Source: Pseudomonadota bacterium (GTDB lineage: Bacteria > Myxococcota_A > Bradymonadia > UBA4248). From it: 64,000 bases of DNA. The stretch lies in NCBI GenBank assembly GCA_017464085.1, contig JAFUEE010000083.1, forward strand, positions 1-64,000, in the 5' to 3' direction. Under the pieces are notes generated by a model, which did no database searches, was not told where the DNA came from, and saw nothing but the letters and a program-made list of their open reading frames with translations. Positions 1 through 64,000 of the stretch are shown here, in pieces (positions within the stretch are counted from its first letter, which is position 1; each line of letters opens with the position of its first letter). The translations under genes were made by a program, and so were the position numbers.

Positions 1-252
1 ACGATTATCAGCGAACTTCCGGCAGGCAAGGGATATGCCGATGTCGTGTTTATCCCATATATCCCCAATGTGCCCGCGATGATTGTCGAATTCAAGCGAA
101 ACCACAGTACAGGGGCGGCGCTCAAGCAGATCGAATCAAAACAATATTTCGATGTGATGGACAAATACCAAGGCGATCTGCTGCTCGTCGCCGTGAATTA
201 TGATGAAAAGACGAACACACACGCATGCGAGATCAGGCGTTTTGTGAAATAA
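1..252 (+). CDS. AAA-ATPase-like / PD-(D/E)XK nuclease-family protein, C-terminal fragment (5' end outside window)
   Basis: This is the last 83 residues of a protein whose start lies before base 1; the frame is open from base 1 to the TAA at 250. Visible are the hallmarks of the PD-(D/E)XK (DUF1703) domain that ends AAA-ATPase-like proteins: GYADVVF with the metal-binding Asp, then MIVEFK carrying the Glu and Lys, then a QI..K.Y segment. The full-length homologue at 34641-36236 has the equivalent GYADIVYLP and LVIELK motifs, so assignment by internal comparison is firm. The family's cellular role is not established. The gene is convergent with glyQ, with two bulged hairpins between them. Confidence 0.8.
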   Translation, partial: TIISELPAGKGYADVVFIPYIPNVPAMIVEFKRNHSTGAALKQIESKQYFDVMDKYQGDLLLVAVNYDEKTNTHACEIRRFVK

Positions 253-314
253 CAGATGAGATAAGCGCCTTTCGGGGATTCCGCACCGCAGTCCCAGGAC
301 TACAACCAAAATAA

Positions 315-381
315 GCGCCGCGTATCGCGCAAGCGATAGCGGCGCACGCCGTGCGTATTGGCCATCGGCCAATAGCACGGC
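315..381. repeat. Two bulged TA-TA hairpins between convergent genes
   Basis: Copy one is 315-345: outer arms GCGCCGC and GCGGCGC, bulged G at 322, inner arms TATCGC and GCGATA, loop GCAA. Copy two is 348-381: outer arms GCCGTGC and GCACGGC, bulged G at 355, inner arms TATTGGCC and GGCCAATA, loop ATC. Both arms differ between the copies while pairing and the unpaired G are kept. They lie between the 3' ends of two convergent genes and could act as a bidirectional terminator. This is the first of about 33 such hairpins in the window. Confidence 0.85.
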
Positions 382-409
382 AAACATAAAGTATATAAAT
401 TATAAATAA

Positions 410-1297
410 TTATACGTTTTTGCGGGCTTCTTTATTGAGAAGCGGGAAGCCCATTTCCTCGCGCTGCTTGAGGTAGCATTCGGCAGCCATGCGCGAGAGC
501 GTGCGCACACGGTTGATATACGACTGACGGTCGGTGACGGAGATCGCGCCGCGCGCCTGAAGGATATTGAACGCATGCGAGCATTTGAGCACGTGGTCAT
601 AGCCCGGGAAGGCAAGTCCCATGTCGAGGAGGCGTTTGGCTTCGGCTTCATACATTTCAAACAATTTATATTGAAGCTCGACACTCGCTTCATCGAGATA
701 ATATTTTGACTGCTCGATTTCTGCCTGAAGATGGACATCTTCGTATTTGATATCGTTGACCCACTGAAGGTCATGAATGCGGTTGACGTTCTGCATATAC
801 ATGCAGATGCGTTCCAGGCCGTAGGTGATTTCTGCGGTAACGGGGTTACAGGGAAGGCCGCCCACCTGCTGGAAATAAGTGAACTGCGTGACTTCCATGC
901 CGTCTGCCCAGACTTCCCAGCCGCAGCCCCAGGCGCCCTGCGAAGGGGCTTCCCAGTTGTCCTCGACGAGGCGGATGTCGTGTGCCAGCGGATCGATGCC
1001 GATCGCGCGAAGCGAGCCAAAATAGAGGTCGAGCACATCTTTCGGGCTCGGCTTCAGGATGACCTGGAACTGATAATAAGCGCCCCAGCGGTTCGGATTT
1101 TCGCCATATCGCGCATCGACCGGACGGCGGCAAGGCTCGATGAACGCCACCGAATAGGGCTCCGGGCCAAGTGCCCTGAAAAATGTCGCCGGATTGAACG
1201 TGCCCGCGCCCTTCTCAATATCATACGGCTGCTGAATGATGCAGCCCTGCGACGCCCAGTATTTCTGCAACGTCAGCACCAGATCCTGAAAATTCAT
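410..1297 (-). CDS. glyQ: Glycyl-tRNA synthetase alpha subunit
   Basis: The 295-residue product matches the alpha chain of tetrameric bacterial glycyl-tRNA synthetase, which with the beta chain (GlyS) charges tRNA-Gly in the cytoplasm. Recognisable segments run through the whole protein: [14 protein letters not shown] at the start, [61 protein letters not shown] and ITYGLERI. Length is normal for the family. The frame is open 22 codons further upstream, but the ATG at 1297 is chosen because AAGGAG lies just before it and family members begin MNFQ. No glyS follows, which is unusual because the two genes are often adjacent. An ABC-exporter operon lies upstream on the same strand. Confidence 0.95.
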
Positions 1298-1327
1298 ACA
1301 CAAACTCCTTGACAGTTCAGAATAATT

Positions 1328-1354
1328 GGCCCGCATGGACCAAACCGGCGGGCC
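1328..1354. other. GC-rich hairpin upstream of glyQ
   Basis: A perfect 7-bp stem, GGCCCGC with GCGGGCC, encloses 13 bases. On the + strand it is followed by TTTT; on the - strand by AATTATT. It sits between the end of the ABC operon and the glyQ start, so it may be a weak terminator of that operon. No T-box consensus (AGGGTGGNACCGCG) is present, so T-box control of glyQ is not supported. Confidence 0.4.
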
Positions 1355-1467
1355 TTTTACCACCTTTCAAGAGAGATTTCGACAGAATTGTTACGACCGG
1401 CCTGGACAGGGCCAACTATCCAGCACAACGAAATGATTTTCCATACAGACAGCATCCTGCGCCGTGA

Positions 1468-3210
1468 TCATGCGCTGAGCTTCTGCCGGGAAACCATTTT
1501 ATAAAATTCTCCTTTCTTTTCCATGAGTTCATCGGGCCTGCCCTGTTCAGCGACAGTGCCGTCTTTAATGACAACGATTTTGTCTGCATGCGCGACCGTG
1601 CGCATGCGGTGCGCGATGATCATCACGGTTTTGTTGCGGATCAGCCGTGAAAGCGCTTCCTGAATGAGCGTTTCATTTTCGATATCGAGCGAAGCAGTCG
1701 CCTCATCGAGCAGTATGACTGGCGCATCTTTCAATATTGCCCTCGCAATCGATATGCGCTGGCGTTCCCCACCCGAAAGTGTCGCGCCATTTTCCCCAAT
1801 CATCGTCTGGTAACCTTCGGGCAACCGGGAGATGAATGCGTTGCACTGCGCGGCGGCGGCGGCCTCCATCACTTCAGCATCGGACGCATCGCTTCGCCCG
1901 ATTCTGATATTTTCCATAATCGTATTTTTGAACAGCGTGACATCCTGAAAGACAATCGAGAATGACTTGAGAAGCACTTCGGGATCGATCGAGCCGATAT
2001 CTATGCCGCCGAGCGTGATTCGCCCATTCTGTATATCCCAGAATCGCGCCGCGAGTCGCGCTACGGTCGACTTGCCTCCGCCTGAGGGTCCGACAAGCGC
2101 CGTCACCTCTCCTTGTCTGGCTTCAAATGAAATATCATTCAGCACATGCACATCATCCTGATATGAAAAAGCGACATTTTCAAAGACGATATTCATATTT
2201 TCCGGTTCAAAAGCAGCGATACCGGTCTGAATAGGATGATGATTGAGATCGCGCAATCGCTTGAGGTGGCTGTCCGCATAGATCATCACAGCGAGATTGA
2301 GCAATGCGTGCGAAAGCGGATCATAAAGGCGAGTCACGACAATCATAAAGATCAAAAAAGTGGCGAAATGTATATCTCCAGTGGAGAGTAACCAGGTTCC
2401 CGCGACAGCGGTCGTCGCCAACCCAATCTTAAGAACCATCTGCGCACTGCTCACGAAGACGCCGACAAACCATTCGATATAAATATGTTTTGACTCAGAT
2501 GCCGACAATTTCTGTTCCAGCATTTCATGATAAGATTTCTCTGCATGATTGGCGCGTATGTCTCGCGCGCATTCCAAGCATTCCTGGATGCTGTTTCTCA
2601 GGTCCAGATCTACCTGCAGCGTCTCATCATTCGCCCGTCCCTGCGTTTTCCGGGACAGATAGACAATCAGGAAAGCGACCGGTATGACCCACACACAAGC
2701 AAGTGCCATACGCCAATCCAAAACGAAGAGGACAACAGCCAGGAAAGTGGTGGCATACATAGACCCAAAATAGAGCGGATACTGATGGGAGGAGACCTGC
2801 TCCATCATCTTGCTATCTTCCAGCAAAGTAGATGTGAGATCAGCCAGATCTTTTTTTCCAAAATATGACAGGGGCATCCGCCTAAGTTTTTCAGCCAGCG
2901 TCATGCGACGCACCCCGCTCTCCCGATATACGGCTGTATATTGAGCGTTATATTTTAAATATTCAACAATGATCATCAGCACAAATATTGCGATTGAGCT
3001 TATGATATAAAAAGACACGCCAAAAGCGTCCACGCCCATTATCGATTTGAGCCCATCTCCCGGCATGATTTGAAGAATATACATATATAACAATCCAGCA
3101 GGCAGCACCAGCAGAACATCGGATATCGCACAGATAATATTTGCTTTGATAAAATCTTTTGCGCCTTTTTCTGAAAGCGCATATTTATCCATAAGTTTAG
3201 AATGCTTCAT
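1468..3210 (-). CDS. ABC exporter half-transporter (permease plus ATPase), second gene of pair
   Basis: A 580-residue fused membrane and nucleotide-binding protein of the type I exporter fold. The first ~310 residues hold about six hydrophobic segments. The ATPase follows, with Walker A GPSGGGKST near residue 373, the signature LSGGERQR near 475, Walker B VILLDEATASLD near 498 and the switch His in MIIAHR. It starts 15 bases after the preceding exporter gene, with AAGGAG seven bases before the ATG, so the two probably form a heterodimer. The ATPase sites look intact. Sequence style resembles the YbtQ/IrtB-like siderophore-related exporters often paired with an AraC regulator; the substrate cannot be read from sequence. 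Confidence 0.88.
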   Translation of the reverse strand: MKHSKLMDKYALSEKGAKDFIKANIICAISDVLLVLPAGLLYMYILQIMPGDGLKSIMGVDAFGVSFYIISSIAIFVLMIIVEYLKYNAQYTAVYRESGVRRMTLAEKLRRMPLSYFGKKDLADLTSTLLEDSKMMEQVSSHQYPLYFGSMYATTFLAVVLFVLDWRMALACVWVIPVAFLIVYLSRKTQGRANDETLQVDLDLRNSIQECLECARDIRANHAEKSYHEMLEQKLSASESKHIYIEWFVGVFVSSAQMVLKIGLATTAVAGTWLLSTGDIHFATFLIFMIVVTRLYDPLSHALLNLAVMIYADSHLKRLRDLNHHPIQTGIAAFEPENMNIVFENVAFSYQDDVHVLNDISFEARQGEVTALVGPSGGGKSTVARLAARFWDIQNGRITLGGIDIGSIDPEVLLKSFSIVFQDVTLFKNTIMENIRIGRSDASDAEVMEAAAAAQCNAFISRLPEGYQTMIGENGATLSGGERQRISIARAILKDAPVILLDEATASLDIENETLIQEALSRLIRNKTVMIIAHRMRTVAHADKIVVIKDGTVAEQGRPDELMEKKGEFYKMVSRQKLSA

Positions 3211-3225
3211 CGCTTATCTCCTTGT

Positions 3226-4983
3226 TCATATATGCCAATTGATCGACATTTGATATTGTTTCCAAAGTTCCGGATATATGGTTCCATGTGATATGAGTTC
3301 ATCATGCGTCCCGGATTCGGCGATTTTCCCCTCTGCCATCACATAGATGCAGTCTGCATTCTGAACAGTCGTCAGTCGATGCGCGATTTTTATCACAGTT
3401 TTATTTTTTGCCAGATATTCAAATGCCTTCAGCATGAGATATTCATTTTCAGGATCCGCAAATGCGGTAGCTTCATCCAGAATGACGACCGGCGTATCAC
3501 TGAGTATCACGCGCGCGAGCGCGATTCTCTGACACTCCCCGCCCGAAAGATAAACGCCCTTTGATCCGTACATCGTGTCCACGCCATCCGGGAGTTTTTC
3601 CAGGATATCATCGCACTGCGCGTAATGCAGCGCAGCCAGAACCTCCGCACGTGTCGCATCTTTTTTGCCAAGCCTCACATTATCCAGAATGCTCCGCCTG
3701 AGAAGCTTTGCATCCTGAAACACCGTAGAAATGATGCGCACGCGATCAGTTTTAGCGATGTCGCGCAGATCAATCCCGCCGATTCTGATCGAACCGGAAC
3801 AAGGATCCCAGGCGCGCGCGATCAGTGCCGCAAGCGTCGACTTTCCACTGCCCGAAGCGCCAACAAGCGCAACCGTCTGCCCCTGCCCGACAGTGAGGCT
3901 GACTTCGTCCAGAGCAGCATGGCTGTCGTCATTATAATGAAACGAGACTTTATCAATCTCAATGATATATTCAGAAGGCACCCTGCCCTCAGCAGGCTCA
4001 CTCAGGACACCGATGCTCAGAATGCCCTCGATGCGCTCAAGCGATTCCCTCACGAGCAGCTGATTTTCCCCCATGAACAATATCTTCATGAGCGTGACAG
4101 GAATCACGGGCGTAAAGACCACATAGAACAAAAAGTCTGCGAGAAAACCAGGATCAGCCTGTGTACCGCCCGTGATCATCCAGGCCGCACCGATCAAAAA
4201 CGCAAAAATACCATGCACAAACAGCGTGAATATGATCATCGGGGTGCGCATGCTGTCAGAATACTGAGTCACCCAGAGCCTGAATCTGTCGATGGCTTTT
4301 TTCAAGCGCCCGAACGACATCGCCGTCTGCCCGAACGTCTTGATGACCGCCACGCCACGCACATATTCGACCATCTCATTGCTGATACTCTCCAGCTCAT
4401 TGTGATATTCCGACATCTTCTTGTGCATATCCTTGCCCGTCATCGTGCTCATCACCATAAATGCCAGAATGACCGGAACAATACTCGCAATGCCAAGACG
4501 ATAGTCGAACACAAACAGCAAGATGAGTATGGCGATCGGCGTAATGACCGCGCCGATATAATCCGGCGTCTGATGCGCAAGGAATGCTTCTGTCGCAGCA
4601 CTGCACTGCTCAATCGTGCGCCGAACTTTCCCCGTCCCCTGCATGAACAGCTTGCCATCAGGAATGTTCAGGACGTGCTGAAGCATCTTTGAACGAAGAT
4701 TGCGTATCACTCTGAATGCCGCAAGATGCGAGCACATCAGCGCGCCAATGTAAATCAGCATAGATGCAATGGCGAAATAGAATGCATACCATCCATATCG
4801 TCCAGCATCGATGGCATTCTCAAATTCCGGCATCGCCTGGAGTTCTGCATTTAACACAAACCAGATGCACACGAACGGCACGAGACCGGCAACAGCACTC
4901 ACACCTGAAAGCACCATAGAGGATACTGTCAGATATCGATATCGTCCTGCATATTCAAATAATTGCTTGTAAAGTTTTATCAT
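3226..4983 (-). CDS. ABC exporter half-transporter (permease plus ATPase), first gene of pair
   Basis: A 585-residue fused permease-ATPase. The start at 4983 (MIKLYKQLFEY) is preferred over an upstream in-frame codon because AAGGTG precedes it and the upstream extension has no homology-like character. The membrane domain covers roughly residues 15-310. Walker A is GASGSGKST near 374, the signature is LSGGECQR near 476, Walker B VVILDEATAF near 500, and the H-loop is KIAHRLTT. The D-loop region reads FADPENE instead of the usual SLD, as seen in YbtP/IrtA-like partners. Together with the following gene and the divergent AraC-type gene this suggests an inducible exporter, possibly for a siderophore-like or toxic compound. 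The substrate is inference only. Confidence 0.86.
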   Translation of the reverse strand: MIKLYKQLFEYAGRYRYLTVSSMVLSGVSAVAGLVPFVCIWFVLNAELQAMPEFENAIDAGRYGWYAFYFAIASMLIYIGALMCSHLAAFRVIRNLRSKMLQHVLNIPDGKLFMQGTGKVRRTIEQCSAATEAFLAHQTPDYIGAVITPIAILILLFVFDYRLGIASIVPVILAFMVMSTMTGKDMHKKMSEYHNELESISNEMVEYVRGVAVIKTFGQTAMSFGRLKKAIDRFRLWVTQYSDSMRTPMIIFTLFVHGIFAFLIGAAWMITGGTQADPGFLADFLFYVVFTPVIPVTLMKILFMGENQLLVRESLERIEGILSIGVLSEPAEGRVPSEYIIEIDKVSFHYNDDSHAALDEVSLTVGQGQTVALVGASGSGKSTLAALIARAWDPCSGSIRIGGIDLRDIAKTDRVRIISTVFQDAKLLRRSILDNVRLGKKDATRAEVLAALHYAQCDDILEKLPDGVDTMYGSKGVYLSGGECQRIALARVILSDTPVVILDEATAFADPENEYLMLKAFEYLAKNKTVIKIAHRLTTVQNADCIYVMAEGKIAESGTHDELISHGTIYPELWKQYQMSINWHI

Positions 4984-5075
4984 TTCACACCTTGCTCCAC
5001 AGCTCCATACTCGGCCAATCCGAATACCTGACAGGTCATATCGCGTTAAAGCCAAAACGCTTCAACTCCATTTAG

Positions 5076-5098
5076 ACACATTTGATAACAAAATGTGT
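5076..5098. promoter_or_regulatory. Candidate operator palindrome between the ABC operon and the AraC-type gene
   Basis: ACACATTT and AAATGTGT form a perfect 8-bp inverted repeat with a 7-base spacer. It lies in the 187-bp divergent intergenic region, about six bases upstream of the predicted -35 of the regulator gene. Its position fits autoregulation or joint control. AraC proteins more often bind direct repeats, so another regulator is possible. Confidence 0.4.
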
Positions 5099-5104
5099 AT
5101 TTCA

Positions 5105-5133
5105 TTGACATCAATCACATTGTATCATATTTA
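5105..5133 (+). promoter_or_regulatory. Predicted sigma70-type promoter of the AraC-type gene
   Basis: A perfect TTGACA at 5105-5110 is separated by 17 bases from TATTTA at 5128-5133. Transcription would start near 5140, directly before a run of eight G (5142-5149) in the untranslated leader. The coding start at 5171 follows a clear AAGGAG. Confidence 0.5.
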
Positions 5134-5170
5134 ATTCAAAAGGGGGGGGAGAAGATAAGGAGAAAGAGAG

Positions 5171-5533
5171 ATGTTTGAGCTGACACACTTCGCCACAAAG
5201 CCCAGCAAGGTCCTCAGAGTCATTCTCGTACACGAATATATCTGCTCGAACCTCTCTGAGAAGCTGACGATTTCCGGGATTGCGGCACATTTCCACATAT
5301 CCCCGACAACGCTCAAGGAAGAATTCCGTGCCAGATATGGCCTTCCCATATCCTCATCCATTAGAAATATACGGATACAAAACGCGACTCAATTACTCAC
5401 ACAGACCGACAAACCTGTCATTGAAATCGCGAACCTCTGCGGTTACGAGAACCCAAGCAAATTCTCATCCGCATTTCGGAAACTCACCGGAAGCTCCCCA
5501 TCGGCATACCGTGAAGCCCATCGGTTCCCTTGA
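5171..5533 (+). CDS. AraC-type helix-turn-helix transcriptional regulator, short form
   Basis: A 120-residue protein that is essentially one AraC/XylS DNA-binding domain. The first helix-turn-helix is around LTISGIAAHFHISPTTLKEEF, then RIQNATQLL, and the second around VIEIANLCGYENPSKFSSAF with the family-typical FR.LTG.SPS.YR ending. The usual ~150-residue N-terminal ligand domain is missing; either the protein is a stand-alone domain or the partner domain is encoded elsewhere. It diverges from the ABC exporter pair, which it probably controls. The ATG at 5171 is supported by AAGGAG upstream. Confidence 0.88.
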   Translation: MFELTHFATKPSKVLRVILVHEYICSNLSEKLTISGIAAHFHISPTTLKEEFRARYGLPISSSIRNIRIQNATQLLTQTDKPVIEIANLCGYENPSKFSSAFRKLTGSSPSAYREAHRFP

Positions 5534-5554
5534 TCTGCTGAGGCCAATTTGCGC

Positions 5555-5746
5555 ATTGCTATTCAGCCGGTCGTGGCACATTCAGCCCCTGCTGGCGGCG
5601 TTTGCGTCATACGACAATAGAGCCCAAGCCATGCACTTGAAATCAAAGCCAGAAGCTTTATCACGCTAATTCCTGCCTACTGCCTACTGACTGGCATGAA
5701 AAATCACGCAATACTTCAGAAAACGCCTATGGGGCTGAATAGTAAC
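5555..5746. mobile_element. IS66-like MITE (copy 1) with 8-bp target duplication
   Basis: The left end begins ATTGCTATTCAGCC and the right end, reverse-complemented, begins GTTACTATTCAGCC. The element is flanked by perfect 8-bp direct repeats ATTTGCGC at 5547-5554 and 5747-5754. It encodes nothing. A second copy with matching ends and shared interior motifs (CCTACTGCCT, TCACGCAAT, CTTCAGAA) is at 34195-34369. GTAA-type ends with 8-bp duplications are known for the IS66 family, so a non-autonomous IS66 relative is the best guess. It accounts for most of the gap between the AraC-type gene and the following lipoprotein gene. Confidence 0.7.
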
Positions 5747-5873
5747 ATTTGCGCTCTATGAAGCAAAAGAATGAATCGCCAACTTGAGCGTATCAGAGTA
5801 TATCTGTCATCAGTTTGTCGTTCATGGGATTGCAATCCCCACATATTTAGCCTGTTTGACTGAAGGAAAGTCT

Positions 5874-7148
5874 ATGAAACACAATAATTTGCTCGTTCTC
5901 CTGTTCACCTCGGCCATATTATGCGGATGCACCCCCAAGCCCGACACGCCCCCGGAGGAAACGCCGTCCCAAGAAGCGCAAGACAATGCCCAGACGGACG
6001 CGCTCAAAGCCGACGCGAAGGAAACCGATGCAGCAAAGGAAACCGATGCAGCAAAAGAAACGCCAAATGTAGCCGCAGCCCCCGACACCGCAAAAGTGGC
6101 GCCTGCCGAAGCCCCGGCAGTGACCGGAGAGACCTGCGAAGAAGCCGAAGGCTGCGAATGCGGCGAAACGAAGTGCCCGATGAATGCGGTATGCACAGAC
6201 GGCGTGTGCAAATGCGGCGAAACGCTCGTGGAGAGCTATTACACCGGGTATATCTGCATGGAGATCGGCAAGGGCGTGTATGATCTTGGCTGCACAGAGT
6301 CGAAGGGCTGCCCGTGTGGAAAAACGACGGTATTTGCCAACATGGGATGCTCGGGCAAATGGGGCACGTGCGGCGGCGCGCCCGTACCGGGACGCGGTCT
6401 TTCGTGCCGTCACAAGCCGCACAAGGACAGATTTTACAGCCTCGGATGCTTCAAAGACACATGCGACTGCTTCGGAGAACAGATTTCGAAAGACGAGATC
6501 TGCGAAGCGCCGACATGTAAAAATGGATTTTCGCTCACGCCACAGGGCTGCACCTGCGACGGGCGAGTGTATGCCGACGGCTATACCTGCGTAACGGGCA
6601 AGGATATGAAGCTCGTAAGCTACTGCACCGAAGCTGACGGTTGCGCATGCGGCGAAGGGGTCTGTCCGAAAGGCGGCGTCTGCCGGAGAGACAAATGCGT
6701 GGACCGCACGACGCTCAAAGAAATCCCGGAAGGATACACGCTCACGAACGGCTTTCCTAAATGCACGGCAGACGAATGCGTGTGCCACAAGACGAAATGC
6801 AAATCTGGCCAGAACTGCCTTAATGGTGTCTGCTATAACGATCCGTATTTCAGAAAGATTGATGGCAAGACGTATTATTTCCGCATTCAGAATGACAGAA
6901 GCCGTGACACGCTCTGGGAGCTTCTGTTTATGGATGAAGGCGAAGAGATATGCAGCAAATTCGGATCGATCCGCGAACCCGGCAATGAAAGCGATCCGTG
7001 CAAGGACGACGCGCATGCATCCATGACAGTCGCTGAAGCGCTCAAGCACTGTGGCACAGGCGCGATACCTAAGAATGTAGCGGTTCTTTTCTGCACGCTC
7101 GACATGGTGGACGGCGCGCTCCAGTTCTCGGGATGGCAAGCAGAATGA
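5874..7148 (+). CDS. Cysteine-rich surface lipoprotein
   Basis: A 424-residue predicted lipoprotein. The start at 5874 is chosen because the next residues form a signal peptide (MKHNNLLVLL) ending in the lipobox LCGC with Cys19, and GAAGGAAAG lies just upstream. Residues ~20-95 are a low-complexity linker rich in Ala, Glu, Asp and Pro with a repeated KETDA motif. The rest holds many short cysteine modules of the form C.C....C...G.C, with pairs such as GCECGETKC and GCACGEGVC that resemble EGF-like or myxobacterial cysteine-rich repeats. The last ~90 residues are less cysteine-rich and unrecognised. It probably stands on the outer membrane; no enzymatic motif is visible. Confidence 0.75.
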   Translation: MKHNNLLVLLFTSAILCGCTPKPDTPPEETPSQEAQDNAQTDALKADAKETDAAKETDAAKETPNVAAAPDTAKVAPAEAPAVTGETCEEAEGCECGETKCPMNAVCTDGVCKCGETLVESYYTGYICMEIGKGVYDLGCTESKGCPCGKTTVFANMGCSGKWGTCGGAPVPGRGLSCRHKPHKDRFYSLGCFKDTCDCFGEQISKDEICEAPTCKNGFSLTPQGCTCDGRVYADGYTCVTGKDMKLVSYCTEADGCACGEGVCPKGGVCRRDKCVDRTTLKEIPEGYTLTNGFPKCTADECVCHKTKCKSGQNCLNGVCYNDPYFRKIDGKTYYFRIQNDRSRDTLWELLFMDEGEEICSKFGSIREPGNESDPCKDDAHASMTVAEALKHCGTGAIPKNVAVLFCTLDMVDGALQFSGWQAE

Positions 7149-7161
7149 CCAACATCCGCAA

Positions 7162-7175
7162 GCCCCATACGGGGC
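7162..7175. terminator. Short GC hairpin after the cysteine-rich lipoprotein gene
   Basis: GCCCC and GGGGC pair across a four-base loop 13 bases after the stop codon. No T-run follows directly, so it is only a weak terminator candidate. Confidence 0.3.
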
Positions 7176-7276
7176 CTACAGACCTCAGACTGCGCTGACT
7201 CGCTTTCATTTTGTAAACTGTCTTTTCTTGACGATGCCTCTAAAACGCGCGAAACTAAGTCGTGTTTTTGTCCACA

Positions 7277-7294
7277 GAGCCGAGACATCGGCTC
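7277..7294. other. Leader hairpin before the 7314 gene
   Basis: GAGCCGA and TCGGCTC form a 7-bp stem with the tetraloop GACA. It ends 19 bases before the start codon and could affect translation of the downstream gene, which lacks a strong ribosome-binding site. Confidence 0.35.
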
Positions 7295-7313
7295 AAACTT
7301 CCGGATAGTACAG

Positions 7314-8108
7314 ATGCTCATCGCTTATAATAATGACGTTGAATTTCGTTCCCGCATGTACCACATTCAGACCGAGGACAACGGCCTCAAGGACGGTCAT
7401 ATCACGACGAATGTCTTTTATTCTGGGCAAATACTCGATTCCAAATCGACCTCATACAAAGACAAAATTTTCGGCGTAGATGACCCAGAGATTCAGACCG
7501 CTATTATTAAGGAGCTGATGACGAAACAGCATCAGGCCTTTTATGCGAAACTGATAGATGGCACTTACGAAGCGCGCGTGCAGGCGCAGGTGTCCAAATC
7601 TCAGTCGAATCAGTCCCCGCAGCCAAGCGTGCATGGCGCCCGTACGACATCCAGGCTTCCGGCCAGCCAGAGTTCATCATCCTCCGGCATCAATCCCGCC
7701 GCCAAGATTGCATCCAACAATTTCGACAAAGTCTCTCCCCATGAAGTCTCAGGCCTCGGCATGGCGACAAAGTCAAACCGTCCCGACATCCTTCGCGCTT
7801 CATCGCAGCAAGTCGGAAGCGTCAGCCGCCCTGTGGGACGCATCAACACGAATCAGTCCGCCAAAGGCGCCTTTGCGCAGCCCAATCTCGCTTCTGCATC
7901 TGATTTCTCAAAATCCTCTGCGCATGTAGCCGTTTCAGCCCAACCTCAGGCAGATGTAAACCGCATTCCAAGCATGCAGCTTCCTCCCACCCCTGCTGTC
8001 CAGCGCGAAAAATCACTCAATCCTCGCCATATCTGGCTCGGCTTCAGATGGCCAGATGAAGACCTGTCAATCGACGGCCTCGTCTCAAAGATGCTCTGCT
8101 CGATGTAA
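7314..8108 (+). CDS. Unknown cytoplasmic protein, probably frameshifted near its 3' end
   Basis: The 264-residue frame starts MLIAYNNDVEFRSRMYHIQTEDNG, a conserved-looking opening that I associate with deltaproteobacterial proteins of unknown function. The first ~85 residues look like a folded domain; the middle (~90-240) is Ser/Pro/Gln-rich linker. The end reads DLSIDGLVSKMLCSM then stop. If one base is restored near 8087-8091 the frame instead reads VSKDALLDVI and continues to a TAA at 8216-8218, two bases before the next start codon. That spacing and the more natural helix suggest a one-base deletion or sequencing error. No signal peptide. Function unknown. Confidence 0.6.
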   Translation: MLIAYNNDVEFRSRMYHIQTEDNGLKDGHITTNVFYSGQILDSKSTSYKDKIFGVDDPEIQTAIIKELMTKQHQAFYAKLIDGTYEARVQAQVSKSQSNQSPQPSVHGARTTSRLPASQSSSSSGINPAAKIASNNFDKVSPHEVSGLGMATKSNRPDILRASSQQVGSVSRPVGRINTNQSAKGAFAQPNLASASDFSKSSAHVAVSAQPQADVNRIPSMQLPPTPAVQREKSLNPRHIWLGFRWPDEDLSIDGLVSKMLCSM

Positions 8109-8220
8109 TCTGCTGCGGCAAAGTCGTGTCCTCCGGCAAGGCGCGCCGCCTGGCTACTACAGCTTCCTCTCACTTCTCACAAAATGCGCCCTGTTTTGGG
8201 GCGTCTGAGCGCGTGTAACC

Positions 8221-9567
8221 ATGAACCTTCAGACGCAGAAAACTTCCGGAAAAAAACAGCCAAAACAAAGACGCTCGCTCAAAAAGCGCACGCCGGAACC
8301 ACTGAGCAATGCCCAGGGGCTCGTCCTCGACATGGACAAAGGGAAGCTCGAAAATATCTTTGTGGGACTATCGACAGGACAGCTCGAAAATCCACAGGTC
8401 GCGCTTTCAAGGCTATATGGGCTCGCACTCGATTCACTCGCAGGCACACTGATCGATTCGCTCGACAAGGCATGCACACATATCAGCACAAACGATACAG
8501 CTCACGAGATTGCCGGCGACACACCGTTTGAACCAATCCTGCGCAAGATACTGCCCTCTGATCCGCAGAAAATTCAGGCTTTCAAAACATCACTGAGCCA
8601 GAAGATCGACGAAGCAAAAAATCGCATCACTGCCGCCTATGCGACTGTCGCAGAAGACGGACCGGACAGGCTTTCGGAACAAAGCAGGCGGACTGCGGCG
8701 GAAATCGAAAGCCTGCTGCACAAAGTTTCTGACGAAACCAGCAATATACATGCAGCGCATCCGCTCTCTTCCGAAAGGCTCAGCCAAATCTATGACCAGA
8801 TCCAGTCTCCGGTCTACGAAAGTGGCCCGAGGAAATACACCATCTCGAACCTCCCGAATGCATGGCGCTTTTCTATCGGGAACAACAAGACTTCTGTACG
8901 CTCAGATCCAAACGGCAATATCTCGATTTCCACATCCCTCAATACCAAAGATACTGACACCCCCGCTGCGAACGCGCAGACTGAAGATCATTTAACAACA
9001 AATCCAGATGAGCTTTCGGATGCATCGTGTACTGCCGCAGAAGCATCCCCACTTGAACAGTCCAGCGCACATCTGGCTGACGCCTCAGACGCCCAAGCAT
9101 CCGATGATGCGAACACGCTCAAGACCGATACGACACAAGATCAGCCACTTCCTGAAAATCGTCTGTTCAAAACCTCAGATCTGCCTATTCCACAAGAAAT
9201 CCACCCAGAAGATCTCGCCAGGCTGATGCCCGAGATGAACACTGAAGTCCTCGGCGCGCTGGCTGAAGGCGCAGAAGATGTCTTCAGCATGGCAACTGAA
9301 GTCACCTCAACATTGCAGGCTATCGCACTTGAAATCGCGCATGCAGCCATGACCGCATATCAGGAAGATGAGGCGCTCGCGCGCACACTTCCAAGCCTTG
9401 CGCAGCGCATCCAAGAAGATACAGACCTGCCACAGGACGAAGACCTGCTCAGCTTTGTACAGACACTGGAGTCACAAGAAGATCTGCCAGAGACTGATAC
9501 GCTCAGCAATGACGAACTCGCGGATGCTTTCGGACAGCTCCTCGCGCAATTCGACCTCGACGACTGA
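8221..9567 (+). CDS. Unknown acidic protein, probably co-transcribed with the 7314 gene
   Basis: A 448-residue protein with no recognised family. The N-terminal ~20 residues are basic (KKQPKQRRSLKKR). A predicted helical domain follows (~30-200; LENIFVGLSTGQLENPQVALSRLYG and onward), then a polar linker (~200-310) rich in Asp, Ser, Thr and Ala, and an acidic helical C-terminus (~310-448). No signal peptide or membrane segment is seen. It starts two bases after the stop of the frameshift-corrected upstream frame, suggesting translational coupling; there is no obvious Shine-Dalgarno sequence of its own. It may work with the upstream protein, but no function can be assigned. Confidence 0.6.
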   Translation: MNLQTQKTSGKKQPKQRRSLKKRTPEPLSNAQGLVLDMDKGKLENIFVGLSTGQLENPQVALSRLYGLALDSLAGTLIDSLDKACTHISTNDTAHEIAGDTPFEPILRKILPSDPQKIQAFKTSLSQKIDEAKNRITAAYATVAEDGPDRLSEQSRRTAAEIESLLHKVSDETSNIHAAHPLSSERLSQIYDQIQSPVYESGPRKYTISNLPNAWRFSIGNNKTSVRSDPNGNISISTSLNTKDTDTPAANAQTEDHLTTNPDELSDASCTAAEASPLEQSSAHLADASDAQASDDANTLKTDTTQDQPLPENRLFKTSDLPIPQEIHPEDLARLMPEMNTEVLGALAEGAEDVFSMATEVTSTLQAIALEIAHAAMTAYQEDEALARTLPSLAQRIQEDTDLPQDEDLLSFVQTLESQEDLPETDTLSNDELADAFGQLLAQFDLDD

Positions 9568-10001
9568 ACAGAGCACAGCCCTACACCAATAAAATCGCCA
9601 ATTATCAGCACTGCAATCAGAAGCAGGGAAGCGCTTTCGGCTTCCCCGGCATACGCGACACCTGCGCTTCGGCGCATGATACAGAAACGCAATTTCGTGT
9701 CGCGCGCATATCTGTCTGTGCTTGCAAAAATCTTAAAATCCGCGTAAAGAGCCCACGTTTTTTGTGAGGAGCTGCAGTTCCCCATTTCTTTACTCTTTCC
9801 CACGACGCCCAATGGACGACCCTCTGAGTTGCCACATATCCAGCCTTTGATCTGAGGAACACGGCGTATCTGTGTCTTCCTCCGGTCTGATAAAGGAAGA
9901 CACCATGTATTCATTTGAGTTCTGGCGCTTTGCCGTGCCTTTATGTCTGAAATGCCAAGCGAATCGAAACGTTTCAGCACTCAAGCATAAAGGAACAGAA
10001 T
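9568..10001. other. Non-coding region with two hairpins upstream of mgtE
   Basis: No gene is supported in these 434 bases. GGGAAGC (9626-9632) pairs with GCTTCCC (9640-9646). CGCGACAC (9654-9661) pairs with GTGTCGCG (9697-9704) and encloses a TGCGC-TTCG-GCGCA hairpin. They may mark the end of the upstream gene or a structured leader. I do not see the conserved core of the M-box magnesium riboswitch. AAGGAACAGA precedes the mgtE start. Confidence 0.4.
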
Positions 10002-11339
10002 ATGGCAGAAACAGCAGCCTCCCCACACACCATATCCATTGATGACCTCTGGGAGCTTTGGCCCACGCTCAATGATGAAGAGCGCGTAGAGTGGTTTGAA
10101 CAACTCGAGCACACTGATGCTGAAGAATTTTTCTCGGCAATTCCGTGCGAAGACCAGGCAGCCATGTTTTTGGCAATGAAAGACGTGCACCAGAAACACT
10201 GGATGCGCTCGCTTGCCCCCGACGATGCCGCCGACGTTCTGCAGCTCCTCGAAGATGAAGAAATCTGCAACAAACTGAAGGGCTTTCTGCAGCCTCGCGT
10301 GCGCAAGGAAGTCGATGCTCTCATGGCCTATAAGGAAGACGAAGCAGGCGGCCTGATGAGCCCGCGCTTCGCGCGAATCCGTCCAGACATGTCCATCGAC
10401 GAAGCCATTCTCTATGTGCGCAAGCAGATGCGCGACGAGCTCGAAACGATTTATCAAATCTATGTGCTCGACAGCCAGCAGCACCTGATCGGCGTCGTCT
10501 CGTTCGAAGATCTTTTCAAATCAAACGACAGCCAGAAAGTCTCAGATATCATGGAGACTGACCCGACGACAGTCGACGAAGACATGGATCAGGAATCGGT
10601 CGCGCTCCTCTTCGCGCGCGAAGACACGTTCGCCCTGCCGGTCGTCGACAGCGAAAATGTCATGAAAGGTATCATCACGATCGACGACATCGTCGACGTC
10701 GTCCAGGAAGAGGCCACAGAAGATATCCAGAAAATGGGTGGTATGGCGGCCCTCGACAACGACTACCTTCAGTCGACATTCCGCGAGCTGTACACAAAAC
10801 GCGTTGTCTGGCTAGTCATCCTCTTCTGCTGCACGCTCGTCACGACCCGCGTGATGGGATATTTCTCGGACGCAATGGACAAAGCAATCATCCTCGGCGT
10901 ATTCGTGCCCCTGATCATGGCTTCCGGCGGCAACACGGGCTCACAGGCCGCGACGCTCGTCACACGCGCCATGGCGCTCGACGAAATCCGCCTCAGAGAT
11001 GTCTTCCGCGTCCTCAAGCGCGAGCTGATTGTCAGCAGCGGACTCGGCGCGACACTGGCCATACTCGCGACAATCGTCGCCGTAGCCTATTATTACCTCG
11101 GCCTTCTCCCCGACGTAGACGGCGTGTTCCTCGCTTTTACGCTCACGATCGCTCTGAGCGTCGGCATCCTCGTCATCTACGGTTCAATCGTCGGCTCAAT
11201 GCTGCCGTTCCTGCTCAAGCTCTGCCACGTCGACCCCGCAAGCGCATCCGCACCGTTCGTCACGACCATCCTCGATGCCTCCGGCATCGTCATCTACTTC
11301 ACCGTGGCAAAACTCCTGCTTTCGGGCATCCTGCTCTGA
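10002..11339 (+). CDS. mgtE: MgtE-family magnesium transporter
   Basis: A 445-residue protein with the full MgtE architecture. Residues ~10-125 are the superhelical MgtE N domain, ending with EAGGLMSPRF. Two CBS domains follow (~130-250), then a connecting helix and five hydrophobic segments (~275-445). The selectivity-filter region PLIMASGGNTGSQA and the later DPA.ASAPFVTT segment are intact. Family members are homodimeric inner-membrane Mg2+ channels whose cytoplasmic domains close the pore when internal Mg2+ is high. AAGGAA precedes the ATG. It stands alone, with a MATE exporter gene following on the same strand after two bulged hairpins. Confidence 0.93.
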   Translation: MAETAASPHTISIDDLWELWPTLNDEERVEWFEQLEHTDAEEFFSAIPCEDQAAMFLAMKDVHQKHWMRSLAPDDAADVLQLLEDEEICNKLKGFLQPRVRKEVDALMAYKEDEAGGLMSPRFARIRPDMSIDEAILYVRKQMRDELETIYQIYVLDSQQHLIGVVSFEDLFKSNDSQKVSDIMETDPTTVDEDMDQESVALLFAREDTFALPVVDSENVMKGIITIDDIVDVVQEEATEDIQKMGGMAALDNDYLQSTFRELYTKRVVWLVILFCCTLVTTRVMGYFSDAMDKAIILGVFVPLIMASGGNTGSQAATLVTRAMALDEIRLRDVFRVLKRELIVSSGLGATLAILATIVAVAYYYLGLLPDVDGVFLAFTLTIALSVGILVIYGSIVGSMLPFLLKLCHVDPASASAPFVTTILDASGIVIYFTVAKLLLSGILL

Positions 11340-11354
11340 TCTCTTATGGGCTGC

Positions 11355-11418
11355 GGCTATGCCCGTCACGGGCATACGCCTTCGCCGGCCGGCTATGTCT
11401 TGCAGACATACGCCGGCC
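11355..11418. repeat. Two bulged TA-TA hairpins between mgtE and the MATE gene
   Basis: Copy one (11355-11380) has inner arms TATGCCCG and CGGGCATA, a bulged C at 11377 and a short GGC/GCC outer stem. Copy two (11387-11418) has outer arms GGCCGGC and GCCGGCC, inner arms TATGTCT and AGACATA, loop TGC and bulged C at 11411. Here the element lies on the - strand relative to the copies at 315-381. The second hairpin ends 12 bases before the predicted MATE start. Confidence 0.8.
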
Positions 11419-11430
11419 ATATTTTTGTCT

Positions 11431-12801
11431 ATGCCACACGCGCATTCCCAAGACCTTCAAGACGAAAAATACACCGCCATGACGACGCGGCCAATCGGAC
11501 CGCTCATCGCGCAGATGGCCCTGCCCGCGATTCTCTCGATCATGACAAGCGCGCTCTATAACCTTGCGGACACCTGGTTCGTGAGCCAAGTCGGCGAAGG
11601 CGCCACACGCGCTGTCGCCGCTCTGGGCGTGATCTTCTCCTATCAGACAATATGCAATGCCATCGGCTTCTTCTTCGGGCACGGCAGCGGGAACTTCATC
11701 TCACGCGCGCTCGGGCGCAAAGACCGCACAAAAGCCGCAGAAATGGCTGCAACCGGCGCCGCGTCTTCCTTTGCCGCTGGCGTGCTGATCGCCGTCCTGG
11801 GATGCCTGTTCTCCGACCAGATACTGACCTTGTTCGGCGCAAGCGCCGAAATTCTCCCGGAAGCGCGCGCATACTTTCAGTTCATCGTGCTCTCGACGCC
11901 CTTCCTCACGACACAGCTCACGCTCAACAACCAGCTCCGACTTCAGGGCAATGCGCGCCTGGGCATGGTCGGCATCATGTCCGGCGCGATCCTGAACATC
12001 GGCCTGGATGCCCTGTTCATCTTCGGGCTCGGCTTGGGCATCACAGGCGCTTCGCTCGCGACAGCGATTTCCCAAGTCACCGCATGCCTGATCCTGTTCG
12101 GCATGACTTTCGTCGGCGATGGAATCGCCGTGCGCCTTAAAAATATCCGTCCCTCCCTCGAGAATTACCGCGAAATTGTCGCCGGCGGCCTGCCATCGCT
12201 CTCACGTCAGGCACTCAACGCCATCGCCGCCGTCATACTCAACCGATATGCCATACGATATGGCGCTGATCCTCTCGCGGCGCTCTCGATCACATCTCGA
12301 CTGTTCCATCTGGTGCTCTGCCTCGCAATCGGCGTCGGACAAGGCTTCCAGCCCGTCTGCGGCTTCAATTATGGCGCAAAGCAATACGATCGCGTGCGCC
12401 AGGCCTTTTTCTTTGGCGTCAAGCTCAACACCATCATACTCATCGCAGGCTTTATCGCCCTGATAGCAGCCGCGCCACAGATCATCGCACAGTTCGGCTC
12501 ATCGCCACAGGCAGCAGAAATCGCCTGCCGTGCCACACGATACTACGCACTGACGCTCCCCTTCCTCGGGTTTGTCGTCATGACCGAGATGTTCTACCAA
12601 AACACTCGGCAGACATTCGGCGCGACACTCCTGGCCATGATGCGACAAGGGCTCGCGCTGATGCCTGCGGTCATCCTGCTCGATGCCGCCTTCGGGCTCG
12701 AAGGCGTGCTCTGGGCTCAGCCCGCCGCGAACTTCGTCGCGCTATGCTTCGCACTCCCATTCGCCATACATCTGCTCAGAAAGCTGAAGATAAATTCATA
12801 A
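11431..12801 (+). CDS. MATE-family efflux protein
   Basis: A 456-residue, twelve-helix integral membrane protein of the multidrug and toxic compound extrusion family. The start shows the family pattern YTAMTTRPIGPLIAQMALPAI, followed by LYNLADTWFVSQV and, near the middle of the protein, the second-half features FNYGAKQYDRVR and YYALTLPFLGF. Such proteins export cationic drugs or metabolites using Na+ or H+ gradients. The start at 11431 keeps the short N-terminal tail usual for the family; the ATG at 11479 is an alternative, and neither has a good Shine-Dalgarno sequence. The substrate is unknown. Confidence 0.88.
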   Translation: MPHAHSQDLQDEKYTAMTTRPIGPLIAQMALPAILSIMTSALYNLADTWFVSQVGEGATRAVAALGVIFSYQTICNAIGFFFGHGSGNFISRALGRKDRTKAAEMAATGAASSFAAGVLIAVLGCLFSDQILTLFGASAEILPEARAYFQFIVLSTPFLTTQLTLNNQLRLQGNARLGMVGIMSGAILNIGLDALFIFGLGLGITGASLATAISQVTACLILFGMTFVGDGIAVRLKNIRPSLENYREIVAGGLPSLSRQALNAIAAVILNRYAIRYGADPLAALSITSRLFHLVLCLAIGVGQGFQPVCGFNYGAKQYDRVRQAFFFGVKLNTIILIAGFIALIAAAPQIIAQFGSSPQAAEIACRATRYYALTLPFLGFVVMTEMFYQNTRQTFGATLLAMMRQGLALMPAVILLDAAFGLEGVLWAQPAANFVALCFALPFAIHLLRKLKINS

Positions 12802-12840
12802 CAACCGCTCAGGGCGCAATGGGAAATTCATGTCCTGCCT

Positions 12841-12870
12841 GCACTTGGACAAGCGCAGGCTTGCAAGTGC
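12841..12870. terminator. Long hairpin between convergent genes
   Basis: GCACTTG pairs with CAAGTGC and, inside it, CAAGC pairs with GCTTG around a GCAG loop, giving twelve pairs with a two-base bulge. It lies between the 3' ends of the MATE gene and the cysteine-rich lipoprotein gene. No T-run follows, so its use as a terminator is inferred from position. Confidence 0.5.
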
Positions 12871-12958
12871 CCCCGCAATTCGCCTTGGAACAGCCCCCTT
12901 TGCGCTTGAGCAATCCTAACGATAGTCATCATTAGCCAGTACCACCCTCACAAAACAC

Positions 12959-14142
12959 TCACGGTTTCCACGGCTCATATCCTGGATGATCCCGCCAAGT
13001 TTGAAAATAAATACACGGCCACGTACAATCAGAAGACCCACAACACCGATTTCCACAATCATACGGCACATCCCCAGCACATATACTCACACACACATTG
13101 CCACTCATTTCATATCCAGCCTTACATTTGAACGAGCACTTAGCTGCGGTGCATGCCGGAGAAGCATTCTCTACAGAAGTCGTGCAGACTTTTCCATGTT
13201 TCCCACAATTAGAAGCACTGTCTACCTCACATCCGCCATTATATTTATGATAATTTGCTGAACATTTATAATCACACAAACCGGAAACACAGGCTGCCAC
13301 CCCATTCGCCGGCGCAGCACATGACTTTCCATGCTCCCCGCAATTCGATGGCGAATCCGCTTCACAAATCTCATTAAATTTATGATATCCGGCATTGCAC
13401 GTAAACTCACACTTGCCATTCACACATTTCGCGACACCATTCTCCACAGCACACGCGGTATCATGATTGCCGCAGTGTGCGTCCGAATCCACTTCGCAAG
13501 ACAAGCCATATTGATGCGAGCCCGCTTCACAGTCAAACTGGCATGTGCCATCCACGCACTGAATATTCACTGCAGAAGCGATTTCGCATTTCTTATCATG
13601 TGCGCCGCAATGCGCAATGCTGTCCGGCTCGCAGGCACCTTGATGTGCGTGATAGCCTTTATTGCACTGGAACTTGCACACCCCATTTGAACAGTAATTC
13701 TCAGCATCCTTCACATCACACGCCAACCCGCAAGCGCCGCAATTCAGCGCATCATTCTGAGATCCACACATTTTCCAGTGCATTCAATCTGGTCAGAAGG
13801 ACAGGAAATGACACACGCCCCTTCCTGGCATTTTTCCCCTTCCTTGCAGACAATATCGCATCCGCCGCAGTGCTTCGAATCATTCTCCAGCCCCACGCAG
13901 CGGCCGCCGCAATCCACCTGATTTTCAGGGCAAGAAAGCTGGCACATACCTTCGATGCATTTTTCACCGTCCTTGCAGACCGTGCCGCATGCGCCACAAT
14001 TCTTGTCGTCCGTCATCAGGTCCGAACACTCCCCGGCACAATCAATCTTACCCGGGCATTTGATTTCCGTAAGCGTGCAACCAGACATCACGACCACGAG
14101 CATGGCCGTACAAAGCGCGGAACGCGTCAAATATTTATTCAT
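12959..14142 (-). pseudogene. Cysteine-rich lipoprotein gene with a single-base frameshift
   Basis: Two overlapping frames make one protein. The first (from the ATG at 14142, preceded by AGGAG) encodes a signal peptide with lipobox ending at Cys22 and repeats of the type C.G.C.dL..D..NCG.CG..C, stopping soon after CTGKCVDLRMMR. The second frame picks up inside the next repeat as QNDALNCGACGLACD and continues to 12959. Inserting one base near 13765 restores VDLQNDALNCGACG, matching the other repeats, so a one-base deletion is the simplest reading. Intact, it would have about 394 residues with repeated CG..G..C modules such as NCGEHGKSC and NCGKHGKVC. It may be a true pseudogene, a phase-off surface protein or a sequencing error. 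Confidence 0.7.
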
Positions 14143-14213
14143 ACCATTATTACTCCTGACAAAAGTACAGCAGCACAAAAGTCAGATCATTCAAGCATTT
14201 CGGAAAGAATCAC

Positions 14214-14274
14214 GCGGACGTATCGCCGAAGGCGATAGGCCGCGTCCAGGCCGCGTATGCCGACGGCATAGCGG
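14214..14274. repeat. Two bulged TA-TA hairpins upstream of the frameshifted lipoprotein gene
   Basis: Copy one (14214-14243) has inner arms TATCGCC and GGCGATA, loop GAA, bulged G at 14220 and an outer stem with one mismatch next to the inner end. Copy two (14251-14274) has inner arms TATGCC and GGCATA, loop GAC, bulged G at 14255 and outer arms CCGC and GCGG. Confidence 0.8.
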
Positions 14275-14297
14275 TCTTCCATATTAATAATGATTAA

Positions 14298-14408
14298 GGA
14301 AGCTCTGAATAATTCGAAAACCTCCTGGAGATGCGGGCGTCTCGCCCGCACAAAACTTATGCGTCTGAAATACTATTGTCCAAAAAACGGCAATTGTTCA
14401 GACCTTCC
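14298..14408. mobile_element. IS5-like MITE, copy A (111 bp)
   Basis: The ends GGAAGCTCTGAATAATTC and, reverse-complemented, GGAAGGTCTGAACAATTG are imperfect inverted repeats. The flanks are TTAA on the left and CTAA on the right, fitting the YTAR target site known for IS5-family elements. The interior carries the hairpin GCGGGCG-TCT-CGCCCGC. It is nearly identical to copy B 45 bases downstream, in the same orientation. Confidence 0.7.
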
Positions 14409-14453
14409 CTAAGCGTTTAGCGAGCCAGACTTTGGGCGCGGACGGGCTTTCAA

Positions 14454-14564
14454 GGAAGCTCTGAATAATTCGAAAACCTCCTGGGGATGCGGGCGTCTCG
14501 CCCGCACAAAACTTATGCGTCTGAAATACTATTGTCCAAAAAACGGCAATTGTTCAGACCTTCC
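14454..14564. mobile_element. IS5-like MITE, copy B (111 bp)
   Basis: This copy has the same length as copy A and only one or two visible differences (for example CTGGGGATG instead of CTGGAGATG). It is flanked by TCAA on the left and TTAA on the right. The TTAA at 14565-14568 contains the TAA stop codon of the FG-GAP lipoprotein gene read from the other strand, so the element ends exactly at that gene's end. Its internal GC hairpin may serve as that gene's terminator. Confidence 0.7.
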
Positions 14565-17500
14565 TTAATTGACGATGACCGGGCAAGCCTTGATCGTCGT
14601 GCGGTCGCCGTTATTCTTCTCGTTGCATTCGATCGACGTGCGCCCACCCTTGCCGTCATCGTTGACAATGAGGACGACATCTCCCTGAATAACCTCGGGA
14701 ATCTCGCATGTCACATGCAGACAGCCGCCCACGGGCACGTTCTCGGACGTGTATGATGTGCAGAGCAGCGTGTATTTTTCCTTGCCTTCCTCATCATATT
14801 CAAACCGATAGAACGACGCGGGCATCAAAGAGGAGATGATCTTCATGCCACGGTTGCAGACCTCTGCACCGAGCGTCACCGTATCGCCATCGCGACCGCA
14901 GGCGTCGCCCACAAAACGCCCCGTGATATCGGGCGCATAGTTTGCCGCCACCGTGCCCTGTTTGTTCTGGCGGAAATTGTTCAGGCTGGGCATGAAATAA
15001 TTCTTGATCCAATCCGATGTCTTGGGCACCGTCTGATCATCATTAATATTGGTAATCGAATAGGCGTGCTGGTTCCAGATATTGCGCGAACTGACCCAGC
15101 GGTCGAGGCGGTCCTTCATGACGCGGACACCTGTCACGCGCTCGGAATTGTTGCGAATCGCGCGGCAGACATTGCCCTCTGCGGGCAAATCGTTCGCGCT
15201 GAGCGTCCCCACACACCCGTACTCATTGAGCAGGACGCCGTTCTGGTCGGTGCGCCAGTTGCACTCATCATTCGTCGTGCAGCGGCAGAGGCCAGCACGG
15301 CACACGCCCGATTTACAATCGTCATCCTTGGCACAGCGAATACCGCGATGAATCGGATCAGGGCTCTTGCAGCTCATCGCGTTGTTGGAGCCCACGACAA
15401 TCTCGGCCGCATCATCGTTGTCCACGTCCGCGATGACCGGGTTTTCGTGCCATGTCCCGCTCGACCGGTAGGCAGAGAACAGCACATCGCCGGTCTTGCC
15501 ATCATAGACGCGCGTGTAGCACTCGTCGGCATACACGGCCTCCATCGCGCCATCGCCGTCAAAGTCGAACAGTGATGAACCCGTGGAGCTCGACGACGCA
15601 TCCTGCGAAGCCTTGCTCCACAGGATATAGGCGTTAGAACATCCGTCGTTCGCCGACTTGCAGCGCGGATCGAAGATGCGGTAGCTGTCGCCGAAGGCCG
15701 CCGCCACCTCGGGGAAGCCGTCGCCGTCAAAATCGCCGATCGTGCACGGACCGCCGCCCGCAAGCCCGGTCACGCGAAGCACGTTCTCCCCTTCGAGCGT
15801 CGAGATCTGCACGACACCAGACCCGCAGTTGACGACTTCCGCGCGGCCGTCGAGCATGTTCGGATTGAACGTGCCGTCATCATTGCGCATCCCGAAATCG
15901 GCAAACGCCGGATGGATGCCCGTGCCCGTCGCCTTCGAATACGCCTTGACCCACGTATTCGAACTATTATCCCAGCGATAGGTGCTGCCCGTCCCGATGA
16001 TCTCGACCTTGCCGTCGTTGTCGAGATCGCCGAGCGTCGGCGTGTAAGAAAGCTCTGCAATCGTCTGCCCCGGGTTGAGCCGCTTGCCATCGAGCGTGCT
16101 GAACACCTCCCCGCCGTAGCCGACGATTTCCGGGATGCCGTCATTGTTGATGTCATGCACGGACGGGCCGCCCCAGTTCAGGTTGCCAGAATGCTGCGTC
16201 GTCGCCCACCAGGTGACATACTTCCCCGCCTCATTGTCCCAATGGAACGCCACAATACCGCCGCCGTTGCCCGCATGCTGCGCCGTGCCACGGCTCGCGA
16301 AAATCTCCACATACCCGTCATTGTCCACATCGGCCATCGCGATGTTCGACCCGCCGATGATATGGTTCGCATCGTCGAATATGCTCTCCTGAAGCGCGCA
16401 TGTCTCCCCGTTGATGATGCGGATCACGCCGTAATAGCGGATATCAGAGCCCTGCCCGGAGGGCGCGCCGCCGTCACTGTTGTTATAAGTCGTAAAGATG
16501 ATTTCCTGCGCCTTGCCGGAATCATGCGGCGTGTTCATGACGAGCGGCGTCATCAGCACATTGGCATGGTTCGGATACGGATCGCCGGCCGCAGGCGTCT
16601 TCCATTCGCACTGGACCGCCGCCTCAAAGATTCGCTCCTCATTCTGGAACTCACAGGACTCGTTCCGGTCGCCGCGCGGCCCCTCCCCATAAGACACGCA
16701 GAAATTGCGCGGGGAGCATGAATCGTCAAGACAGCAGTATGAGTCGCCCCAGCAGTCTTCATCGGTCGTGCAGTCCCCGTGATTCACCGAACACGAACTC
16801 GCCCCGTCATACGTAAAACACAGATCCCCCTCGGGACACAGATGCGAATCATCACATGCCTCCCCGGTCTTGACCGTCACCCGACAGACATCTTCCTGGC
16901 ACTCAGCGCCCTCCACGCACTGCTCGAATTCGCTGCAATGCGCCCCCACCGGGACATCCTTGATCATACACACATTGTCACAGACCGCGTCACCCGCACA
17001 GTCGCTGTCCAGCAGGCAGCTCTCCCCAAGCCCCGGAAGCTCCGTACAGATATGATCGACGCTGCAGATCAATCCGTCCATGCACGGCTTGTCTCCCCCG
17101 CAGGCACCGCCCGCACCGACCGCCTCGCGGCAATACCCGTCATCCGCGCATTTCATCTGGTCCGGACATGGCGCACCTTCAGCACAGGCGACAAGCTCAG
17201 GCACGTCGCTTTCCGCCACGCATATACCGCCCTCGCAGACACCCTCGCGGCAGAACACATGCTCCCCGGAGCAATCCTCCCCAAGGCCGGCATGCGTGCC
17301 GCACACGCCCTCGATGCAGTCCAGCCCCTCCGCGCATTCCGACTTCTCCGCGCAGGCACTTCCGGCGGCCTTTCCGACTTCCTCCGCCACGCATATTCCG
17401 CCCTCGCAGACACCCTCGCGGCAGAACACATGCTCCCCGGAGCAATCCTCCCCAAGGCCGGCATACGTGCCGCACACGCCCCCGATGCAGTCCAGCCCCT

Positions 17501-17801
17501 CCGCGCATTCCGTTTTCTCCGCGCAGGCACTTCCGGCGGCCTTTCCGACATCCTCCGCCACGCATATACCGCCCTCGCAGACACCCTCACGGCAGAACAC
17601 ATGCGTCCCGGAGCAATCCTCCCCAAGGCCGGCATACGTGCCGCACACGCCCTCGATACAGTCCATTCCCTCCGCGCATTCCGACTTCTCCGCGCAGGCA
17701 TCTCCAGTTCCTTTTTTAGTTTCCTTCGTGCCATCATCACTGCAGCCAAGCGCACATGCCACAAATGCCAGCGACACCATCCATATCCCTCTCGATTTCA
17801 T
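14565..17801 (-). CDS. Large FG-GAP / cysteine-rich surface lipoprotein
   Basis: A 1,078-residue predicted lipoprotein. The start at 17801 has AGAGGTGAG upstream and yields a signal peptide ending LGC at Cys20. Residues ~25-200 hold three nearly identical 57-residue cysteine modules (C.EK.EC.EG.DC..GVCGT and so on), encoded by three 171-bp DNA repeats. More cysteine modules follow to ~390. The remainder contains at least six FG-GAP / integrin-alpha-like motifs such as ADVDNDGYVEIF, HDINNDGIPEIV, GDLDNDGKVEII, GDFDGDGFPEVA and ADVDNDDAAEIV, which in known proteins form a Ca2+-binding beta-propeller. A role in surface adhesion or ligand binding is inferred. The stop codon lies in the target site of the adjoining MITE. 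Confidence 0.85.
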   Translation of the reverse strand: MKSRGIWMVSLAFVACALGCSDDGTKETKKGTGDACAEKSECAEGMDCIEGVCGTYAGLGEDCSGTHVFCREGVCEGGICVAEDVGKAAGSACAEKTECAEGLDCIGGVCGTYAGLGEDCSGEHVFCREGVCEGGICVAEEVGKAAGSACAEKSECAEGLDCIEGVCGTHAGLGEDCSGEHVFCREGVCEGGICVAESDVPELVACAEGAPCPDQMKCADDGYCREAVGAGGACGGDKPCMDGLICSVDHICTELPGLGESCLLDSDCAGDAVCDNVCMIKDVPVGAHCSEFEQCVEGAECQEDVCRVTVKTGEACDDSHLCPEGDLCFTYDGASSCSVNHGDCTTDEDCWGDSYCCLDDSCSPRNFCVSYGEGPRGDRNESCEFQNEERIFEAAVQCEWKTPAAGDPYPNHANVLMTPLVMNTPHDSGKAQEIIFTTYNNSDGGAPSGQGSDIRYYGVIRIINGETCALQESIFDDANHIIGGSNIAMADVDNDGYVEIFASRGTAQHAGNGGGIVAFHWDNEAGKYVTWWATTQHSGNLNWGGPSVHDINNDGIPEIVGYGGEVFSTLDGKRLNPGQTIAELSYTPTLGDLDNDGKVEIIGTGSTYRWDNSSNTWVKAYSKATGTGIHPAFADFGMRNDDGTFNPNMLDGRAEVVNCGSGVVQISTLEGENVLRVTGLAGGGPCTIGDFDGDGFPEVAAAFGDSYRIFDPRCKSANDGCSNAYILWSKASQDASSSSTGSSLFDFDGDGAMEAVYADECYTRVYDGKTGDVLFSAYRSSGTWHENPVIADVDNDDAAEIVVGSNNAMSCKSPDPIHRGIRCAKDDDCKSGVCRAGLCRCTTNDECNWRTDQNGVLLNEYGCVGTLSANDLPAEGNVCRAIRNNSERVTGVRVMKDRLDRWVSSRNIWNQHAYSITNINDDQTVPKTSDWIKNYFMPSLNNFRQNKQGTVAANYAPDITGRFVGDACGRDGDTVTLGAEVCNRGMKIISSLMPASFYRFEYDEEGKEKYTLLCTSYTSENVPVGGCLHVTCEIPEVIQGDVVLIVNDDGKGGRTSIECNEKNNGDRTTIKACPVIVN
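17221..17733 (-). repeat. Three in-frame 171-bp tandem repeats inside the FG-GAP lipoprotein gene
   Basis: Matching landmarks fall at 17221, 17392 and 17563, exactly 171 bp (57 codons) apart. Identity is very high for the first two units and lower at the end of the third, which borders the signal peptide region. Slippage or unequal recombination here would change the number of cysteine modules without breaking the frame. Confidence 0.85.
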
Positions 17802-17899
17802 GACACTCACCTCTTTTTGTCGAAATAATGAACAGGAATCCCCCATCTCAAGCGCCGTTTATAGCGATACTGCGATGAATTTCCAAATCTTTTCAGGGG

Positions 17900-18016
17900 G
17901 ATGGCCTATGCGGCTGCGCGCATACGGCCATCAGAGGGCCGGCCTATGCGGCTGCGCGCATACGGCCGGCCATACCTGCATCTCCTTTTTGCGGCATATC
18001 TGATGGATATGCCCGC
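17900..18016. repeat. Three bulged hairpins between two minus-strand genes
   Basis: Copies at 17900-17932 and 17937-17971 share the inner arms TATGCG and CGCATA with a bulged C, but have different outer stems (GATGGCC/GGCCATC and GGCCGGCC/GGCCGGCC). A variant at 17991-18016 has inner arms CATATC and GATATG, a bulged C and outer arms GCGG and CCGC. They lie beyond the 3' end of the DUF6261-like gene and before the FG-GAP gene. Confidence 0.8.
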
Positions 18017-18021
18017 GCGGC

Positions 18022-18762
18022 TCATGCCTGCGCGTCCGCATCGGTCATATCCACGGTATTCCCGACGCTTTTGTTCGCCTTGCGCAATTCCTGACGGCGC
18101 CTGATGGCCGCATTCATCGCATTGATCTGAGCGATCGCCTCCGAGGCGCCGGGCAGCTCATCCAGCGACGCCATCATTTCCAGATACCGCGCAAGCGCCT
18201 TCCAGGCCGCATAGCAGTCTGCCGAGACCTCTTTGATCTGTCCTGCCTGGACTTTCGCGAGCGCGTCCAATTTGTCCGAGCTTGCGACGATAAAGTCCTC
18301 CACAGCCGCCTGAAGCGCCTGAACATGCTCATCGACAAGCGCCGCCTTGAGCGTGTCCGCATCGAGCGACGCGAGCTGCGACAGCAGCGTGCTCAGCGCG
18401 CCATACTCCTCGTCAAACCCCAGGCGCGTGGGATTGGGCGTCTTGGAGAAAACTGCATCGACCTTCGCCGCCGCCTCGCGAACACCCTGACGGGGATGCA
18501 CCAGGCTGGCGCTGATCTGAAGCGCCAGCGAGCGCCAGGCGTCGTCCGCAATCCTGTCCAGCGCCTCAAGGCTCAGCGAAGGCGCAAGCCCCTTGCTGAC
18601 GAGCAATGCATCAAATGATTTCGCCGCCGCCTCAAAGCGATCATAAGCCTTGCCGCACTTGCCACAGGTGTTCAGAACAATCTGCATGACACGGTCATGA
18701 AACGAATGCTGCTCCTCTCTCCTGAAATGCACATAGTCCACATTGATGATCCTCTCCGCCAT
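18022..18762 (-). CDS. Helical protein resembling DUF6261
   Basis: A 246-residue, mostly helical, Ala-rich protein without signal peptide or membrane segment. The start NVDYVHFRREEQHSFHDRVMQIV and the overall helical layout resemble the DUF6261 family known mainly from Bacteroidota, whose function is unknown; this match is from memory and tentative. A single CGKCGKAY motif near residue 33 could bind a metal. The last ~25 residues are polar. It stands alone between repeat-rich intergenic regions and is divergent from the SMC-type operon. There is no convincing evidence that it belongs to that operon. Confidence 0.6.
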   Translation of the reverse strand: MAERIINVDYVHFRREEQHSFHDRVMQIVLNTCGKCGKAYDRFEAAAKSFDALLVSKGLAPSLSLEALDRIADDAWRSLALQISASLVHPRQGVREAAAKVDAVFSKTPNPTRLGFDEEYGALSTLLSQLASLDADTLKAALVDEHVQALQAAVEDFIVASSDKLDALAKVQAGQIKEVSADCYAAWKALARYLEMMASLDELPGASEAIAQINAMNAAIRRRQELRKANKSVGNTVDMTDADAQA

Positions 18763-18867
18763 TGCCGGTCTCCTTCATTATGTATGGGCATCATTGCCAC
18801 GGTAGCCCGGATTTATCGCATAGAGCCCGCGACTTGTCATGCGCATTTTTTCAATATTATGAATCAG

Positions 18868-19250
18868 CGCTGAATCTTCACTCCGAAAAAATTCAGACCC
18901 CCGCTGCAGCGCTGAATCTTCACTCCGAAAAATTTCAGACCCCCGCTGCAGCGCTGAATCTTCACTCCGAAAAATTTCAGACCCCCGCTGCAGCTGTGAA
19001 CCTGCACTCCGAAAAATTTCAGACCCCCGCTGCAGCGGTGAACCTGCACTCCGAAAAATTTCAGACCCCCGCTGCAGCGATGAATCTTCACTCCGAAAAA
19101 TTTCAGACCCCCGCTGCAGCGATGAACCTGCACTCCGAAAAATTTCAGACCCCCGCCGCAGCGATGAACCTGCACTCCGAAAAATTTCAGACCCCCGCTG
19201 CAGCTGTGAACCTGCACTCCGAAAAATTTCAGACCCCCGCTGCAGCTGTG
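18868..19250. repeat. Tandem array, nine units of exactly 42 bp
   Basis: The landmark CACTCCG recurs at 18879, 18921, 18963, 19005, 19047, 19089, 19131, 19173 and 19215. Each unit carries CACTCCGAAAAATTTCAGAC, then CCCCGCTGCAGC and a variable linker (GCTGAATCTT or GTGAACCTG). Since 42 is divisible by three, frames stay open on both strands, giving spurious 14-residue peptide repeats. There is no good start or Shine-Dalgarno sequence, so I treat it as non-coding. The unit shares its motif order with the 43-bp array at 47416-47710. Confidence 0.9.
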
Positions 19251-19264
19251 AGGCATACCTCCGA

Positions 19265-19402
19265 GCGCCGTATGCGCAGCATAGGCGCGCCTACTGCCCC
19301 CTGACTACTAACCACTGCCCCACTGACTACTGACCACCCAGCGCGGCGTATGCCGACAGGCATAGACGCGCCACACCCGCGCCGTATGCGCAGCATAGGC
19401 GC
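19265..19402. repeat. Three bulged TA-TA hairpins and degenerate CTACTGC-type heptamers
   Basis: Hairpins are at 19265-19288 (inner TATGC/GCATA), 19341-19371 (TATGCC/GGCATA with one outer mismatch) and 19379-19402 (TATGC/GCATA). Between the first two is a low-complexity stretch (19290-19338) built from variants of CTACTGC and CTGACTA, similar to short stretches near 5673 and 34306. No gene is present between the 42-bp array and the kleisin-like gene. Confidence 0.75.
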
Positions 19403-19502
19403 GCCCCAAAACACCACACGCATAACGCGGCTTGCACATTCCCCCCGATTTGAAGTAAATAGCCGCGGTTTTTGTGAACTCTGCAAAGGGATGGTAGAGT
19501 AG

Positions 19503-20975
19503 ATGGATTTATTCAGCAATTTACCGGTCGATGCACCGGACATCAGCGACGAGCTAAGGAACGGCGCACTCGTGAAGCGTCTTCGCGTGCTTCTGCACGC
19601 CTACCCGCTGTTTCAGCTCAGCCAGTCGGACGGGCGCCGGGACGAAGCGTTCCGCCACTATGATACGCTGGTGATCGCGCTCAAGATCATGGACACCATA
19701 GCGGAGCGCATGGGCGACACGATCGAGGCAGACCGGGAATATATTGATTTTTCGCTCGAGCAGCTTCTGGACAGCATGGACCGCCGCGCGGGGCTGTTCC
19801 CGGATGCGAAGCGCCACACGCAGATCGTGGACCGCGTGCTGGCGGCGCTCAAGAACGACGGGGATGCGCGACGCCCGTTCAAGATGCCGTACACGGACAT
19901 CGACGCGACAGGCGAAGTGACCGAAAGGCTGCTGGAGTTCAGGCTGATCCAGGATGCGTTCGGCCTGGACGGCTCGACGGTGATGCGCCTGACGAACGAG
20001 GCCGTGAACCTGTATTTCAACGCGCTGGAGCTTGACCTCGAGGACAGCCAGGCGGCGACGGAAGCGATCGTCCACTCGCAGATGTGCCGCGGGAAGTTCG
20101 ACGAGGCGCGAAAGAGCGCGCATTTTGCGTGGCGGCAGTCGCGGATGTACTGCGACCGCATCCAGAAGATGCTGCACGAGACACAGCGCGACATCACGAG
20201 CGTGGACTGGTCCGAGAAAGCGCCGCGCCTGATTTCTGACGCGATGTCGCATCTGGAGACGCGCCTGGATGTCGAGCAGAAGATCATCCAGACAGCCAGC
20301 GAGCGGCTTGAGTCGCTCAAACCGGGGACGCCGGAAAGCCTTTCGGTCGCGAGGGTCATTTTCGTGATCCAATACTGCATCGAGACGCACACGGTGCTTC
20401 AGCGCGAGCTGATGACGGCGCGCGCGACGTTCCTCGACAGCCAGGCCTATCAGGCGTTCGTGCCCGAGAAGGCGTCGAAATATCCGGACCTGATGCACGA
20501 AGTCGTGGAACCGCTGCTCGGCATGGCGGTGCCCGATGCGCAGACCGTGATCGACAGGAGCCTGCCGCACCTGATGGCGCCCAAGATGCCCTCGCAGGTG
20601 TCGCTGTGCTTCCTGTTTGACGGGCTTCTGCGCCCCAAGCGCGCGCAGCGCAAGGACTGGATCGACATCGAGACGCTCGACCCGACGCATGTGTCCGGCG
20701 ACCTGATGCGATACAGCGAAGAAGACCGCAAGATTGCCGAAAGCCTGCTCGCATCCGTGCTTCAGGCGACGACGCTCAGCGACCTGCTGGCGTATGCGCG
20801 CTCGCAGAAGTTCACGCGGACGCAGTGCGAGGTCATCCTGCTCCTCGTCATGCAGCACTTCGACAAGGAGAGCACCGAAAACCCGATCGTGCGCGTCGAG
20901 AAGGCGAACACGCTTCTGAGCGACCCCGACTATTACGGGGACGAAGTGTGGATTTATCCTGTCGAATCCTTCTGA
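19503..20975 (+). CDS. MukF/JetA-like kleisin subunit (predicted)
   Basis: A 490-residue soluble, mainly helical protein, first of a three-gene set followed by a MukE-like and a MukB-like gene. No catalytic motif is visible. Assignment rests on gene order, size, predicted helical N-terminal and middle segments and a compact C-terminal region (ATTLSDLLAYARSQKFTRTQCEVILLLV) that could be a winged helix, all typical of non-SMC kleisins in MukBEF, MksBEF and Wadjet (JetABC) complexes. In such complexes the kleisin bridges the SMC heads and recruits the KITE subunit. AAAGGGA lies upstream of the ATG. A strong terminator-like hairpin follows its stop codon inside the presumed operon. Confidence 0.6.
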   Translation: MDLFSNLPVDAPDISDELRNGALVKRLRVLLHAYPLFQLSQSDGRRDEAFRHYDTLVIALKIMDTIAERMGDTIEADREYIDFSLEQLLDSMDRRAGLFPDAKRHTQIVDRVLAALKNDGDARRPFKMPYTDIDATGEVTERLLEFRLIQDAFGLDGSTVMRLTNEAVNLYFNALELDLEDSQAATEAIVHSQMCRGKFDEARKSAHFAWRQSRMYCDRIQKMLHETQRDITSVDWSEKAPRLISDAMSHLETRLDVEQKIIQTASERLESLKPGTPESLSVARVIFVIQYCIETHTVLQRELMTARATFLDSQAYQAFVPEKASKYPDLMHEVVEPLLGMAVPDAQTVIDRSLPHLMAPKMPSQVSLCFLFDGLLRPKRAQRKDWIDIETLDPTHVSGDLMRYSEEDRKIAESLLASVLQATTLSDLLAYARSQKFTRTQCEVILLLVMQHFDKESTENPIVRVEKANTLLSDPDYYGDEVWIYPVESF

Positions 20976-21005
20976 CAGACGCTCGCTATGACTGACACTT
21001 ACGGA

Positions 21006-21039
21006 ACGCATGCGCTCAGGCATGCGTGATTTTTTTTTT
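21006..21039 (+). terminator. Intrinsic terminator inside the SMC operon
   Basis: ACGCATGC and GCATGCGT form a perfect 8-bp stem around the loop GCTCAG, followed after two bases by ten consecutive T. It lies in the 75-bp gap between the kleisin-like and KITE-like genes. It should reduce read-through, so the first subunit may be made in excess, or the downstream genes may have another promoter. Confidence 0.85.
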
Positions 21040-21050
21040 AAGATAAAGCC

Positions 21051-22139
21051 ATGTCACTTGAACTCACCGATGTTTTCCGCGCCGCGAGGCTCCTTCAGTG
21101 GGGGCTTCAGCCGCGCATCCGGCCGATCCAGAACAGCGAGTATCGGGAACTCGTCAGGGAATACCTGAACCGTAGCGAGTTCCGCGATGCGGTGCACGAG
21201 ATGAGCGACGGCCTGGGGCTGTACGTGCTCAACGTGAGCGAGCACGGCGTAGTGCTGAGCCCGCGCGAAGAGAGCGTGTTCTGGATGCGCGCGTCAGAAT
21301 TCCGCCCGGGCAATTCGTCTGCGGACACGCGCCTTCTGGACGGCCTTGTGGAGATCACGATTGCGGCGACGGTGTTCCCGCGCGCGCGCGATCTTGAGGA
21401 TGACGTGAACCGCCCGCGTCCGCCCGTGACCGTGGATGAGATCGACGACGCGCTGCGCGCGATATGCGCGCGCTTTAAGGAAGAGTTTGCAGACGTCGAC
21501 CCGGACATGGACGATGTGCGCACCGGCCTTTACGATGCCTGGAGAGTGTATGACAACACGCTGGCGCAGCGCGAGACGAAGGACGGGCGAGAGGCGCGCA
21601 ACTCATCGCGCCGAATCATTAAGTATAATCTGGAGCGGCTCAAGGAATTCGGGTGTTTTACGGAGACGCGCTATGCGGGCAAGGAAGCGTGGCAGCCCAC
21701 GCGCCGGTATAACGTGCTCGTGCAGGAACTGGCGGCCTCGAAGCTCTTTGACGAAGTGCTGAAGATCAAGAATGGCGGCGCACCGCAGGAAGACGTGTTC
21801 GCAGAAGACGACATGCATGCGGCGCCCACTGAACAGCCTGAGGAGGACTGGGGCAGCGCGTTCCGCGACCAGTCTGTCGAGCTCGACGACATGGGCGATG
21901 CCATCCCGCGCGAAAAGCGCGACAGCGAGGATGACGAACGCCCCGATATAGACGGCGATCTGGATTCGGACGGCCTGCCCGATGACGCTCTGTTTGAAGA
22001 AGACGCGGACCTGCCCGGCGAAGACGGCCTCTATGACGAGGCTGACGAAGACGAGGCGTTCGACGGCCTCTATGACGAGGACGACATGGATGATGCAGGC
22101 ACATACGACGGCGATGATGAAGACGAGGACATGGAGTAA
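21051..22139 (+). CDS. MukE/JetB-like KITE subunit with acidic tail (predicted)
   Basis: A 362-residue protein. The N-terminal ~235 residues look like a tandem winged-helix protein (SLELTDVFRAARLLQWG at the start, later SSRRIIKYNLERLKEFGCFTETRY and RRYNVLVQELAASKLFDEVLKI). The last ~110 residues are an extremely acidic, Asp/Glu-rich tail with repeats such as GLYDEADEDEAF and GLYDEDDMDD, which might mimic DNA or contact the SMC heads. Its place between a kleisin-like and an SMC-like gene fits the KITE subunit of MukBEF/Jet complexes. Twelve bases separate it from the SMC gene. There is no strong Shine-Dalgarno sequence, so it may depend on coupling or weak initiation. Confidence 0.6.
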   Translation: MSLELTDVFRAARLLQWGLQPRIRPIQNSEYRELVREYLNRSEFRDAVHEMSDGLGLYVLNVSEHGVVLSPREESVFWMRASEFRPGNSSADTRLLDGLVEITIAATVFPRARDLEDDVNRPRPPVTVDEIDDALRAICARFKEEFADVDPDMDDVRTGLYDAWRVYDNTLAQRETKDGREARNSSRRIIKYNLERLKEFGCFTETRYAGKEAWQPTRRYNVLVQELAASKLFDEVLKIKNGGAPQEDVFAEDDMHAAPTEQPEEDWGSAFRDQSVELDDMGDAIPREKRDSEDDERPDIDGDLDSDGLPDDALFEEDADLPGEDGLYDEADEDEAFDGLYDEDDMDDAGTYDGDDEDEDME

Positions 22140-22151
22140 GGGAGAAGAGCG

Positions 22152-25100
22152 ATGCCAAAACTTTCGCGACTGAGATTTGTTTCGATCGGCCATCCGAACG
22201 CGCGTATGCAGGACCTGCTCCTCAACCTGAGCGACCAGTCAGGTGTTCCGACAGACTCGACGATCTGGCTTCGCAACGGCGGCGGCAAATCGTCGATCCT
22301 GAGCCTTTTCTTTGCGCTCCCGCGCCCGAACCGGCGAGATTTTCTGGGGAGCAAGGCGGACGCCAAGCAGCGCCGGATCGAGGACTATATATTGACGAAC
22401 GACCGCAGCGTGGTGGCCGCCGAATGGACGCTCGACCTTCAGACGCTCGGATTTGAAGGGGAACAGAACATCGCGCGCTTTGTGACAGGCGTGTTTTATG
22501 AGTATTCCGGCGGTAACCGAGACAGCCTGAGGCGATTGTTTTTCAGCGCGCGCGTGAGCGATGCCGTGGAAGAGACGCAGCTGCCGACGCTTCCGATCGA
22601 CATGGTGACGCCAGAGGGGACGCGCGTGCGGCGGACGCTTCTGTCGTTCAAGCAGGCGTGGAACGCGCTTCGCGACAGCCACCCGAGCCTTCAGTTCGCG
22701 TGCACCGAGAACCAGAACGAATGGAGCGACAGGCTTCAGAGCGCGGGGATCGACCCAGGTCTTTTCGGCTACCAGCTGATCATGAACAGCCGCGAAGGCG
22801 GCGCGGACGAGCTTTTTCGCTTCAACAGCCCGGATGATTTTGTCGACTTCCTGCTGGAGCTGACCGTCGAGCCGAACAAGACCGACGGCATCACAGAGAA
22901 TCTTGAGACATATCGAAAGCAGCTGCAGCGCAGGAAACACGAATACCTGCCGGACCTCGCGCTATCGACAGGGCTCGTGGAGCGGCTTTCCCCGCTCGTA
23001 GAGCTGCACGAGCGGCGCATGCGCATCCAGGAGGAAGCACACCGTCTGACAGACCTTTACACGCAGATCCGCCATTCGATCGCAAACGATATGGCCGCGC
23101 TGGCCGAGCAGGAAAACGCCGCGACAGAGGAAATCAAGACATTGCGGACAGCGTGGAACGCGACAGAGGTGCAGCGAGAGCGCGACAGAGGCATCGCGAT
23201 CGCGATCGCGCTGAGAATCGCGGAAGAGGATGAGGCGCGCGCGCGCAAGCAGGTCGAAGACCTGACGGAAGCCGTCGAACAGGCCGTGCGCGAAGAGCTC
23301 CTGTGGAAGGCAGCCTATCCGTACCAGAACTATGTCATCGCGCAGAAAGATGCCGACACCTATCGCGAAGCGCTTGCGGGCACTGACGACAACCGCGCGC
23401 CGCTGATGGCGCGCCTGGCACAGGCGGCACAAGACTATGTGGCGGCAATGCGCCACCAGATCGAAGCCCTGACTCAGCAGCGCGAGGAAATTCGCCAGAA
23501 ATCGCGCGAAATGGATATCGAGAGCCAGAACATCGACCTCGAATCGAACACTTATGAGCGCCGCGCGATTGCCTGTGAATCCGAGAGCAACGCCTATCTC
23601 CAGAACCTGAACAGCCGTCAGAACAAATTCGAGAGCCTGATCAAGCTGGGGATTCTTCTGGCGACCGAAACGCCAGCCCAGGCGCTTGAGCGCACGGACA
23701 ATCAGCTCAAGGAAAAGCGCAAGAAGCTGCGCTCGATCGAACGCGGCCGCGAAGGCGATGAAGCGCTCGAAGACGATTACGAACGCCAGATCACCGACCT
23801 TCAGCGCTCGACAGCCACAAAGGATGCGGAGATCAGCTCCCTCGAACGAGAGTTCCAGAAAGCGACCGAAGCGCGCGACAAGCTTGAAGCAGACAAGAAC
23901 TTCCTGAGCGTGCTCGAACTCGACAGCGTCGATCTGGACGAACTTCCGGAAGACACGGCAGGCCTGCTTCAACGGCATGCCTCGGACATGCAGGAAGAAG
24001 CCGCCAAGCTCCGGACAGAAGCCGCATCACTCGAACGCGCGCGCGTGCATATCCAGGAGCGCGGCCTGATGCCGCCCACTGTCGAAGTCGAGAATCTCCT
24101 GTCGTTCCTCGGCCCCAAGTCGAACGCGTGTTCGGGGTGGTCATATATCAGCGAGCATGTGCCTGAAGATCGCCAGGAAGCCATCGTGCATGCCTACCCC
24201 GGCATTGCACAGGGCATCGTCGTACCCTCGCGCGAACTCGAGCGCGTCCGCAACCTGATCACCTCCAATCCCGAAGCGATTCCCCCGCTCCCGATCACGA
24301 TCGCCACCCCGGAAGCGCTCGAAGCACTGCCCGAAACTTCCGAAAGATTCCAATGCATCGTCGGGCCCAAAGACCACGCCTGGTTCGACCGCGCGGATGC
24401 CCAGAAAGCACTCGAAAATCTGGAGAGCCGACTTGCATCGCTCCAGACCGCGATCAATGACGCGCTTCAGTCACAGAACAATATCCTGAATGCCCTGACG
24501 AAATTCCGCGCATTCAGGAACCAATACCCGCGCGGATGGTTTGCGACGACGCGCACGCGGATCGCGCAGCTCCGTGTCAATTCCGAAGACGACCGCGCCA
24601 CGCTTGATATGCGCCGCGAAGAAAAAACTCGCCTGATCGAAAAGAAGCGCAGCAGCGAACATATCGCCAACAAGCTCAACACAGAAATCCAAGGCCTCGT
24701 GCATGCCTGCGACAAGCTCCGGGAGTTCGTGGACGAAGTCGACAATTCCACAGAAACCTGGAAGAAGAGCGCGCAAGAAAAACAGGCAGAGGCCCAGACA
24801 CACCGCGAAGAAGCAGAAGCATTGCGCCTTCAGGCGCGCGAGATTCGCGAGCGCTCGCGCCAGCTGTTCCAATCGGCAGAACCGCTCACTTCGCAGATCA
24901 ACCTCTATGAAAATGAGATCTCACATGTCAAATACCTCCCCGATCAGCCTGCGCCGAAACAAGGGAACATCGAGACGCTCAAGAGCGACTATGAACGCCT
25001 GCGCGAACAAGTCGAACGCGAACTGACAAACAACGAACTCGCGCAAAAGCTCGAAAACGCCGAAGCCCAGGCAAAGAAAGACAAGAAGCAGGTCATGCAG

Positions 25101-26654
25101 CTGATCCGGAACGTGCTGACGCTCGATGAAGTCCGCGAGGCCGTCGCAAGCCTTGCGAATCCGAACGACCTCGAAGCGAACGGCGAACGCGCGGCAGAAC
25201 TGCTCCAGGTCACGCGGACGCGCAAAGAGAAGGCCATCGCCGAACTGAGCAGCTGTGAATCAGCGCGCAAGCAGCAACAGAACGCCTGGCTGGGCGCAGG
25301 CAAACCGAGCATTCCAGAAGGCACAGTGACCACCCGGGAAAGCATCGCGCTGTTCGAGCAGAGCGCGGACGCCGCCACAGGCGTTCTGAATTCCATCGAT
25401 CAATCCATCCGCGAACAGGAAAAGCTGATTGCGAATGCGAAACATGGGAAAGACGCGCTTACGAAAGACCTCGAGCGCCTCAATTCTGTCCAGCGCAGCC
25501 ATGCGACTTTTTTGACCGGCCAGATCGAGCTGACGACAGTCCTTGAGGTCATCGATGCCGCCGAGATCGGCAATGCCATATCTGATCTGGAAAAGCGCCT
25601 TGAGAGCTATAAAGAGTCGCATGAAGGTTTGGATTCGAGCCGCAGATCTGCCGTGTCTGCCATTCGCAAATGGGTAGATCAGGATCAGTTTGCCAACCTT
25701 CAGAACCGCATATTGACGCAGTTCAGGACGCTCGATGCCGAAGCACTCGAAAACGGCGCAGCAGAATTCCGCGAATCCCTGAACATCCGTCTGCGCGAGA
25801 TCACAGCGACGCTTGAAGAGCTCGAGAAACACCGAAGTTTTCTGGCGAAATTCCTGCTCAATGCGGCAGACGAAGGCCTTCGCCTGCTCAAGCTCGCAGA
25901 CTCGGCGAGTACTGTGCCGAGGGAAGTGCCCGACATCGGGGGATCGCGATTTTTGAGGATTACGACGAAAGAGCCAGCGTCGCAGGCAGACCGCCTCGAA
26001 CTGATTCAGGAGCTCGTGGACGCGCTCGTGGACGAGACAGTTTTGCCGACGGGCACGAAGCTGATACAGCGCGCAGTGCGCCAGCTCGCGCGCCCGTTCA
26101 CGGTGCGCGTGCTCAACCCCGATCCCGCATCGCCCCAGAAGCTCATAGAGATTACAGAGACCGCGCGCTTTAGCGGCGGTGAACAGCTGACATGCGCCAT
26201 TTTGCTGTATTGCACGCTTGCAAATGTGCGCGCGCGCACGCGCGGCATGAACCGTCAGCCGACGAGCGTGCTGATTCTGGACAACCCGATCGGGCGCGCG
26301 AGCCGCACCGTGTTCATCAATATGCAGCGCAAGTTCGCAAGCGCGATGGGCATCCAGCTGATCTATACGACGGCAGTCAACGACCTCGAGGCATTGAGCA
26401 TCCTGCCCAATGTCGTGCGCCTGAGAAACGAACGGACAGACCTGAACAAAGGCCACCGCTTGCTCGAAAAGGATGTCGATATTTCTGGCCAGCTCGAAGC
26501 CATCCGCATGGCCAAGGCCAAGGAAGATTCGGACGACACGCCTGAAGCGCCGGACGCAACAGAACGCGATGCGATCGAAGCGGAACCCGAGGCACCGGAA
26601 GTGCCAGATGCGCCACAAGTGCCTGAGAACGAAGGCGAAGGCGACAATGCATGA
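22152..26654 (+). CDS. MukB/JetC-like SMC ATPase with Asn at the Walker B catalytic position
   Basis: A 1,500-residue SMC-type ATPase. The N-terminal head carries Walker A NGGGKSS at residues 42-48. Long Glu/Arg/Lys-rich coiled-coil runs fill ~270-620 and ~780-1210. Between them, ~640-760, is a globular hinge-like domain (GWSYISEHVPEDRQEAIVHA, GIVVPSRELERV). The C-terminal head has the signature FSGGEQ at 1340-1345 and Walker B LILDNPIGRAS at 1374-1384, where Asn1378 replaces the usual catalytic Glu. The last ~50 residues are an acidic Pro/Glu tail. AAGGGAG precedes the ATG. Known relatives extrude DNA loops for chromosome organisation or recognise plasmid DNA. No JetD-type nuclease gene follows. 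I recall similar LDNPIG motifs in actinobacterial SMC-like proteins, so the substitution may be family-wide. Confidence 0.8.
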   Translation: MPKLSRLRFVSIGHPNARMQDLLLNLSDQSGVPTDSTIWLRNGGGKSSILSLFFALPRPNRRDFLGSKADAKQRRIEDYILTNDRSVVAAEWTLDLQTLGFEGEQNIARFVTGVFYEYSGGNRDSLRRLFFSARVSDAVEETQLPTLPIDMVTPEGTRVRRTLLSFKQAWNALRDSHPSLQFACTENQNEWSDRLQSAGIDPGLFGYQLIMNSREGGADELFRFNSPDDFVDFLLELTVEPNKTDGITENLETYRKQLQRRKHEYLPDLALSTGLVERLSPLVELHERRMRIQEEAHRLTDLYTQIRHSIANDMAALAEQENAATEEIKTLRTAWNATEVQRERDRGIAIAIALRIAEEDEARARKQVEDLTEAVEQAVREELLWKAAYPYQNYVIAQKDADTYREALAGTDDNRAPLMARLAQAAQDYVAAMRHQIEALTQQREEIRQKSREMDIESQNIDLESNTYERRAIACESESNAYLQNLNSRQNKFESLIKLGILLATETPAQALERTDNQLKEKRKKLRSIERGREGDEALEDDYERQITDLQRSTATKDAEISSLEREFQKATEARDKLEADKNFLSVLELDSVDLDELPEDTAGLLQRHASDMQEEAAKLRTEAASLERARVHIQERGLMPPTVEVENLLSFLGPKSNACSGWSYISEHVPEDRQEAIVHAYPGIAQGIVVPSRELERVRNLITSNPEAIPPLPITIATPEALEALPETSERFQCIVGPKDHAWFDRADAQKALENLESRLASLQTAINDALQSQNNILNALTKFRAFRNQYPRGWFATTRTRIAQLRVNSEDDRATLDMRREEKTRLIEKKRSSEHIANKLNTEIQGLVHACDKLREFVDEVDNSTETWKKSAQEKQAEAQTHREEAEALRLQAREIRERSRQLFQSAEPLTSQINLYENEISHVKYLPDQPAPKQGNIETLKSDYERLREQVERELTNNELAQKLENAEAQAKKDKKQVMQLIRNVLTLDEVREAVASLANPNDLEANGERAAELLQVTRTRKEKAIAELSSCESARKQQQNAWLGAGKPSIPEGTVTTRESIALFEQSADAATGVLNSIDQSIREQEKLIANAKHGKDALTKDLERLNSVQRSHATFLTGQIELTTVLEVIDAAEIGNAISDLEKRLESYKESHEGLDSSRRSAVSAIRKWVDQDQFANLQNRILTQFRTLDAEALENGAAEFRESLNIRLREITATLEELEKHRSFLAKFLLNAADEGLRLLKLADSASTVPREVPDIGGSRFLRITTKEPASQADRLELIQELVDALVDETVLPTGTKLIQRAVRQLARPFTVRVLNPDPASPQKLIEITETARFSGGEQLTCAILLYCTLANVRARTRGMNRQPTSVLILDNPIGRASRTVFINMQRKFASAMGIQLIYTTAVNDLEALSILPNVVRLRNERTDLNKGHRLLEKDVDISGQLEAIRMAKAKEDSDDTPEAPDATERDAIEAEPEAPEVPDAPQVPENEGEGDNA

Positions 26655-26707
26655 GCGCATGAGGATCAGCGCAAGACAGCAGGGCTTGCGCTGCCCTCAT
26701 GATTCGT

Positions 26708-26770
26708 CGAGGGGGTAGCGGCGTATTTCGCAAAGCGAAATAGCCGCGCAGGGGGAGTCTTCCCCCTCCC
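26708..26770. repeat. Bulged hairpin plus GGGGGA/TCCCCC hairpin, composite element copy 1
   Basis: A ~62-bp element begins GAGGGGGTA. The bulged hairpin is 26718-26747, with outer GCGGC/GCCGC, inner TATTTCGC/GCGAAATA and bulged G. A second hairpin, GGGGGA-GTCT-TCCCCC, is at 26751-26766. Two near-identical composites occur at 39631-39690 (opposite orientation) and 42998-43060. It follows the SMC gene, and nothing else is recognisable in the 299-bp gap before the next gene. Confidence 0.85.
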
Positions 26771-26953
26771 CATTAAAAAGACATCAAGCAAGCGGAGATA
26801 TAAAGTTTTAGTGATGTCACAGGATTGCCGCGCTTGTGCTAAACCCGCCATCTATGCTATTCACATATATGCGTTGCCGGAGTAATCTGGCTTTATTTTT
26901 CGCAGAATTTTCTGCATCAGAGAATGTGTGGCTAAGCCACAGAGGAGAGACCC

Positions 26954-29900
26954 ATGAATAAGAAGTTAGCACTATTTTTAACCTGCTGCGCTGTTGCTGG
27001 ATTGAGTGCGTGTAACGAAAGTGTTCCATGGAGCCCGAGTGTCTTTGAATGCATTGACAATTCGATGGCCTGCCAGGATGGCAATGTCACGAAGTGCACG
27101 GATGGTCATTGGGTCACCTCTCAAGTCTGTCAAGGGACGGCTACGCCATTCTGCGACAGCACGACGTACACGTGTACGGCCAATGTGCCGTCGACTTGCA
27201 CAGAAGGCAACAAGCTGTGCGAAAACAACGCGCTCAAGACGTGTGTGAACGGCACATGGGTGCTCTATAACTGCGGCAATGGCACCTGTGATTCGACGAC
27301 GCTGAGCTGCACCGGGCAGGATGTTCCGGTCATACCTTCGATCTGCACGCCCGGCTGCAACAAGAGCGAGCTGACGACCTGCGCCAATGGCACAGCCACC
27401 AAGACGACTTGCAGCGGCGACACGCCGGTGTGTGATCCGTATGCGATCAACGGCCCCGCCTGCGTGAAAGCGGAAGACGCCAAGGAATGCGTTGCCAGCG
27501 CTAAAAAATGCGAAGATGTGAGCGGTGTTCCGACGGCTTATGTCTGCGACTCTAATGGCAAATGGGATAACGGCACAGCCTGCGAAAACGGCAAAGTCTG
27601 CAGCAACGATATCTGCGATGACGCGCCTGTAACGTCTGGCTGCGAATACACCGATAGCAATTCAGAAAAGAAAACGCTCAAAGACGGCGATGTCATTTGC
27701 GACGGCACGCTGCGCGTGACATGCACGGGCACTCAGATTACGACAGATGACTGCTCGGATGACGGCATCGACTTTACGTGCAGCACTGCAAGCGGCGCAG
27801 CCCTTTGCGTATCGCCGGCCGGATGTGATGTCGAGGGTTCTGAGACACAGGCCAAACACGGCGACAAGATGTGCAAAGACAGCGAAATCGTCATGTGCGA
27901 CGACGGCCGCTGGATCACGTCCAAAGACTGCGCCAATGACGAAGACGGCAAAGTCGCCTGCCTGGATGCGCAGTGTGTCGCATGTCTCGACGATGACAAA
28001 AAGTGCGAAGTGACCGAAGGCGTCCACACGCTTTATACATGCGAGAACAATGAATGGAAAGGCACTGCCTGCGAGACCGGCCTTGTCTGCGATACAGCCA
28101 AGCCGAGCACGTCCTGTGTCAATCCGCTCACGCTGATGAGCTGCGACGATATCGAAGGCGGCAACGGCTCCAAGTGCATGGATATCCATGATCAGAACTA
28201 TGCCGTGTTCTGCATGGGCGGCACAGTCAACGAAGAATATACAGAAAACTGCACGTCTCAGAGCATGATCTGCGACTACACCTCGAATAATCCGGAGTGC
28301 ATTGAGATTCCGGATGGCTGCAAACCTGAAAATGACTGCAACGATGAGGTGATCAAAGACATCACATGCGGCAATCACTTTAACGATATGTATGCAAGCG
28401 GCACCGTCAAATGCGACGCGCTTTGCAGCGCAATCGATTACAGCGAATGCCTGTATTGCGGTGACGGCAAGATCACGAGCACGCCGAACGGCGAACAGTG
28501 CGATGGGGAGAATATCGGCGAAGCGACCTGCGCAGATGTCGAAAGCCTCGATAAGAATAAGACTTATACCGGCAAGCCCGGATGCGAGAACTGCATGCTG
28601 ACCGTCGGCACCTGCGTCGAAAGCGGCGGCGAACAGCCTCAGACAGGCTACACAAGCATCAAGCAGATCCGCGATGATTATGACAACATCAAAGACGGCA
28701 AAGGCCTTGAGTCGACCGACATCAAAGGCGTCGTGACAGCTTCAGGCTCCAAGGGCTTCACCATTCAGGATCCCGATGGCTCAGAAAATATCGCTGGCGT
28801 CTATGTTTACTGCTCCGGCGATAACTGCCCCGCATTCCCAGCCGTTGGCAAGTATGTCAATGTCAAATCTACGGTTGCCGTAACGCATTACAATGGCCTG
28901 GTCGAGGTTACGGGCAATAAAGAGACGCTTACCATTACCGAACTTGAAGGCGCAGCGACCGCGACTGCACTCGACAAAACCATTGCTGACATCATCGCAG
29001 ATGGCGCAAAGAACGCCTATGCCTCGATGCTCGTCACCATCAAAAATGTCGAAGTTTCAGCCATCGAACTCAAAAATGATAAAAACTACAACGTCACGCT
29101 CAAGAGCGGCGACAGCACCACGCTCGTCACCAATTCCTTCGGCGGTCAGGCAGTTCTCGACCCGTTTGCCCAGGACTTCCTCTACAACGTTACAGGCGTT
29201 GTCTATAACAACAATAAGAACTACATCGGCCCGAGAACAGCCGCAGACATCGTCATTTCTGGCTGCAAAGACCCCAACAAGACGTTCAACGGCAACCAGG
29301 CGGCTCCTGAATGCACCACGGGCGGCGGCGGCGAAAACAACAAGGCTTGCAAAGGCCTCGATGATGTGATGACCCCGCATGATCAGATCGGCTGCATCGA
29401 TGCGACAACCTATTCCATTTGCAATAACGGAGTTTTCGCAGAGGAAACCAAAGACACTTGCCCCAACAATAAGAAATATTGCAACAAGGCTTCCCAGAAT
29501 GCCAATGATCAGTGTGTGGAATGCCTCGAAGATAGCCATTGCGCAGGTGACGATGAGCTCCATGTCGTCGGCATCTGCGTTTCGAATGCCTGCGATATCA
29601 AATGCGCAAGCACCTATGCCTATGATAAACAGACAAACTGCTCGCAGATTTCTGCCAGCTTTGTCAGCATCAACGAAGGCAAAGCCTATGCTCAAATCAA
29701 TCAGAGCAAATTCCCGGATAACACTGTCAAGAGCGCGTCCTTCCTCTGCACCACAGATAAGACAAAGGCGCTCTCTGCCTGGACAAAAGTGACCACAACC
29801 GTCAATGCCAATTATAATCCGAATGGCGGCGATAACGTCGAGTATATGGCCGACCTCAGCGCCCTCAAGGGCAACAACTTCTGCACGTTCACTTTCGTTG

Positions 29901-30661
29901 TCGATGATGTGACCTATATCGCAGAAAAAGAAAGCCAGTCTTGGGTTCCTGTTGCAGCTTCTGCTTCTTACAAATTCCCAGAAAATGCGAATCTCTGGAC
30001 GTATGAAGGCCAGGCAGGTGGCGGCAATGATAACTGGGTAACCATTGTTGAAGCTCCGGCTAAATATATTGGCGGTGAGAAAGTTACAGTAGAAGCGGAT
30101 AATGCTGAGTGCAAAGCAGCTGATGAACAAAAATCAACCAAGGTTTCCTGCAATAATGCCTCAAGCAATGTTGGCGCGACAACTCCATCAAATGGCGAAT
30201 GTGTGAAACCTGCAAATACAAGTTGGACATGCGTGCTCAATGAAAACACCAATCCAACACCTGTTGGGCTGACTACTGCCAATATTAACAAAGATGGTTA
30301 TCTTTCCATTGGCGCAAATTGGACTACTGCTGAAGATTTCTCAAATAAATATCTCAAACTTACTCTTTCAGATGCACAAATCGCAGCACTTGCTGGCAAA
30401 ACAAAGATTCGTGCGAAATTTAACTGCAAAAAGAATAACGCGTCATCTTCTCCAAACAATGTCTCAGTTGCATTCTTTAACAACGACACAAAACTTGGCA
30501 ATTCTAAGAGCAATACAATTACCGGTGAAGTTTCAGAATGCACAACAGAAGAGATTGATCTCACCAGCACATCCTCGCTCAATCTTCGCATTACTGCGTG
30601 GAATGAAGAATCAAAATCTGCTGCAGTTCTGGTCTATCCGATCACAATCGAAGCTAAATAA
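26954..30661 (+). CDS. Large cysteine-rich lipoprotein with an OB-fold-like domain
   Basis: A 1,235-residue predicted lipoprotein (AGGAG upstream; lipobox LSAC with Cys20). Residues ~30-560 are cysteine modules such as C.DGNVTKCTDGHWV..Q.C, resembling the counted-word repeats of delta-proteobacterial surface proteins. Residues ~565-770 (TSIKQIRDDYD, DIKGVVTASGSKGFTIQD, VGKYVNVKST) look like the OB-fold domain that precedes nucleases or stands alone in secreted proteins (DUF5689-like). More cysteine modules follow, then a C-terminal beta-rich region (~1060-1235). Codon use becomes visibly more AT-rich toward the 3' end. No nuclease domain is recognised. A surface-exposed or ligand-binding role is inferred. 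Confidence 0.75.
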   Translation: MNKKLALFLTCCAVAGLSACNESVPWSPSVFECIDNSMACQDGNVTKCTDGHWVTSQVCQGTATPFCDSTTYTCTANVPSTCTEGNKLCENNALKTCVNGTWVLYNCGNGTCDSTTLSCTGQDVPVIPSICTPGCNKSELTTCANGTATKTTCSGDTPVCDPYAINGPACVKAEDAKECVASAKKCEDVSGVPTAYVCDSNGKWDNGTACENGKVCSNDICDDAPVTSGCEYTDSNSEKKTLKDGDVICDGTLRVTCTGTQITTDDCSDDGIDFTCSTASGAALCVSPAGCDVEGSETQAKHGDKMCKDSEIVMCDDGRWITSKDCANDEDGKVACLDAQCVACLDDDKKCEVTEGVHTLYTCENNEWKGTACETGLVCDTAKPSTSCVNPLTLMSCDDIEGGNGSKCMDIHDQNYAVFCMGGTVNEEYTENCTSQSMICDYTSNNPECIEIPDGCKPENDCNDEVIKDITCGNHFNDMYASGTVKCDALCSAIDYSECLYCGDGKITSTPNGEQCDGENIGEATCADVESLDKNKTYTGKPGCENCMLTVGTCVESGGEQPQTGYTSIKQIRDDYDNIKDGKGLESTDIKGVVTASGSKGFTIQDPDGSENIAGVYVYCSGDNCPAFPAVGKYVNVKSTVAVTHYNGLVEVTGNKETLTITELEGAATATALDKTIADIIADGAKNAYASMLVTIKNVEVSAIELKNDKNYNVTLKSGDSTTLVTNSFGGQAVLDPFAQDFLYNVTGVVYNNNKNYIGPRTAADIVISGCKDPNKTFNGNQAAPECTTGGGGENNKACKGLDDVMTPHDQIGCIDATTYSICNNGVFAEETKDTCPNNKKYCNKASQNANDQCVECLEDSHCAGDDELHVVGICVSNACDIKCASTYAYDKQTNCSQISASFVSINEGKAYAQINQSKFPDNTVKSASFLCTTDKTKALSAWTKVTTTVNANYNPNGGDNVEYMADLSALKGNNFCTFTFVVDDVTYIAEKESQSWVPVAASASYKFPENANLWTYEGQAGGGNDNWVTIVEAPAKYIGGEKVTVEADNAECKAADEQKSTKVSCNNASSNVGATTPSNGECVKPANTSWTCVLNENTNPTPVGLTTANINKDGYLSIGANWTTAEDFSNKYLKLTLSDAQIAALAGKTKIRAKFNCKKNNASSSPNNVSVAFFNNDTKLGNSKSNTITGEVSECTTEEIDLTSTSSLNLRITAWNEESKSAAVLVYPITIEAK

Positions 30662-30679
30662 TCCGCTTCTCACCCCTTA

Positions 30680-30711
30680 AAAATCCCGCGCTTCGGCGCG
30701 GGATTTTTTTT
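30680..30711 (+). terminator. Intrinsic terminator after the OB-fold lipoprotein gene
   Basis: ATCCCGCGC pairs with GCGCGGGAT around a TTCG loop, preceded by an A-run and followed by a run of T. It begins about 20 bases after the stop codon. Confidence 0.93.
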
Positions 30712-30761
30712 GCCCACAAAACCCAAATCCCTCAAAACATTGCCTTTCTTTTGGGAGGGGG

Positions 30762-30811
30762 TGTGGGGGAACCGCTTTTCTTTTGGCACAAAAGAAAAGG
30801 GTTCCCCCACA
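30762..30811. repeat. Very long hairpin with one bulged G
   Basis: Twelve pairs (TGTGGGGGAACC with GGTTCCCCCACA) continue, after an unpaired G at 30774, into eleven more (CTTTTCTTTTG with CAAAAGAAAAG) around the loop GCA. The single bulged G between an outer and an inner stem echoes the TA-TA hairpin family, although the inner stem here does not begin with TA. Confidence 0.8.
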
Positions 30812-30877
30812 AAAGAAAAGCCATTAAAATAGGCTGCTGGGGCATTCATGCCCCTGACGTATTTTAAGAAGAGTGCT

Positions 30878-31411
30878 ATGAAAAAAATTATTTTAATCAG
30901 TCTCGCTATGGTTGCCACAATGGGCTGCACGCGCATGTACACGCTGCCCGATGCGCCGCCCAAAGCGCAGTGGCAGGCCGCCCAGGAAGTCAAAGAATCC
31001 CCCGAAGACGTGATGAAGCGTTTTCTGGATGCCAAGCGCGCGGCGATTCAGTGTTTTGCCGCGCTTGCGGACGGCCGTTATGACACAGCGCTTACCTGGA
31101 TGAGTGCCGAAACGAACGCCTGGTTTAACACACATTCCGGCGGCAAAGGCGCCGCAGAAGCCTTCAAAGCAAAGACCTTGGAACTCAATGGCGAAAATAT
31201 CGAGTTTGACCCGGTCGGCGATGTGTTTATCCGTGATCTGACGGACATTCGCGACGACTTCGGCGGCCGCAAGGACGAAGAGTCAGCAACGCGCAAAGTC
31301 CTCTATGCCGTCAGCGCCTCCGGCCAGGCGCGCGAGCTCGTGTTCGTGCTCGAGGAAGACCGGTGGCGGCTTGACAGTCCGCATATCCAGACTGACTTAC
31401 TTACCGAGTGA
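30878..31411 (+). CDS. Small lipoprotein, unknown function
   Basis: A 177-residue predicted lipoprotein. The start at 30878 (MKKIILISLA) is preferred to an in-frame codon ten residues earlier because it begins a proper signal peptide with lipobox MGC at Cys17, preceded by AAGAAGAG. The mature part has an early Pro-rich stretch and then a single domain (ESPEDVMKRFLDAKRAAIQCFAALADGRYDTALTWMS..), with alternating helices and strands reminiscent of NTF2-like or DUF4878-type lipoproteins; that resemblance is tentative. It is followed after 35 bases by a small membrane protein gene, probably in the same transcript. Confidence 0.7.
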   Translation: MKKIILISLAMVATMGCTRMYTLPDAPPKAQWQAAQEVKESPEDVMKRFLDAKRAAIQCFAALADGRYDTALTWMSAETNAWFNTHSGGKGAAEAFKAKTLELNGENIEFDPVGDVFIRDLTDIRDDFGGRKDEESATRKVLYAVSASGQARELVFVLEEDRWRLDSPHIQTDLLTE

Positions 31412-31446
31412 CGGCATCAAGCAACAGGCCGTCCAGGAGGTGCATA

Positions 31447-32070
31447 ATGTTATACGATCGATGCTACCTGACAAAACGCAACAACGAATGGATCGGCCTT
31501 GTCGAACTCCGGCAGCGCATTGGCGAACGCTGGCGCTTTGCCGCATGGCTGGCGTTCATCATCGCAGGTGTCGAAGCCTTCAGGCTCGCGCTTGCAGGCT
31601 TCTGGTATTTCAACAAAATTGAGTTTGTCATACTCATCTTGAGCACCGTCTTTGCCATCGCGCTCTTCCGCCGCTCTTCCAAAACATTCAAATATCGCGA
31701 AACGGTCATCAAAATCCCGCAACCTGAGCCCATTCTTGACGAAATCGGCCAAGTCCTGGGTTACCGCCAACTCGTCTTTCTGCCCGAAAATAACACTTTC
31801 AAGGGCTATGATATCACGCGCTTCACCCACGTCGTCTACGGCCTCATCGACTACCCCTGGCCCGGCCGCAAAAACGTTACCATCGAAGCCTTCGCCCTCT
31901 ATCTCGCCGAAGCAGACGGCACGCCGCACGCCATCGTGGAAGGCTGTTTCGACAAATACACCTGCTTCACACTCGGCCGCCGCATTTCCGCACTGACCAA
32001 ACTGCCGCTCATCGAACTCGGCAAAGGGCAGCCGTTCACCAAAGAAACCCCTCTGCCCGCAAAGTCCTGA
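31447..32070 (+). CDS. Small two-helix membrane protein, unknown function
   Basis: A 207-residue protein starting MLYDRCYLTKRNNEWIG, with an excellent AGGAGG seven bases before the ATG that decides the start over an upstream in-frame codon. Two hydrophobic segments (about residues 32-54 and 58-74) anchor a C-terminal soluble domain of ~130 residues that may face the cytoplasm (PEPILDEIGQVLGYRQLVFLPE, FTHVVYGLIDYPWPG). No known family is recognised. It is probably co-transcribed with the preceding lipoprotein and ends at a hairpin terminator. Confidence 0.7.
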   Translation: MLYDRCYLTKRNNEWIGLVELRQRIGERWRFAAWLAFIIAGVEAFRLALAGFWYFNKIEFVILILSTVFAIALFRRSSKTFKYRETVIKIPQPEPILDEIGQVLGYRQLVFLPENNTFKGYDITRFTHVVYGLIDYPWPGRKNVTIEAFALYLAEADGTPHAIVEGCFDKYTCFTLGRRISALTKLPLIELGKGQPFTKETPLPAKS

Positions 32071-32084
32071 TGACTTTTTTGCGC

Positions 32085-32187
32085 GCGGCTATCTGCGATA
32101 CGCCGCACATCAAGCGCCTATGCCTGACGGCATACGGCGCTTTTTTTGTTTCTGGGCGCGCCTATCGCCTGCGGCGATACGTCGCGC
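32085..32187. repeat. Three bulged TA-TA hairpins
   Basis: Copies are 32085-32106 (GCGGC, TATC, TGC, GATA, C, GCCGC), 32112-32142 (outer AAGCGCC/GGCGCTT, inner TATGCC/GGCATA) and 32156-32187 (outer seven pairs with one C-T mismatch, inner TATCGCC/GGCGATA). All three have the orientation in which the bulge is a C after the inner stem. Confidence 0.85.
32112..32148 (+). terminator. Bulged hairpin with T-run acting as terminator
   Basis: The second hairpin of this cluster is followed directly by seven T. It lies 42 bases after the stop of the small membrane protein gene, so a terminator role is likely. Confidence 0.75.
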
Positions 32188-32245
32188 TCATCCTCATTAC
32201 ACCCTCATATCTTGGATAAAAATTTTGTTTTTATGGTTTTTGAGG

Positions 32246-32271
32246 TTGACTATTTTTTTTTTTTTTAAACT
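32246..32271 (+). promoter_or_regulatory. Possible promoter with a T14 spacer
   Basis: TTGACT at 32246-32251 is followed by A and an unbroken run of 14 T (32253-32266) leading into TAAACT. The -35 to -10 spacing as written is 14 bases, shorter than the optimum of 17. The T-run length would set the spacing. It lies upstream of the lipoprotein gene at 32325. Confidence 0.35.
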
Positions 32272-32324
32272 GCAAAAGGTTTTAGTGCTTTCGATAACGT
32301 AAATTTTTCCTCACAGGAGATATT

Positions 32325-33017
32325 ATGAAGTATCGTATTATTCTCGCGCTTTTGGCATTCAGCGCCACCACCTTGGGCTGCTCCACGACCAAATACTCAG
32401 TTCTGGATGAAGAGCGCATTGATCTTGAGACCAATACGACACAAGTCGTGCAAACAGCAGTCAAAGATTTCAAGGTGATTCAACCCGTATTTGCGCAGAC
32501 GACACTCAATGAGACGGAAGAGCTCACAGATTATGACGAGAGCAGCAATGTCTCAAACGCCGACGCATACGATGCAAAGTCCGGAGAGGCTGAAAAACTG
32601 CGCAAAGTCGCACGTTCCGGCTCTAAAATCATAGAGCGCCGCCTATACGATGAGGCTTTCAAAGTCGGCGCAGATGCCATTGTCAATATCCATATCGAAA
32701 CAGAAAAATACTGCCACGAACAATCTGTCATCGACGAAAAAGAGACCCAATTCAATGCCCAGGCCATGCTCAAGGTCATGTCCTCACTCGCCGGCGTAGC
32801 AGGCGGCATTGCAGGCGCCTCTGGCGCAGATCCCGTGGCACTCTCAGCCCTGAGCACTTCCTCAAGCTCAGCCAGCCAACTCTCTGGCATCGCGCCAAAC
32901 TCACAATCCATCGTTAAAAATGAATCTAAAAAAGAGGTCTGCACCATCACGATTTATGGCAATGCGCTCGCAATCAAATATACGGATGCCATCGTGCCCG
33001 TCTGCTCGGGGAAATAG
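32325..33017 (+). CDS. Lipoprotein with a YbjQ-like segment
   Basis: A 230-residue predicted lipoprotein with CAGGAG upstream and lipobox LGC at Cys19. The central segment SGSKIIERRLYDEAFKVGADAIVNIHIETE resembles the core of YbjQ/heavy-metal-binding-type domains, in which a GADAIV motif precedes a beta-strand. After it comes a Ser/Ala/Gly-rich region with some hydrophobic character (~145-190) and a final CTITIYGNALAIKY. Three bases separate it from the next gene, suggesting coupled translation. Function is unknown; metal binding is not shown because the expected cysteine cluster is absent. Confidence 0.7.
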   Translation: MKYRIILALLAFSATTLGCSTTKYSVLDEERIDLETNTTQVVQTAVKDFKVIQPVFAQTTLNETEELTDYDESSNVSNADAYDAKSGEAEKLRKVARSGSKIIERRLYDEAFKVGADAIVNIHIETEKYCHEQSVIDEKETQFNAQAMLKVMSSLAGVAGGIAGASGADPVALSALSTSSSSASQLSGIAPNSQSIVKNESKKEVCTITIYGNALAIKYTDAIVPVCSGK

Positions 33018-33020
33018 TCC

Positions 33021-34175
33021 ATGCACCGCATATTATATACATTATTAGTGCTGGTCGCAGCGCTATGCCTTACTGCGCCATTTGCAACCGCACAGACCAC
33101 GCAATGTCCCGCCGGCTCGAAGCCCCAAACGACACAGCAAAACGGCAAAACACTGACGGAATGCGTGCCCGACACCTCCAAAGCCCCCGTCCAGACCGGC
33201 GGCTGCCCCACAGGCACGCCAGCCGCCATCGATCCCGACACGCATCAGTTTGCATGCATCCCCCTCGGCAACACGTCTGCAGACCCTTACACAGCCAAAC
33301 GCCCAGTTCTCAACACAGATTTTAATGCCACATCTGAACAAGCGGAAGTGCCTGCAAATCTACAAACGCTTGATCAGCAGCGCCAACAGGCCGACCGCGT
33401 CGCATCCGAACAATACAACGTCAACGAGCAGAGCAATCAGAACTTCTTCGAGACAGTAAACACCCCATCGCGCGAACGCGCACGAAAAAAGAAAGAACGC
33501 GTTGAACAAGCAAAACTCGCAGCCGAAGCCCCTAGCTTCACAGTTGACCTCGGTTTTGGATACGGCCTCATAGGTTCCATAGTTCTTCATACCGGCGTCA
33601 CTTATATCTTTCCGAATATCACCCCTATTCCAGGCAAAGATGTACGTTTTGCGACATTTACAGATTTTAACTTCAATTTTATATATCCCACCGGCTTAAC
33701 TTGGACAGTTGGCGCAAAACTCGTCACCAATTGGTCATCTTTTCAGCTATCTGTTGGACTTGGCTTGGGAATAACACATCATATAGAACATTATTTAGGC
33801 GAGTTTGGAATAGATGATGACACTGAATATTGCGATGATAACGATCACTATTACGATAATGTATATGGTAATAACCACGAATGTATTCATCGTGCCCCCG
33901 ATTTTTCTCTCACCGCTTTTACAATCAAACCAATGATTGAATTCGACTGGTTTTTAACCCAACACTGGTTTGTTGGATTTGCCATGGATTTACCTTTCGA
34001 TTTCTTCGGTTTCACAAGAACGAAAGATGTTCCCGATGGTACATATCATGAGTATTGTAGTGGTTGGAAAGGAGATAACTGTGAAAAATACAATAACTAC
34101 AAAAGTGTAGACTATCACGAAACTTTCTTCGCCATCCAATTCGATATCTACTTCCACGCAGGCTATAAGTTCTAA
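33021..34175 (+). CDS. Putative outer-membrane beta-barrel protein
   Basis: A 384-residue exported protein: a signal peptide ([25 protein letters not shown]) with likely cleavage after AQ, a Cys/Pro/Thr-rich N-terminal region (~25-85), a charged helical linker (~95-165), and a C-terminal part (~170-384) of alternating aromatic strands such as FTVDLGFGYGLIGSIVL and FQLSVGLGLGITHHI. It ends in Phe (DIYFHAGYKF), as outer-membrane barrels often do. One loop is rich in Asp, Tyr and His. The 3' half is distinctly AT-richer than the 5' half. The TAA stop is part of a CTAA target site at the end of the adjoining MITE. Confidence 0.7.
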   Translation: MHRILYTLLVLVAALCLTAPFATAQTTQCPAGSKPQTTQQNGKTLTECVPDTSKAPVQTGGCPTGTPAAIDPDTHQFACIPLGNTSADPYTAKRPVLNTDFNATSEQAEVPANLQTLDQQRQQADRVASEQYNVNEQSNQNFFETVNTPSRERARKKKERVEQAKLAAEAPSFTVDLGFGYGLIGSIVLHTGVTYIFPNITPIPGKDVRFATFTDFNFNFIYPTGLTWTVGAKLVTNWSSFQLSVGLGLGITHHIEHYLGEFGIDDDTEYCDDNDHYYDNVYGNNHECIHRAPDFSLTAFTIKPMIEFDWFLTQHWFVGFAMDLPFDFFGFTRTKDVPDGTYHEYCSGWKGDNCEKYNNYKSVDYHETFFAIQFDIYFHAGYKF

Positions 34176-34456
34176 GGAAGCTCTAAGAATTACGGTAACT
34201 ATTCAGCCGGCCTCCAAATCTTCGACAATTCCATCTTTGGGAAAGCCTATCTCATAATTTCTTCAGCACCAAAACTTCGCGAAAACTTACTATTGCCTAC
34301 CAACTTCTGCCTACTGCCTGTCACGCAATGCCCATCATGCTTCAGAATAGCATTCGGCTGAATAGTTACGAATTACATCATATTCAATCATGATATCGCA
34401 CAAAGCTGCGCCCCTAGCCCCATCGGAGAAAGGAGCCAGGGGCCAATTAATCAGAA
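34176..34456. mobile_element. IS5-like MITE, copy D, interrupted by an IS66-like MITE
   Basis: The left end GGAAGCTCTAAGAATTAC matches the terminal repeat of the 111-bp family and follows CTAA. The right part (34376-34455) matches, in reverse orientation, most of copy C at 52401-52511, including TTCAATCATGATATCGC and AGGGGCCAATTAATCAGA. Its right terminal repeat has been lost or has diverged. Removing the inserted element and one copy of its GAATTAC flank rejoins the two parts into a continuous relative of copy C. Confidence 0.75.
34195..34369. mobile_element. IS66-like MITE (copy 2), nested insertion with target duplication
   Basis: The ends are perfect 15-bp inverted repeats GTAACTATTCAGCCG. 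GAATTAC flanks it on both sides (34187-34193 and 34370-34376); the eighth base differs (G versus A). Interior motifs match copy 1 at 5555-5746. It carries no coding frame. The remaining gap to the next start codon (34457-34640) holds nothing recognisable. Confidence 0.8.
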
Positions 34457-34640
34457 ATCGCGCGCTTTGACATCTTCACATCTCCTCGCGGTGCCGACAC
34501 CGCACGCGATTCATAACGCCCCTTTCTTCAATTGGCCGCCCCCCCAGCACAAACGCTCCCCTTTTCCAGCCCCTCATGTTATACTCAGCGCGCATGGCGC
34601 AAGGGGCTGATCCCCTTGCAGGCTTCTCATGGAGGGCGAT

Positions 34641-36236
34641 ATGGGCATCTACATCAATCCAGGCAACGAATCATTCCGCGTCATTCGGCAGGGAAAATAC
34701 GTAGACAAATCCGGGCTCATCGGCGTGGTCAATCGCACCATCGGCCTGCCAAACAAGCTCAGCTGCATCAGCCGGCCAAGGCGTTTCGGCAAGTCATACG
34801 CAGCACAGATGCTCTGCGCCTATTACTGTCTGGGATGCGATTCAACATCTCTGTTTGACGATCTGGAAATCGCAAAGGATGAGACCTATCGGAAACATCT
34901 GAATCAGTATAATATCATTTACCTTGACATCTCTGGCGTCATTGGCAAGGCCGGACTAAACAAGATGCTCTTGTTTATTACTCAAAAAGTATCCGAGGAA
35001 ATCTATAAAATTTATCCCAATGTTGAGCACACCGATGCATTGTCTGATTTGCTCTATAATGCCGTCGAAGCCACTGGCCGACAATTCATCGCCATCATCG
35101 ACGAATGGGATGCTCCGATTCGCGACAATGACTGCACTGCAGAAATACGTAAAATTTATCTTCAGTTTCTTCGCAGCCTATTCAAGGACAGTTCTATCAC
35201 CAATAAGGTTTTCGCTGCCGCATATATGACCGGCATCCTTCCCATTAAAAAAGACGGCAGCCAGTCGGCCATATCAGAATTCTGGGAATATACCATCTTA
35301 CAGCCAGGAGAATATGCGCCATACATAGGATTTACCGAAAAAGAGATTGATGCCCTTTGCGAAGAATTCCATGTCGATATTAATAAAATGAAATACTGGT
35401 ATGATGGGTATAAAATCCGTGGTGTCGGATCTGTGTATAATCCCAATTCTGTCATGAAGGCAATACAGACCAATATATTTCAATCCTATTGGCCAGCCAC
35501 CTCCGATCCGACAAGCCTTCTGGAATACCTGAACCTGGACAAAGAAGGCCTGGGCAAAGCGCTTGTCGAACTTATGGCCGGCAAAGAAGTGCCCCTTAAT
35601 CCGAGGCGTTTCCGCAATGACCCGTCGTCTCTGAAATCTGAGGACGACGTCCTGACCCTCCTCACGCACTACGGCTATTTATCGTATGACGAGGAGCGCG
35701 AAACTGTGCGCATCCCCAACGAGGAAATCCGCATCGAATATGCTGATACTATCCACGAAGTCACGCATGCAGAAACCATTCAACGCGTCAAGCGAAGCGT
35801 GCAGCTCATGAAAGACACGGCAGACATGCGCGCAAATGCCGTCGCCATGGAACTACAAAAAATACACACCGAGGAATATGGACCGCGCCATTATAATAAT
35901 GAACAATCCCTGCGCGGCACAATCAAACTCGCTTATTTCGCATATAAAGATGAATATTTTCAGCAGGAAGAACTCGCGGGCGACACAGGCTATGCCGATA
36001 TTGTATATTTACCAAAACGCAATTCAGACTATCCCGCGCTTGTGATTGAATTAAAAGCCCTCGACAAATCACATCCCCAAAACGATGCCGAAGGCGCGAT
36101 CGCGCAAATCAAAAAACGACGATATCCGGATATTCTTAAAAATTATACAGAAGAAATTTTATTAGTCGGCATCAGCTATGACAGAGATGATCCGGATAAA
36201 ACACATTCCTGTATGATTGAAAGCTGGATGGGATAG
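34641..36236 (+). CDS. AAA-ATPase-like protein with C-terminal PD-(D/E)XK domain (DUF1703)
   Basis: A 531-residue protein. The start MGIYINPGN at 34641 has GGAGGGCGAT before it. Residues ~1-310 form the AAA-ATPase-like domain: the P-loop region SRPRRFGKSYAA (~46-57), the Walker B-like FIAIIDEWDAPI, and YWYDGYKI. Residues ~430-531 form a PD-(D/E)XK nuclease-like domain with GYADIVYLPK, LVIELKALDK and a QIKKRRYPDIL helix. The family occurs in many copies in some anaerobes and its role is unresolved; defence and mobile-element functions have been suggested. A C-terminal fragment of a relative opens the window and an N-terminal stub lies at 47349. Its base composition is AT-richer than the neighbours, consistent with transfer. 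Confidence 0.9.
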   Translation: MGIYINPGNESFRVIRQGKYVDKSGLIGVVNRTIGLPNKLSCISRPRRFGKSYAAQMLCAYYCLGCDSTSLFDDLEIAKDETYRKHLNQYNIIYLDISGVIGKAGLNKMLLFITQKVSEEIYKIYPNVEHTDALSDLLYNAVEATGRQFIAIIDEWDAPIRDNDCTAEIRKIYLQFLRSLFKDSSITNKVFAAAYMTGILPIKKDGSQSAISEFWEYTILQPGEYAPYIGFTEKEIDALCEEFHVDINKMKYWYDGYKIRGVGSVYNPNSVMKAIQTNIFQSYWPATSDPTSLLEYLNLDKEGLGKALVELMAGKEVPLNPRRFRNDPSSLKSEDDVLTLLTHYGYLSYDEERETVRIPNEEIRIEYADTIHEVTHAETIQRVKRSVQLMKDTADMRANAVAMELQKIHTEEYGPRHYNNEQSLRGTIKLAYFAYKDEYFQQEELAGDTGYADIVYLPKRNSDYPALVIELKALDKSHPQNDAEGAIAQIKKRRYPDILKNYTEEILLVGISYDRDDPDKTHSCMIESWMG

Positions 36237-36248
36237 AACTTGCCGGCG

Positions 36249-36336
36249 GCGTATCGCGCAAGCGATAGCGGGCAGCGCGGCGGCGTATCGCGCAAGCGAT
36301 AGCCGCCGCTCGCAGGCCGTATGCGCAGCATAGGCC
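36249..36336. repeat. Three bulged TA-TA hairpins between convergent genes
   Basis: Copies are 36249-36269 (inner TATCGC/GCGATA, weak outer stem), 36279-36307 (outer GGCGGC/GCCGCC, inner TATCGC/GCGATA, bulged G at 36285) and 36315-36336 (outer GGCC/GGCC, inner TATGC/GCATA, bulged G at 36319). They separate the convergent AAA-ATPase-like and NAD kinase genes. Confidence 0.8.
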
Positions 36337-36352
36337 GCGCCCAGAACAGACG

Positions 36353-37141
36353 CTATTTTCCAAACAGGCTGAGCGAAGCCGCATGACTGCGAAATGTCAG
36401 CGTCTGGCCATAAGACAGATCGCGCACAAAGAGGCCGCCGTCCCCGAAAAGACACATATCCTCCCCCAAAACCTTGACCTGAAGCGCGTCAAGCGCGGGA
36501 TCGAACGCAGCCGTCCGGATCAGGCCGCCTTCCGAGGGCGCATAGCGCGCGCATTCGCGGACACAAAAGGCAAAGCCGTCTGGCAGGTCTGGCACGGCGC
36601 CGCCTGCGGAATGGAGGCCGCCATGCGCGCCCTGTTCGGTCGCGACCCAGAGACCGGATGAACACTGGCGCTGGCAAACGCCGCCAAAGCTGATCTCATA
36701 GCGGCTCGCTCGCGCAGGGCATCTGTGCGCCAGAAGCACGTCATTGAGCAACGGCACATCGAGCGAAACGCCGTCCACAAGGCAATCCAGGCGCGTCATC
36801 TTTCGGGGCGCGAGCGCACCAGACAGGAGCGGATCCAAGCGAGAAGCGAGTTCGGAATAGTCAAATGCGCAGAGAAACCCGACACTGCGCTCGGGAATGA
36901 GGCGAATGCCGCAGAGCGGCGTATCGCGCAGGAAAAGCGCGGTCTCCAGAAGCGTGCCGTCGCCGCCGGCACAGAGGACGAGATCGGCCCGGCAGATATC
37001 GGCAGAAAGCGCGCTGCGCGCGATCAGCGCGAGCTCACAGCGCGTTTCGAGAAGCGCGCACATCTGAGCCAAGCGAGCGGCAGAACTCCTGTCGCATTCA
37101 GGCGATTCGTTCGCATCCGCATAGACAAGGGCTACTTTCAT
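36353..37141 (-). CDS. nadK: NAD kinase
   Basis: A 262-residue member of the ATP-NAD kinase family, which phosphorylates NAD to NADP in the cytoplasm. The nucleotide-binding GGDGT motif is at residues 59-63. The second family region reads LNDVLLAH (ND where NE is usual), and the third, SSGLWVATEQGAHGGLHSAGG, matches the glycine-rich NAD site. Length is near the lower end for the family. Its ATG overlaps the stop of the upstream radical SAM gene by four bases (ATGA), so the two are translationally coupled. The Glu-to-Asp change is conservative and activity is expected. Confidence 0.85.
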   Translation of the reverse strand: MKVALVYADANESPECDRSSAARLAQMCALLETRCELALIARSALSADICRADLVLCAGGDGTLLETALFLRDTPLCGIRLIPERSVGFLCAFDYSELASRLDPLLSGALAPRKMTRLDCLVDGVSLDVPLLNDVLLAHRCPARASRYEISFGGVCQRQCSSGLWVATEQGAHGGLHSAGGAVPDLPDGFAFCVRECARYAPSEGGLIRTAAFDPALDALQVKVLGEDMCLFGDGGLFVRDLSYGQTLTFRSHAASLSLFGK

Positions 37142-38721
37142 GGCTGCGCTCCGTTCAAAGCCAGATGCTTCTGCTGGCGAATATGGCCGGAATCCGCGCC
37201 ACGCTTGATGCTGGAAATCTTGAAGTCAGCAGGCAGCCAGGGCCTGAGCACTGGCGGAATGTCCTCCTTGCGGCTGCGCAGGTAATCGGCAATGATGAGT
37301 TTGGCTGCATTTTCGGGCGAAAATCCGGCGACTTCGGTCATATATCTGAAGAGCAGAGTAACCCAGCGCGTCTGAGAAATGCCCTGAGTCGCCGTCGTCT
37401 GACCATAGATCCACTGCGTGAGGCTGTGGAAATTCTCAAAATATGCGTCGCGGCAGATCGCATCGACCGTTCCGGGGAAATTCGCATTGTTGACAAGCGT
37501 GTCATAAAAGTGCGCGAAACGCTTGAATTCCGTCAGATCTTTGAAAGACATGTCAGGGGTCTGCAGGATTTCGTAGGGCGGCATTTCAGAAAAGACGAGC
37601 CCCCATGCTTCGGCCTGCATGTCGAGCGGCGAAGACTTGAGGCGCTTGAGAATGCCGAGCTGGATTTCCTGAACGCCGCTTCCGCGCAAGCGCTCAAAGC
37701 CTGCGGCGAACTCCGCGAACGACTCCCCGGGCAGGCCCGCGATCAGGTCGGCATGGATATGCACGCCCGTGCGCATGCGCAGTTTCGCGAGATTCTGGAG
37801 CAGACGTTCGGCATCGAGCTGGCGGTGAATCGCATCCGCGACATGCTGCGTGAGCGTCTGCACGCCGAATTCGATCTGGATCGCGCCAGCCGGGTATTTT
37901 GCCATCGCCTCAATGAGCGCATCGGGGATCTCGTGCGGCACCATCTCGAAGTGAAGCGACACGGTGTCCTTATAGGGCAGGAAGAATTCGAGCATGCCGA
38001 GCGCCCTGGACAGAGAGGCATTGAGCGTCCTGTCGAGGAACTTGAACGCGCGCGCGCCGCGCGCAAGGAGCTTTTCAAAAGCCGCATACAGCCTGTCGAG
38101 CGGAAAATAACGCAGCGGCTTGTCCTGAGAGCTCAGACAGAATGCGCAGCGGTACGGACACCCACGGCTAGTCTCGACATAGAGGATCCGGTGAGCCAAG
38201 TCATCATCCGTATATTCGCCATAAGGCAGCGCAAGTTTCGTCACGTCCGCGCGCGGCGCGAAGATGACCTTTTCGCCGACGAGATGCGCCACTTCCGGGC
38301 ACAACGCCTCCCACGATCCAGTCGACAGCAGATATTTTGCGCAAAGCGCCGACATGACACATTCGCCTTCGCCGACAATGATGTGATCCGCGAGCGCGAA
38401 CAGGGAATCGTGCATCCGCGCCTGCGGGCTGGCGACCTCCGGGCCGCCGATGATGAGCCTGACCTGCGGCGCAGTGCGCTTGATAATCTCCGCAAGCTGG
38501 CGCATAAACCCGATATTCCACAGATAGACACTCAGGCCGACAACCGACGGGCTGTGCGAAAAAATCTCGTATGCCGCTTCCGTCACGTCGTTCTGTATCG
38601 TAAACTCGAGAATCCCGGAACGGTCGTGTAAAGCAGGCAGCAGATTGGCGCGCAATGTCTTGAGCGCAAATGCTACATGGGAAAAACGCGCATTACAGGC
38701 CACAAATAAGATATCTGTCAT
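37138..38721 (-). CDS. B12-binding-type radical SAM protein (DUF4080-like C-terminus)
   Basis: A 527-residue protein. Residues ~1-135 form a cobalamin-binding-like Rossmann domain without the DxHxxG motif (ILFVACNARFSHVAFALKTL; LIIGGPEVA; HIIVGEGE). The radical SAM cluster motif CxxxCxxC is at Cys188, Cys192 and Cys195 (SRGCPYRCAFC). The radical SAM barrel extends to about residue 370 (IEFGVQTLTQHV, HADLIAGLPGES). The C-terminal ~150 residues resemble DUF4080. Such proteins are presumed to modify an unknown substrate by radical chemistry. It overlaps nadK by four bases. A start at 38721 is assumed; no strong Shine-Dalgarno sequence is evident. Confidence 0.85.
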   Translation of the reverse strand: MTDILFVACNARFSHVAFALKTLRANLLPALHDRSGILEFTIQNDVTEAAYEIFSHSPSVVGLSVYLWNIGFMRQLAEIIKRTAPQVRLIIGGPEVASPQARMHDSLFALADHIIVGEGECVMSALCAKYLLSTGSWEALCPEVAHLVGEKVIFAPRADVTKLALPYGEYTDDDLAHRILYVETSRGCPYRCAFCLSSQDKPLRYFPLDRLYAAFEKLLARGARAFKFLDRTLNASLSRALGMLEFFLPYKDTVSLHFEMVPHEIPDALIEAMAKYPAGAIQIEFGVQTLTQHVADAIHRQLDAERLLQNLAKLRMRTGVHIHADLIAGLPGESFAEFAAGFERLRGSGVQEIQLGILKRLKSSPLDMQAEAWGLVFSEMPPYEILQTPDMSFKDLTEFKRFAHFYDTLVNNANFPGTVDAICRDAYFENFHSLTQWIYGQTTATQGISQTRWVTLLFRYMTEVAGFSPENAAKLIIADYLRSRKEDIPPVLRPWLPADFKISSIKRGADSGHIRQQKHLALNGAQP

Positions 38722-38966
38722 TCAAATTCCTCTGAGGTTGGCAATACGGCCCGCGACAGAGCAAGCCGGCTGTACAAACTGAATCCAGTTTATGCGGATT
38801 TCGCAAGTGTCGCAAGATGCTCAGGATACATACGCGCATCCGGGCATGGCCAGGCCACGCGCTGCGTTGTGGAAAAAGCGCGGAAATTGTGGTATCAGAG
38901 ATATCCCCTGAGCTGTATTCTCGGTTCAGTCGCATTTCCGCATCAAAATTGGGAGTATTCCTGGCA

Positions 38967-39617
38967 ATGATAAAACATGGTTTGTCCTTTGGGTTGATAG
39001 TTTTCTGCGCCCTGCCGCTGATGCTGAGCGCGTGCAGCAGTTCAAAAAAAGAGACCGAAACGGCCGCAGACGGCCACGTCGTCTATATGGATGTTGAATC
39101 TTGCAGCAGGTTCGACAACTCAGAAATGCGCGTCCAAGTCTATGACATGGACCGCGACGGTCACGTCGATCTCTGGAAATTCTACGCCAACAAGCAGGCT
39201 TCGGACGAAGACCAGGGCGAATATGTGATCGCGCGCAAAGAGCTGGACATGAATTCCGACAAAAAAGTGGACCGAATCATGTTTTACAACCAAAAAGAGA
39301 ACCTGATCCGCGAGGAAGTAGACTCGAACTTCGACGGCAATATCGACTGGACACACATCTACGACAACGGAATCCTGATCCGCACGGAATTTTTCTCGGC
39401 CGATTGCAACCGCCAGGCGCTCGACAGCGACACGCATTCGCTCAAGCCTAACGTCATGCGCGTGTTCCGCAAAGGCATTCTGACACGCGAAGATATCGAC
39501 ACGAAATGCGACGGCGTCATCGACCGCGTCACGATTTTCGATGCCAACGGGGAAATCGCGCAAGTCGGCCTGGATCACGATAATGACGGCATCATTGATG
39601 AGTGGATCCGTTATTGA
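38967..39617 (+). CDS. EF-hand-like calcium-repeat lipoprotein
   Basis: A 216-residue predicted lipoprotein. The start at 38967 begins a signal peptide with lipobox SAC at Cys23; GGGAG lies 14 bases upstream, a little far. The mature protein contains five loops of the D.[DN].DG..D type spaced ~25-45 residues apart: [44 protein letters not shown] and [11 protein letters not shown]. These resemble dockerin or EF-hand calcium loops. It diverges from the radical SAM gene across a 245-bp gap. Structural calcium binding at the cell surface is inferred; no enzymatic motif is seen. Confidence 0.75.
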
Positions 39618-39630
39618 TTCTTTTTTTGGT

Positions 39631-39690
39631 TGGGGGAAGACTCCCCCTGCGCGGCTATTTCGCTGCGCGAAATACGCCGCTACCCCCTCG
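39631..39690. repeat. Composite hairpin element, copy 2 (inverted orientation)
   Basis: GGGGGA-AGAC-TCCCCC (39632-39647) is followed by the bulged hairpin 39651-39680 (outer GCGGC/GCCGC, inner TATTTCGC/GCGAAATA, bulged C at 39675) and TACCCCCTC. It is the reverse complement of the elements at 26708 and 42998. It follows the EF-hand-like lipoprotein gene and probably helps end its transcript. Confidence 0.85.
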
Positions 39691-39747
39691 ACGAATCGCA
39701 ATGCATCTCGCCCCCTCATGGGGCGTGCAATCTATATGAGGCCAGAT

Positions 39748-42700
39748 ATGAAACTCAGATCGATATTTGCCATTCTCGCTTGCTTTGCACTCGCTGGATG
39801 CGGCGAGGAAACTCCGATTACCAGCCACAATCAAGATCAAACAACGACCTGCGGCAACGGTCATCAGAATCCAGGGGAGCAATGCGATGACAATAATCGC
39901 GAATCTGGCGACGGCTGTTCCGCTGAGTGCATGATTGAAAGCGGCTATGAATGCCCCAATTTTGGCGAACCCTGCACAAAAAAGCCAACGGATCCGAATG
40001 ATCCGTCAGACCCCAATGAGCCGCAACAAATATGCGGAAACGGCAAGCTCGACGCCGGCGAAGCATGCGATGACAACAATACGATTTCCGGAGACGGATG
40101 CGCATCAGACTGCAGCCATCTCGAACCCGGATACAGCTGCCCGACCGTAGGTGACCCCTGCATCTCTGAAACATGCGGCAACGGCACAGTCGATCCCGGC
40201 GAAGACTGCGACCCGGGCAACGCCCCAGTAGATTATATGTTCTTGCAAGGGGGCTGCACAAAATACTGCAAACATGCGGGCTATTGCGGTGATGGCATTG
40301 CAGACCGCGAAGAAGGCGAAGCATGCGACTCCGGCGGCATCGACACGCGCGAGGCGTACAACGGCTGCACGGATACCTGCGAACACGGCCAGTTTTACTG
40401 CGGCGATGCGAAAATCACTCACCAGGAGAACTGCGACGACGGCAATGATATGGCTGGCGACGGCTGTTCTTCCGAATGCAAGATTGAATCCGGCTGGTAT
40501 TGTCCCAAACTCGGCGAACCGTGCAAGCAGATCGTTGAAAATCCAGAACTTGCGAACTGCGGCAATGGCCAGCTTGATTCCGGAGAAACTTGCGATGACA
40601 CAAACAAAGACCCCGGCGACGGATGCTCTGTGACCTGCCAGGTCGAAGCAGGCTGGCTCTGCCCCGAGGGTAAAAACTGCCGTCAGACAAAGTGCGGCGA
40701 CGGCGTCATCGAGGGCAGCGAAAACTGCGAAGACGGCAATACGACTTCAGGCGACGGATGCTCAGAAAACTGCCGCATCGAAACAGGCTGGGTCTGCCCC
40801 GAAAACCAGGCATGCTATGCCAAAATGTGCGGCGATGGCATTGTCGCCGGCGATGAGGAATGCGACGACCTCAATACGAATTCGGGCGACGGATGCAGCC
40901 GCTTCTGCAAACGCGAATCAGGCTATCACTGCGATATGCCGGGCAAACCATGCGAAAAGGATGTCTGCGGCGACGGCAAAGTCACCGGCGACGAGGTCTG
41001 CGACGAAGGCGATGCCAAAACCATCGGCTGCCCCGATTGCCTGAACATAGCTTTCGGCTGGAAATGCGATACGGCAGGCGCACCCTGCACACACGACGCC
41101 AAATGCGGCAATGGCCAGCTCGAAGGCTCAGAAACTTGCGAAGAGACATCTGCATGCTGCCAGAGCTGCGCACTACAGCCGCACTGCAAATGCGATGCTG
41201 ACGGCAAAAACTGCCAGAAAGGCGCTTGCGGCAACAAAATCGTCGAGGCCGGAGAAGAATGCGATGACGGCAACCTCCTTGCAGGCGACGGCTGCGATCC
41301 GTTCTGCAAAAGAGAATCGATTTTCACCTGCAGCAAAGATGGCTCCTGCAAGCCGATCTGCGGCGATGGAATCACTGTCTGGGAAGCCGGGGAACAATGC
41401 GATGACGGCAACCTCATTTCCGGCGACGGCTGTTCTTCAGTCTGCACGCTTGAGGACGGCTTCGAATGCACCAAGTACGCCAAGGAATTCCCCGACAAAA
41501 TCCAGCTCGCGGCGACATTCAGGGATTTCCGCGCATACAATGCTTCCGCATGCAGCGGCACGGTCGATCAAAACTCAAAAGTGGATGGCTGCATCACACA
41601 GGCAGAAGCACAGAAATATGGCGGTTACTTTGCCGCGCGACACGGTCACCCAGACTTTGAGCGCATGAACGTGACCGAACTCAACGGCAACATCGCGCAG
41701 AGCACGCTCGGCAATGACGGCCTTCCGGTGTTCGGAAGCTCCTCAGGGCAGATCACTGCTTCCTCCTACCAGATGTGGTATCGCGATTTCCCCGGCATCA
41801 ACCGCACAGTAAAAGGCTCCCTCGAACTCACCTGCCAGAACAAGACAAACGGCGTCTATGTGTATGAAAATGGCAACTACTTCCCGCTGACCAATGACCC
41901 GCGCGGCTATGGCAATCACGACGGACAGTCCAACGACTTCCATTTCACGACACATATCCAGACATACTTCAAATATGACGGAAATCCGGCAACGCTCCAT
42001 TTTTATGGCGATGACGATGTCTGGGTCTTTGTGAACGGCAAGAAAGCGATCGACCTCGGCGGCTGCCATTCACAGACAGCAGGTGAATTCACGCTCAAAG
42101 GCGACATTCACCCCACGACGCAGCAGAAATACGATCCGACATTCAATCTGTACGAAGGCGGCATCTATCCGATCAGCTTCTTCCAGGCAGAGCGACACAC
42201 GAGCGCTTCAAACTTCAAGCTCACGCTGACCGGCTTCGTGAACATGGGCGAAAGCCTCTGCCAGGCTGTCTGCGGTGACGGCATGATCCGTGGCGATGAA
42301 GAATGCGATATCGCCGGCCATATCGATGACGAAGTCTCCCGGAAAGCCGGCTGCGTCAACTGCCGCATCAAGCCCTACTGCGGCAACAATATCCGCGAAG
42401 GCTCTGAAGATTGCGATGGCGAAGCTGGATGCACCGCTGACTGCCATTATGCAAACAACACCTGCGGCAATGGCACGATCGATCCCCCCGAGACATGCGA
42501 CGACGGCGCAAAGAACGGCACCGCAGAATCAAAGTGCATGGCCAACTGCCACAGCGCCGGCTGCGGCAACGGCATCCTCGAGGAAGGCGAAGAATGCGAC
42601 GATGGCAATGATTCCAACGAAGACAACTGCACGACGCTCTGCACGCGCCCGATCTGCGGTGACGGCATTGTCCAGGCATGGCTTGGCGAAGTCTGCGACG

Positions 42701-42978
42701 ACAAGAAAAATGACGGCAGCTATGGCGGATGCGGCCTCGGATGCGCTTATTTTCCGCCACGATGCGGCGATGCCGTCGTCGATACATACAATGCAGAGGA
42801 ATGCGATGACGGCGTCAATGACGGCGCGTACAACACCTGCACCCCGGAATGCAAACTCGCAAAACGCTGCGGAGATGGCGTCATTCAGCCGGAATATGGC
42901 GAAGAATGCGACGACGGCGACAAGAATAACACTGTTGAATCCAAATGCTCCAGTTACTGCGTCTTCCCGGTCAACTGA
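39748..42978 (+). CDS. Fibro-slime domain surface lipoprotein with myxobacterial cysteine repeats
   Basis: A 1,076-residue predicted lipoprotein. The start at 39748 ([10 protein letters not shown]) begins a signal peptide with lipobox LAGC at Cys18. About fourteen cysteine repeats of the form CGNG...GE.CDDGN...GDGCS..C..E..Y.C (the TIGR02232 type named for Myxococcus) flank a central fibro-slime / PA14-like domain (~590-830). That domain shows [12 protein letters not shown], the FGDDD-like [22 protein letters not shown] and the closing [20 protein letters not shown]. Fibro-slime domains are known from social-amoeba spore-coat and bacterial surface proteins. It is probably a surface adhesion or matrix protein. 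Composite hairpin elements flank the gene in opposite orientation. Confidence 0.88.
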
Positions 42979-42997
42979 GCCCCAATTTATGATCAGA

Positions 42998-43061
42998 CGA
43001 GGGGGTAGCGGCGTATTTCGCAAGGCGAAATAGCCGCGCTGGGGGAGTCTTCCCCCTCCCC
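42998..43061. repeat. Composite hairpin element, copy 3
   Basis: The bulged hairpin at 43008-43037 (outer GCGGC/GCCGC, inner TATTTCGC/GCGAAATA, loop AAG) and GGGGGA-GTCT-TCCCCC at 43041-43056 match the element at 26708 almost base for base. It begins 20 bases after the fibro-slime gene and ends 18 bases before uvrA. Confidence 0.85.
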
Positions 43062-43078
43062 CAAAATAAAAACGCTCT

Positions 43079-45907
43079 ATGTGCGATTCCCACGATTCAA
43101 GTCCAGCAAAGCGCGATATTATCCATATTCAGAATGCCACTGAAAATAATCTCGCTCACGTTTCCTTAGATATTCCCAAATATGCCTTTACCGTCATCAC
43201 GGGGCCAAGCGGTTCCGGGAAATCGACGCTCGCGTTTGACACGCTCTATATGGAAGCCCGGCGGCGATATCTCGACACGCTCTCGATGTATGCCCGTCAG
43301 TTCGTCGGCGCGATCAAGCGCCCGACAGTCGAGAAAATCAGCGGCATCTCCCCATCCATCGCCGTCATACAGGGCACGGCTGGCAACAATCCGCGCTCGA
43401 CCGTAGGCACAGTCACAGAAGTCTACGATTTTATCCGACTATTGTGGGGACGCGCGGGGGTCCAGGTCTGCCCCAAATGCAATATCGAAGTGTCCGCAAC
43501 GACCGCCGAGGCGATCATCCGCCGCCTGATGTCGTGGCCAGAGCGGACGCGCGCCATCATTTACGCGCCGATCGTGCAGCAGCGCAAAGGCATGCACGAG
43601 GAGCTGCTCAAAAAGCTCAGGCAATCCGGATACTCTCATGTGCGGATCGACGGCAAGATGTTCGACCTCTCGGAAATCGGCCAGCTCAACAAAAATATCC
43701 GCCATACGATCGAGCTTGTCATCGACCGCGTCGTCATCACAGCCGAAGCTCAGCCGCGCATCTCCGACAGCATCATCGCCGCGCTCAGGCACGGCGGCGG
43801 CCAATGCCTCGTGGAACGCCTGGTGCCCGACGCGCCCTCGCAGATGATGATATTCAGCGAAAAAGCGACCTGCCCTCGCTGCGGCCTCTCTTTCCCCGAG
43901 CTGTCGCCGGACATGCTCGCGTTCAACAAGCCGACCGGCGCCTGCCGCGCATGCAACGGCACAGGCATCCAGCGCGTGATGCGCCAGGAATGGCTCATCG
44001 GAGACCCGGCGCTGCCCCTCGTCGCCGCACAAGGCAAGCCCATGGGCCTGCAGATCCTCAACGGCGTCGATGAGGAAGACATCTGGTCCGCCTGCGAAAA
44101 AGCCGCCAAAGCAGCGCTCAAGTCTGCCGGAATCAAGCCGAGCGCCTCATGGGGCTCCCTGCCGTCACAGGCCCAGGAAACATTCCTCACCACGCTGACG
44201 AACAAGCTCGGCGATCTCCTGTCCGACTGCGACAATGACCTCTATGACCACATCCTCAACTTCAGCGATATCATCCCCTGCGCGGAATGCAACGGCTCTC
44301 GCTTGCACCTCTACGCGCGCAACGTCTTCTTTGCCGGAGAAAGCATCGCAGCGATTCAAAATAGGACGATTGACGAGGCCATATCATTTTTTGAACATGT
44401 GACGACCGGGGAGCTCGACCCGGTCGCTGCCAGGATTGTCGAGGACCTCAGGCCATCGCTTCTGGAGCGCCTGAAGTTCGTGTCCCGCGTCGGCCTGGGC
44501 TATCTTCAGCTTTCGCGCGCCGCCACGACGCTTTCCGGCGGAGAGATGCAGCGCGTCCGCCTGGCAGGGCTTCTGGGCAACGGCCTGACCGCAGTCACCT
44601 ATATCCTCGATGAGCCGTCCATCGGCCTGCACGCGCGCGACCAGGCGCGTCTCATCGGCGTCCTCAAAGACCTGCGCGACCGAGGCAACACCGTCATCGT
44701 CGTCGAGCACGATGACGCGACCATGCGCGCCTGCGATTATCTCGTCGATATCGGCCCCAAAGCCGGAAAAGCCGGCGGCAATGTCGTCTATGCAGGCCCC
44801 ATCGACAAGCTCGCGCATGCCCAAAATTCACTCACGGCAGACTATCTTCTCGGGCGAAAGACCGTCGAACTTCCCGAACACCGGCGCTCGCTCGACAAAG
44901 GCTGGATCCACATCCGGAACGCACACAAAAATAACCTCAAGCATATCGATGTCGATATCCCGCTCGGCTGCATCGTCTGCGTCACCGGCGTGAGCGGCTC
45001 CGGCAAATCCACGCTCATCAACGACCTTCTGCTGCCGCATGTCAAAAACTTCCTCGCAGGCAGGCCGACCCGCTGCGAATCTTATGACACCATCGAAGGT
45101 CTCGAACAGATCGGCCGCGTCCTCGATGTCGACCAGCACCCGATCGGCAAGACGCCGCGCTCAAATCCCGCAACCTATACAAAAGTCTTCGACCTCATCC
45201 GCGCGCTGTTCGCCGCCACCCCCGATGCCAAGATGTACGGCTACAGCGCCTCACGCTTCAGCTTCAACGTCTCGAACACCAAACAGGGCGGCCGCTGCGA
45301 GACTTGCGCCGGCGCAGGCGTCCGAACCATCGAGATGAAATTCCTCTCGAACACCTATGTCCCATGCGAAGACTGTCGCGGCAAACGCTTCAATGAAGCC
45401 ACGCTCCGCGTCCGTTACCTCGGCAAAAATATCGCCGAAGTCCTCGACATGTCTTTTGCCGAAGCGCTCAAACACTTCGAAGGACAGACAAAAATCGAAA
45501 AAATACTCCGCTCCGTCTGCGATGTCGGCCTCGGATACATCAAGCTCGGACAGCCAAGCCCCACGCTCTCCGGCGGCGAAGCGCAGCGCATGAAACTTTC
45601 CAAAGAAATCGCCAAAACTTCGCGCACCAAGACGCTCTTCGTCTTCGACGAGCCCTCCACCGGCCTGCACGCCGACGACGTGCGACAGCTCATCGGCGTC
45701 CTCTCCACCCTCGCGGATCTCGACCACACCATCCTCATCATCGAGCATAACCTCGACATCATCAAATCGGCAGACTACATCATCGATATCGGCCCTGAAC
45801 CCGGCAAGGACGGCGGCCAGATCGTCGCATGCGGCACGCCCGAACAGATCGCAGGCCATCCAGAGTCGCACACCGGCAGATTCCTCGCCCCTCTGCTCAG
45901 AACCTGA
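43079..45907 (+). CDS. uvrA: Excinuclease ABC subunit A
   Basis: A 942-residue UvrA, the damage-recognition ATPase of nucleotide excision repair. Both ABC modules are complete: Walker A GPSGSGKST (~41) and GVSGSGKST (~640), signatures TLSGGEMQR (~490) and TLSGGEAQR (~830), and Walker B ILDEPSIGLH and VFDEPSTGLH. The UvrB-binding domain is present (~130-245), which argues against the UvrA2 form. Zinc-finger cysteines are in CPRCGLSFPEL..CRACNGTG, CAECNG and CETCAG..CEDCRG. The NPRSTVGTVTEVYDF motif is typical. The ATG has no clear Shine-Dalgarno sequence. Length is normal. Confidence 0.95.
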   Translation: MCDSHDSSPAKRDIIHIQNATENNLAHVSLDIPKYAFTVITGPSGSGKSTLAFDTLYMEARRRYLDTLSMYARQFVGAIKRPTVEKISGISPSIAVIQGTAGNNPRSTVGTVTEVYDFIRLLWGRAGVQVCPKCNIEVSATTAEAIIRRLMSWPERTRAIIYAPIVQQRKGMHEELLKKLRQSGYSHVRIDGKMFDLSEIGQLNKNIRHTIELVIDRVVITAEAQPRISDSIIAALRHGGGQCLVERLVPDAPSQMMIFSEKATCPRCGLSFPELSPDMLAFNKPTGACRACNGTGIQRVMRQEWLIGDPALPLVAAQGKPMGLQILNGVDEEDIWSACEKAAKAALKSAGIKPSASWGSLPSQAQETFLTTLTNKLGDLLSDCDNDLYDHILNFSDIIPCAECNGSRLHLYARNVFFAGESIAAIQNRTIDEAISFFEHVTTGELDPVAARIVEDLRPSLLERLKFVSRVGLGYLQLSRAATTLSGGEMQRVRLAGLLGNGLTAVTYILDEPSIGLHARDQARLIGVLKDLRDRGNTVIVVEHDDATMRACDYLVDIGPKAGKAGGNVVYAGPIDKLAHAQNSLTADYLLGRKTVELPEHRRSLDKGWIHIRNAHKNNLKHIDVDIPLGCIVCVTGVSGSGKSTLINDLLLPHVKNFLAGRPTRCESYDTIEGLEQIGRVLDVDQHPIGKTPRSNPATYTKVFDLIRALFAATPDAKMYGYSASRFSFNVSNTKQGGRCETCAGAGVRTIEMKFLSNTYVPCEDCRGKRFNEATLRVRYLGKNIAEVLDMSFAEALKHFEGQTKIEKILRSVCDVGLGYIKLGQPSPTLSGGEAQRMKLSKEIAKTSRTKTLFVFDEPSTGLHADDVRQLIGVLSTLADLDHTILIIEHNLDIIKSADYIIDIGPEPGKDGGQIVACGTPEQIAGHPESHTGRFLAPLLRT

Positions 45908-45919
45908 TCCTTTTTATTG

Positions 45920-45980
45920 TCCCGGCTATCTGCGATACGCCGGGACGCGCGGCCTATCTGCGATACGTCCGCGCTTTTTT
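45920..45980. repeat. Two bulged TA-TA hairpins after uvrA
   Basis: Copy one is 45920-45945 (outer TCCCGGC/GCCGGGA, inner TATC/GATA, loop TGC, bulged C). Copy two is 45947-45974 (outer eight positions with one C-T mismatch, inner TATC/GATA, loop TGC, bulged C at 45966). Confidence 0.85.
45947..45980 (+). terminator. Terminator formed by the second hairpin after uvrA
   Basis: The long outer stem ends directly in six T (45975-45980), in the 102-bp gap between uvrA and the methylthiotransferase gene. Confidence 0.8.
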
Positions 45981-46009
45981 CTGCAAATCGCCCGAAGGCT
46001 GTTTCCGCC

Positions 46010-47344
46010 ATGCTCAGAATTGCTTTTCATTACCTCGGATGCCGGCTCAATGAAGCCGAAAATGAACAGCTCGCGCGCGCTTTTGTCGCTTCCGGCCACG
46101 AAATGTGCGCGCTCGAAGACCACCCGGATGTCATCCTGCTCAACACCTGCGGCGTCACCTCGGAAGCCATGCGCAAATCACGCAACCTCGCGCGCCGCAT
46201 GGCCGCGCTCCACCCCAGGCTGCTCATCCTCATGGGATGCGCCGTCGATCTCATGGAAACCGGCGAAAATCCGCTCTCAGATGACGAGCTTCAGGCCGCC
46301 GCAGACGAAAATACCGCCGATGCCGAACCGCTCAGCGTCGTGCGCATCCTCAGCAAAGACAAGCCCAATGCCGCCCAGATCATACATCAGGCCATTGCCG
46401 ACTGCCAATGGGCGCAGGATATCGCCCCGGAACCGCCTCAACCGCCCTCGTACAAGCTCCGCATGCGAAGCTTCATCAAGATTCAGGACGGCTGCAACAA
46501 CAAATGCACCTACTGCGCCGTCCGCCTGGCGCGCGGTCCCGAACGCTCCGAACCCGCACAGAAAATCATCGACGAAATCAACACCTGCCTCAGGCTAGGC
46601 GAACGCGAGATCGTACTCACGGGCGTGCAGCTCGGCGCTTACAGACAAGGCGCATACGTCCTCAAAGACCTCATCACAGACATACTCGCGCAAACCCCCG
46701 TGGAACGCCTGCGCCTCAGCTCCATCGAGCCCTGGCACATCCGCCCGGAACTCTGGGCCTTCTGGAAAGACACTCGCCTCTGCCCGCATTTCCACATTCC
46801 CGTCCAGAGCGGCAGCGATGATGTGCTCACCGCTATGAAGCGCCGCACCCCCATCGACGGCTACCTGCAAAAACTCGAAGCAATCCGCGCCGATATTCCC
46901 AATGTGCGCATCTCCACAGACCTCATCGTCGGCTTCCCCGGAGAAACCGAAGACATGTGGCAGGAAACGCTTGAATTTATAAGAAACGCATCCTTTGATG
47001 ACGTGCACCTGTTCAGGTTCTCCGCAAGGCCGAACACACTGGCCGCCCTGCTGCCCGATCCAGTTCCCCCCGATATCAAGCGCAAACGCTGGAACGAAGC
47101 CGAAACACTCATTGAATCTATTAAAGCGCAGAGGCTCAACCAAACAGTCGGCTCAAAGCTTCATATACTTTGGGAACAAATGCTTTCTACAGATGATAAA
47201 TATATACTTTGGCAGGGCTATTCAGAAAACTATCTGCGCATCACAAGAAAATTCCCAAAAGAAATCAATATGCGCGGCACGATTTCAGAAGATATATTTC
47301 AATCAGAAGATATCAATTTAAATATATCCAGAACACAGGGTTAA
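46010..47344 (+). CDS. mtaB: MtaB-type tRNA methylthiotransferase (radical SAM)
   Basis: A 444-residue protein of the methylthiotransferase family. The N-terminal UPF0004 domain has its three cluster cysteines at 11 (YLGCRLNEAENE), 47 (LLNTCGVTSEA) and 77 (LMGCAVD). The radical SAM cysteines are 162, 166 and 169 (DGCNNKCTYCAV). Conserved FHIPVQSGSDDVL, MKRR and TDLIVGFPGET follow, and the last ~70 residues take the place of a TRAM domain. By known MtaB/YqeV relatives it would convert t6A37 to ms2t6A37 in tRNAs decoding ANN codons. MiaB (i6A) is an alternative, but the first motif is MtaB-like. The start at 46010 is set by family alignment. The last ~60 codons are more AT-rich than the rest. 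Confidence 0.88.
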   Translation: MLRIAFHYLGCRLNEAENEQLARAFVASGHEMCALEDHPDVILLNTCGVTSEAMRKSRNLARRMAALHPRLLILMGCAVDLMETGENPLSDDELQAAADENTADAEPLSVVRILSKDKPNAAQIIHQAIADCQWAQDIAPEPPQPPSYKLRMRSFIKIQDGCNNKCTYCAVRLARGPERSEPAQKIIDEINTCLRLGEREIVLTGVQLGAYRQGAYVLKDLITDILAQTPVERLRLSSIEPWHIRPELWAFWKDTRLCPHFHIPVQSGSDDVLTAMKRRTPIDGYLQKLEAIRADIPNVRISTDLIVGFPGETEDMWQETLEFIRNASFDDVHLFRFSARPNTLAALLPDPVPPDIKRKRWNEAETLIESIKAQRLNQTVGSKLHILWEQMLSTDDKYILWQGYSENYLRITRKFPKEINMRGTISEDIFQSEDINLNISRTQG

Positions 47345-47348
47345 AAAG

Positions 47349-47501
47349 ATGGGCATATATATCAATCCTGGCAATGAAGCATTCCGGGTAAAACGGCATG
47401 GCAAAAAGGTGCGGTCACTCTCTTTCACTCCGGAAAGAGACCATCTGCAGGGTGCTGACACTCTCTTTCACTCCGGAAAGGGACCATCTGCAGGATGCTG
47501 A
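47349..47501 (+). pseudogene. 5' stub of an AAA-ATPase-like / PD-(D/E)XK gene truncated by a repeat array
   Basis: From the ATG at 47349 the sequence reads MGIYINPGNEAFRVKRHGKKV, matching the first residues of the intact gene at 34641 (MGIYINPGNESFRVIRQGKYV). Homology then stops where the 43-bp hairpin array begins. The frame runs through the array's start to a TGA at 47499. At most ~50 residues could be made, lacking all functional domains. It begins four bases after the methylthiotransferase stop codon. Confidence 0.75.
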
Positions 47502-47710
47502 CACCCTCTTTCACGCAAGAAAGAGACTATCTGCAGGGTGCTGACACTCTCTTTCACGCAAGAAAGAGACCATCTGCAGGGTGCTGACACCCTCTTTCAC
47601 GCAAGAAAGAGACCATCTGCTGGGGGCTGACACTCTCTTTCTCTCCGGAAAGAGACTATCTGCTGGGTGTTGACACTCTCTTTCACACAAGAAAGAGACT
47701 ATCTGCGGGG
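47416..47710. repeat. Tandem hairpin array, seven units of exactly 43 bp
   Basis: The landmark CAC(T/C)CTCTTTC recurs at 47416, 47459, 47502, 47545, 47588, 47631 and 47674. Each unit contains a hairpin with arms CTCTTTC and GAAAGAG (one unit has GAAAGGG), a six-base loop that varies (ACTCCG, ACGCAA, TCTCCG, ACACAA), then a conserved AC(C/T)ATCTGC. Loop change with stem conservation suggests the structure matters. The whole unit is conserved, so it is not a CRISPR array with unique spacers. Confidence 0.9.
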
Positions 47711-47793
47711 AGCGTCATCTTGTGCCATATCTACTGCGTTGAGCGCTGCACGCCATCTCGTCAAGGCAAAGATGAAGCAGCTGAAAACCCTCC

Positions 47794-47823
47794 TTGACAA
47801 AATTTTACGCCTTATTGTACACT
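47794..47823 (+). promoter_or_regulatory. Strong sigma70-type promoter with overlapping inverted repeat
   Basis: TTGACA (47794-47799) and TACACT (47818-47823) are 18 bases apart. The inverted repeat CACTAA / TTAGTG (47820-47825 and 47833-47838) overlaps the -10 and the expected start point and could be an operator. The small lipoprotein gene begins at 47892. Confidence 0.6.
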
Positions 47824-47891
47824 AAACTCAAATTAGTGATTATCCTTAAGTGAGGGCATGGTGAGTAAGCTGGCAATCCTAGGAGGAAAGC

Positions 47892-48068
47892 ATGAGAAAG
47901 CGTTATTTTTTATGTATCACAGCATCACTGTTTCTAGTATCGTGTGGCAGCACACAACTTGAGGTGGGAGATAATGACACCTCCATAGTTAAATTAGAAA
48001 GAGACTTATCCGAAGCTCGACGAGATTTAAGAACGCGCGAGAAATGTCTTGGGGTATCTCATCTCTAA
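47892..48068 (+). CDS. Small 58-residue lipoprotein
   Basis: A short frame with strong expression signals: AGGAGGAAAGC directly before the ATG and a consensus promoter ~70 bases upstream. The peptide begins MRKRYFLCITASLFLVSCGS, a compact signal peptide with lipobox VSC at Cys18. The mature 41 residues are polar and end in a charged helix (KLERDLSEARRDLRTREKCLG). It resembles the small entry-exclusion or lysis-type lipoproteins of mobile elements only in size. Alternatively it is the surviving 5' end of a longer decayed gene, since the region is full of gene remnants. It is followed after 27 bases by another lipoprotein gene. Confidence 0.6.
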   Translation: MRKRYFLCITASLFLVSCGSTQLEVGDNDTSIVKLERDLSEARRDLRTREKCLGVSHL

Positions 48069-48095
48069 CAGGTTGTCTGTAATAAGGAGGTCGCT

Positions 48096-48539
48096 ATGAA
48101 AAAGTTATTCGGCATAATCATGTTAGGCTGTCTGCTGAGCGCCTGTGGCAGCTCTATCCAGGACGCCAGTGACCGAGGAGAACTCAAACTCGCTGGCTAT
48201 GCACAGGAAGATTGGGTGACGCGTGAACTCACTATCCCCACAGAGGACGGTATGCTCACCATCAAATGTTATATTGATGAAAAAGCAAATGAGGTTTGTG
48301 AAGGGCAACTCGCTGACGGAAAGGTTGTAAGTTCAGAGCAGCTCGATGCGGCTATGTCTGTAACATTTGAAGACAGATCAGGTTTCATCGCTGACGCCTT
48401 AATAGACGGTTGTGAATCCAAGACTTTGCTTTTAAATATCGATCTTAAAACACAATTTGAGATGCCAGATATGCCACTCTGCTTTTATATTAATTCAGAT
48501 ACTCGCACTATTGCATGTGATGATGAGATTGTCTCTTAA
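48096..48539 (+). CDS. Small lipoprotein, unknown function
   Basis: A 147-residue predicted lipoprotein with AAGGAGG before the ATG and lipobox LSAC at Cys17. The mature domain has two cysteine pairs (KCYIDEKANEVCEG; DGCESK..LCFYIN..TIACDD), suggesting disulfides in the periplasm. No family is recognised. The TAA stop at 48537 is followed in the same frame by another 18 coding-looking codons (EEANKRNSAYRNALAANI), so the product may once have been longer and fused to the disrupted gene downstream. It belongs to the same transcript as the 58-residue lipoprotein. Confidence 0.65.
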   Translation: MKKLFGIIMLGCLLSACGSSIQDASDRGELKLAGYAQEDWVTRELTIPTEDGMLTIKCYIDEKANEVCEGQLADGKVVSSEQLDAAMSVTFEDRSGFIADALIDGCESKTLLLNIDLKTQFEMPDMPLCFYINSDTRTIACDDEIVS

Positions 48540-49206
48540 GAAGAAGCAAATAAAAGAAATAGCGCATACCGCAATGCTCTGGCCGCCAATATATAAAAGC
48601 AAAAAATGAAGCCCTTGATCAGTTCATCTCATTCAATCCTGGGCTAGTCAGCGAAGAATCCGAAACCATATATAGAACAATTGAGTATAGCTCACTAAAA
48701 ATCAAATTGCCCGCATGCGATTATGAATCATTTATTAATAGCAATCGTCCATTCTTATATATTGTAGAATTCAGGGGCATTGTAGATGACTTTTCCCGAG
48801 AAACGTGCACTTCACCGCTTGAATACAAAGTTTTCCTAAACAATCGGGAATTCTGGATGGAACAGTGCAACGAAACGCCAACCTATACAGCCCTGAACAG
48901 TCAAGAAGACCTGAACAATTATTTAAAAGATGCAGATGACTACTTGAAACAATATATACAATCCTCCAAACTTAATGAGATAGATTTTGAGCATTCCACT
49001 GTTTTAGTGCTTTTCGGCGGCTCGTATGGATCGACCGCCTATCCGCTCAATGTCGAAACCGTGTGTAAAGACGCACCAATCAACGTCTATATCGATCACT
49101 GTGTCGGCAAACCGATTCATCCATGAGTTGCCCGCTCATGCTGCTCCAAGTGCCCAAAGGCAACTATGATGTGAATTTTGTTCCGCGCAATCTCGTGTGC
49201 GAATAA
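48540..49206 (+). pseudogene. Disrupted gene with at least two frameshifts
   Basis: Coding-like sequence continues through three frames: EEANKRNSAYRNALAANI in the frame of the upstream gene, a shift near 48594 into YKAKNEALDQFISFNPGLVSEE.. that runs on through PACDYESFINSNRPFLYIVEFRG to a stop at 49126, and a further shift near 49120 into SCPLMLLQVPKGNYDVNFVPRNLVCE ending at 49206. The only start for the largest open part (48707-49126) is a TTG without Shine-Dalgarno sequence. Product and function are unknown. It may be the 3' part of the 48096 gene separated by a nonsense codon. This reading is from codon and amino-acid character, not from a known homologue. Confidence 0.55.
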
Positions 49207-49227
49207 TCCGCTAGCCCCCCCTGACAG

Positions 49228-49256
49228 CCCTGGCAACCACATCTCTGTTGCCGGGG
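49228..49256. terminator. Hairpin after the disrupted gene
   Basis: CCCTGGCAAC pairs with GTTGCCGGGG over ten positions including one T-G pair, around a nine-base loop. It lies 22 bases after the last coding-like frame. It lacks a T-run, so termination is uncertain. Confidence 0.4.
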
Positions 49257-49415
49257 CATCTATGATGTCATAAGCTCGTTTTTGGCTCACGACAGAATTG
49301 TCATATCAGATGACAACATTGTCCTATTGATATCTATCTTCTCCTTATCTATATCGATTGAGAACTTGGCGGAATACGTGTTTTTTCACGCCGCCCATTG
49401 ATAGAGGTTATTCCC

Positions 49416-50981
49416 ATGAAAACGACACACTTTGCATTTTTGAGCGGTCTGGCACTTTCGTCCATGATGCTTTTCGGATGCGGTTATGATGGGATGGACA
49501 GCGGCTATATGCCCAACTATGCCATGGATGCCGAAATAATGGCCGAAATGGCGGAACTTCTCGAAGCCGGAGAAGAATTGCCCATGGAACAGGCAGCGTT
49601 CACCAATACGCTCAACGCACCGCAGTCCACATTTGCCGCCGATGTCGATACCGCGTCCTATACGCTGTTCAGATATCGCATCCATAACGATATCGATCCC
49701 AGAAATACAGCAAATATCTATGGCGTCAAAGCACCATACCGCACCGAAGAGTTGATCAATTATTTTAAATATGATTATCCTGCCCCAGATGCAGACGAAG
49801 TCTTTTCAATCACGACAGAATATACCGACTGCCCGTGGAACAAAGACACCAAACTGCTCTTGATTGGCACACAGACGCGCAAGATTGAAGAGATTCCGCC
49901 CTCGAATCTCGTATTTCTGGTCGATGTCTCAGGCTCTATGAATGCCAAGAACAAACTCGACCTGCTAAAGCGCTCCCTCATGAAACTTCTGCCATCGCTC
50001 ACAAGCGCAGACAGGCTTTCGATCGTGACATACGCCGACGGTGAAAAAGTCGTCCTCGAGGGTGCCGATCCAGCCAAAGACAGCAAAAAAATCGAAAAAG
50101 CGATTAAAAACTTGTCGTCAGGCGGAGCGACCAATGGTGAGCGCGGCCTTGAAATGGCTTATGAAGTCGCTCAAAAGTTCTTCATCGAAGGCGGCAACAA
50201 CCGCATCATCATGGGCACAGACGGCGATCTCAATGTCGGCATCAGGTCAACAGATGACCTCAAAGCTTATGTCGAGAATAAACGCGATCACGGCATCTAT
50301 CTGTCCATTTTTGGTTTCGGCTATGACAATTACAACGATGCATTGATGGAAACCATCGCCGATAATGGCAATGGCAGCTATCACCATATCGATTGCGAAC
50401 TCGAAGCCGAGCGCGTCCTCGTCGAAGACCGCGCCTCTACCCTGTTTACGGTCGCCAAAGATGTCAAATATCAGGTCAGCTTCAACCCCGAAATGATCAA
50501 GGGCTATCGCCTGATCGGCTATGAAAACCGCACCATGGCCGCCGAAGACTTTGCCAACGACAAAAAAGACGGTGGCGAGATCGGTGCAAATCATCAGGTC
50601 ACAGTCCTGTATGAAATCGCAGAAAAAGGCTCAGCCGCCGCCATCGATGACTTCGATTCCTCGCTTTCGCCCCAGATGCCCGAGTTTAATCCCGGTGAAA
50701 TGGCAAAACTCTCCGTGCGCTATAAAAATCCCACAGGCGATTCCGCAAGCATCGAGAAAAATTATCCTCTCGACCTCACCGTGGGCGAGCTCACTCCCAA
50801 TATCGCTTTCGCGGCCGCTGTCGCCGAGATGGGCATGATCCTCAATGAATCTAAATATGTCGGCACATCCAGCCAACAGAGCATCAAGTCCTTGCTCGCA
50901 GTTCCGCCAAGCGAATTCCAGGATAAATATAAACTTGAATTCCAGGAACTCGTCGCACAATCATTCAAACTGATGAAATAA
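49416..50981 (+). CDS. VWA-domain lipoprotein (YfbK-like)
   Basis: A 521-residue predicted lipoprotein with lipobox FGC at Cys22. Residues ~55-160 match the N-terminal domain that accompanies this VWA family (FAADVDTASYTLFRYRI, RTEELINYFKYDYP, CPWN). The von Willebrand A domain spans ~165-340 with an intact metal site DVSGSM, plus GATNGERGLEMAY and IIMGTDGDLNVG. A C-terminal domain (~345-521) of the DUF3520 type follows. In relatives, these lipoproteins are thought to mediate protein-protein contacts at the envelope; the partner is unknown. The start at 49416 is chosen over an in-frame codon six residues earlier because it begins a proper signal peptide. It is a single-gene unit ending at a strong terminator. 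Confidence 0.88.
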   Translation: MKTTHFAFLSGLALSSMMLFGCGYDGMDSGYMPNYAMDAEIMAEMAELLEAGEELPMEQAAFTNTLNAPQSTFAADVDTASYTLFRYRIHNDIDPRNTANIYGVKAPYRTEELINYFKYDYPAPDADEVFSITTEYTDCPWNKDTKLLLIGTQTRKIEEIPPSNLVFLVDVSGSMNAKNKLDLLKRSLMKLLPSLTSADRLSIVTYADGEKVVLEGADPAKDSKKIEKAIKNLSSGGATNGERGLEMAYEVAQKFFIEGGNNRIIMGTDGDLNVGIRSTDDLKAYVENKRDHGIYLSIFGFGYDNYNDALMETIADNGNGSYHHIDCELEAERVLVEDRASTLFTVAKDVKYQVSFNPEMIKGYRLIGYENRTMAAEDFANDKKDGGEIGANHQVTVLYEIAEKGSAAAIDDFDSSLSPQMPEFNPGEMAKLSVRYKNPTGDSASIEKNYPLDLTVGELTPNIAFAAAVAEMGMILNESKYVGTSSQQSIKSLLAVPPSEFQDKYKLEFQELVAQSFKLMK

Positions 50982-51008
50982 TCCCTTTGATACGCACATA
51001 AATGACAC

Positions 51009-51059
51009 ACATAGCCCTCAGCAGGCACGCGCCAGCCGAGGGCTATGTTCGTTTTTTTT
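51009..51059 (+). terminator. Intrinsic terminator after the VWA lipoprotein gene
   Basis: ACATAGCCCTC pairs perfectly with GAGGGCTATGT over eleven bases, the loop itself containing a GGC/GCC pair, followed by TCG and eight T. Confidence 0.92.
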
Positions 51060-51135
51060 CATACAGATATGGTTGCGAAATGTGATACCTTTGGCCAAGG
51101 CATGATGCCTCTTTCCCATTGCCAAAGGTAGATCT

Positions 51136-51732
51136 ATGAAAAAACAAGACTTAAAAATTCGCGCTTTTGTAGCCCCCACGCCAACCGTCATCTCAGCTGC
51201 CTATGATGAAAATGGACGCGCCGATGCCTGCACGCTCGCGTTCGTCATGATGAGCAGCCACCATCCGCCCTGCGTCACCATCGCGATCAATGCAACAGCC
51301 AAGCGCAAGACGCTTAAAAGCATCCTCTCAAGCGGCGCATTCACAGTCGGCTATCCCAGCACCGATCAGGCCAAAGAAGCCGATTACCTCGGTGTCGAAA
51401 CGGGCTATCACGCCGACAAGCTCAAAGAAATCGGCTATACGACGACAGAAGCCAAATGCGTTCACGCTCCTGTCATCGACCAGATCAAACTCACGCTCGA
51501 ATGCAAGGTCGTGCATACCGTCACAGTGGGCAGCCATACCCAGATTACTGGCGAAATCGTGAATATCCAGGCATCTGAAGCTATCGTCGATGCCCAAGGC
51601 AAAGTCATGATGGATAAACTGAATCCCATCATTTATAATGAAGAAGCCTTCACCTATCATGCGCTTGGCGAATGCGTTTCGGAAGCATTCAAACCCGGCG
51701 CTGCGTTCAAGAAAGATCTCATGGGCAAATAA
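51136..51732 (+). CDS. Flavin reductase / flavoredoxin-like protein
   Basis: A 198-residue cytoplasmic protein of the flavin-reductase-like FMN-binding fold: FVAPTPTVISAAYDENGRADACTLAFVMMSSHHPPCVTIAI, the family-typical KSILSSGAFTVGYPS, and HTVTVGSHTQITGEIVNI. Flavoredoxins of this kind bind FMN and pass electrons, for example in sulfate reducers and methanogens. The physiological partner is not visible here. AAAGGTAG lies eight bases before the ATG. The lipoprotein gene that follows starts 25 bases after its stop and may be co-transcribed. Confidence 0.88.
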   Translation: MKKQDLKIRAFVAPTPTVISAAYDENGRADACTLAFVMMSSHHPPCVTIAINATAKRKTLKSILSSGAFTVGYPSTDQAKEADYLGVETGYHADKLKEIGYTTTEAKCVHAPVIDQIKLTLECKVVHTVTVGSHTQITGEIVNIQASEAIVDAQGKVMMDKLNPIIYNEEAFTYHALGECVSEAFKPGAAFKKDLMGK

Positions 51733-51757
51733 GTCACTCAAATCGGGAGCAGAACGC

Positions 51758-52321
51758 ATGACACTCAAACACTTCAGCCTCCTCATGACCATTGCACTGA
51801 TGTTTGCGTACACCTCATGCAGTGACGATACCGAGCATGCTTTCGCCCCCGATGATGATACTCAGCCAGCACCAATAAATTCACATGATTCAGACACATC
51901 CCCAGAAACTGGCGCCGAATCAGAGGATCACGATAGCAAAACCGGCAATCCAGAAAACAGCACGTCAGAACCACAACAACATGTCGAGGTATCACATTTG
52001 GGCGGATTAAGCCCCGAAGACGCGCTCGAATATATGAAAAGCACGCCTGACCTCGTCATTGTGCAAGTCACGCCCGAAGAGAATAAACTCGAACCCGGCT
52101 TTATCGGAGCCATGTATATTCCATATACAGAATTGGAAACGCGCTATGACGAGATTCCACGCGAAGTACCAGTCATATTGCACTGCCGTCGCGGCAAAGC
52201 CTCTATTCCCGCTTATGAAATCCTTCTTGAAAAGCGGCCAGATATTCCTGAATTGAGTTATATTGCCGGCGAACCGCTCGTTGACGCATATAATGCTTGG
52301 TATGAATCAATTAGGAATTAG
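51758..52321 (+). CDS. Rhodanese-domain lipoprotein
   Basis: A 187-residue predicted lipoprotein with GGGAG before the ATG at 51758 and a signal peptide ending TSC at Cys21. A disordered Asp/Ser/Glu/Pro-rich linker (~25-78) leads to a single rhodanese-like domain (~80-187) with the presumed active-site loop CRRGKAS beginning at Cys143. Rhodaneses transfer sulfane sulfur; exported versions may act in envelope sulfur or cyanide chemistry. The last codons and the TAG stop lie inside AGGAATT heptamer repeats, so the C-terminal SIRN is repeat-derived and the original end may have been replaced. Confidence 0.82.
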   Translation: MTLKHFSLLMTIALMFAYTSCSDDTEHAFAPDDDTQPAPINSHDSDTSPETGAESEDHDSKTGNPENSTSEPQQHVEVSHLGGLSPEDALEYMKSTPDLVIVQVTPEENKLEPGFIGAMYIPYTELETRYDEIPREVPVILHCRRGKASIPAYEILLEKRPDIPELSYIAGEPLVDAYNAWYESIRN

Positions 52322-52338
52322 GAATTATCTCACCCGCT

Positions 52339-52600
52339 GCTTCGCGGCACCCTCGCCTGTTTGGAGAGGGATTTGGGTTCGCTAACGCTCAACCGTTTAA
52401 GGAAAGTCTGATTAATTGGCCCCTAACCCCCGACCCCTTTCCCCGATGGGGCAAGGGGAGCGGATTTGCGCGATATCATGATTGAAGATTATGCAATTGT
52501 TCAGAGTTTCCTTAATAATTTGGAATTCGGAATGGCCCCCCCGACGCTTCGCGGCACCCTCGCATGTTTGGAGAGGTATTTGGCTTCGCTAACGCTCACC
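52339..52600. repeat. ~55-bp direct duplication flanking the MITE copy C
   Basis: 52339-52394 and 52546-52600 are alike: each begins GCTTCGCGGCACCCTCGC, continues with TGTTTGGAGAGG and ATTTGG, and ends TTCGCTAACGCTCA. The 111-bp MITE lies between them. No gene is present in 52322-52854. Confidence 0.8.
52401..52511. mobile_element. IS5-like MITE, copy C (111 bp) with TTAA target duplication
   Basis: The ends are GGAAAGTCTGATTAATTG and, reverse-complemented, GGAAACTCTGAACAATTG. Perfect TTAA direct repeats flank it at 52397-52400 and 52512-52515. The length equals that of copies A and B, but the interior is different and instead matches copy D at 34376-34455 in reverse. Confidence 0.75.
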
Positions 52601-52685
52601 CTGTTTGATATACCCAAAGGATGATATCTCCACGCTCGTAGAACATAGCCTAAGTTTTACGTCTTCTAACTCTAACCAATTTACC

Positions 52686-52773
52686 AATTCCTAATTCCTA
52701 ATTCCTAATTCCTAATTCCTAATTCCTAATTCCTAATTCCTAATTCCTAATTCCTAATTCCTAATTCCTAATT
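52686..52773. repeat. Heptanucleotide repeat (AATTCCT) x 12
   Basis: Twelve perfect copies of AATTCCT run from 52686 to 52769, followed by AATT. About 2.5 copies of the reverse complement (AGGAATT) occur at 52310-52327, over the stop codon of the rhodanese lipoprotein gene. The two sets bracket the repeat-rich gap in opposite orientation. Confidence 0.95.
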
Positions 52774-52776
52774 AAA

Positions 52777-52846
52777 AAAGCCGCGTATGCCCAAAGGGCA
52801 TAGCGGCTTTCAGCGAGCGTATGGGGAGTCAACGACTCCCCATAGC
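52777..52846. repeat. Two bulged TA-TA hairpins at the 3' side of surface paralog 1
   Basis: Copy one is 52777-52810 (outer AAAGCCGC/GCGGCTTT, inner TATGCCC/GGGCATA, bulged G at 52785). Copy two is 52817-52846 (inner eleven pairs TATGGGGAGTC/GACTCCCCATA, loop AAC, bulged G at 52819, short GC/GC outer stem). The same pair of hairpin types follows each of the other two tandem paralogs. Confidence 0.88.
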
Positions 52847-52854
52847 GAAGCAAA

Positions 52855-55800
52855 CTAATCCAGAAGCGTAATCTTTGCAGACCCGACATTCGCGTTCACA
52901 CCGGCCTGCATGCTGCCGCCCGTGACACCGCCGATATAACTGGAGCCGCCACCAGCCGCGCCGGCATAAGATGTGCCGCCACCGCCATACCAGCCGCCAC
53001 CGCCGCCTGCGCCGTAATCACCTTCCCAGCCGTATGTCAGGACATCGCTTCTGTAGCCATAGCCGCCGAAGCCAAAGCCGCCGTTGACCAGGACATTGGG
53101 ACCGCCAGAATATGGAGCTGATGTGCCGCCCGCCGATTGCGAACCGCCCGTGCCAGCACCGGCTCTCGGTGAAGTGCCCGTGCCGCCTGTCGCGCCGCCA
53201 CCGGCGCCACCCGTGCCATCCCATTCGACGCCACCAGCACCGCCTGCGACGATCAGAACTTCAGATTTATAGGAAGCGTATTCGCGGAGCGTACCATTGC
53301 CGCGTTTTGCGATCGCGATATGCGTCGCGCCGCCACCACGCGCGCCGACCGAACGCGCATGACCATAGCCACCGCCGTTATAACCGCCTGCGCCCGTCGC
53401 TTCGTGATAGGCATTGCCGCCCACGCAGACATAGAGCGTCTTGGCCGCCGCAAGCTGATATGTTCCGGATGAATAGCCGCCCTTTGCGACGACACCGCCA
53501 TCCCAGCCTGCCGTGCCCTGTGAACCGTTGACTTCGAGCTTGTATTTGCCCGGAAGCAGCGCGATTTCCTGGAGTCCGCCCGTATAGGCGAAGCTCTTTT
53601 CCTTGAACGCATAAAGCGTCATCTGAATGGTGTTGCTCTTGAGGGCGTTGTACTGGCCTTCGCCCGCCGTCACGGCTGAGATTGTCTCGAAACTCTTGGC
53701 CGTCTTGGCTTTCATCGGGTTCGCATCAGTGAGTGTGACCGACTGAGGCTTGTCCCAGTTAGATGTCGTGAACGTCAGCTTGTTGTTGCTCAGAGCGGCT
53801 GTCTCGGCATTCGTCGTGCTCAGCGTGACGACAACATCGCTCAAGGGCGGCGCGCTCAGCGCCACAGAAACAGTCGTCGTGTAATCGCCCGGAACGAGCG
53901 TCGTCTTGCCCGCAGTCAGCGTCACGGATGCCGACTCGTTATCGAGAATGTTGTAATCTGGAGAAACAGCTTTCAGGCCATTGAAATTCGCATCTTCCGA
54001 AACGCTGCTCAGATCGATGTGGACAGTCTGCGTGCCATCCGCATAGTTGTCATCCTGGACTTTCATATAGACCGTCTGCGCGACGTTCCAGCTTTCTTCG
54101 GTGAAGACCAGCGTGGACTGGCCCAGAATCTTGAGTTCCGACTCATCGCTCGACTTGGTGGTCACGGTCACGGGGCTTTCGGGCTGCGCCGACAGGACGA
54201 CCTTGAATTCGAGCGTCTTGCCACTGTCTTCCATCACTTCCGCGCCTTCCGCAATCACGACGAGCTCCGCGACTTCGTCATCGAGCGTCGTAATCTCGAT
54301 CTTGTCAGAAATCGCATTCAGTTCCTCATTTTCAGGATCGCCGCCGAAATTCTTGTCATCCGAAGTCAGATCGAGCGTCAGATTGGACACGATATCGCCA
54401 TCGATGATCACGTCATCCATGCCCGTCACGGTGATTGTCTGCGCGACGTTCCAATTTTCCGGAGAGAACGTCATCGTATCGGGCTTGACTGTCATTTCAG
54501 ACTTGTCGCTCGAAGCGATCGCGACGGTCACAGGCGCTGTCGGAATCGAGGTCAGCGAAAGCGCGATATCAAGCGTCGAGCCGGCCTCGGTCACTGTCGT
54601 CTCGGTGTATTCTTTGTTCAGGCCTGCGACGTTCTTGTCGATGTTCTTGCCATCGATCCATTTCTCGGCCAGATTTTCATACCGCTCGTCAAGCGTCGAG
54701 AATTTAAGGCGAACTTTGTAATCCTTGTCGCCATCAATGATATGATCGTCCACGCCCTGGAGGGAGATCACGACGCCGTCCTTATAGTTGTCCTTGTTGA
54801 GCGTCAGCTTGGCTTCAGTCAGGAGCTTGACTTCCTCGGTCGGCGTTTCCTTGTCTGCGGCAAAGAGCGAGACGCCGACATCGACCTCATCCGTCGGCGC
54901 AAGCCCGAGACGAACCTTGATATCGACAGGCAAGCCGCCTTCTTCCGTCACAACGCTCTCTTTGTCCAAGAAGACTTCCGCAATATCATCGTCCAGATTG
55001 ACCGCATCGATCGGCTTGATTTCAAGGCCGCTATAATTCGAGTCTTCAGAGACCGTATTTTCAAACACGATCTGATAGACATGCTCGACATCATTTGGAG
55101 AGCCGTCATCATCGATGCCGATGACTTTGATTTCCTGAGGCGTATCCCAATTTTCCGGCGTAAACGTGACCGTGAGCTTGTTCTCTTCCGCGCCATCGAT
55201 CTGCCCATATCCTGGGTTGCTGCTCGACACGACGAACGTCACATCAGCCGCCGGCTTTGCCTTGAGCACTGCGCTGAATGAAGCGCTGCCGCCGGATTCC
55301 GTCGTCGTCAGCTTGTCGCCATTCACAGAAATGCCCACGCCCACCGTGTCGACATTCTTGTTGACCATTTCAATCGACTGCGAAAGCCCGTTAAACGCAG
55401 CATCCTCCGAAACAGTCGTGATCGTCAGCGTATATTTCTGATCTTCATCAATCACATTGTCGGGCAGGCCGATCACATGAATCGTCTGAACATCGCCATA
55501 ATTCTGGGCATCAAAGAGCACGCCTTCGCAGCTCACTTCAGCCTCTGCTGCCGCGCTTTCAGGGCTCAATTCGCATGTCACCGTCACGTCCTTCGAAGGC
55601 GGGTTGTTCAGCGTCAGAGAGATGGTCGCAGATGCGCCATTTTCATCGGTTTCGGCCGTATCCGCCACGGCATTGAGCGCAGGATCATGTTCAAACTCGC
55701 AGGCGCCAGATTCGTTGCATACCTTGCCCGGGTCGCACTTTTCTTTGCCGACGCATGCCGGATAGACGCAATCGCCCTTCGAGCACACGAGACCGCCCTC

Positions 55801-56418
55801 ACAAGTCTGGCCCAGGCATTCGTTATCCACACATGAGCCTTTCACGCATGTCGCGCCGTCTGTGCAGACAATCGCTTTTTCCAGGCAGAGCGCATCTTCG
55901 CAGACGCCCTGGCGGCAGACTTCGCCCTCGTCGCAGGTCTTGTCCTGGCAGCCGTCGTCCACGCAATCGCCTTTTGAGCACATCTGTCCGCCTTCACAGG
56001 TCTTCTCTGCGCCGTCGACGATGCACTCCGGATCATAGCAACGCGCATTCAGGCACTGTTTGCCGTCCGGGCAGTTCACGCCTTCGCACGGGTCTTCTTT
56101 CGGCCCGGGGCCCGGATCCACATTTTTTTCGACGCATTTGCCCTCGGCACCGCATTCAAGGCCTTCGGCGCATTTGATCTCTTCGCTGCAGGCTTCGCCA
56201 GCCTTGGCCGGATCTGTCTGTACAGGTTCCTGCGTCTCTTCCACGCATTTGCCATCCTCCCCGCACACCAGCCCCGCGCCGCAGGGCTTCGCATCGCTGC
56301 ACGAATCATTCAGCTTGCCGCGCACACCGCTCACTTCGTCACCACACGATATCATGCCGACACCGAGCGAAGCGACAGCGCAAAGCGCAAGCAGGCTCTG
56401 TTGCCGTGATCGTTTCAT
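52855..56418 (-). CDS. Surface lipoprotein paralog 1 (cysteine modules, Calx-beta-like repeats, glycine-rich C-terminus)
   Basis: A 1,187-residue predicted lipoprotein: AAGGAGG before the ATG and a signal peptide ending ISC at Cys25. Residues ~30-245 hold ten or so cysteine modules (C...GL.CG.DGKCVE; C.GGQMCSKGDCV). Residues ~250-950 hold about seven ~110-residue beta-sandwich repeats with TEEGG, FTPENWDTPQEIKVIG and DDHIIDGDKDY motifs, resembling Calx-beta or cadherin-like calcium modules. The last ~225 residues match the glycine-rich domain PF12810 (FAYTGGLQEIALLPGKYKLEV, GGYNGGGYG, GGGATHIAI, LIVAGGAGG). It probably projects from the outer membrane. It is one of three tandem paralogs in the same orientation. 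Confidence 0.85.
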   Translation of the reverse strand: MKRSRQQSLLALCAVASLGVGMISCGDEVSGVRGKLNDSCSDAKPCGAGLVCGEDGKCVEETQEPVQTDPAKAGEACSEEIKCAEGLECGAEGKCVEKNVDPGPGPKEDPCEGVNCPDGKQCLNARCYDPECIVDGAEKTCEGGQMCSKGDCVDDGCQDKTCDEGEVCRQGVCEDALCLEKAIVCTDGATCVKGSCVDNECLGQTCEGGLVCSKGDCVYPACVGKEKCDPGKVCNESGACEFEHDPALNAVADTAETDENGASATISLTLNNPPSKDVTVTCELSPESAAAEAEVSCEGVLFDAQNYGDVQTIHVIGLPDNVIDEDQKYTLTITTVSEDAAFNGLSQSIEMVNKNVDTVGVGISVNGDKLTTTESGGSASFSAVLKAKPAADVTFVVSSSNPGYGQIDGAEENKLTVTFTPENWDTPQEIKVIGIDDDGSPNDVEHVYQIVFENTVSEDSNYSGLEIKPIDAVNLDDDIAEVFLDKESVVTEEGGLPVDIKVRLGLAPTDEVDVGVSLFAADKETPTEEVKLLTEAKLTLNKDNYKDGVVISLQGVDDHIIDGDKDYKVRLKFSTLDERYENLAEKWIDGKNIDKNVAGLNKEYTETTVTEAGSTLDIALSLTSIPTAPVTVAIASSDKSEMTVKPDTMTFSPENWNVAQTITVTGMDDVIIDGDIVSNLTLDLTSDDKNFGGDPENEELNAISDKIEITTLDDEVAELVVIAEGAEVMEDSGKTLEFKVVLSAQPESPVTVTTKSSDESELKILGQSTLVFTEESWNVAQTVYMKVQDDNYADGTQTVHIDLSSVSEDANFNGLKAVSPDYNILDNESASVTLTAGKTTLVPGDYTTTVSVALSAPPLSDVVVTLSTTNAETAALSNNKLTFTTSNWDKPQSVTLTDANPMKAKTAKSFETISAVTAGEGQYNALKSNTIQMTLYAFKEKSFAYTGGLQEIALLPGKYKLEVNGSQGTAGWDGGVVAKGGYSSGTYQLAAAKTLYVCVGGNAYHEATGAGGYNGGGYGHARSVGARGGGATHIAIAKRGNGTLREYASYKSEVLIVAGGAGGVEWDGTGGAGGGATGGTGTSPRAGAGTGGSQSAGGTSAPYSGGPNVLVNGGFGFGGYGYRSDVLTYGWEGDYGAGGGGGWYGGGGTSYAGAAGGGSSYIGGVTGGSMQAGVNANVGSAKITLLD

Positions 56419-56440
56419 TCTGCCTCCTTAAAAATAAAAA

Positions 56441-56462
56441 AATTGATGGCTGACCATCAAAA
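56441..56462. other. Leader hairpin before surface paralog 1
   Basis: TTGATGG and CCATCAA form a 7-bp stem around CTGA, about 25 bases before the start codon of paralog 1 on the minus strand and upstream of its AAGGAGG. It could modulate translation. Confidence 0.35.
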
Positions 56463-56544
56463 TTCACGAAACGTTCGTACAAACGCAATAATATCTGGTT
56501 TTACGCACAATTTGTCGCAGAATCAAGCTTTCATTCTTTTTTTC

Positions 56545-56610
56545 GGCCGCTATGCCGCACAGCGGCATACGCGGCCCTGCCAGCCTATCGCCTGCGGCGA
56601 TACGTCTGGC
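56545..56610. repeat. Two bulged TA-TA hairpins upstream of paralog 1
   Basis: Copy one is 56545-56576 (outer GGCCGC/GCGGCC, inner TATGCCGC/GCGGCATA, loop ACA, bulged C at 56570). Copy two is 56579-56610 (outer GCCAGCC/GTCTGGC with one C-T mismatch, inner TATCGCC/GGCGATA, bulged C at 56603). Confidence 0.85.
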
Positions 56611-56679
56611 CACATGGCTTCGCCTGAACTTCCGGCAACCGTACAGTTTCCCCGGATATGCCGTGCCGCAAAATGAACA

Positions 56680-56749
56680 AAAGCCGCGTATGCCCAACGG
56701 GCATAGCGGCTTTGCGAAAGCGTATGGCGCGGCAACGCCGCGCCATAGC
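56680..56749. repeat. Two bulged TA-TA hairpins at the 3' side of surface paralog 2
   Basis: Copy one is 56680-56713 (outer AAAGCCGC/GCGGCTTT, inner TATGCCC/GGGCATA, loop AAC, bulged G at 56688). Copy two is 56720-56749 (inner TATGGCGCGGC/GCCGCGCCATA, loop AAC, bulged G at 56722). Confidence 0.88.
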
Positions 56750-56766
56750 GAAGCAACCTATTACTT

Positions 56767-59700
56767 TTAATCCAAAAGCGTAATCTTCGCAGACCCGACG
56801 TTCGCATTCACACCAGTCTGCATGCTGCCGCTCGTGACACCGCCGATATAGCCGGAACCACCGCCAGCAGCACCGGCATAAGACGTGCCGCCACCACCGT
56901 ACCAGCCGCCGCCGCCGCCTGCGCCGTAGTCCGTGCCGCTGTTCGTATAGCCATAACCGCCATACCCGAAGCCGCCGTTCGTCATCACACTGGCCATGTT
57001 CGGCATCGGAACCGACGTGCCGCCTGCCGACTGCGTACCTGGCGTCGCAACAGCTGCAGTACCGTTCACACCATTATTGACTGATGTTCCCTTGCCGCCG
57101 CTCGCGCCGCCGCCTGCGCCGCCAGTGCCGCCCCATTCCACGCCACCTGCGCCTCCGGCGACGATCAGGACATCCGATTTATTCGACGCATAAGCTTTGA
57201 GCGTGCCATTGCCGACCTTCGAAATCGCGATATGCGTCGCGCCGCCGCCACGGGCACCGCCCGATTTGCCGTGCCCAAAGCCGCCGCCGTTATAGCCGCC
57301 ACTGGCTGTCGCTTCATGATACGCATTGCCGCCGACACAGACATAGAGCGTCTTGGCGGCAGCGAGCTGATAGGTGCCGGTCGAATACCCGCCTTTGCCG
57401 ACAATGCCGTCTTTCCAGCCGGCAGTGCTCTGCGAGCCATAGACTTCAAGCTTGTATTTGCCCGGAAGCAGCGCGATCTCCTGCAGGCCGCCCGTATAGG
57501 CAAAGCTCTTTTCCTTGAACGCATACAGCGTGATGCCGACGCTCGACTTGAGACCGTTATACTGGCCTTCGCCTGCCGCAACCGCAGAAATCGTCGCCGT
57601 GCTCTTGGCCGAAGGCGCTTTCTGCGGATTGACATCCGTCAGCGTGACGCTCTGAGGCTTGTCCCAGTTCTCAGTCGTAAACGTCAGCTTGCTGTTGCCC
57701 AGAGCAGCCGTGTCGTTGTTCGACGATGACAGCGTGACGACGACATCGCTCAAAGGCGGCGCGCTCAGCGCCACAGAGACCGTCGTGCTGTAATCGCCCG
57801 GCACGAGCACATTCTTGCCAAGCGTCAGCGTAATCGTTGCTGATTCGTTATCGAGGATGCTGTATTCAGGCGACACAGCCTTCAAACCGTTAAAATTCGC
57901 GTCATCCGAGGTGCTGCCCAGATCGATGTGGACTTTCTGCGTGCCATCGGCATAGCCGTCATCCACAACCTCCAGGAAAACAGTCTGCGCGACATTCCAA
58001 TTTTCCTCGGTGAAGATGAGCGTCGGCTGTCCGACGATCTTGAGCTCGGATTCATCGTTCGATTTCGCTGACACAGTCACAGGCGCTTCAGGCTGAGCCG
58101 AAAGGACGACCTTGAACTCAAGCTTCTTGCCGCTGTTTTCCAGAACTTCAGCGCCTTCCGCGATCACGACAATCGCCGCCGTATCGTTGTCAAGCGTCGT
58201 GATCTCGATCTTGTCCTCGATCGCGTTCAGCGCGTCATTCTCAGGATCGCCGCCAAAATTCTTGTCATCTGACGTGACTTTAAGCGTCAGCTCGGAAACG
58301 ATATCGCCATCGACAATCACATCATCCATGCCTGTCACAGTGATTTTCTGCGGCTTGTCCCAGTCCTCCGGCGTAAACGTCATCGATGCGGGCTTGACTG
58401 TCATCTCGGACTTGTCGCTCGACGCGAGCGCGACCGTCACAGGGGCCGTCGGAATGCTCGAAAGCGACAGGTCGATGTCGAGCGTCGTGCCGTCTTCAGA
58501 GACTTTCGTCTCCGTATATTCCTTCGTGAGCGCGGCGACGTTCTTGTCGATATTCTTGCCCGTAATCCATTTATCCTCCAGGTTGTACTGATCATCGAGC
58601 GTCGAGAACTTCAGGCGAATTTTGAAATCCTGATCGCCATCAATGATGTGATCATCAATGCCCTGGAGCGAAATCGCGACGCCTTCTTTATAGTTATCCA
58701 TCGTGATCGCAAACTTCTGCTCGGTCAGAAGCTTGACCTCATCGCTTTCAGTCTTTCCATCCGCCTCAAATATCTGCGCGCGGACATTGACATCATCCGT
58801 CGGCGCGAGCCCCAGGCGAAGCATGATATCCACAGGCGCGCCGCCCTCTTCCGTCACGACCTCGGCCTTGTCGAGGAACGCTTCCGCGATATCGTTGTCG
58901 AGGTTGACCGCATCAATCGGCGCGATATCGAGGCCATTATAATTTGCATCTTCCGAAGAGGTCTTGCTGAAGACCACCTGATAGGTGTGGTCCGCATCAT
59001 TCTTATTTTCCCCATCTTCCACGCCGACGACCTTGATTTCCTGCGGCGTATCCCAGTTCTCCGGCGTAAACGTCACGACGAGCTTGTTATCTTCCGTGCC
59101 GTCAATCCTGCCATAATCCGCATTGCTGCTCGACACCTCGAACGTCACATCCGTTTCGGGCTTCGCCTTGAGCACGACGGTAAACACCGCGCTGCCGCCA
59201 GACTCGGTCGTCGTCAGCATCTCGGCGCCCGTATAGACGCTCACGCCCACCGTATCGACATTCCTGTTGACCATCTCGATCGACTGCGAAAGCCCGTCAA
59301 AGAGCGCGTCCTCCGAAACAGTCGTGATTGTCAGCGTATATTTCTGGTCTTCATCAATCTTGTTGTCGGGCAGGCCCACGACATGAATCGTCTGGACATC
59401 GCCATAATTCTGGGCATCAAAGAGCACGCCCTCGCAGCTCACTTCAGCTTCAGCCGCCGCGCCTTCGGGACTCAGTTCGCATTTCACCGTCACATCTTTT
59501 GCCGGCGGATTGTTCAGCGACAGCGAGATCGTCGCAGATGCGCCATTTTCATCGGTCTCGACCGTATCCGCTTCGGCGCTCAGCGCAGGCGCATTCTCAA
59601 ACACGCATTCGCCGGATTCATTGCACGATTTTCCAGGATCGCAGGCCGGCTTGCCGACACATGCCGGATAGACGCACGCCCCTTTCGAGCATGTCAGGCC

Positions 59701-60429
59701 CGCATCGCAAGTCTGTCCAAGACATTCATTCTCAATGCAGGCGCCTTTCACACATGTCGAACCGTCATTACAGACAATCGCTTTTTCAAGGCAGATCGCG
59801 TCCTCGCAGATACCTTTCGCGCAGACCTCCCCTTCGCCACAGGTCTTGTCCTGGCAACCGTCATCGACGCATTCGCCCTTCGAGCACATCTTGCCGCTGT
59901 CACACGCCATCTCCGCGCCATCCACGATGCACTCAGGATCGAAGCATTGCGCGTTCAGGCAAAGCTTTCCATCCGGGCAGTTCACGCCTTCGCACGGGTC
60001 TTCTTTTGGGCCCGGACCCGGATCTACGGTTTTCTCGACGCATTTGCCCTCTGCGCCGCATTCCAGGCCGTCTTCGCACGATTTGTCCGCGCCGCAATCT
60101 TCGCCGAGCTTCGCCTTTTCATCCGCAGCGCCGCTCTTTTCAACGCATTTGCCCTCAGAGCCGCACTCAAGTCCGTCCTCGCAAGCCTTCTCCGCGCCGC
60201 AATCTTCGCCGAGCCTGGCTTTATCGCCATCGGGATTCTGCGAGGCATCCTCGCATATCTTGTCTGCATTGCAGACCAGCCCGGGCTCGCAATCGCTGTC
60301 CGCGCAGGACTGCCCGGCTTTCGCCTTGCTCACGCTGGTACCCGCATCGTCATCGCATGCCGACACGCCAAAGCCAAGCGCCGCTGCAGCGCACAAAGCC
60401 ATGATACTGAGCTATCGTGAATGTTTCAT
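56767..60429 (-). pseudogene. Surface lipoprotein paralog 2 with a nonsense codon in its signal peptide
   Basis: From the ATG at 60429, which has AAGGTGGAG before it, the frame reads MKHSR-stop-LSIMALCAAAALGFGVSAC, in step with MKRSRQQSLLALCAVASLG of paralog 1. The TAG at 60412-60414 replaces an expected Gln codon (CAG to TAG is one change). An internal ATG at 60402 would give 1,211 residues, but with a signal peptide lacking its positive start (MALCAAAALGFGVSAC). The body is intact: cysteine modules (~20-270), Calx-beta-like repeats, and the PF12810-type glycine-rich C-terminus. It may be silent, mis-exported or rescued by re-initiation. Sequencing error cannot be excluded. Confidence 0.75.
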
Positions 60430-60579
60430 CTCTCCACCTTATATCAAACACACCAGTTCGATTCACGCACACCTGCACCACAGGCGCAGACATGTAATGA
60501 ATGGACCGCAAATACTTCCCACTGACACTATTTACGCACAAAATACACATGAAGCAAGCGTTTATCGCATTTTATGTCG

Positions 60580-60643
60580 GGCCGCTATGCCGCTTCGCGC
60601 CATACGCGCCCCCATGCCCGCCTATCGCCTTCGGCGATACGGC
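60580..60643. repeat. Two bulged TA-TA hairpins upstream of paralog 2
   Basis: Copy one is 60580-60611 (inner TATGCCGC/GCGCCATA with one mismatch, bulged C at 60605, imperfect outer stem). Copy two is 60620-60643 (inner TATCGCC/GGCGATA, loop TTC, bulged C at 60640, outer GCC/GGC). They sit where the 56545-56610 pair sits relative to paralog 1. Confidence 0.75.
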
Positions 60644-60708
60644 TGGCCCCCTGCCATGCAAAATCCACAGGTACCCGTTCTCCCCCCGGAAGCAACGCAC
60701 CAAAAGCA

Positions 60709-60778
60709 AAAGCCGCGTATGCCCGACGGGCACAGCGGCTTTCTGCGAGCGTATGGCGCGGCTTTGCCGCGCCATAGC
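60709..60778. repeat. Two bulged TA-TA hairpins at the 3' side of surface paralog 3
   Basis: Copy one is 60709-60742 (outer AAAGCCGC/GCGGCTTT, inner TATGCCC/GGGCACA with one mismatch, bulged G at 60717). Copy two is 60749-60778 (inner TATGGCGCGGC/GCCGCGCCATA, loop TTT, bulged G at 60751). Confidence 0.85.
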
Positions 60779-60783
60779 GAGCA

Positions 60784-63700
60784 CTATTCTACAAACGTGA
60801 TCTTGGCAGACCCGTTGCCGTTCTGAACGCCATTGGTCATGGAGCCGGTCACGCCAGTGCCGAGATGGCCTGAACCACCGCCGCCACCGCCATAATACGG
60901 CATGCCGCCACCGCCATACCAGCCGCCGCCGCCGCCGGGACCATTATCACCTGTTGTGGATGCATTACCAGACCCACCAAGTCCAAAGCTGCCCGCTCCA
61001 CCAGTACCTAAATTGTTTGTCCCAGGCGCACCACCAGCTGTCTGTGAACCACCAATTGCTGTTGCCTTGGTCAAACTACCATAACCACTCGTACAGCCAG
61101 CGACATCGCCATTGCCCCCTGCAGCGCCACCACCTGCACCGCCAAGACAGCGCTCGGAACCGCCGCCGCCACCGGCAACGATCAACACATCACTCTGATT
61201 TGCAGCATAACCAGAAAGTACGCCTTTATTGTTATTCAGCGCAATATGAGAAGCACCGCCACCGGCAGGGCCATTACCAGACGGACCACCGCCATTGTAG
61301 CCGCCTGCACCGACAACGCCCTGACCGCCGACGACGACATACATCGTTCCGGCACTGGCAAGATTGTATGTGCCCTGCGCATAGCCGCCGTAACCGCCGC
61401 GAGTCATTTCCCAACCATAAGCACCTGATGCGCCCCAAACCTCAAGTTTGTAGCGACCAGGCAACAGCGCGAGGCTCTGGACATTCCCGGTATATGCGAA
61501 GCTCTGGCTCAGGAAGGCATACGTCGTCACATCGACGACATTGCTCTTGAGCGACTTGTAGCTGCCCGTGCCAGAAGCAAGGGCATCGATCTTCGTCACA
61601 GACTTGTTGCTCGGCGCGGCTGCGGCATTCGTCGTCATCGTCACTTCCTGCGGCGTGTTCCAGTTCTCGGTCGTAAACACGAGATCTGTCTTGCTGAACT
61701 TGACCGCATTCGCATCCGAGGTGTTCAGCTTGACGGGCACATCGCTTTCCGGCAACGCAGACAGCGCCACGCGGACTGTCGTCGTCGTGCCCTCTCCAGG
61801 CTTGAATACCGTCTTGGCAGCCGTCAATGTGACGCTCGCGGACTCATTGTCCAGAACATTGTACGCAGGCGATTTCGCCGTCAGCTCGTTGAACAGAGGA
61901 TCCTCAGAGCTGCTGCTGAAATCGACAAACACGGTCTGCATGCCATCCGCATAGTTGTCATCCTGAACTTGCAGAATCACGGTCTGCGGCACGTTCCAGT
62001 TCTCTTCCGTGAAAATCATCGTCGGCTGGCTGATCAGCTTGAGCTCCGTCACATCCGTCGATTTGGCGAACACAGACACCTGAGAATCGGGCTGTGCCGC
62101 AAGGAGGACCTTGAGCTCGATGTTCTTGCCGCTGTCCTCGAAAATCTCGGCGCCTTCCGCCACCACGAGGATCGCCGCTTTGTCGTTATCGAGCGTCGTG
62201 ATCTCGATCTTGTCCTCGAGCGCGAGCAGCTCTGCGCCATCGCCGCCATAATTCTTGTCTTCGGAATCGGCCTTCAGCATGACTTCTGAAACGATATCGC
62301 CATCGACCACGACATCATCCACACCGGTCACGGTGATCGTCTGAAGCGAGTTCCAGTTGTCCGCATCGAACGTCATCGTCGCGGGCGCAACGCTGATCTC
62401 GCTCTTGTCGCTCGATGACAGCGAAACCGTGACCGGCGCTGTCGGAATCGACGCGAGCGAAAGCCCGATATCCACGCTCGTCCTATCTTCCGAAACGACA
62501 AGCTCCGAATAGGACTTCACAAATGCGGCCACGTTCTTGTCGATATTTTTGCCGGGAATCAGCTTGTCCGCAAGCACATTGCCGTTATAACGGTCATCCT
62601 CTGACGCAAAACGCAGGCGCAGATAATAATCCTGGTCGCCGTCAATGATGTGGTCGTCCACGCCCTTGAGCGAAATGACCACGCCATCCTTATAATTGTC
62701 CTTATTGAGAACGAACTGCACCGGTGTCAAAATCTCTACTTCATCAGACTCGGTCTTCTTGTCACTCTCATAAATCTTCAGCGTCACCTGAACGTTGTCG
62801 GTCGGCTCAAGGCCAAGGCGGATGCGGATATCTTCCTGGACGCCGTCCTCTTCCGTCAGAAGCTCGGACTTGTCGAGGAACGCTTCCGCGATATCGTTGT
62901 CGAGATTGAGCACATCGAGCGCCGCAATATCAAGGTTCTGATAGTTCGCATCCTCAGACGAAGTCTTGCTGAACACGACCTGATAGATGTGGTCCGCTTC
63001 ATTCTTGTTCTCGTCATCGTCCTGCCCGACGACCTTGATTTCCTGCGGCGTATCCCAGTTTTCCGGCGTAAACGTCACGACGAGCTTGTTGTCCGTCGCG
63101 CCATCAATGATGCCATACGCCTCGTTGCTGCTCGACACTTCAAACGTCACATCCGCTTCGGGCTTTGCCTTGAGCACGACGGTAAACACAGCGCTGCCGC
63201 CGGATTCCGTCGTCGTCAGTTTTTCGGCAACGACCTGCACGCCCACGGTGTCGACATTTTTATTGACCATCTCAATCGACTGCGAAAGCCCATTGAAATC
63301 TGCATCTTCAGACTCTGCAGTGACTGTCAGCGTATATTTGTAATCGGGATCGATCTTGTTATCGGGCAAGCCCGTCACATGCACGCTCTGGACATCGGCA
63401 TAATTGAGCGCATCAAAGAGGATGCCATCACAACTGACTTCGACCTCTGCCGCAGCCTCCTCGGGGGAAAGCGCGCATTTTACGGTCACATCTTTCGAAG
63501 GCGGATTGTTCAGCGACAACGAGATTGTCGCAGATGCGCCATTTTCATCGGTCTCGTTCGTATCCGCTTCCGCCTTGAGCGCAGGCGCAGTGATGAACAC
63601 GCATTCTCCAGCTTCATTGCAGGTCTTGCCGGGATCGCATGCCGCTTTGCCGACACAGGCCGGATAGACGCATGCGCCCTTCGAGCACGTCAGCCCTGCA

Positions 63701-64000
63701 TCGCAAGTCTGTTCAAGGCATTCGTTCTCGACGCAAGTCCCTTTCACACACGTCGAGCCCGTGTTGCAGACGACCGCATTCTCAAGGCAGAGCGCGTCTT
63801 CGCAGAAACCTTTCGCGCAGACCTCCCCTTCGCCGCAGGTCTTGTCCTGGCAGCCGTCATCGACGCATTCACCTTTCGAGCACATCTTGCCGCTGTCGCA
63901 GGCTTTTTCAGCGCCATCCACGATGCATTCGGGATCGAAGCATTGCGCGTTCAGGCAAAGCTTGCCGTCCGGGCAGTTCACGCCTTCGCACGGATCCTCT
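60784..64000 (-). CDS. Surface lipoprotein paralog 3 (partial, 5' end outside window)
   Basis: The frame is open from the window edge (EDPCEGVNCPDGKLCLNAQC) to the stop at 60784, giving about 1,071 residues of a protein colinear with paralogs 1 and 2. The missing part should be the signal peptide and first cysteine modules. Cysteine modules, about seven Calx-beta-like repeats with FTPENWDTPQEIKVVGQ motifs, and a PF12810-type glycine-rich end (FAYTGNVQSLALLPGRYKLEVWGA, GGYNGGGPSG, LIVAGGGGGSERC) are visible. Its C-terminal glycine-rich domain is more diverged from paralogs 1 and 2 than they are from each other, and it ends FVE rather than LLD. The apparent GTG start at 63981 is an artefact of the window edge. 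Confidence 0.85.
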   Translation of the reverse strand, partial: EDPCEGVNCPDGKLCLNAQCFDPECIVDGAEKACDSGKMCSKGECVDDGCQDKTCGEGEVCAKGFCEDALCLENAVVCNTGSTCVKGTCVENECLEQTCDAGLTCSKGACVYPACVGKAACDPGKTCNEAGECVFITAPALKAEADTNETDENGASATISLSLNNPPSKDVTVKCALSPEEAAAEVEVSCDGILFDALNYADVQSVHVTGLPDNKIDPDYKYTLTVTAESEDADFNGLSQSIEMVNKNVDTVGVQVVAEKLTTTESGGSAVFTVVLKAKPEADVTFEVSSSNEAYGIIDGATDNKLVVTFTPENWDTPQEIKVVGQDDDENKNEADHIYQVVFSKTSSEDANYQNLDIAALDVLNLDNDIAEAFLDKSELLTEEDGVQEDIRIRLGLEPTDNVQVTLKIYESDKKTESDEVEILTPVQFVLNKDNYKDGVVISLKGVDDHIIDGDQDYYLRLRFASEDDRYNGNVLADKLIPGKNIDKNVAAFVKSYSELVVSEDRTSVDIGLSLASIPTAPVTVSLSSSDKSEISVAPATMTFDADNWNSLQTITVTGVDDVVVDGDIVSEVMLKADSEDKNYGGDGAELLALEDKIEITTLDNDKAAILVVAEGAEIFEDSGKNIELKVLLAAQPDSQVSVFAKSTDVTELKLISQPTMIFTEENWNVPQTVILQVQDDNYADGMQTVFVDFSSSSEDPLFNELTAKSPAYNVLDNESASVTLTAAKTVFKPGEGTTTTVRVALSALPESDVPVKLNTSDANAVKFSKTDLVFTTENWNTPQEVTMTTNAAAAPSNKSVTKIDALASGTGSYKSLKSNVVDVTTYAFLSQSFAYTGNVQSLALLPGRYKLEVWGASGAYGWEMTRGGYGGYAQGTYNLASAGTMYVVVGGQGVVGAGGYNGGGPSGNGPAGGGASHIALNNNKGVLSGYAANQSDVLIVAGGGGGSERCLGGAGGGAAGGNGDVAGCTSGYGSLTKATAIGGSQTAGGAPGTNNLGTGGAGSFGLGGSGNASTTGDNGPGGGGGWYGGGGMPYYGGGGGGSGHLGTGVTGSMTNGVQNGNGSAKITFVE

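What the first reader, a model, noticed from the sequence alone, without database searches (positions are those of the whole stretch)
19503..26654. Three-gene MukFEB/JetABC-like SMC module without a nuclease subunit
A kleisin-sized protein, a small protein with an acidic tail and a 1,500-residue SMC ATPase occur in the same order as in MukBEF-like and Wadjet operons. Wadjet additionally has JetD, a topoisomerase VI-like nuclease subunit, but the next gene here is a surface lipoprotein. The module is either a chromosome-organising condensin or a defence-type complex with an unlinked or absent effector. The acidic ~110-residue tail of the second protein is unusual for a KITE subunit.
Basis: partly seen in the sequence, partly recalled or inferred. 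Interest (0 to 1): 0.75.

Follow-up and report, generated by a model that had tools for sequence, protein, structure and literature searches.

The report
Nuclease-free Wadjet core as sole condensin
A gut bacterium and its whole order carry the DNA-looping core of an anti-plasmid defence machine without its DNA-cutting part, and they lack the standard bacterial chromosome-organising machine, which suggests that the defence core has been turned into the cell's chromosome organiser.

Summary
Window 19503-26654 encodes the A, B and C subunits of a type III Wadjet (JetABC): PADLOC JetA3 8.7e-86, JetB3 5.6e-4, JetC3 4.6e-190. Blind fold searches rank MukF first for A and MukE first for B. The cutting subunit JetD is absent genome-wide: two JetD models find nothing in nine of nine genomes of the order, though JetD sits directly behind JetC in two other genomes of the class.
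Beyond the finding: all nine genomes of the order lack true Smc and ScpA, and eight carry JetA and/or JetC. The two JetD-bearing genomes of the class have Smc and ScpA. Three Acidobacteriota (one complete chromosome) show the same pattern: JetABC, no adjacent JetD, no Smc. Selection is strongly purifying (dN/dS 0.03-0.07) and inheritance vertical.
Best explanation: a nuclease-free type III Wadjet core serves as housekeeping loop-extruding condensin in place of Smc-ScpAB, as MukBEF does in enterobacteria. The function is inferred, not shown. The acidic tail of B is real but lineage-specific, variable and predicted disordered. Caveat: two other families of the class lack both Smc and JetABC.

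The parts
19431..19502 (+). leader of jetA with a conserved CTTGCAC element and a conserved stretch AACTCTGCAAAGGGATGGTAGAGTA before the start codon
   Evidence: alignment of the upstream DNA of six genomes; the CTTGC core is kept in all six, the later stretch in the five genomes of the genus, also where jetA stands alone in G003
19503..20975 (+). jetA, kleisin (MukF/MksF-like), 490 aa
   Evidence: PADLOC JetA3 8.7e-86; Foldseek best match MukF 9gm7_C, E 1.7e-4, probability 0.99; dN/dS 0.061
21051..22139 (+). jetB, KITE (MukE/MksE-like), 362 aa
   Evidence: PADLOC JetB3 5.6e-4; Foldseek ranks 1-6 all MukE, probability 0.87-0.95; dN/dS of the core 0.03
21771..22136 (+). acidic, variable, predicted disordered C-terminal tail of JetB (residues 241-362)
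   Evidence: 44% Asp/Glu, dN/dS 0.25; low pLDDT; present in the genus and in G001, absent in G008, JetD-bearing systems and Holophagae
22152..26654 (+). jetC, SMC ATPase (MukB/MksB-like), 1500 aa
   Evidence: PADLOC JetC3 4.6e-190 over residues 3-1455; 65-87% identical over the genus; dN/dS 0.072
22275..22295 (+). Walker A of JetC, NGGGKSS
   Evidence: conserved across the order and in most JetD-bearing homologues
26169..26192 (+). ABC signature of JetC, FSGGEQLT
   Evidence: alignment of C-terminal heads
26268..26288 (+). Walker B of JetC, VLILDNP
   Evidence: LDNP or MDNP in all JetC3 compared, with or without JetD

Best explanation
The three genes encode a MukBEF-like SMC complex made of the JetABC core of a type III Wadjet system: JetC is the SMC motor, JetA the kleisin, JetB the KITE. 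The nuclease JetD has been lost. In this order the core has been kept as the cell's only detectable SMC condensin. It would load on the chromosome, extrude loops by ATP hydrolysis and help to compact and segregate sister chromosomes, in place of the missing Smc-ScpAB. Shown by sequence: subunit identity, intact ATP-binding motifs, absence of JetD, absence of Smc and ScpA, vertical inheritance, strong purifying selection. Inferred: loop extrusion, chromosomal loading and the housekeeping role.
For: Type III Jet profiles and MukF/MukE folds. JetA and/or JetC in 8 of 9 genomes of the order. JetD models silent in 9 of 9, with positive controls. Smc and ScpA absent in 9 of 9, while the two genomes of the class with complete JetABCD have both. 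No type I/II MksF in the order. dN/dS 0.03-0.07. Gene trees follow kinship; subunits are retained although jetA is unlinked in G003 and the order is B-C-A in G008. Same pattern (JetABC, no adjacent JetD, no Smc) in three Acidobacteriota, one a complete chromosome.
Against: Families f4 and f7 and three further genomes lack Smc and ScpA without carrying JetABC, so Smc loss in this class is not tied to JetABC alone. G007 has neither (82% complete). Genomes of one order are not independent. ScpB was not searched. No functional data.
Confidence: 0.68

Rival explanations
1. It is still a defence complex: JetABC senses small circular DNA and acts through a different, unlinked effector, or silences plasmids by compaction without cutting, as proposed for Smc5/6.
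For: The nearest profiles are those of a defence system, and type III relatives with JetD occur on plasmids. An effector unrelated to JetD would not be seen by the searches made.
Against: Present in nearly every genome of the order and inherited with the species, unlike a patchy defence system. No conserved fourth gene next to it. Smc-ScpAB is missing, so some condensin function is needed.
Confidence: 0.2
2. It is a remnant of a Wadjet locus that lost its nuclease and is decaying.
For: JetD is lost and the operon is broken up in G003.
Against: dN/dS of 0.03-0.07, intact ATPase motifs, full-length genes across an order.
Confidence: 0.03
3. Artefact of incomplete assemblies: JetD, Smc and ScpA exist but lie in assembly gaps.
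For: All genomes of the order are fragmented; in G003 and G004 the contig ends within 70 bases after jetC.
Against: Nine genomes of 82-99% completeness all lack all three. In G000, G005 and G006 DNA beyond jetC is present and holds no jetD. The complete Sulfidibacter chromosome also lacks Smc.
Confidence: 0.04

Closest known systems
Wadjet type III (JetABCD)
   Same: JetA3 and JetC3 profiles over full length, A-B-C order, JetC of about 1,450-1,550 aa with NGGGKS and LDNP motifs
   Different: No JetD in the operon or genome; core nearly universal in an order that lacks Smc; acidic tail on JetB
MukBEF of enterobacteria
   Same: Kleisin and KITE best match MukF and MukE; no nuclease; takes the place of Smc-ScpAB (for MukBEF: PMC10586767)
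   Different: Sequence belongs to the type III Jet group; different phylum; order kleisin-KITE-SMC as in mukFEB, but B-C-A in G008
MksBEF of Pseudomonas aeruginosa
   Same: A nuclease-free Wadjet-group core that acts on the chromosome (PMC10586767)
   Different: P. aeruginosa keeps SMC beside MksBEF (PMC7485682), here Smc is absent; DUF3375 kleisins of that group are absent here
JetABC of Acanthopleuribacter and Sulfidibacter (Acidobacteriota)
   Same: Type III JetA and JetC profiles (1.4e-84, 1.7e-142), A-B-C order, no JetD next to it, no Smc
   Different: Only about 25% identity, no acidic tail, separate branch in the gene trees, although one common JetD-less origin is not excluded

Membership tests
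Wadjet type III (JetABCD) | JetA3 kleisin | tested here: met
   8.7e-86 over residues 20-485
Wadjet type III (JetABCD) | JetB3 KITE | tested here: met
   weak profile match 5.6e-4, MukE-like fold ranked first, position between A and C
Wadjet type III (JetABCD) | JetC3 SMC ATPase | tested here: met
   4.6e-190 over residues 3-1455
Wadjet type III (JetABCD) | JetD nuclease | tested here: not met
   PF09983 and PDLC00594 silent in nine genomes of the order, controls ring
Wadjet type III (JetABCD) | restriction of small circular plasmids | not testable with these tools
   needs an experiment
MukBEF-like housekeeping condensin (by role) | nuclease-free kleisin-KITE-SMC complex | tested here: met
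MukBEF-like housekeeping condensin (by role) | Smc-ScpAB replaced | tested here: met
   Smc and ScpA absent in nine of nine genomes; ScpB not searched
MukBEF-like housekeeping condensin (by role) | loop extrusion, chromosome compaction and segregation | not testable with these tools
   needs biochemistry and genetics
Smc-ScpAB | TIGR02168 Smc with ScpA | tested here: not met
   JetC gives 13 bits against a cut-off of 567; ScpA model silent in the order
type I/II Wadjet or MksBEFG | DUF3375 kleisin | tested here: not met
   PF11855 silent in the order, control rings in C. glutamicum

The most novel reading that the evidence does not exclude
Type III Wadjet cores were domesticated into housekeeping condensins at least twice outside the gammaproteobacteria (an order of Myxococcota and the Acanthopleuribacterales of Acidobacteriota), each time with loss of JetD and of Smc-ScpAB. 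Defence-to-housekeeping conversion would then be a recurrent route by which bacteria replace their condensin.
Probability: 0.42. Interest if true: 0.78.

Novelty: new variant of a known kind. Interest (0 to 1): 0.63.

Why it matters
Reviews have proposed that MukBEF and MksBEF descend from Wadjet-like defence systems that lost their nuclease (PMC10586767), and several Wadjet-group members are known to lack it (PMC7617805). Here is a lineage, and perhaps a second independent one with cultured strains and a complete chromosome, in which a nuclease-free type III core is the only SMC complex found and Smc is gone. That makes the conversion from defence to chromosome housekeeping testable outside the enterobacteria, and it warns that defence-finding software may call such cores Wadjet defence.

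Tried and rejected
DUF2397 (PF09660) was tried first as a marker and rang nowhere, not even in controls, so it says nothing. Pfam and NCBIfam give no useful hit for the three proteins. Sequence profiles of JetA, JetB and the JetC head find no convincing solved homologue in the PDB. A common origin of all JetD-less cores was tested: the best trees need two changes, but one clade is not rejected (AU p 0.056 for JetC, 0.24 for JetA). The SMC of families f4 and f7 was sought with the JetC head profile, DUF3375 and a script over 2.0 Mb of G055: nothing found, inconclusive. A decaying remnant was rejected on dN/dS. A mobile or phage origin: no phage match, and only remote plasmid relatives; of the five plasmid loci opened, four carry JetD or a JetD3-profile gene behind C, and the fifth (Salmonella) has a broken jetC.

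Full report
1. What is there. The window (the first 64 kb of an 82.8 kb contig of a 4.3 Mb assembly; its near relatives in public data are water-buffalo, goat and other MAGs labelled Proteobacteria or Myxococcales, for example UBA4248) holds three co-directional genes at 19503-20975, 21051-22139 and 22152-26654. The gaps between them are 75 and 12 bases. PADLOC profiles identify JetA3 (8.7e-86), JetB3 (5.6e-4) and JetC3 (4.6e-190), that is, the core of a type III Wadjet system. Pfam and NCBIfam say nothing useful.

2. Fold tests. AlphaFold2 on seven-row alignments gave models of modest confidence (mean pLDDT 62 for A, 60 for B). Blind Foldseek against the PDB nevertheless ranked MukF chains first for A (E 1.7e-4, probability 0.99) and MukE chains first for B (six top ranks, probability 0.87-0.95, E about 0.01-0.04).

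3. No nuclease. PF09983 (JetD_C) and PDLC00594 (JetD3) find nothing in any of the nine genomes of the order, while the first rings in C. glutamicum and the second in G040 and G048 of the same class, where JetD stands directly behind JetC. On plasmids of Streptomyces, Polaromonas and Rhodococcus the type III locus is A-B-C-D, with a four-base overlap or a short gap before D. Behind jetC in this order stand unrelated genes that differ between species: a lipoprotein here, a HAD phosphatase in G005, another gene in G006.

4. Distribution. JetC is in all six genomes of the genus and in G008 of another family. JetA and JetB are also in G001 of a second genus, where JetB runs off the contig end and JetC would be next. 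Only G007 (82% complete) shows nothing. Gene trees of A and C follow kinship within the order. jetA is on another contig in G003, and the order is B-C-A in G008, the latter inferred from two abutting contigs. Selection between the window and G004 is strongly purifying: dN/dS 0.06 (A), 0.03 (B core), 0.07 (C), like the MgtE magnesium-transporter gene nearby at 0.05. The core is a vertically kept gene set, not a patchy defence island.

5. The unexpected link. Smc (TIGR02168) is missing from all nine genomes of the order: best matches are under 60 bits and lie in coiled coil, against a cut-off of 567 and hundreds of bits in most genomes of families f3, f5 and f6. ScpA (PF02616) is likewise missing from all nine and present in 34 of the other 48. 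The two genomes of the class that carry complete JetABCD have both Smc and ScpA. No type I/II MksF kleisin is present in the order. JetABC is thus the only SMC complex that could be detected.

6. A second lineage. A scan of named genomes returned JetABC in a Holophagae bin, Acanthopleuribacter pedis and Sulfidibacter corallicola (Acidobacteriota; Sulfidibacter belongs to the Acanthopleuribacterales) at about 25% identity, in the order A-B-C, with the next clear genes on the other strand and no JetD next to it. All three lack Smc as well, and the Sulfidibacter record is a complete chromosome. Whether JetD was lost once or twice is open (AU p 0.056 and 0.24). JetD genome-wide and ScpA were not searched there.

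7. Mechanism proposed. JetC dimers joined by JetA and carrying JetB form a MukBEF-like motor; ATP-driven loop extrusion on the chromosome replaces Smc-ScpAB, and without JetD extrusion cannot end in cleavage. Shown here: parts, intact ATP-binding motifs, missing JetD, missing Smc and ScpA, selection. Inferred: extrusion, loading and the housekeeping role. The acidic tail of JetB (34-50% Asp/Glu, about 76 to more than 160 residues; disordered and at dN/dS 0.25 in the window's copy) occurs in the genus and in G001, and not in G008, JetD-bearing systems or Holophagae. A guess is that it competes with DNA at the KITE surface, as the phage DNA mimic gp5.9 blocks DNA capture by MukBEF (PMC7617805); its fast evolution argues for bulk charge rather than a defined interface.

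8. What stands against it. Families f4 and f7 and genomes G013, G016 and G050 lack Smc and ScpA without having JetC3 or MksF, and a partial read of G055 found no SMC-like gene. Smc loss in this class is therefore not explained by JetABC alone. Genomes of one order are not independent. ScpB was not searched. The genomes of the order are fragmented assemblies, though nine at 82-99% completeness make a shared gap very unlikely.

9. Comparison with what is known. A review of SMC-based immunity and a 2025 MukBEF paper state that MukBEF replaced Smc-ScpAB in enterobacteria and relatives, that P. aeruginosa MksBEF likely arose by loss of JetD, and that several Wadjet-group members lack it (PMC10586767, PMC7617805). 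The kind is therefore known. New here is a type III core, in other phyla, in genomes without Smc. No paper describing this was found among those held; subscription papers and the data supplements of the 2025 paper, which list Wadjet operons, were not available. Verdict: new variant of a known kind.

Noticed in passing
genomes G030-G034 (f4), G054-G056 (f7), G013, G016, G050: These genomes of the same class lack Smc and ScpA and also JetC3 and MksF. What organises their chromosomes is unknown; 2.0 Mb of G055 read by script showed no SMC-like gene.
   Followed up: partly
window 26268-26288, and all JetC3 compared: The Walker B motif reads LDNP (MDNP in one), with Asn where SMC ATPases such as MukB carry the catalytic Glu, in JetD-bearing and JetD-less type III members alike.
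   Followed up: partly
window 18865-19251: A 42-base tandem repeat, 9.2 copies at 95% match, a few hundred bases upstream of jetA.
   Followed up: no
window 18022-18762, minus strand: A DUF6261 protein (Pfam 5.2e-15) upstream of jetA that was not found beside jetA in G004.
   Followed up: no
L014:3353-5392, minus strand: In G008 a RecQ-like helicase with HRDC domain, similar to PADLOC DpdF models, follows jetA.
   Followed up: no
window 17212-17700: A 171-base repeat, 2.9 copies, inside an FG-GAP lipoprotein-like gene.
   Followed up: no
window 34629-36236: A predicted AAA-ATPase_like protein with a PDDEXK_9 nuclease domain.
   Followed up: no
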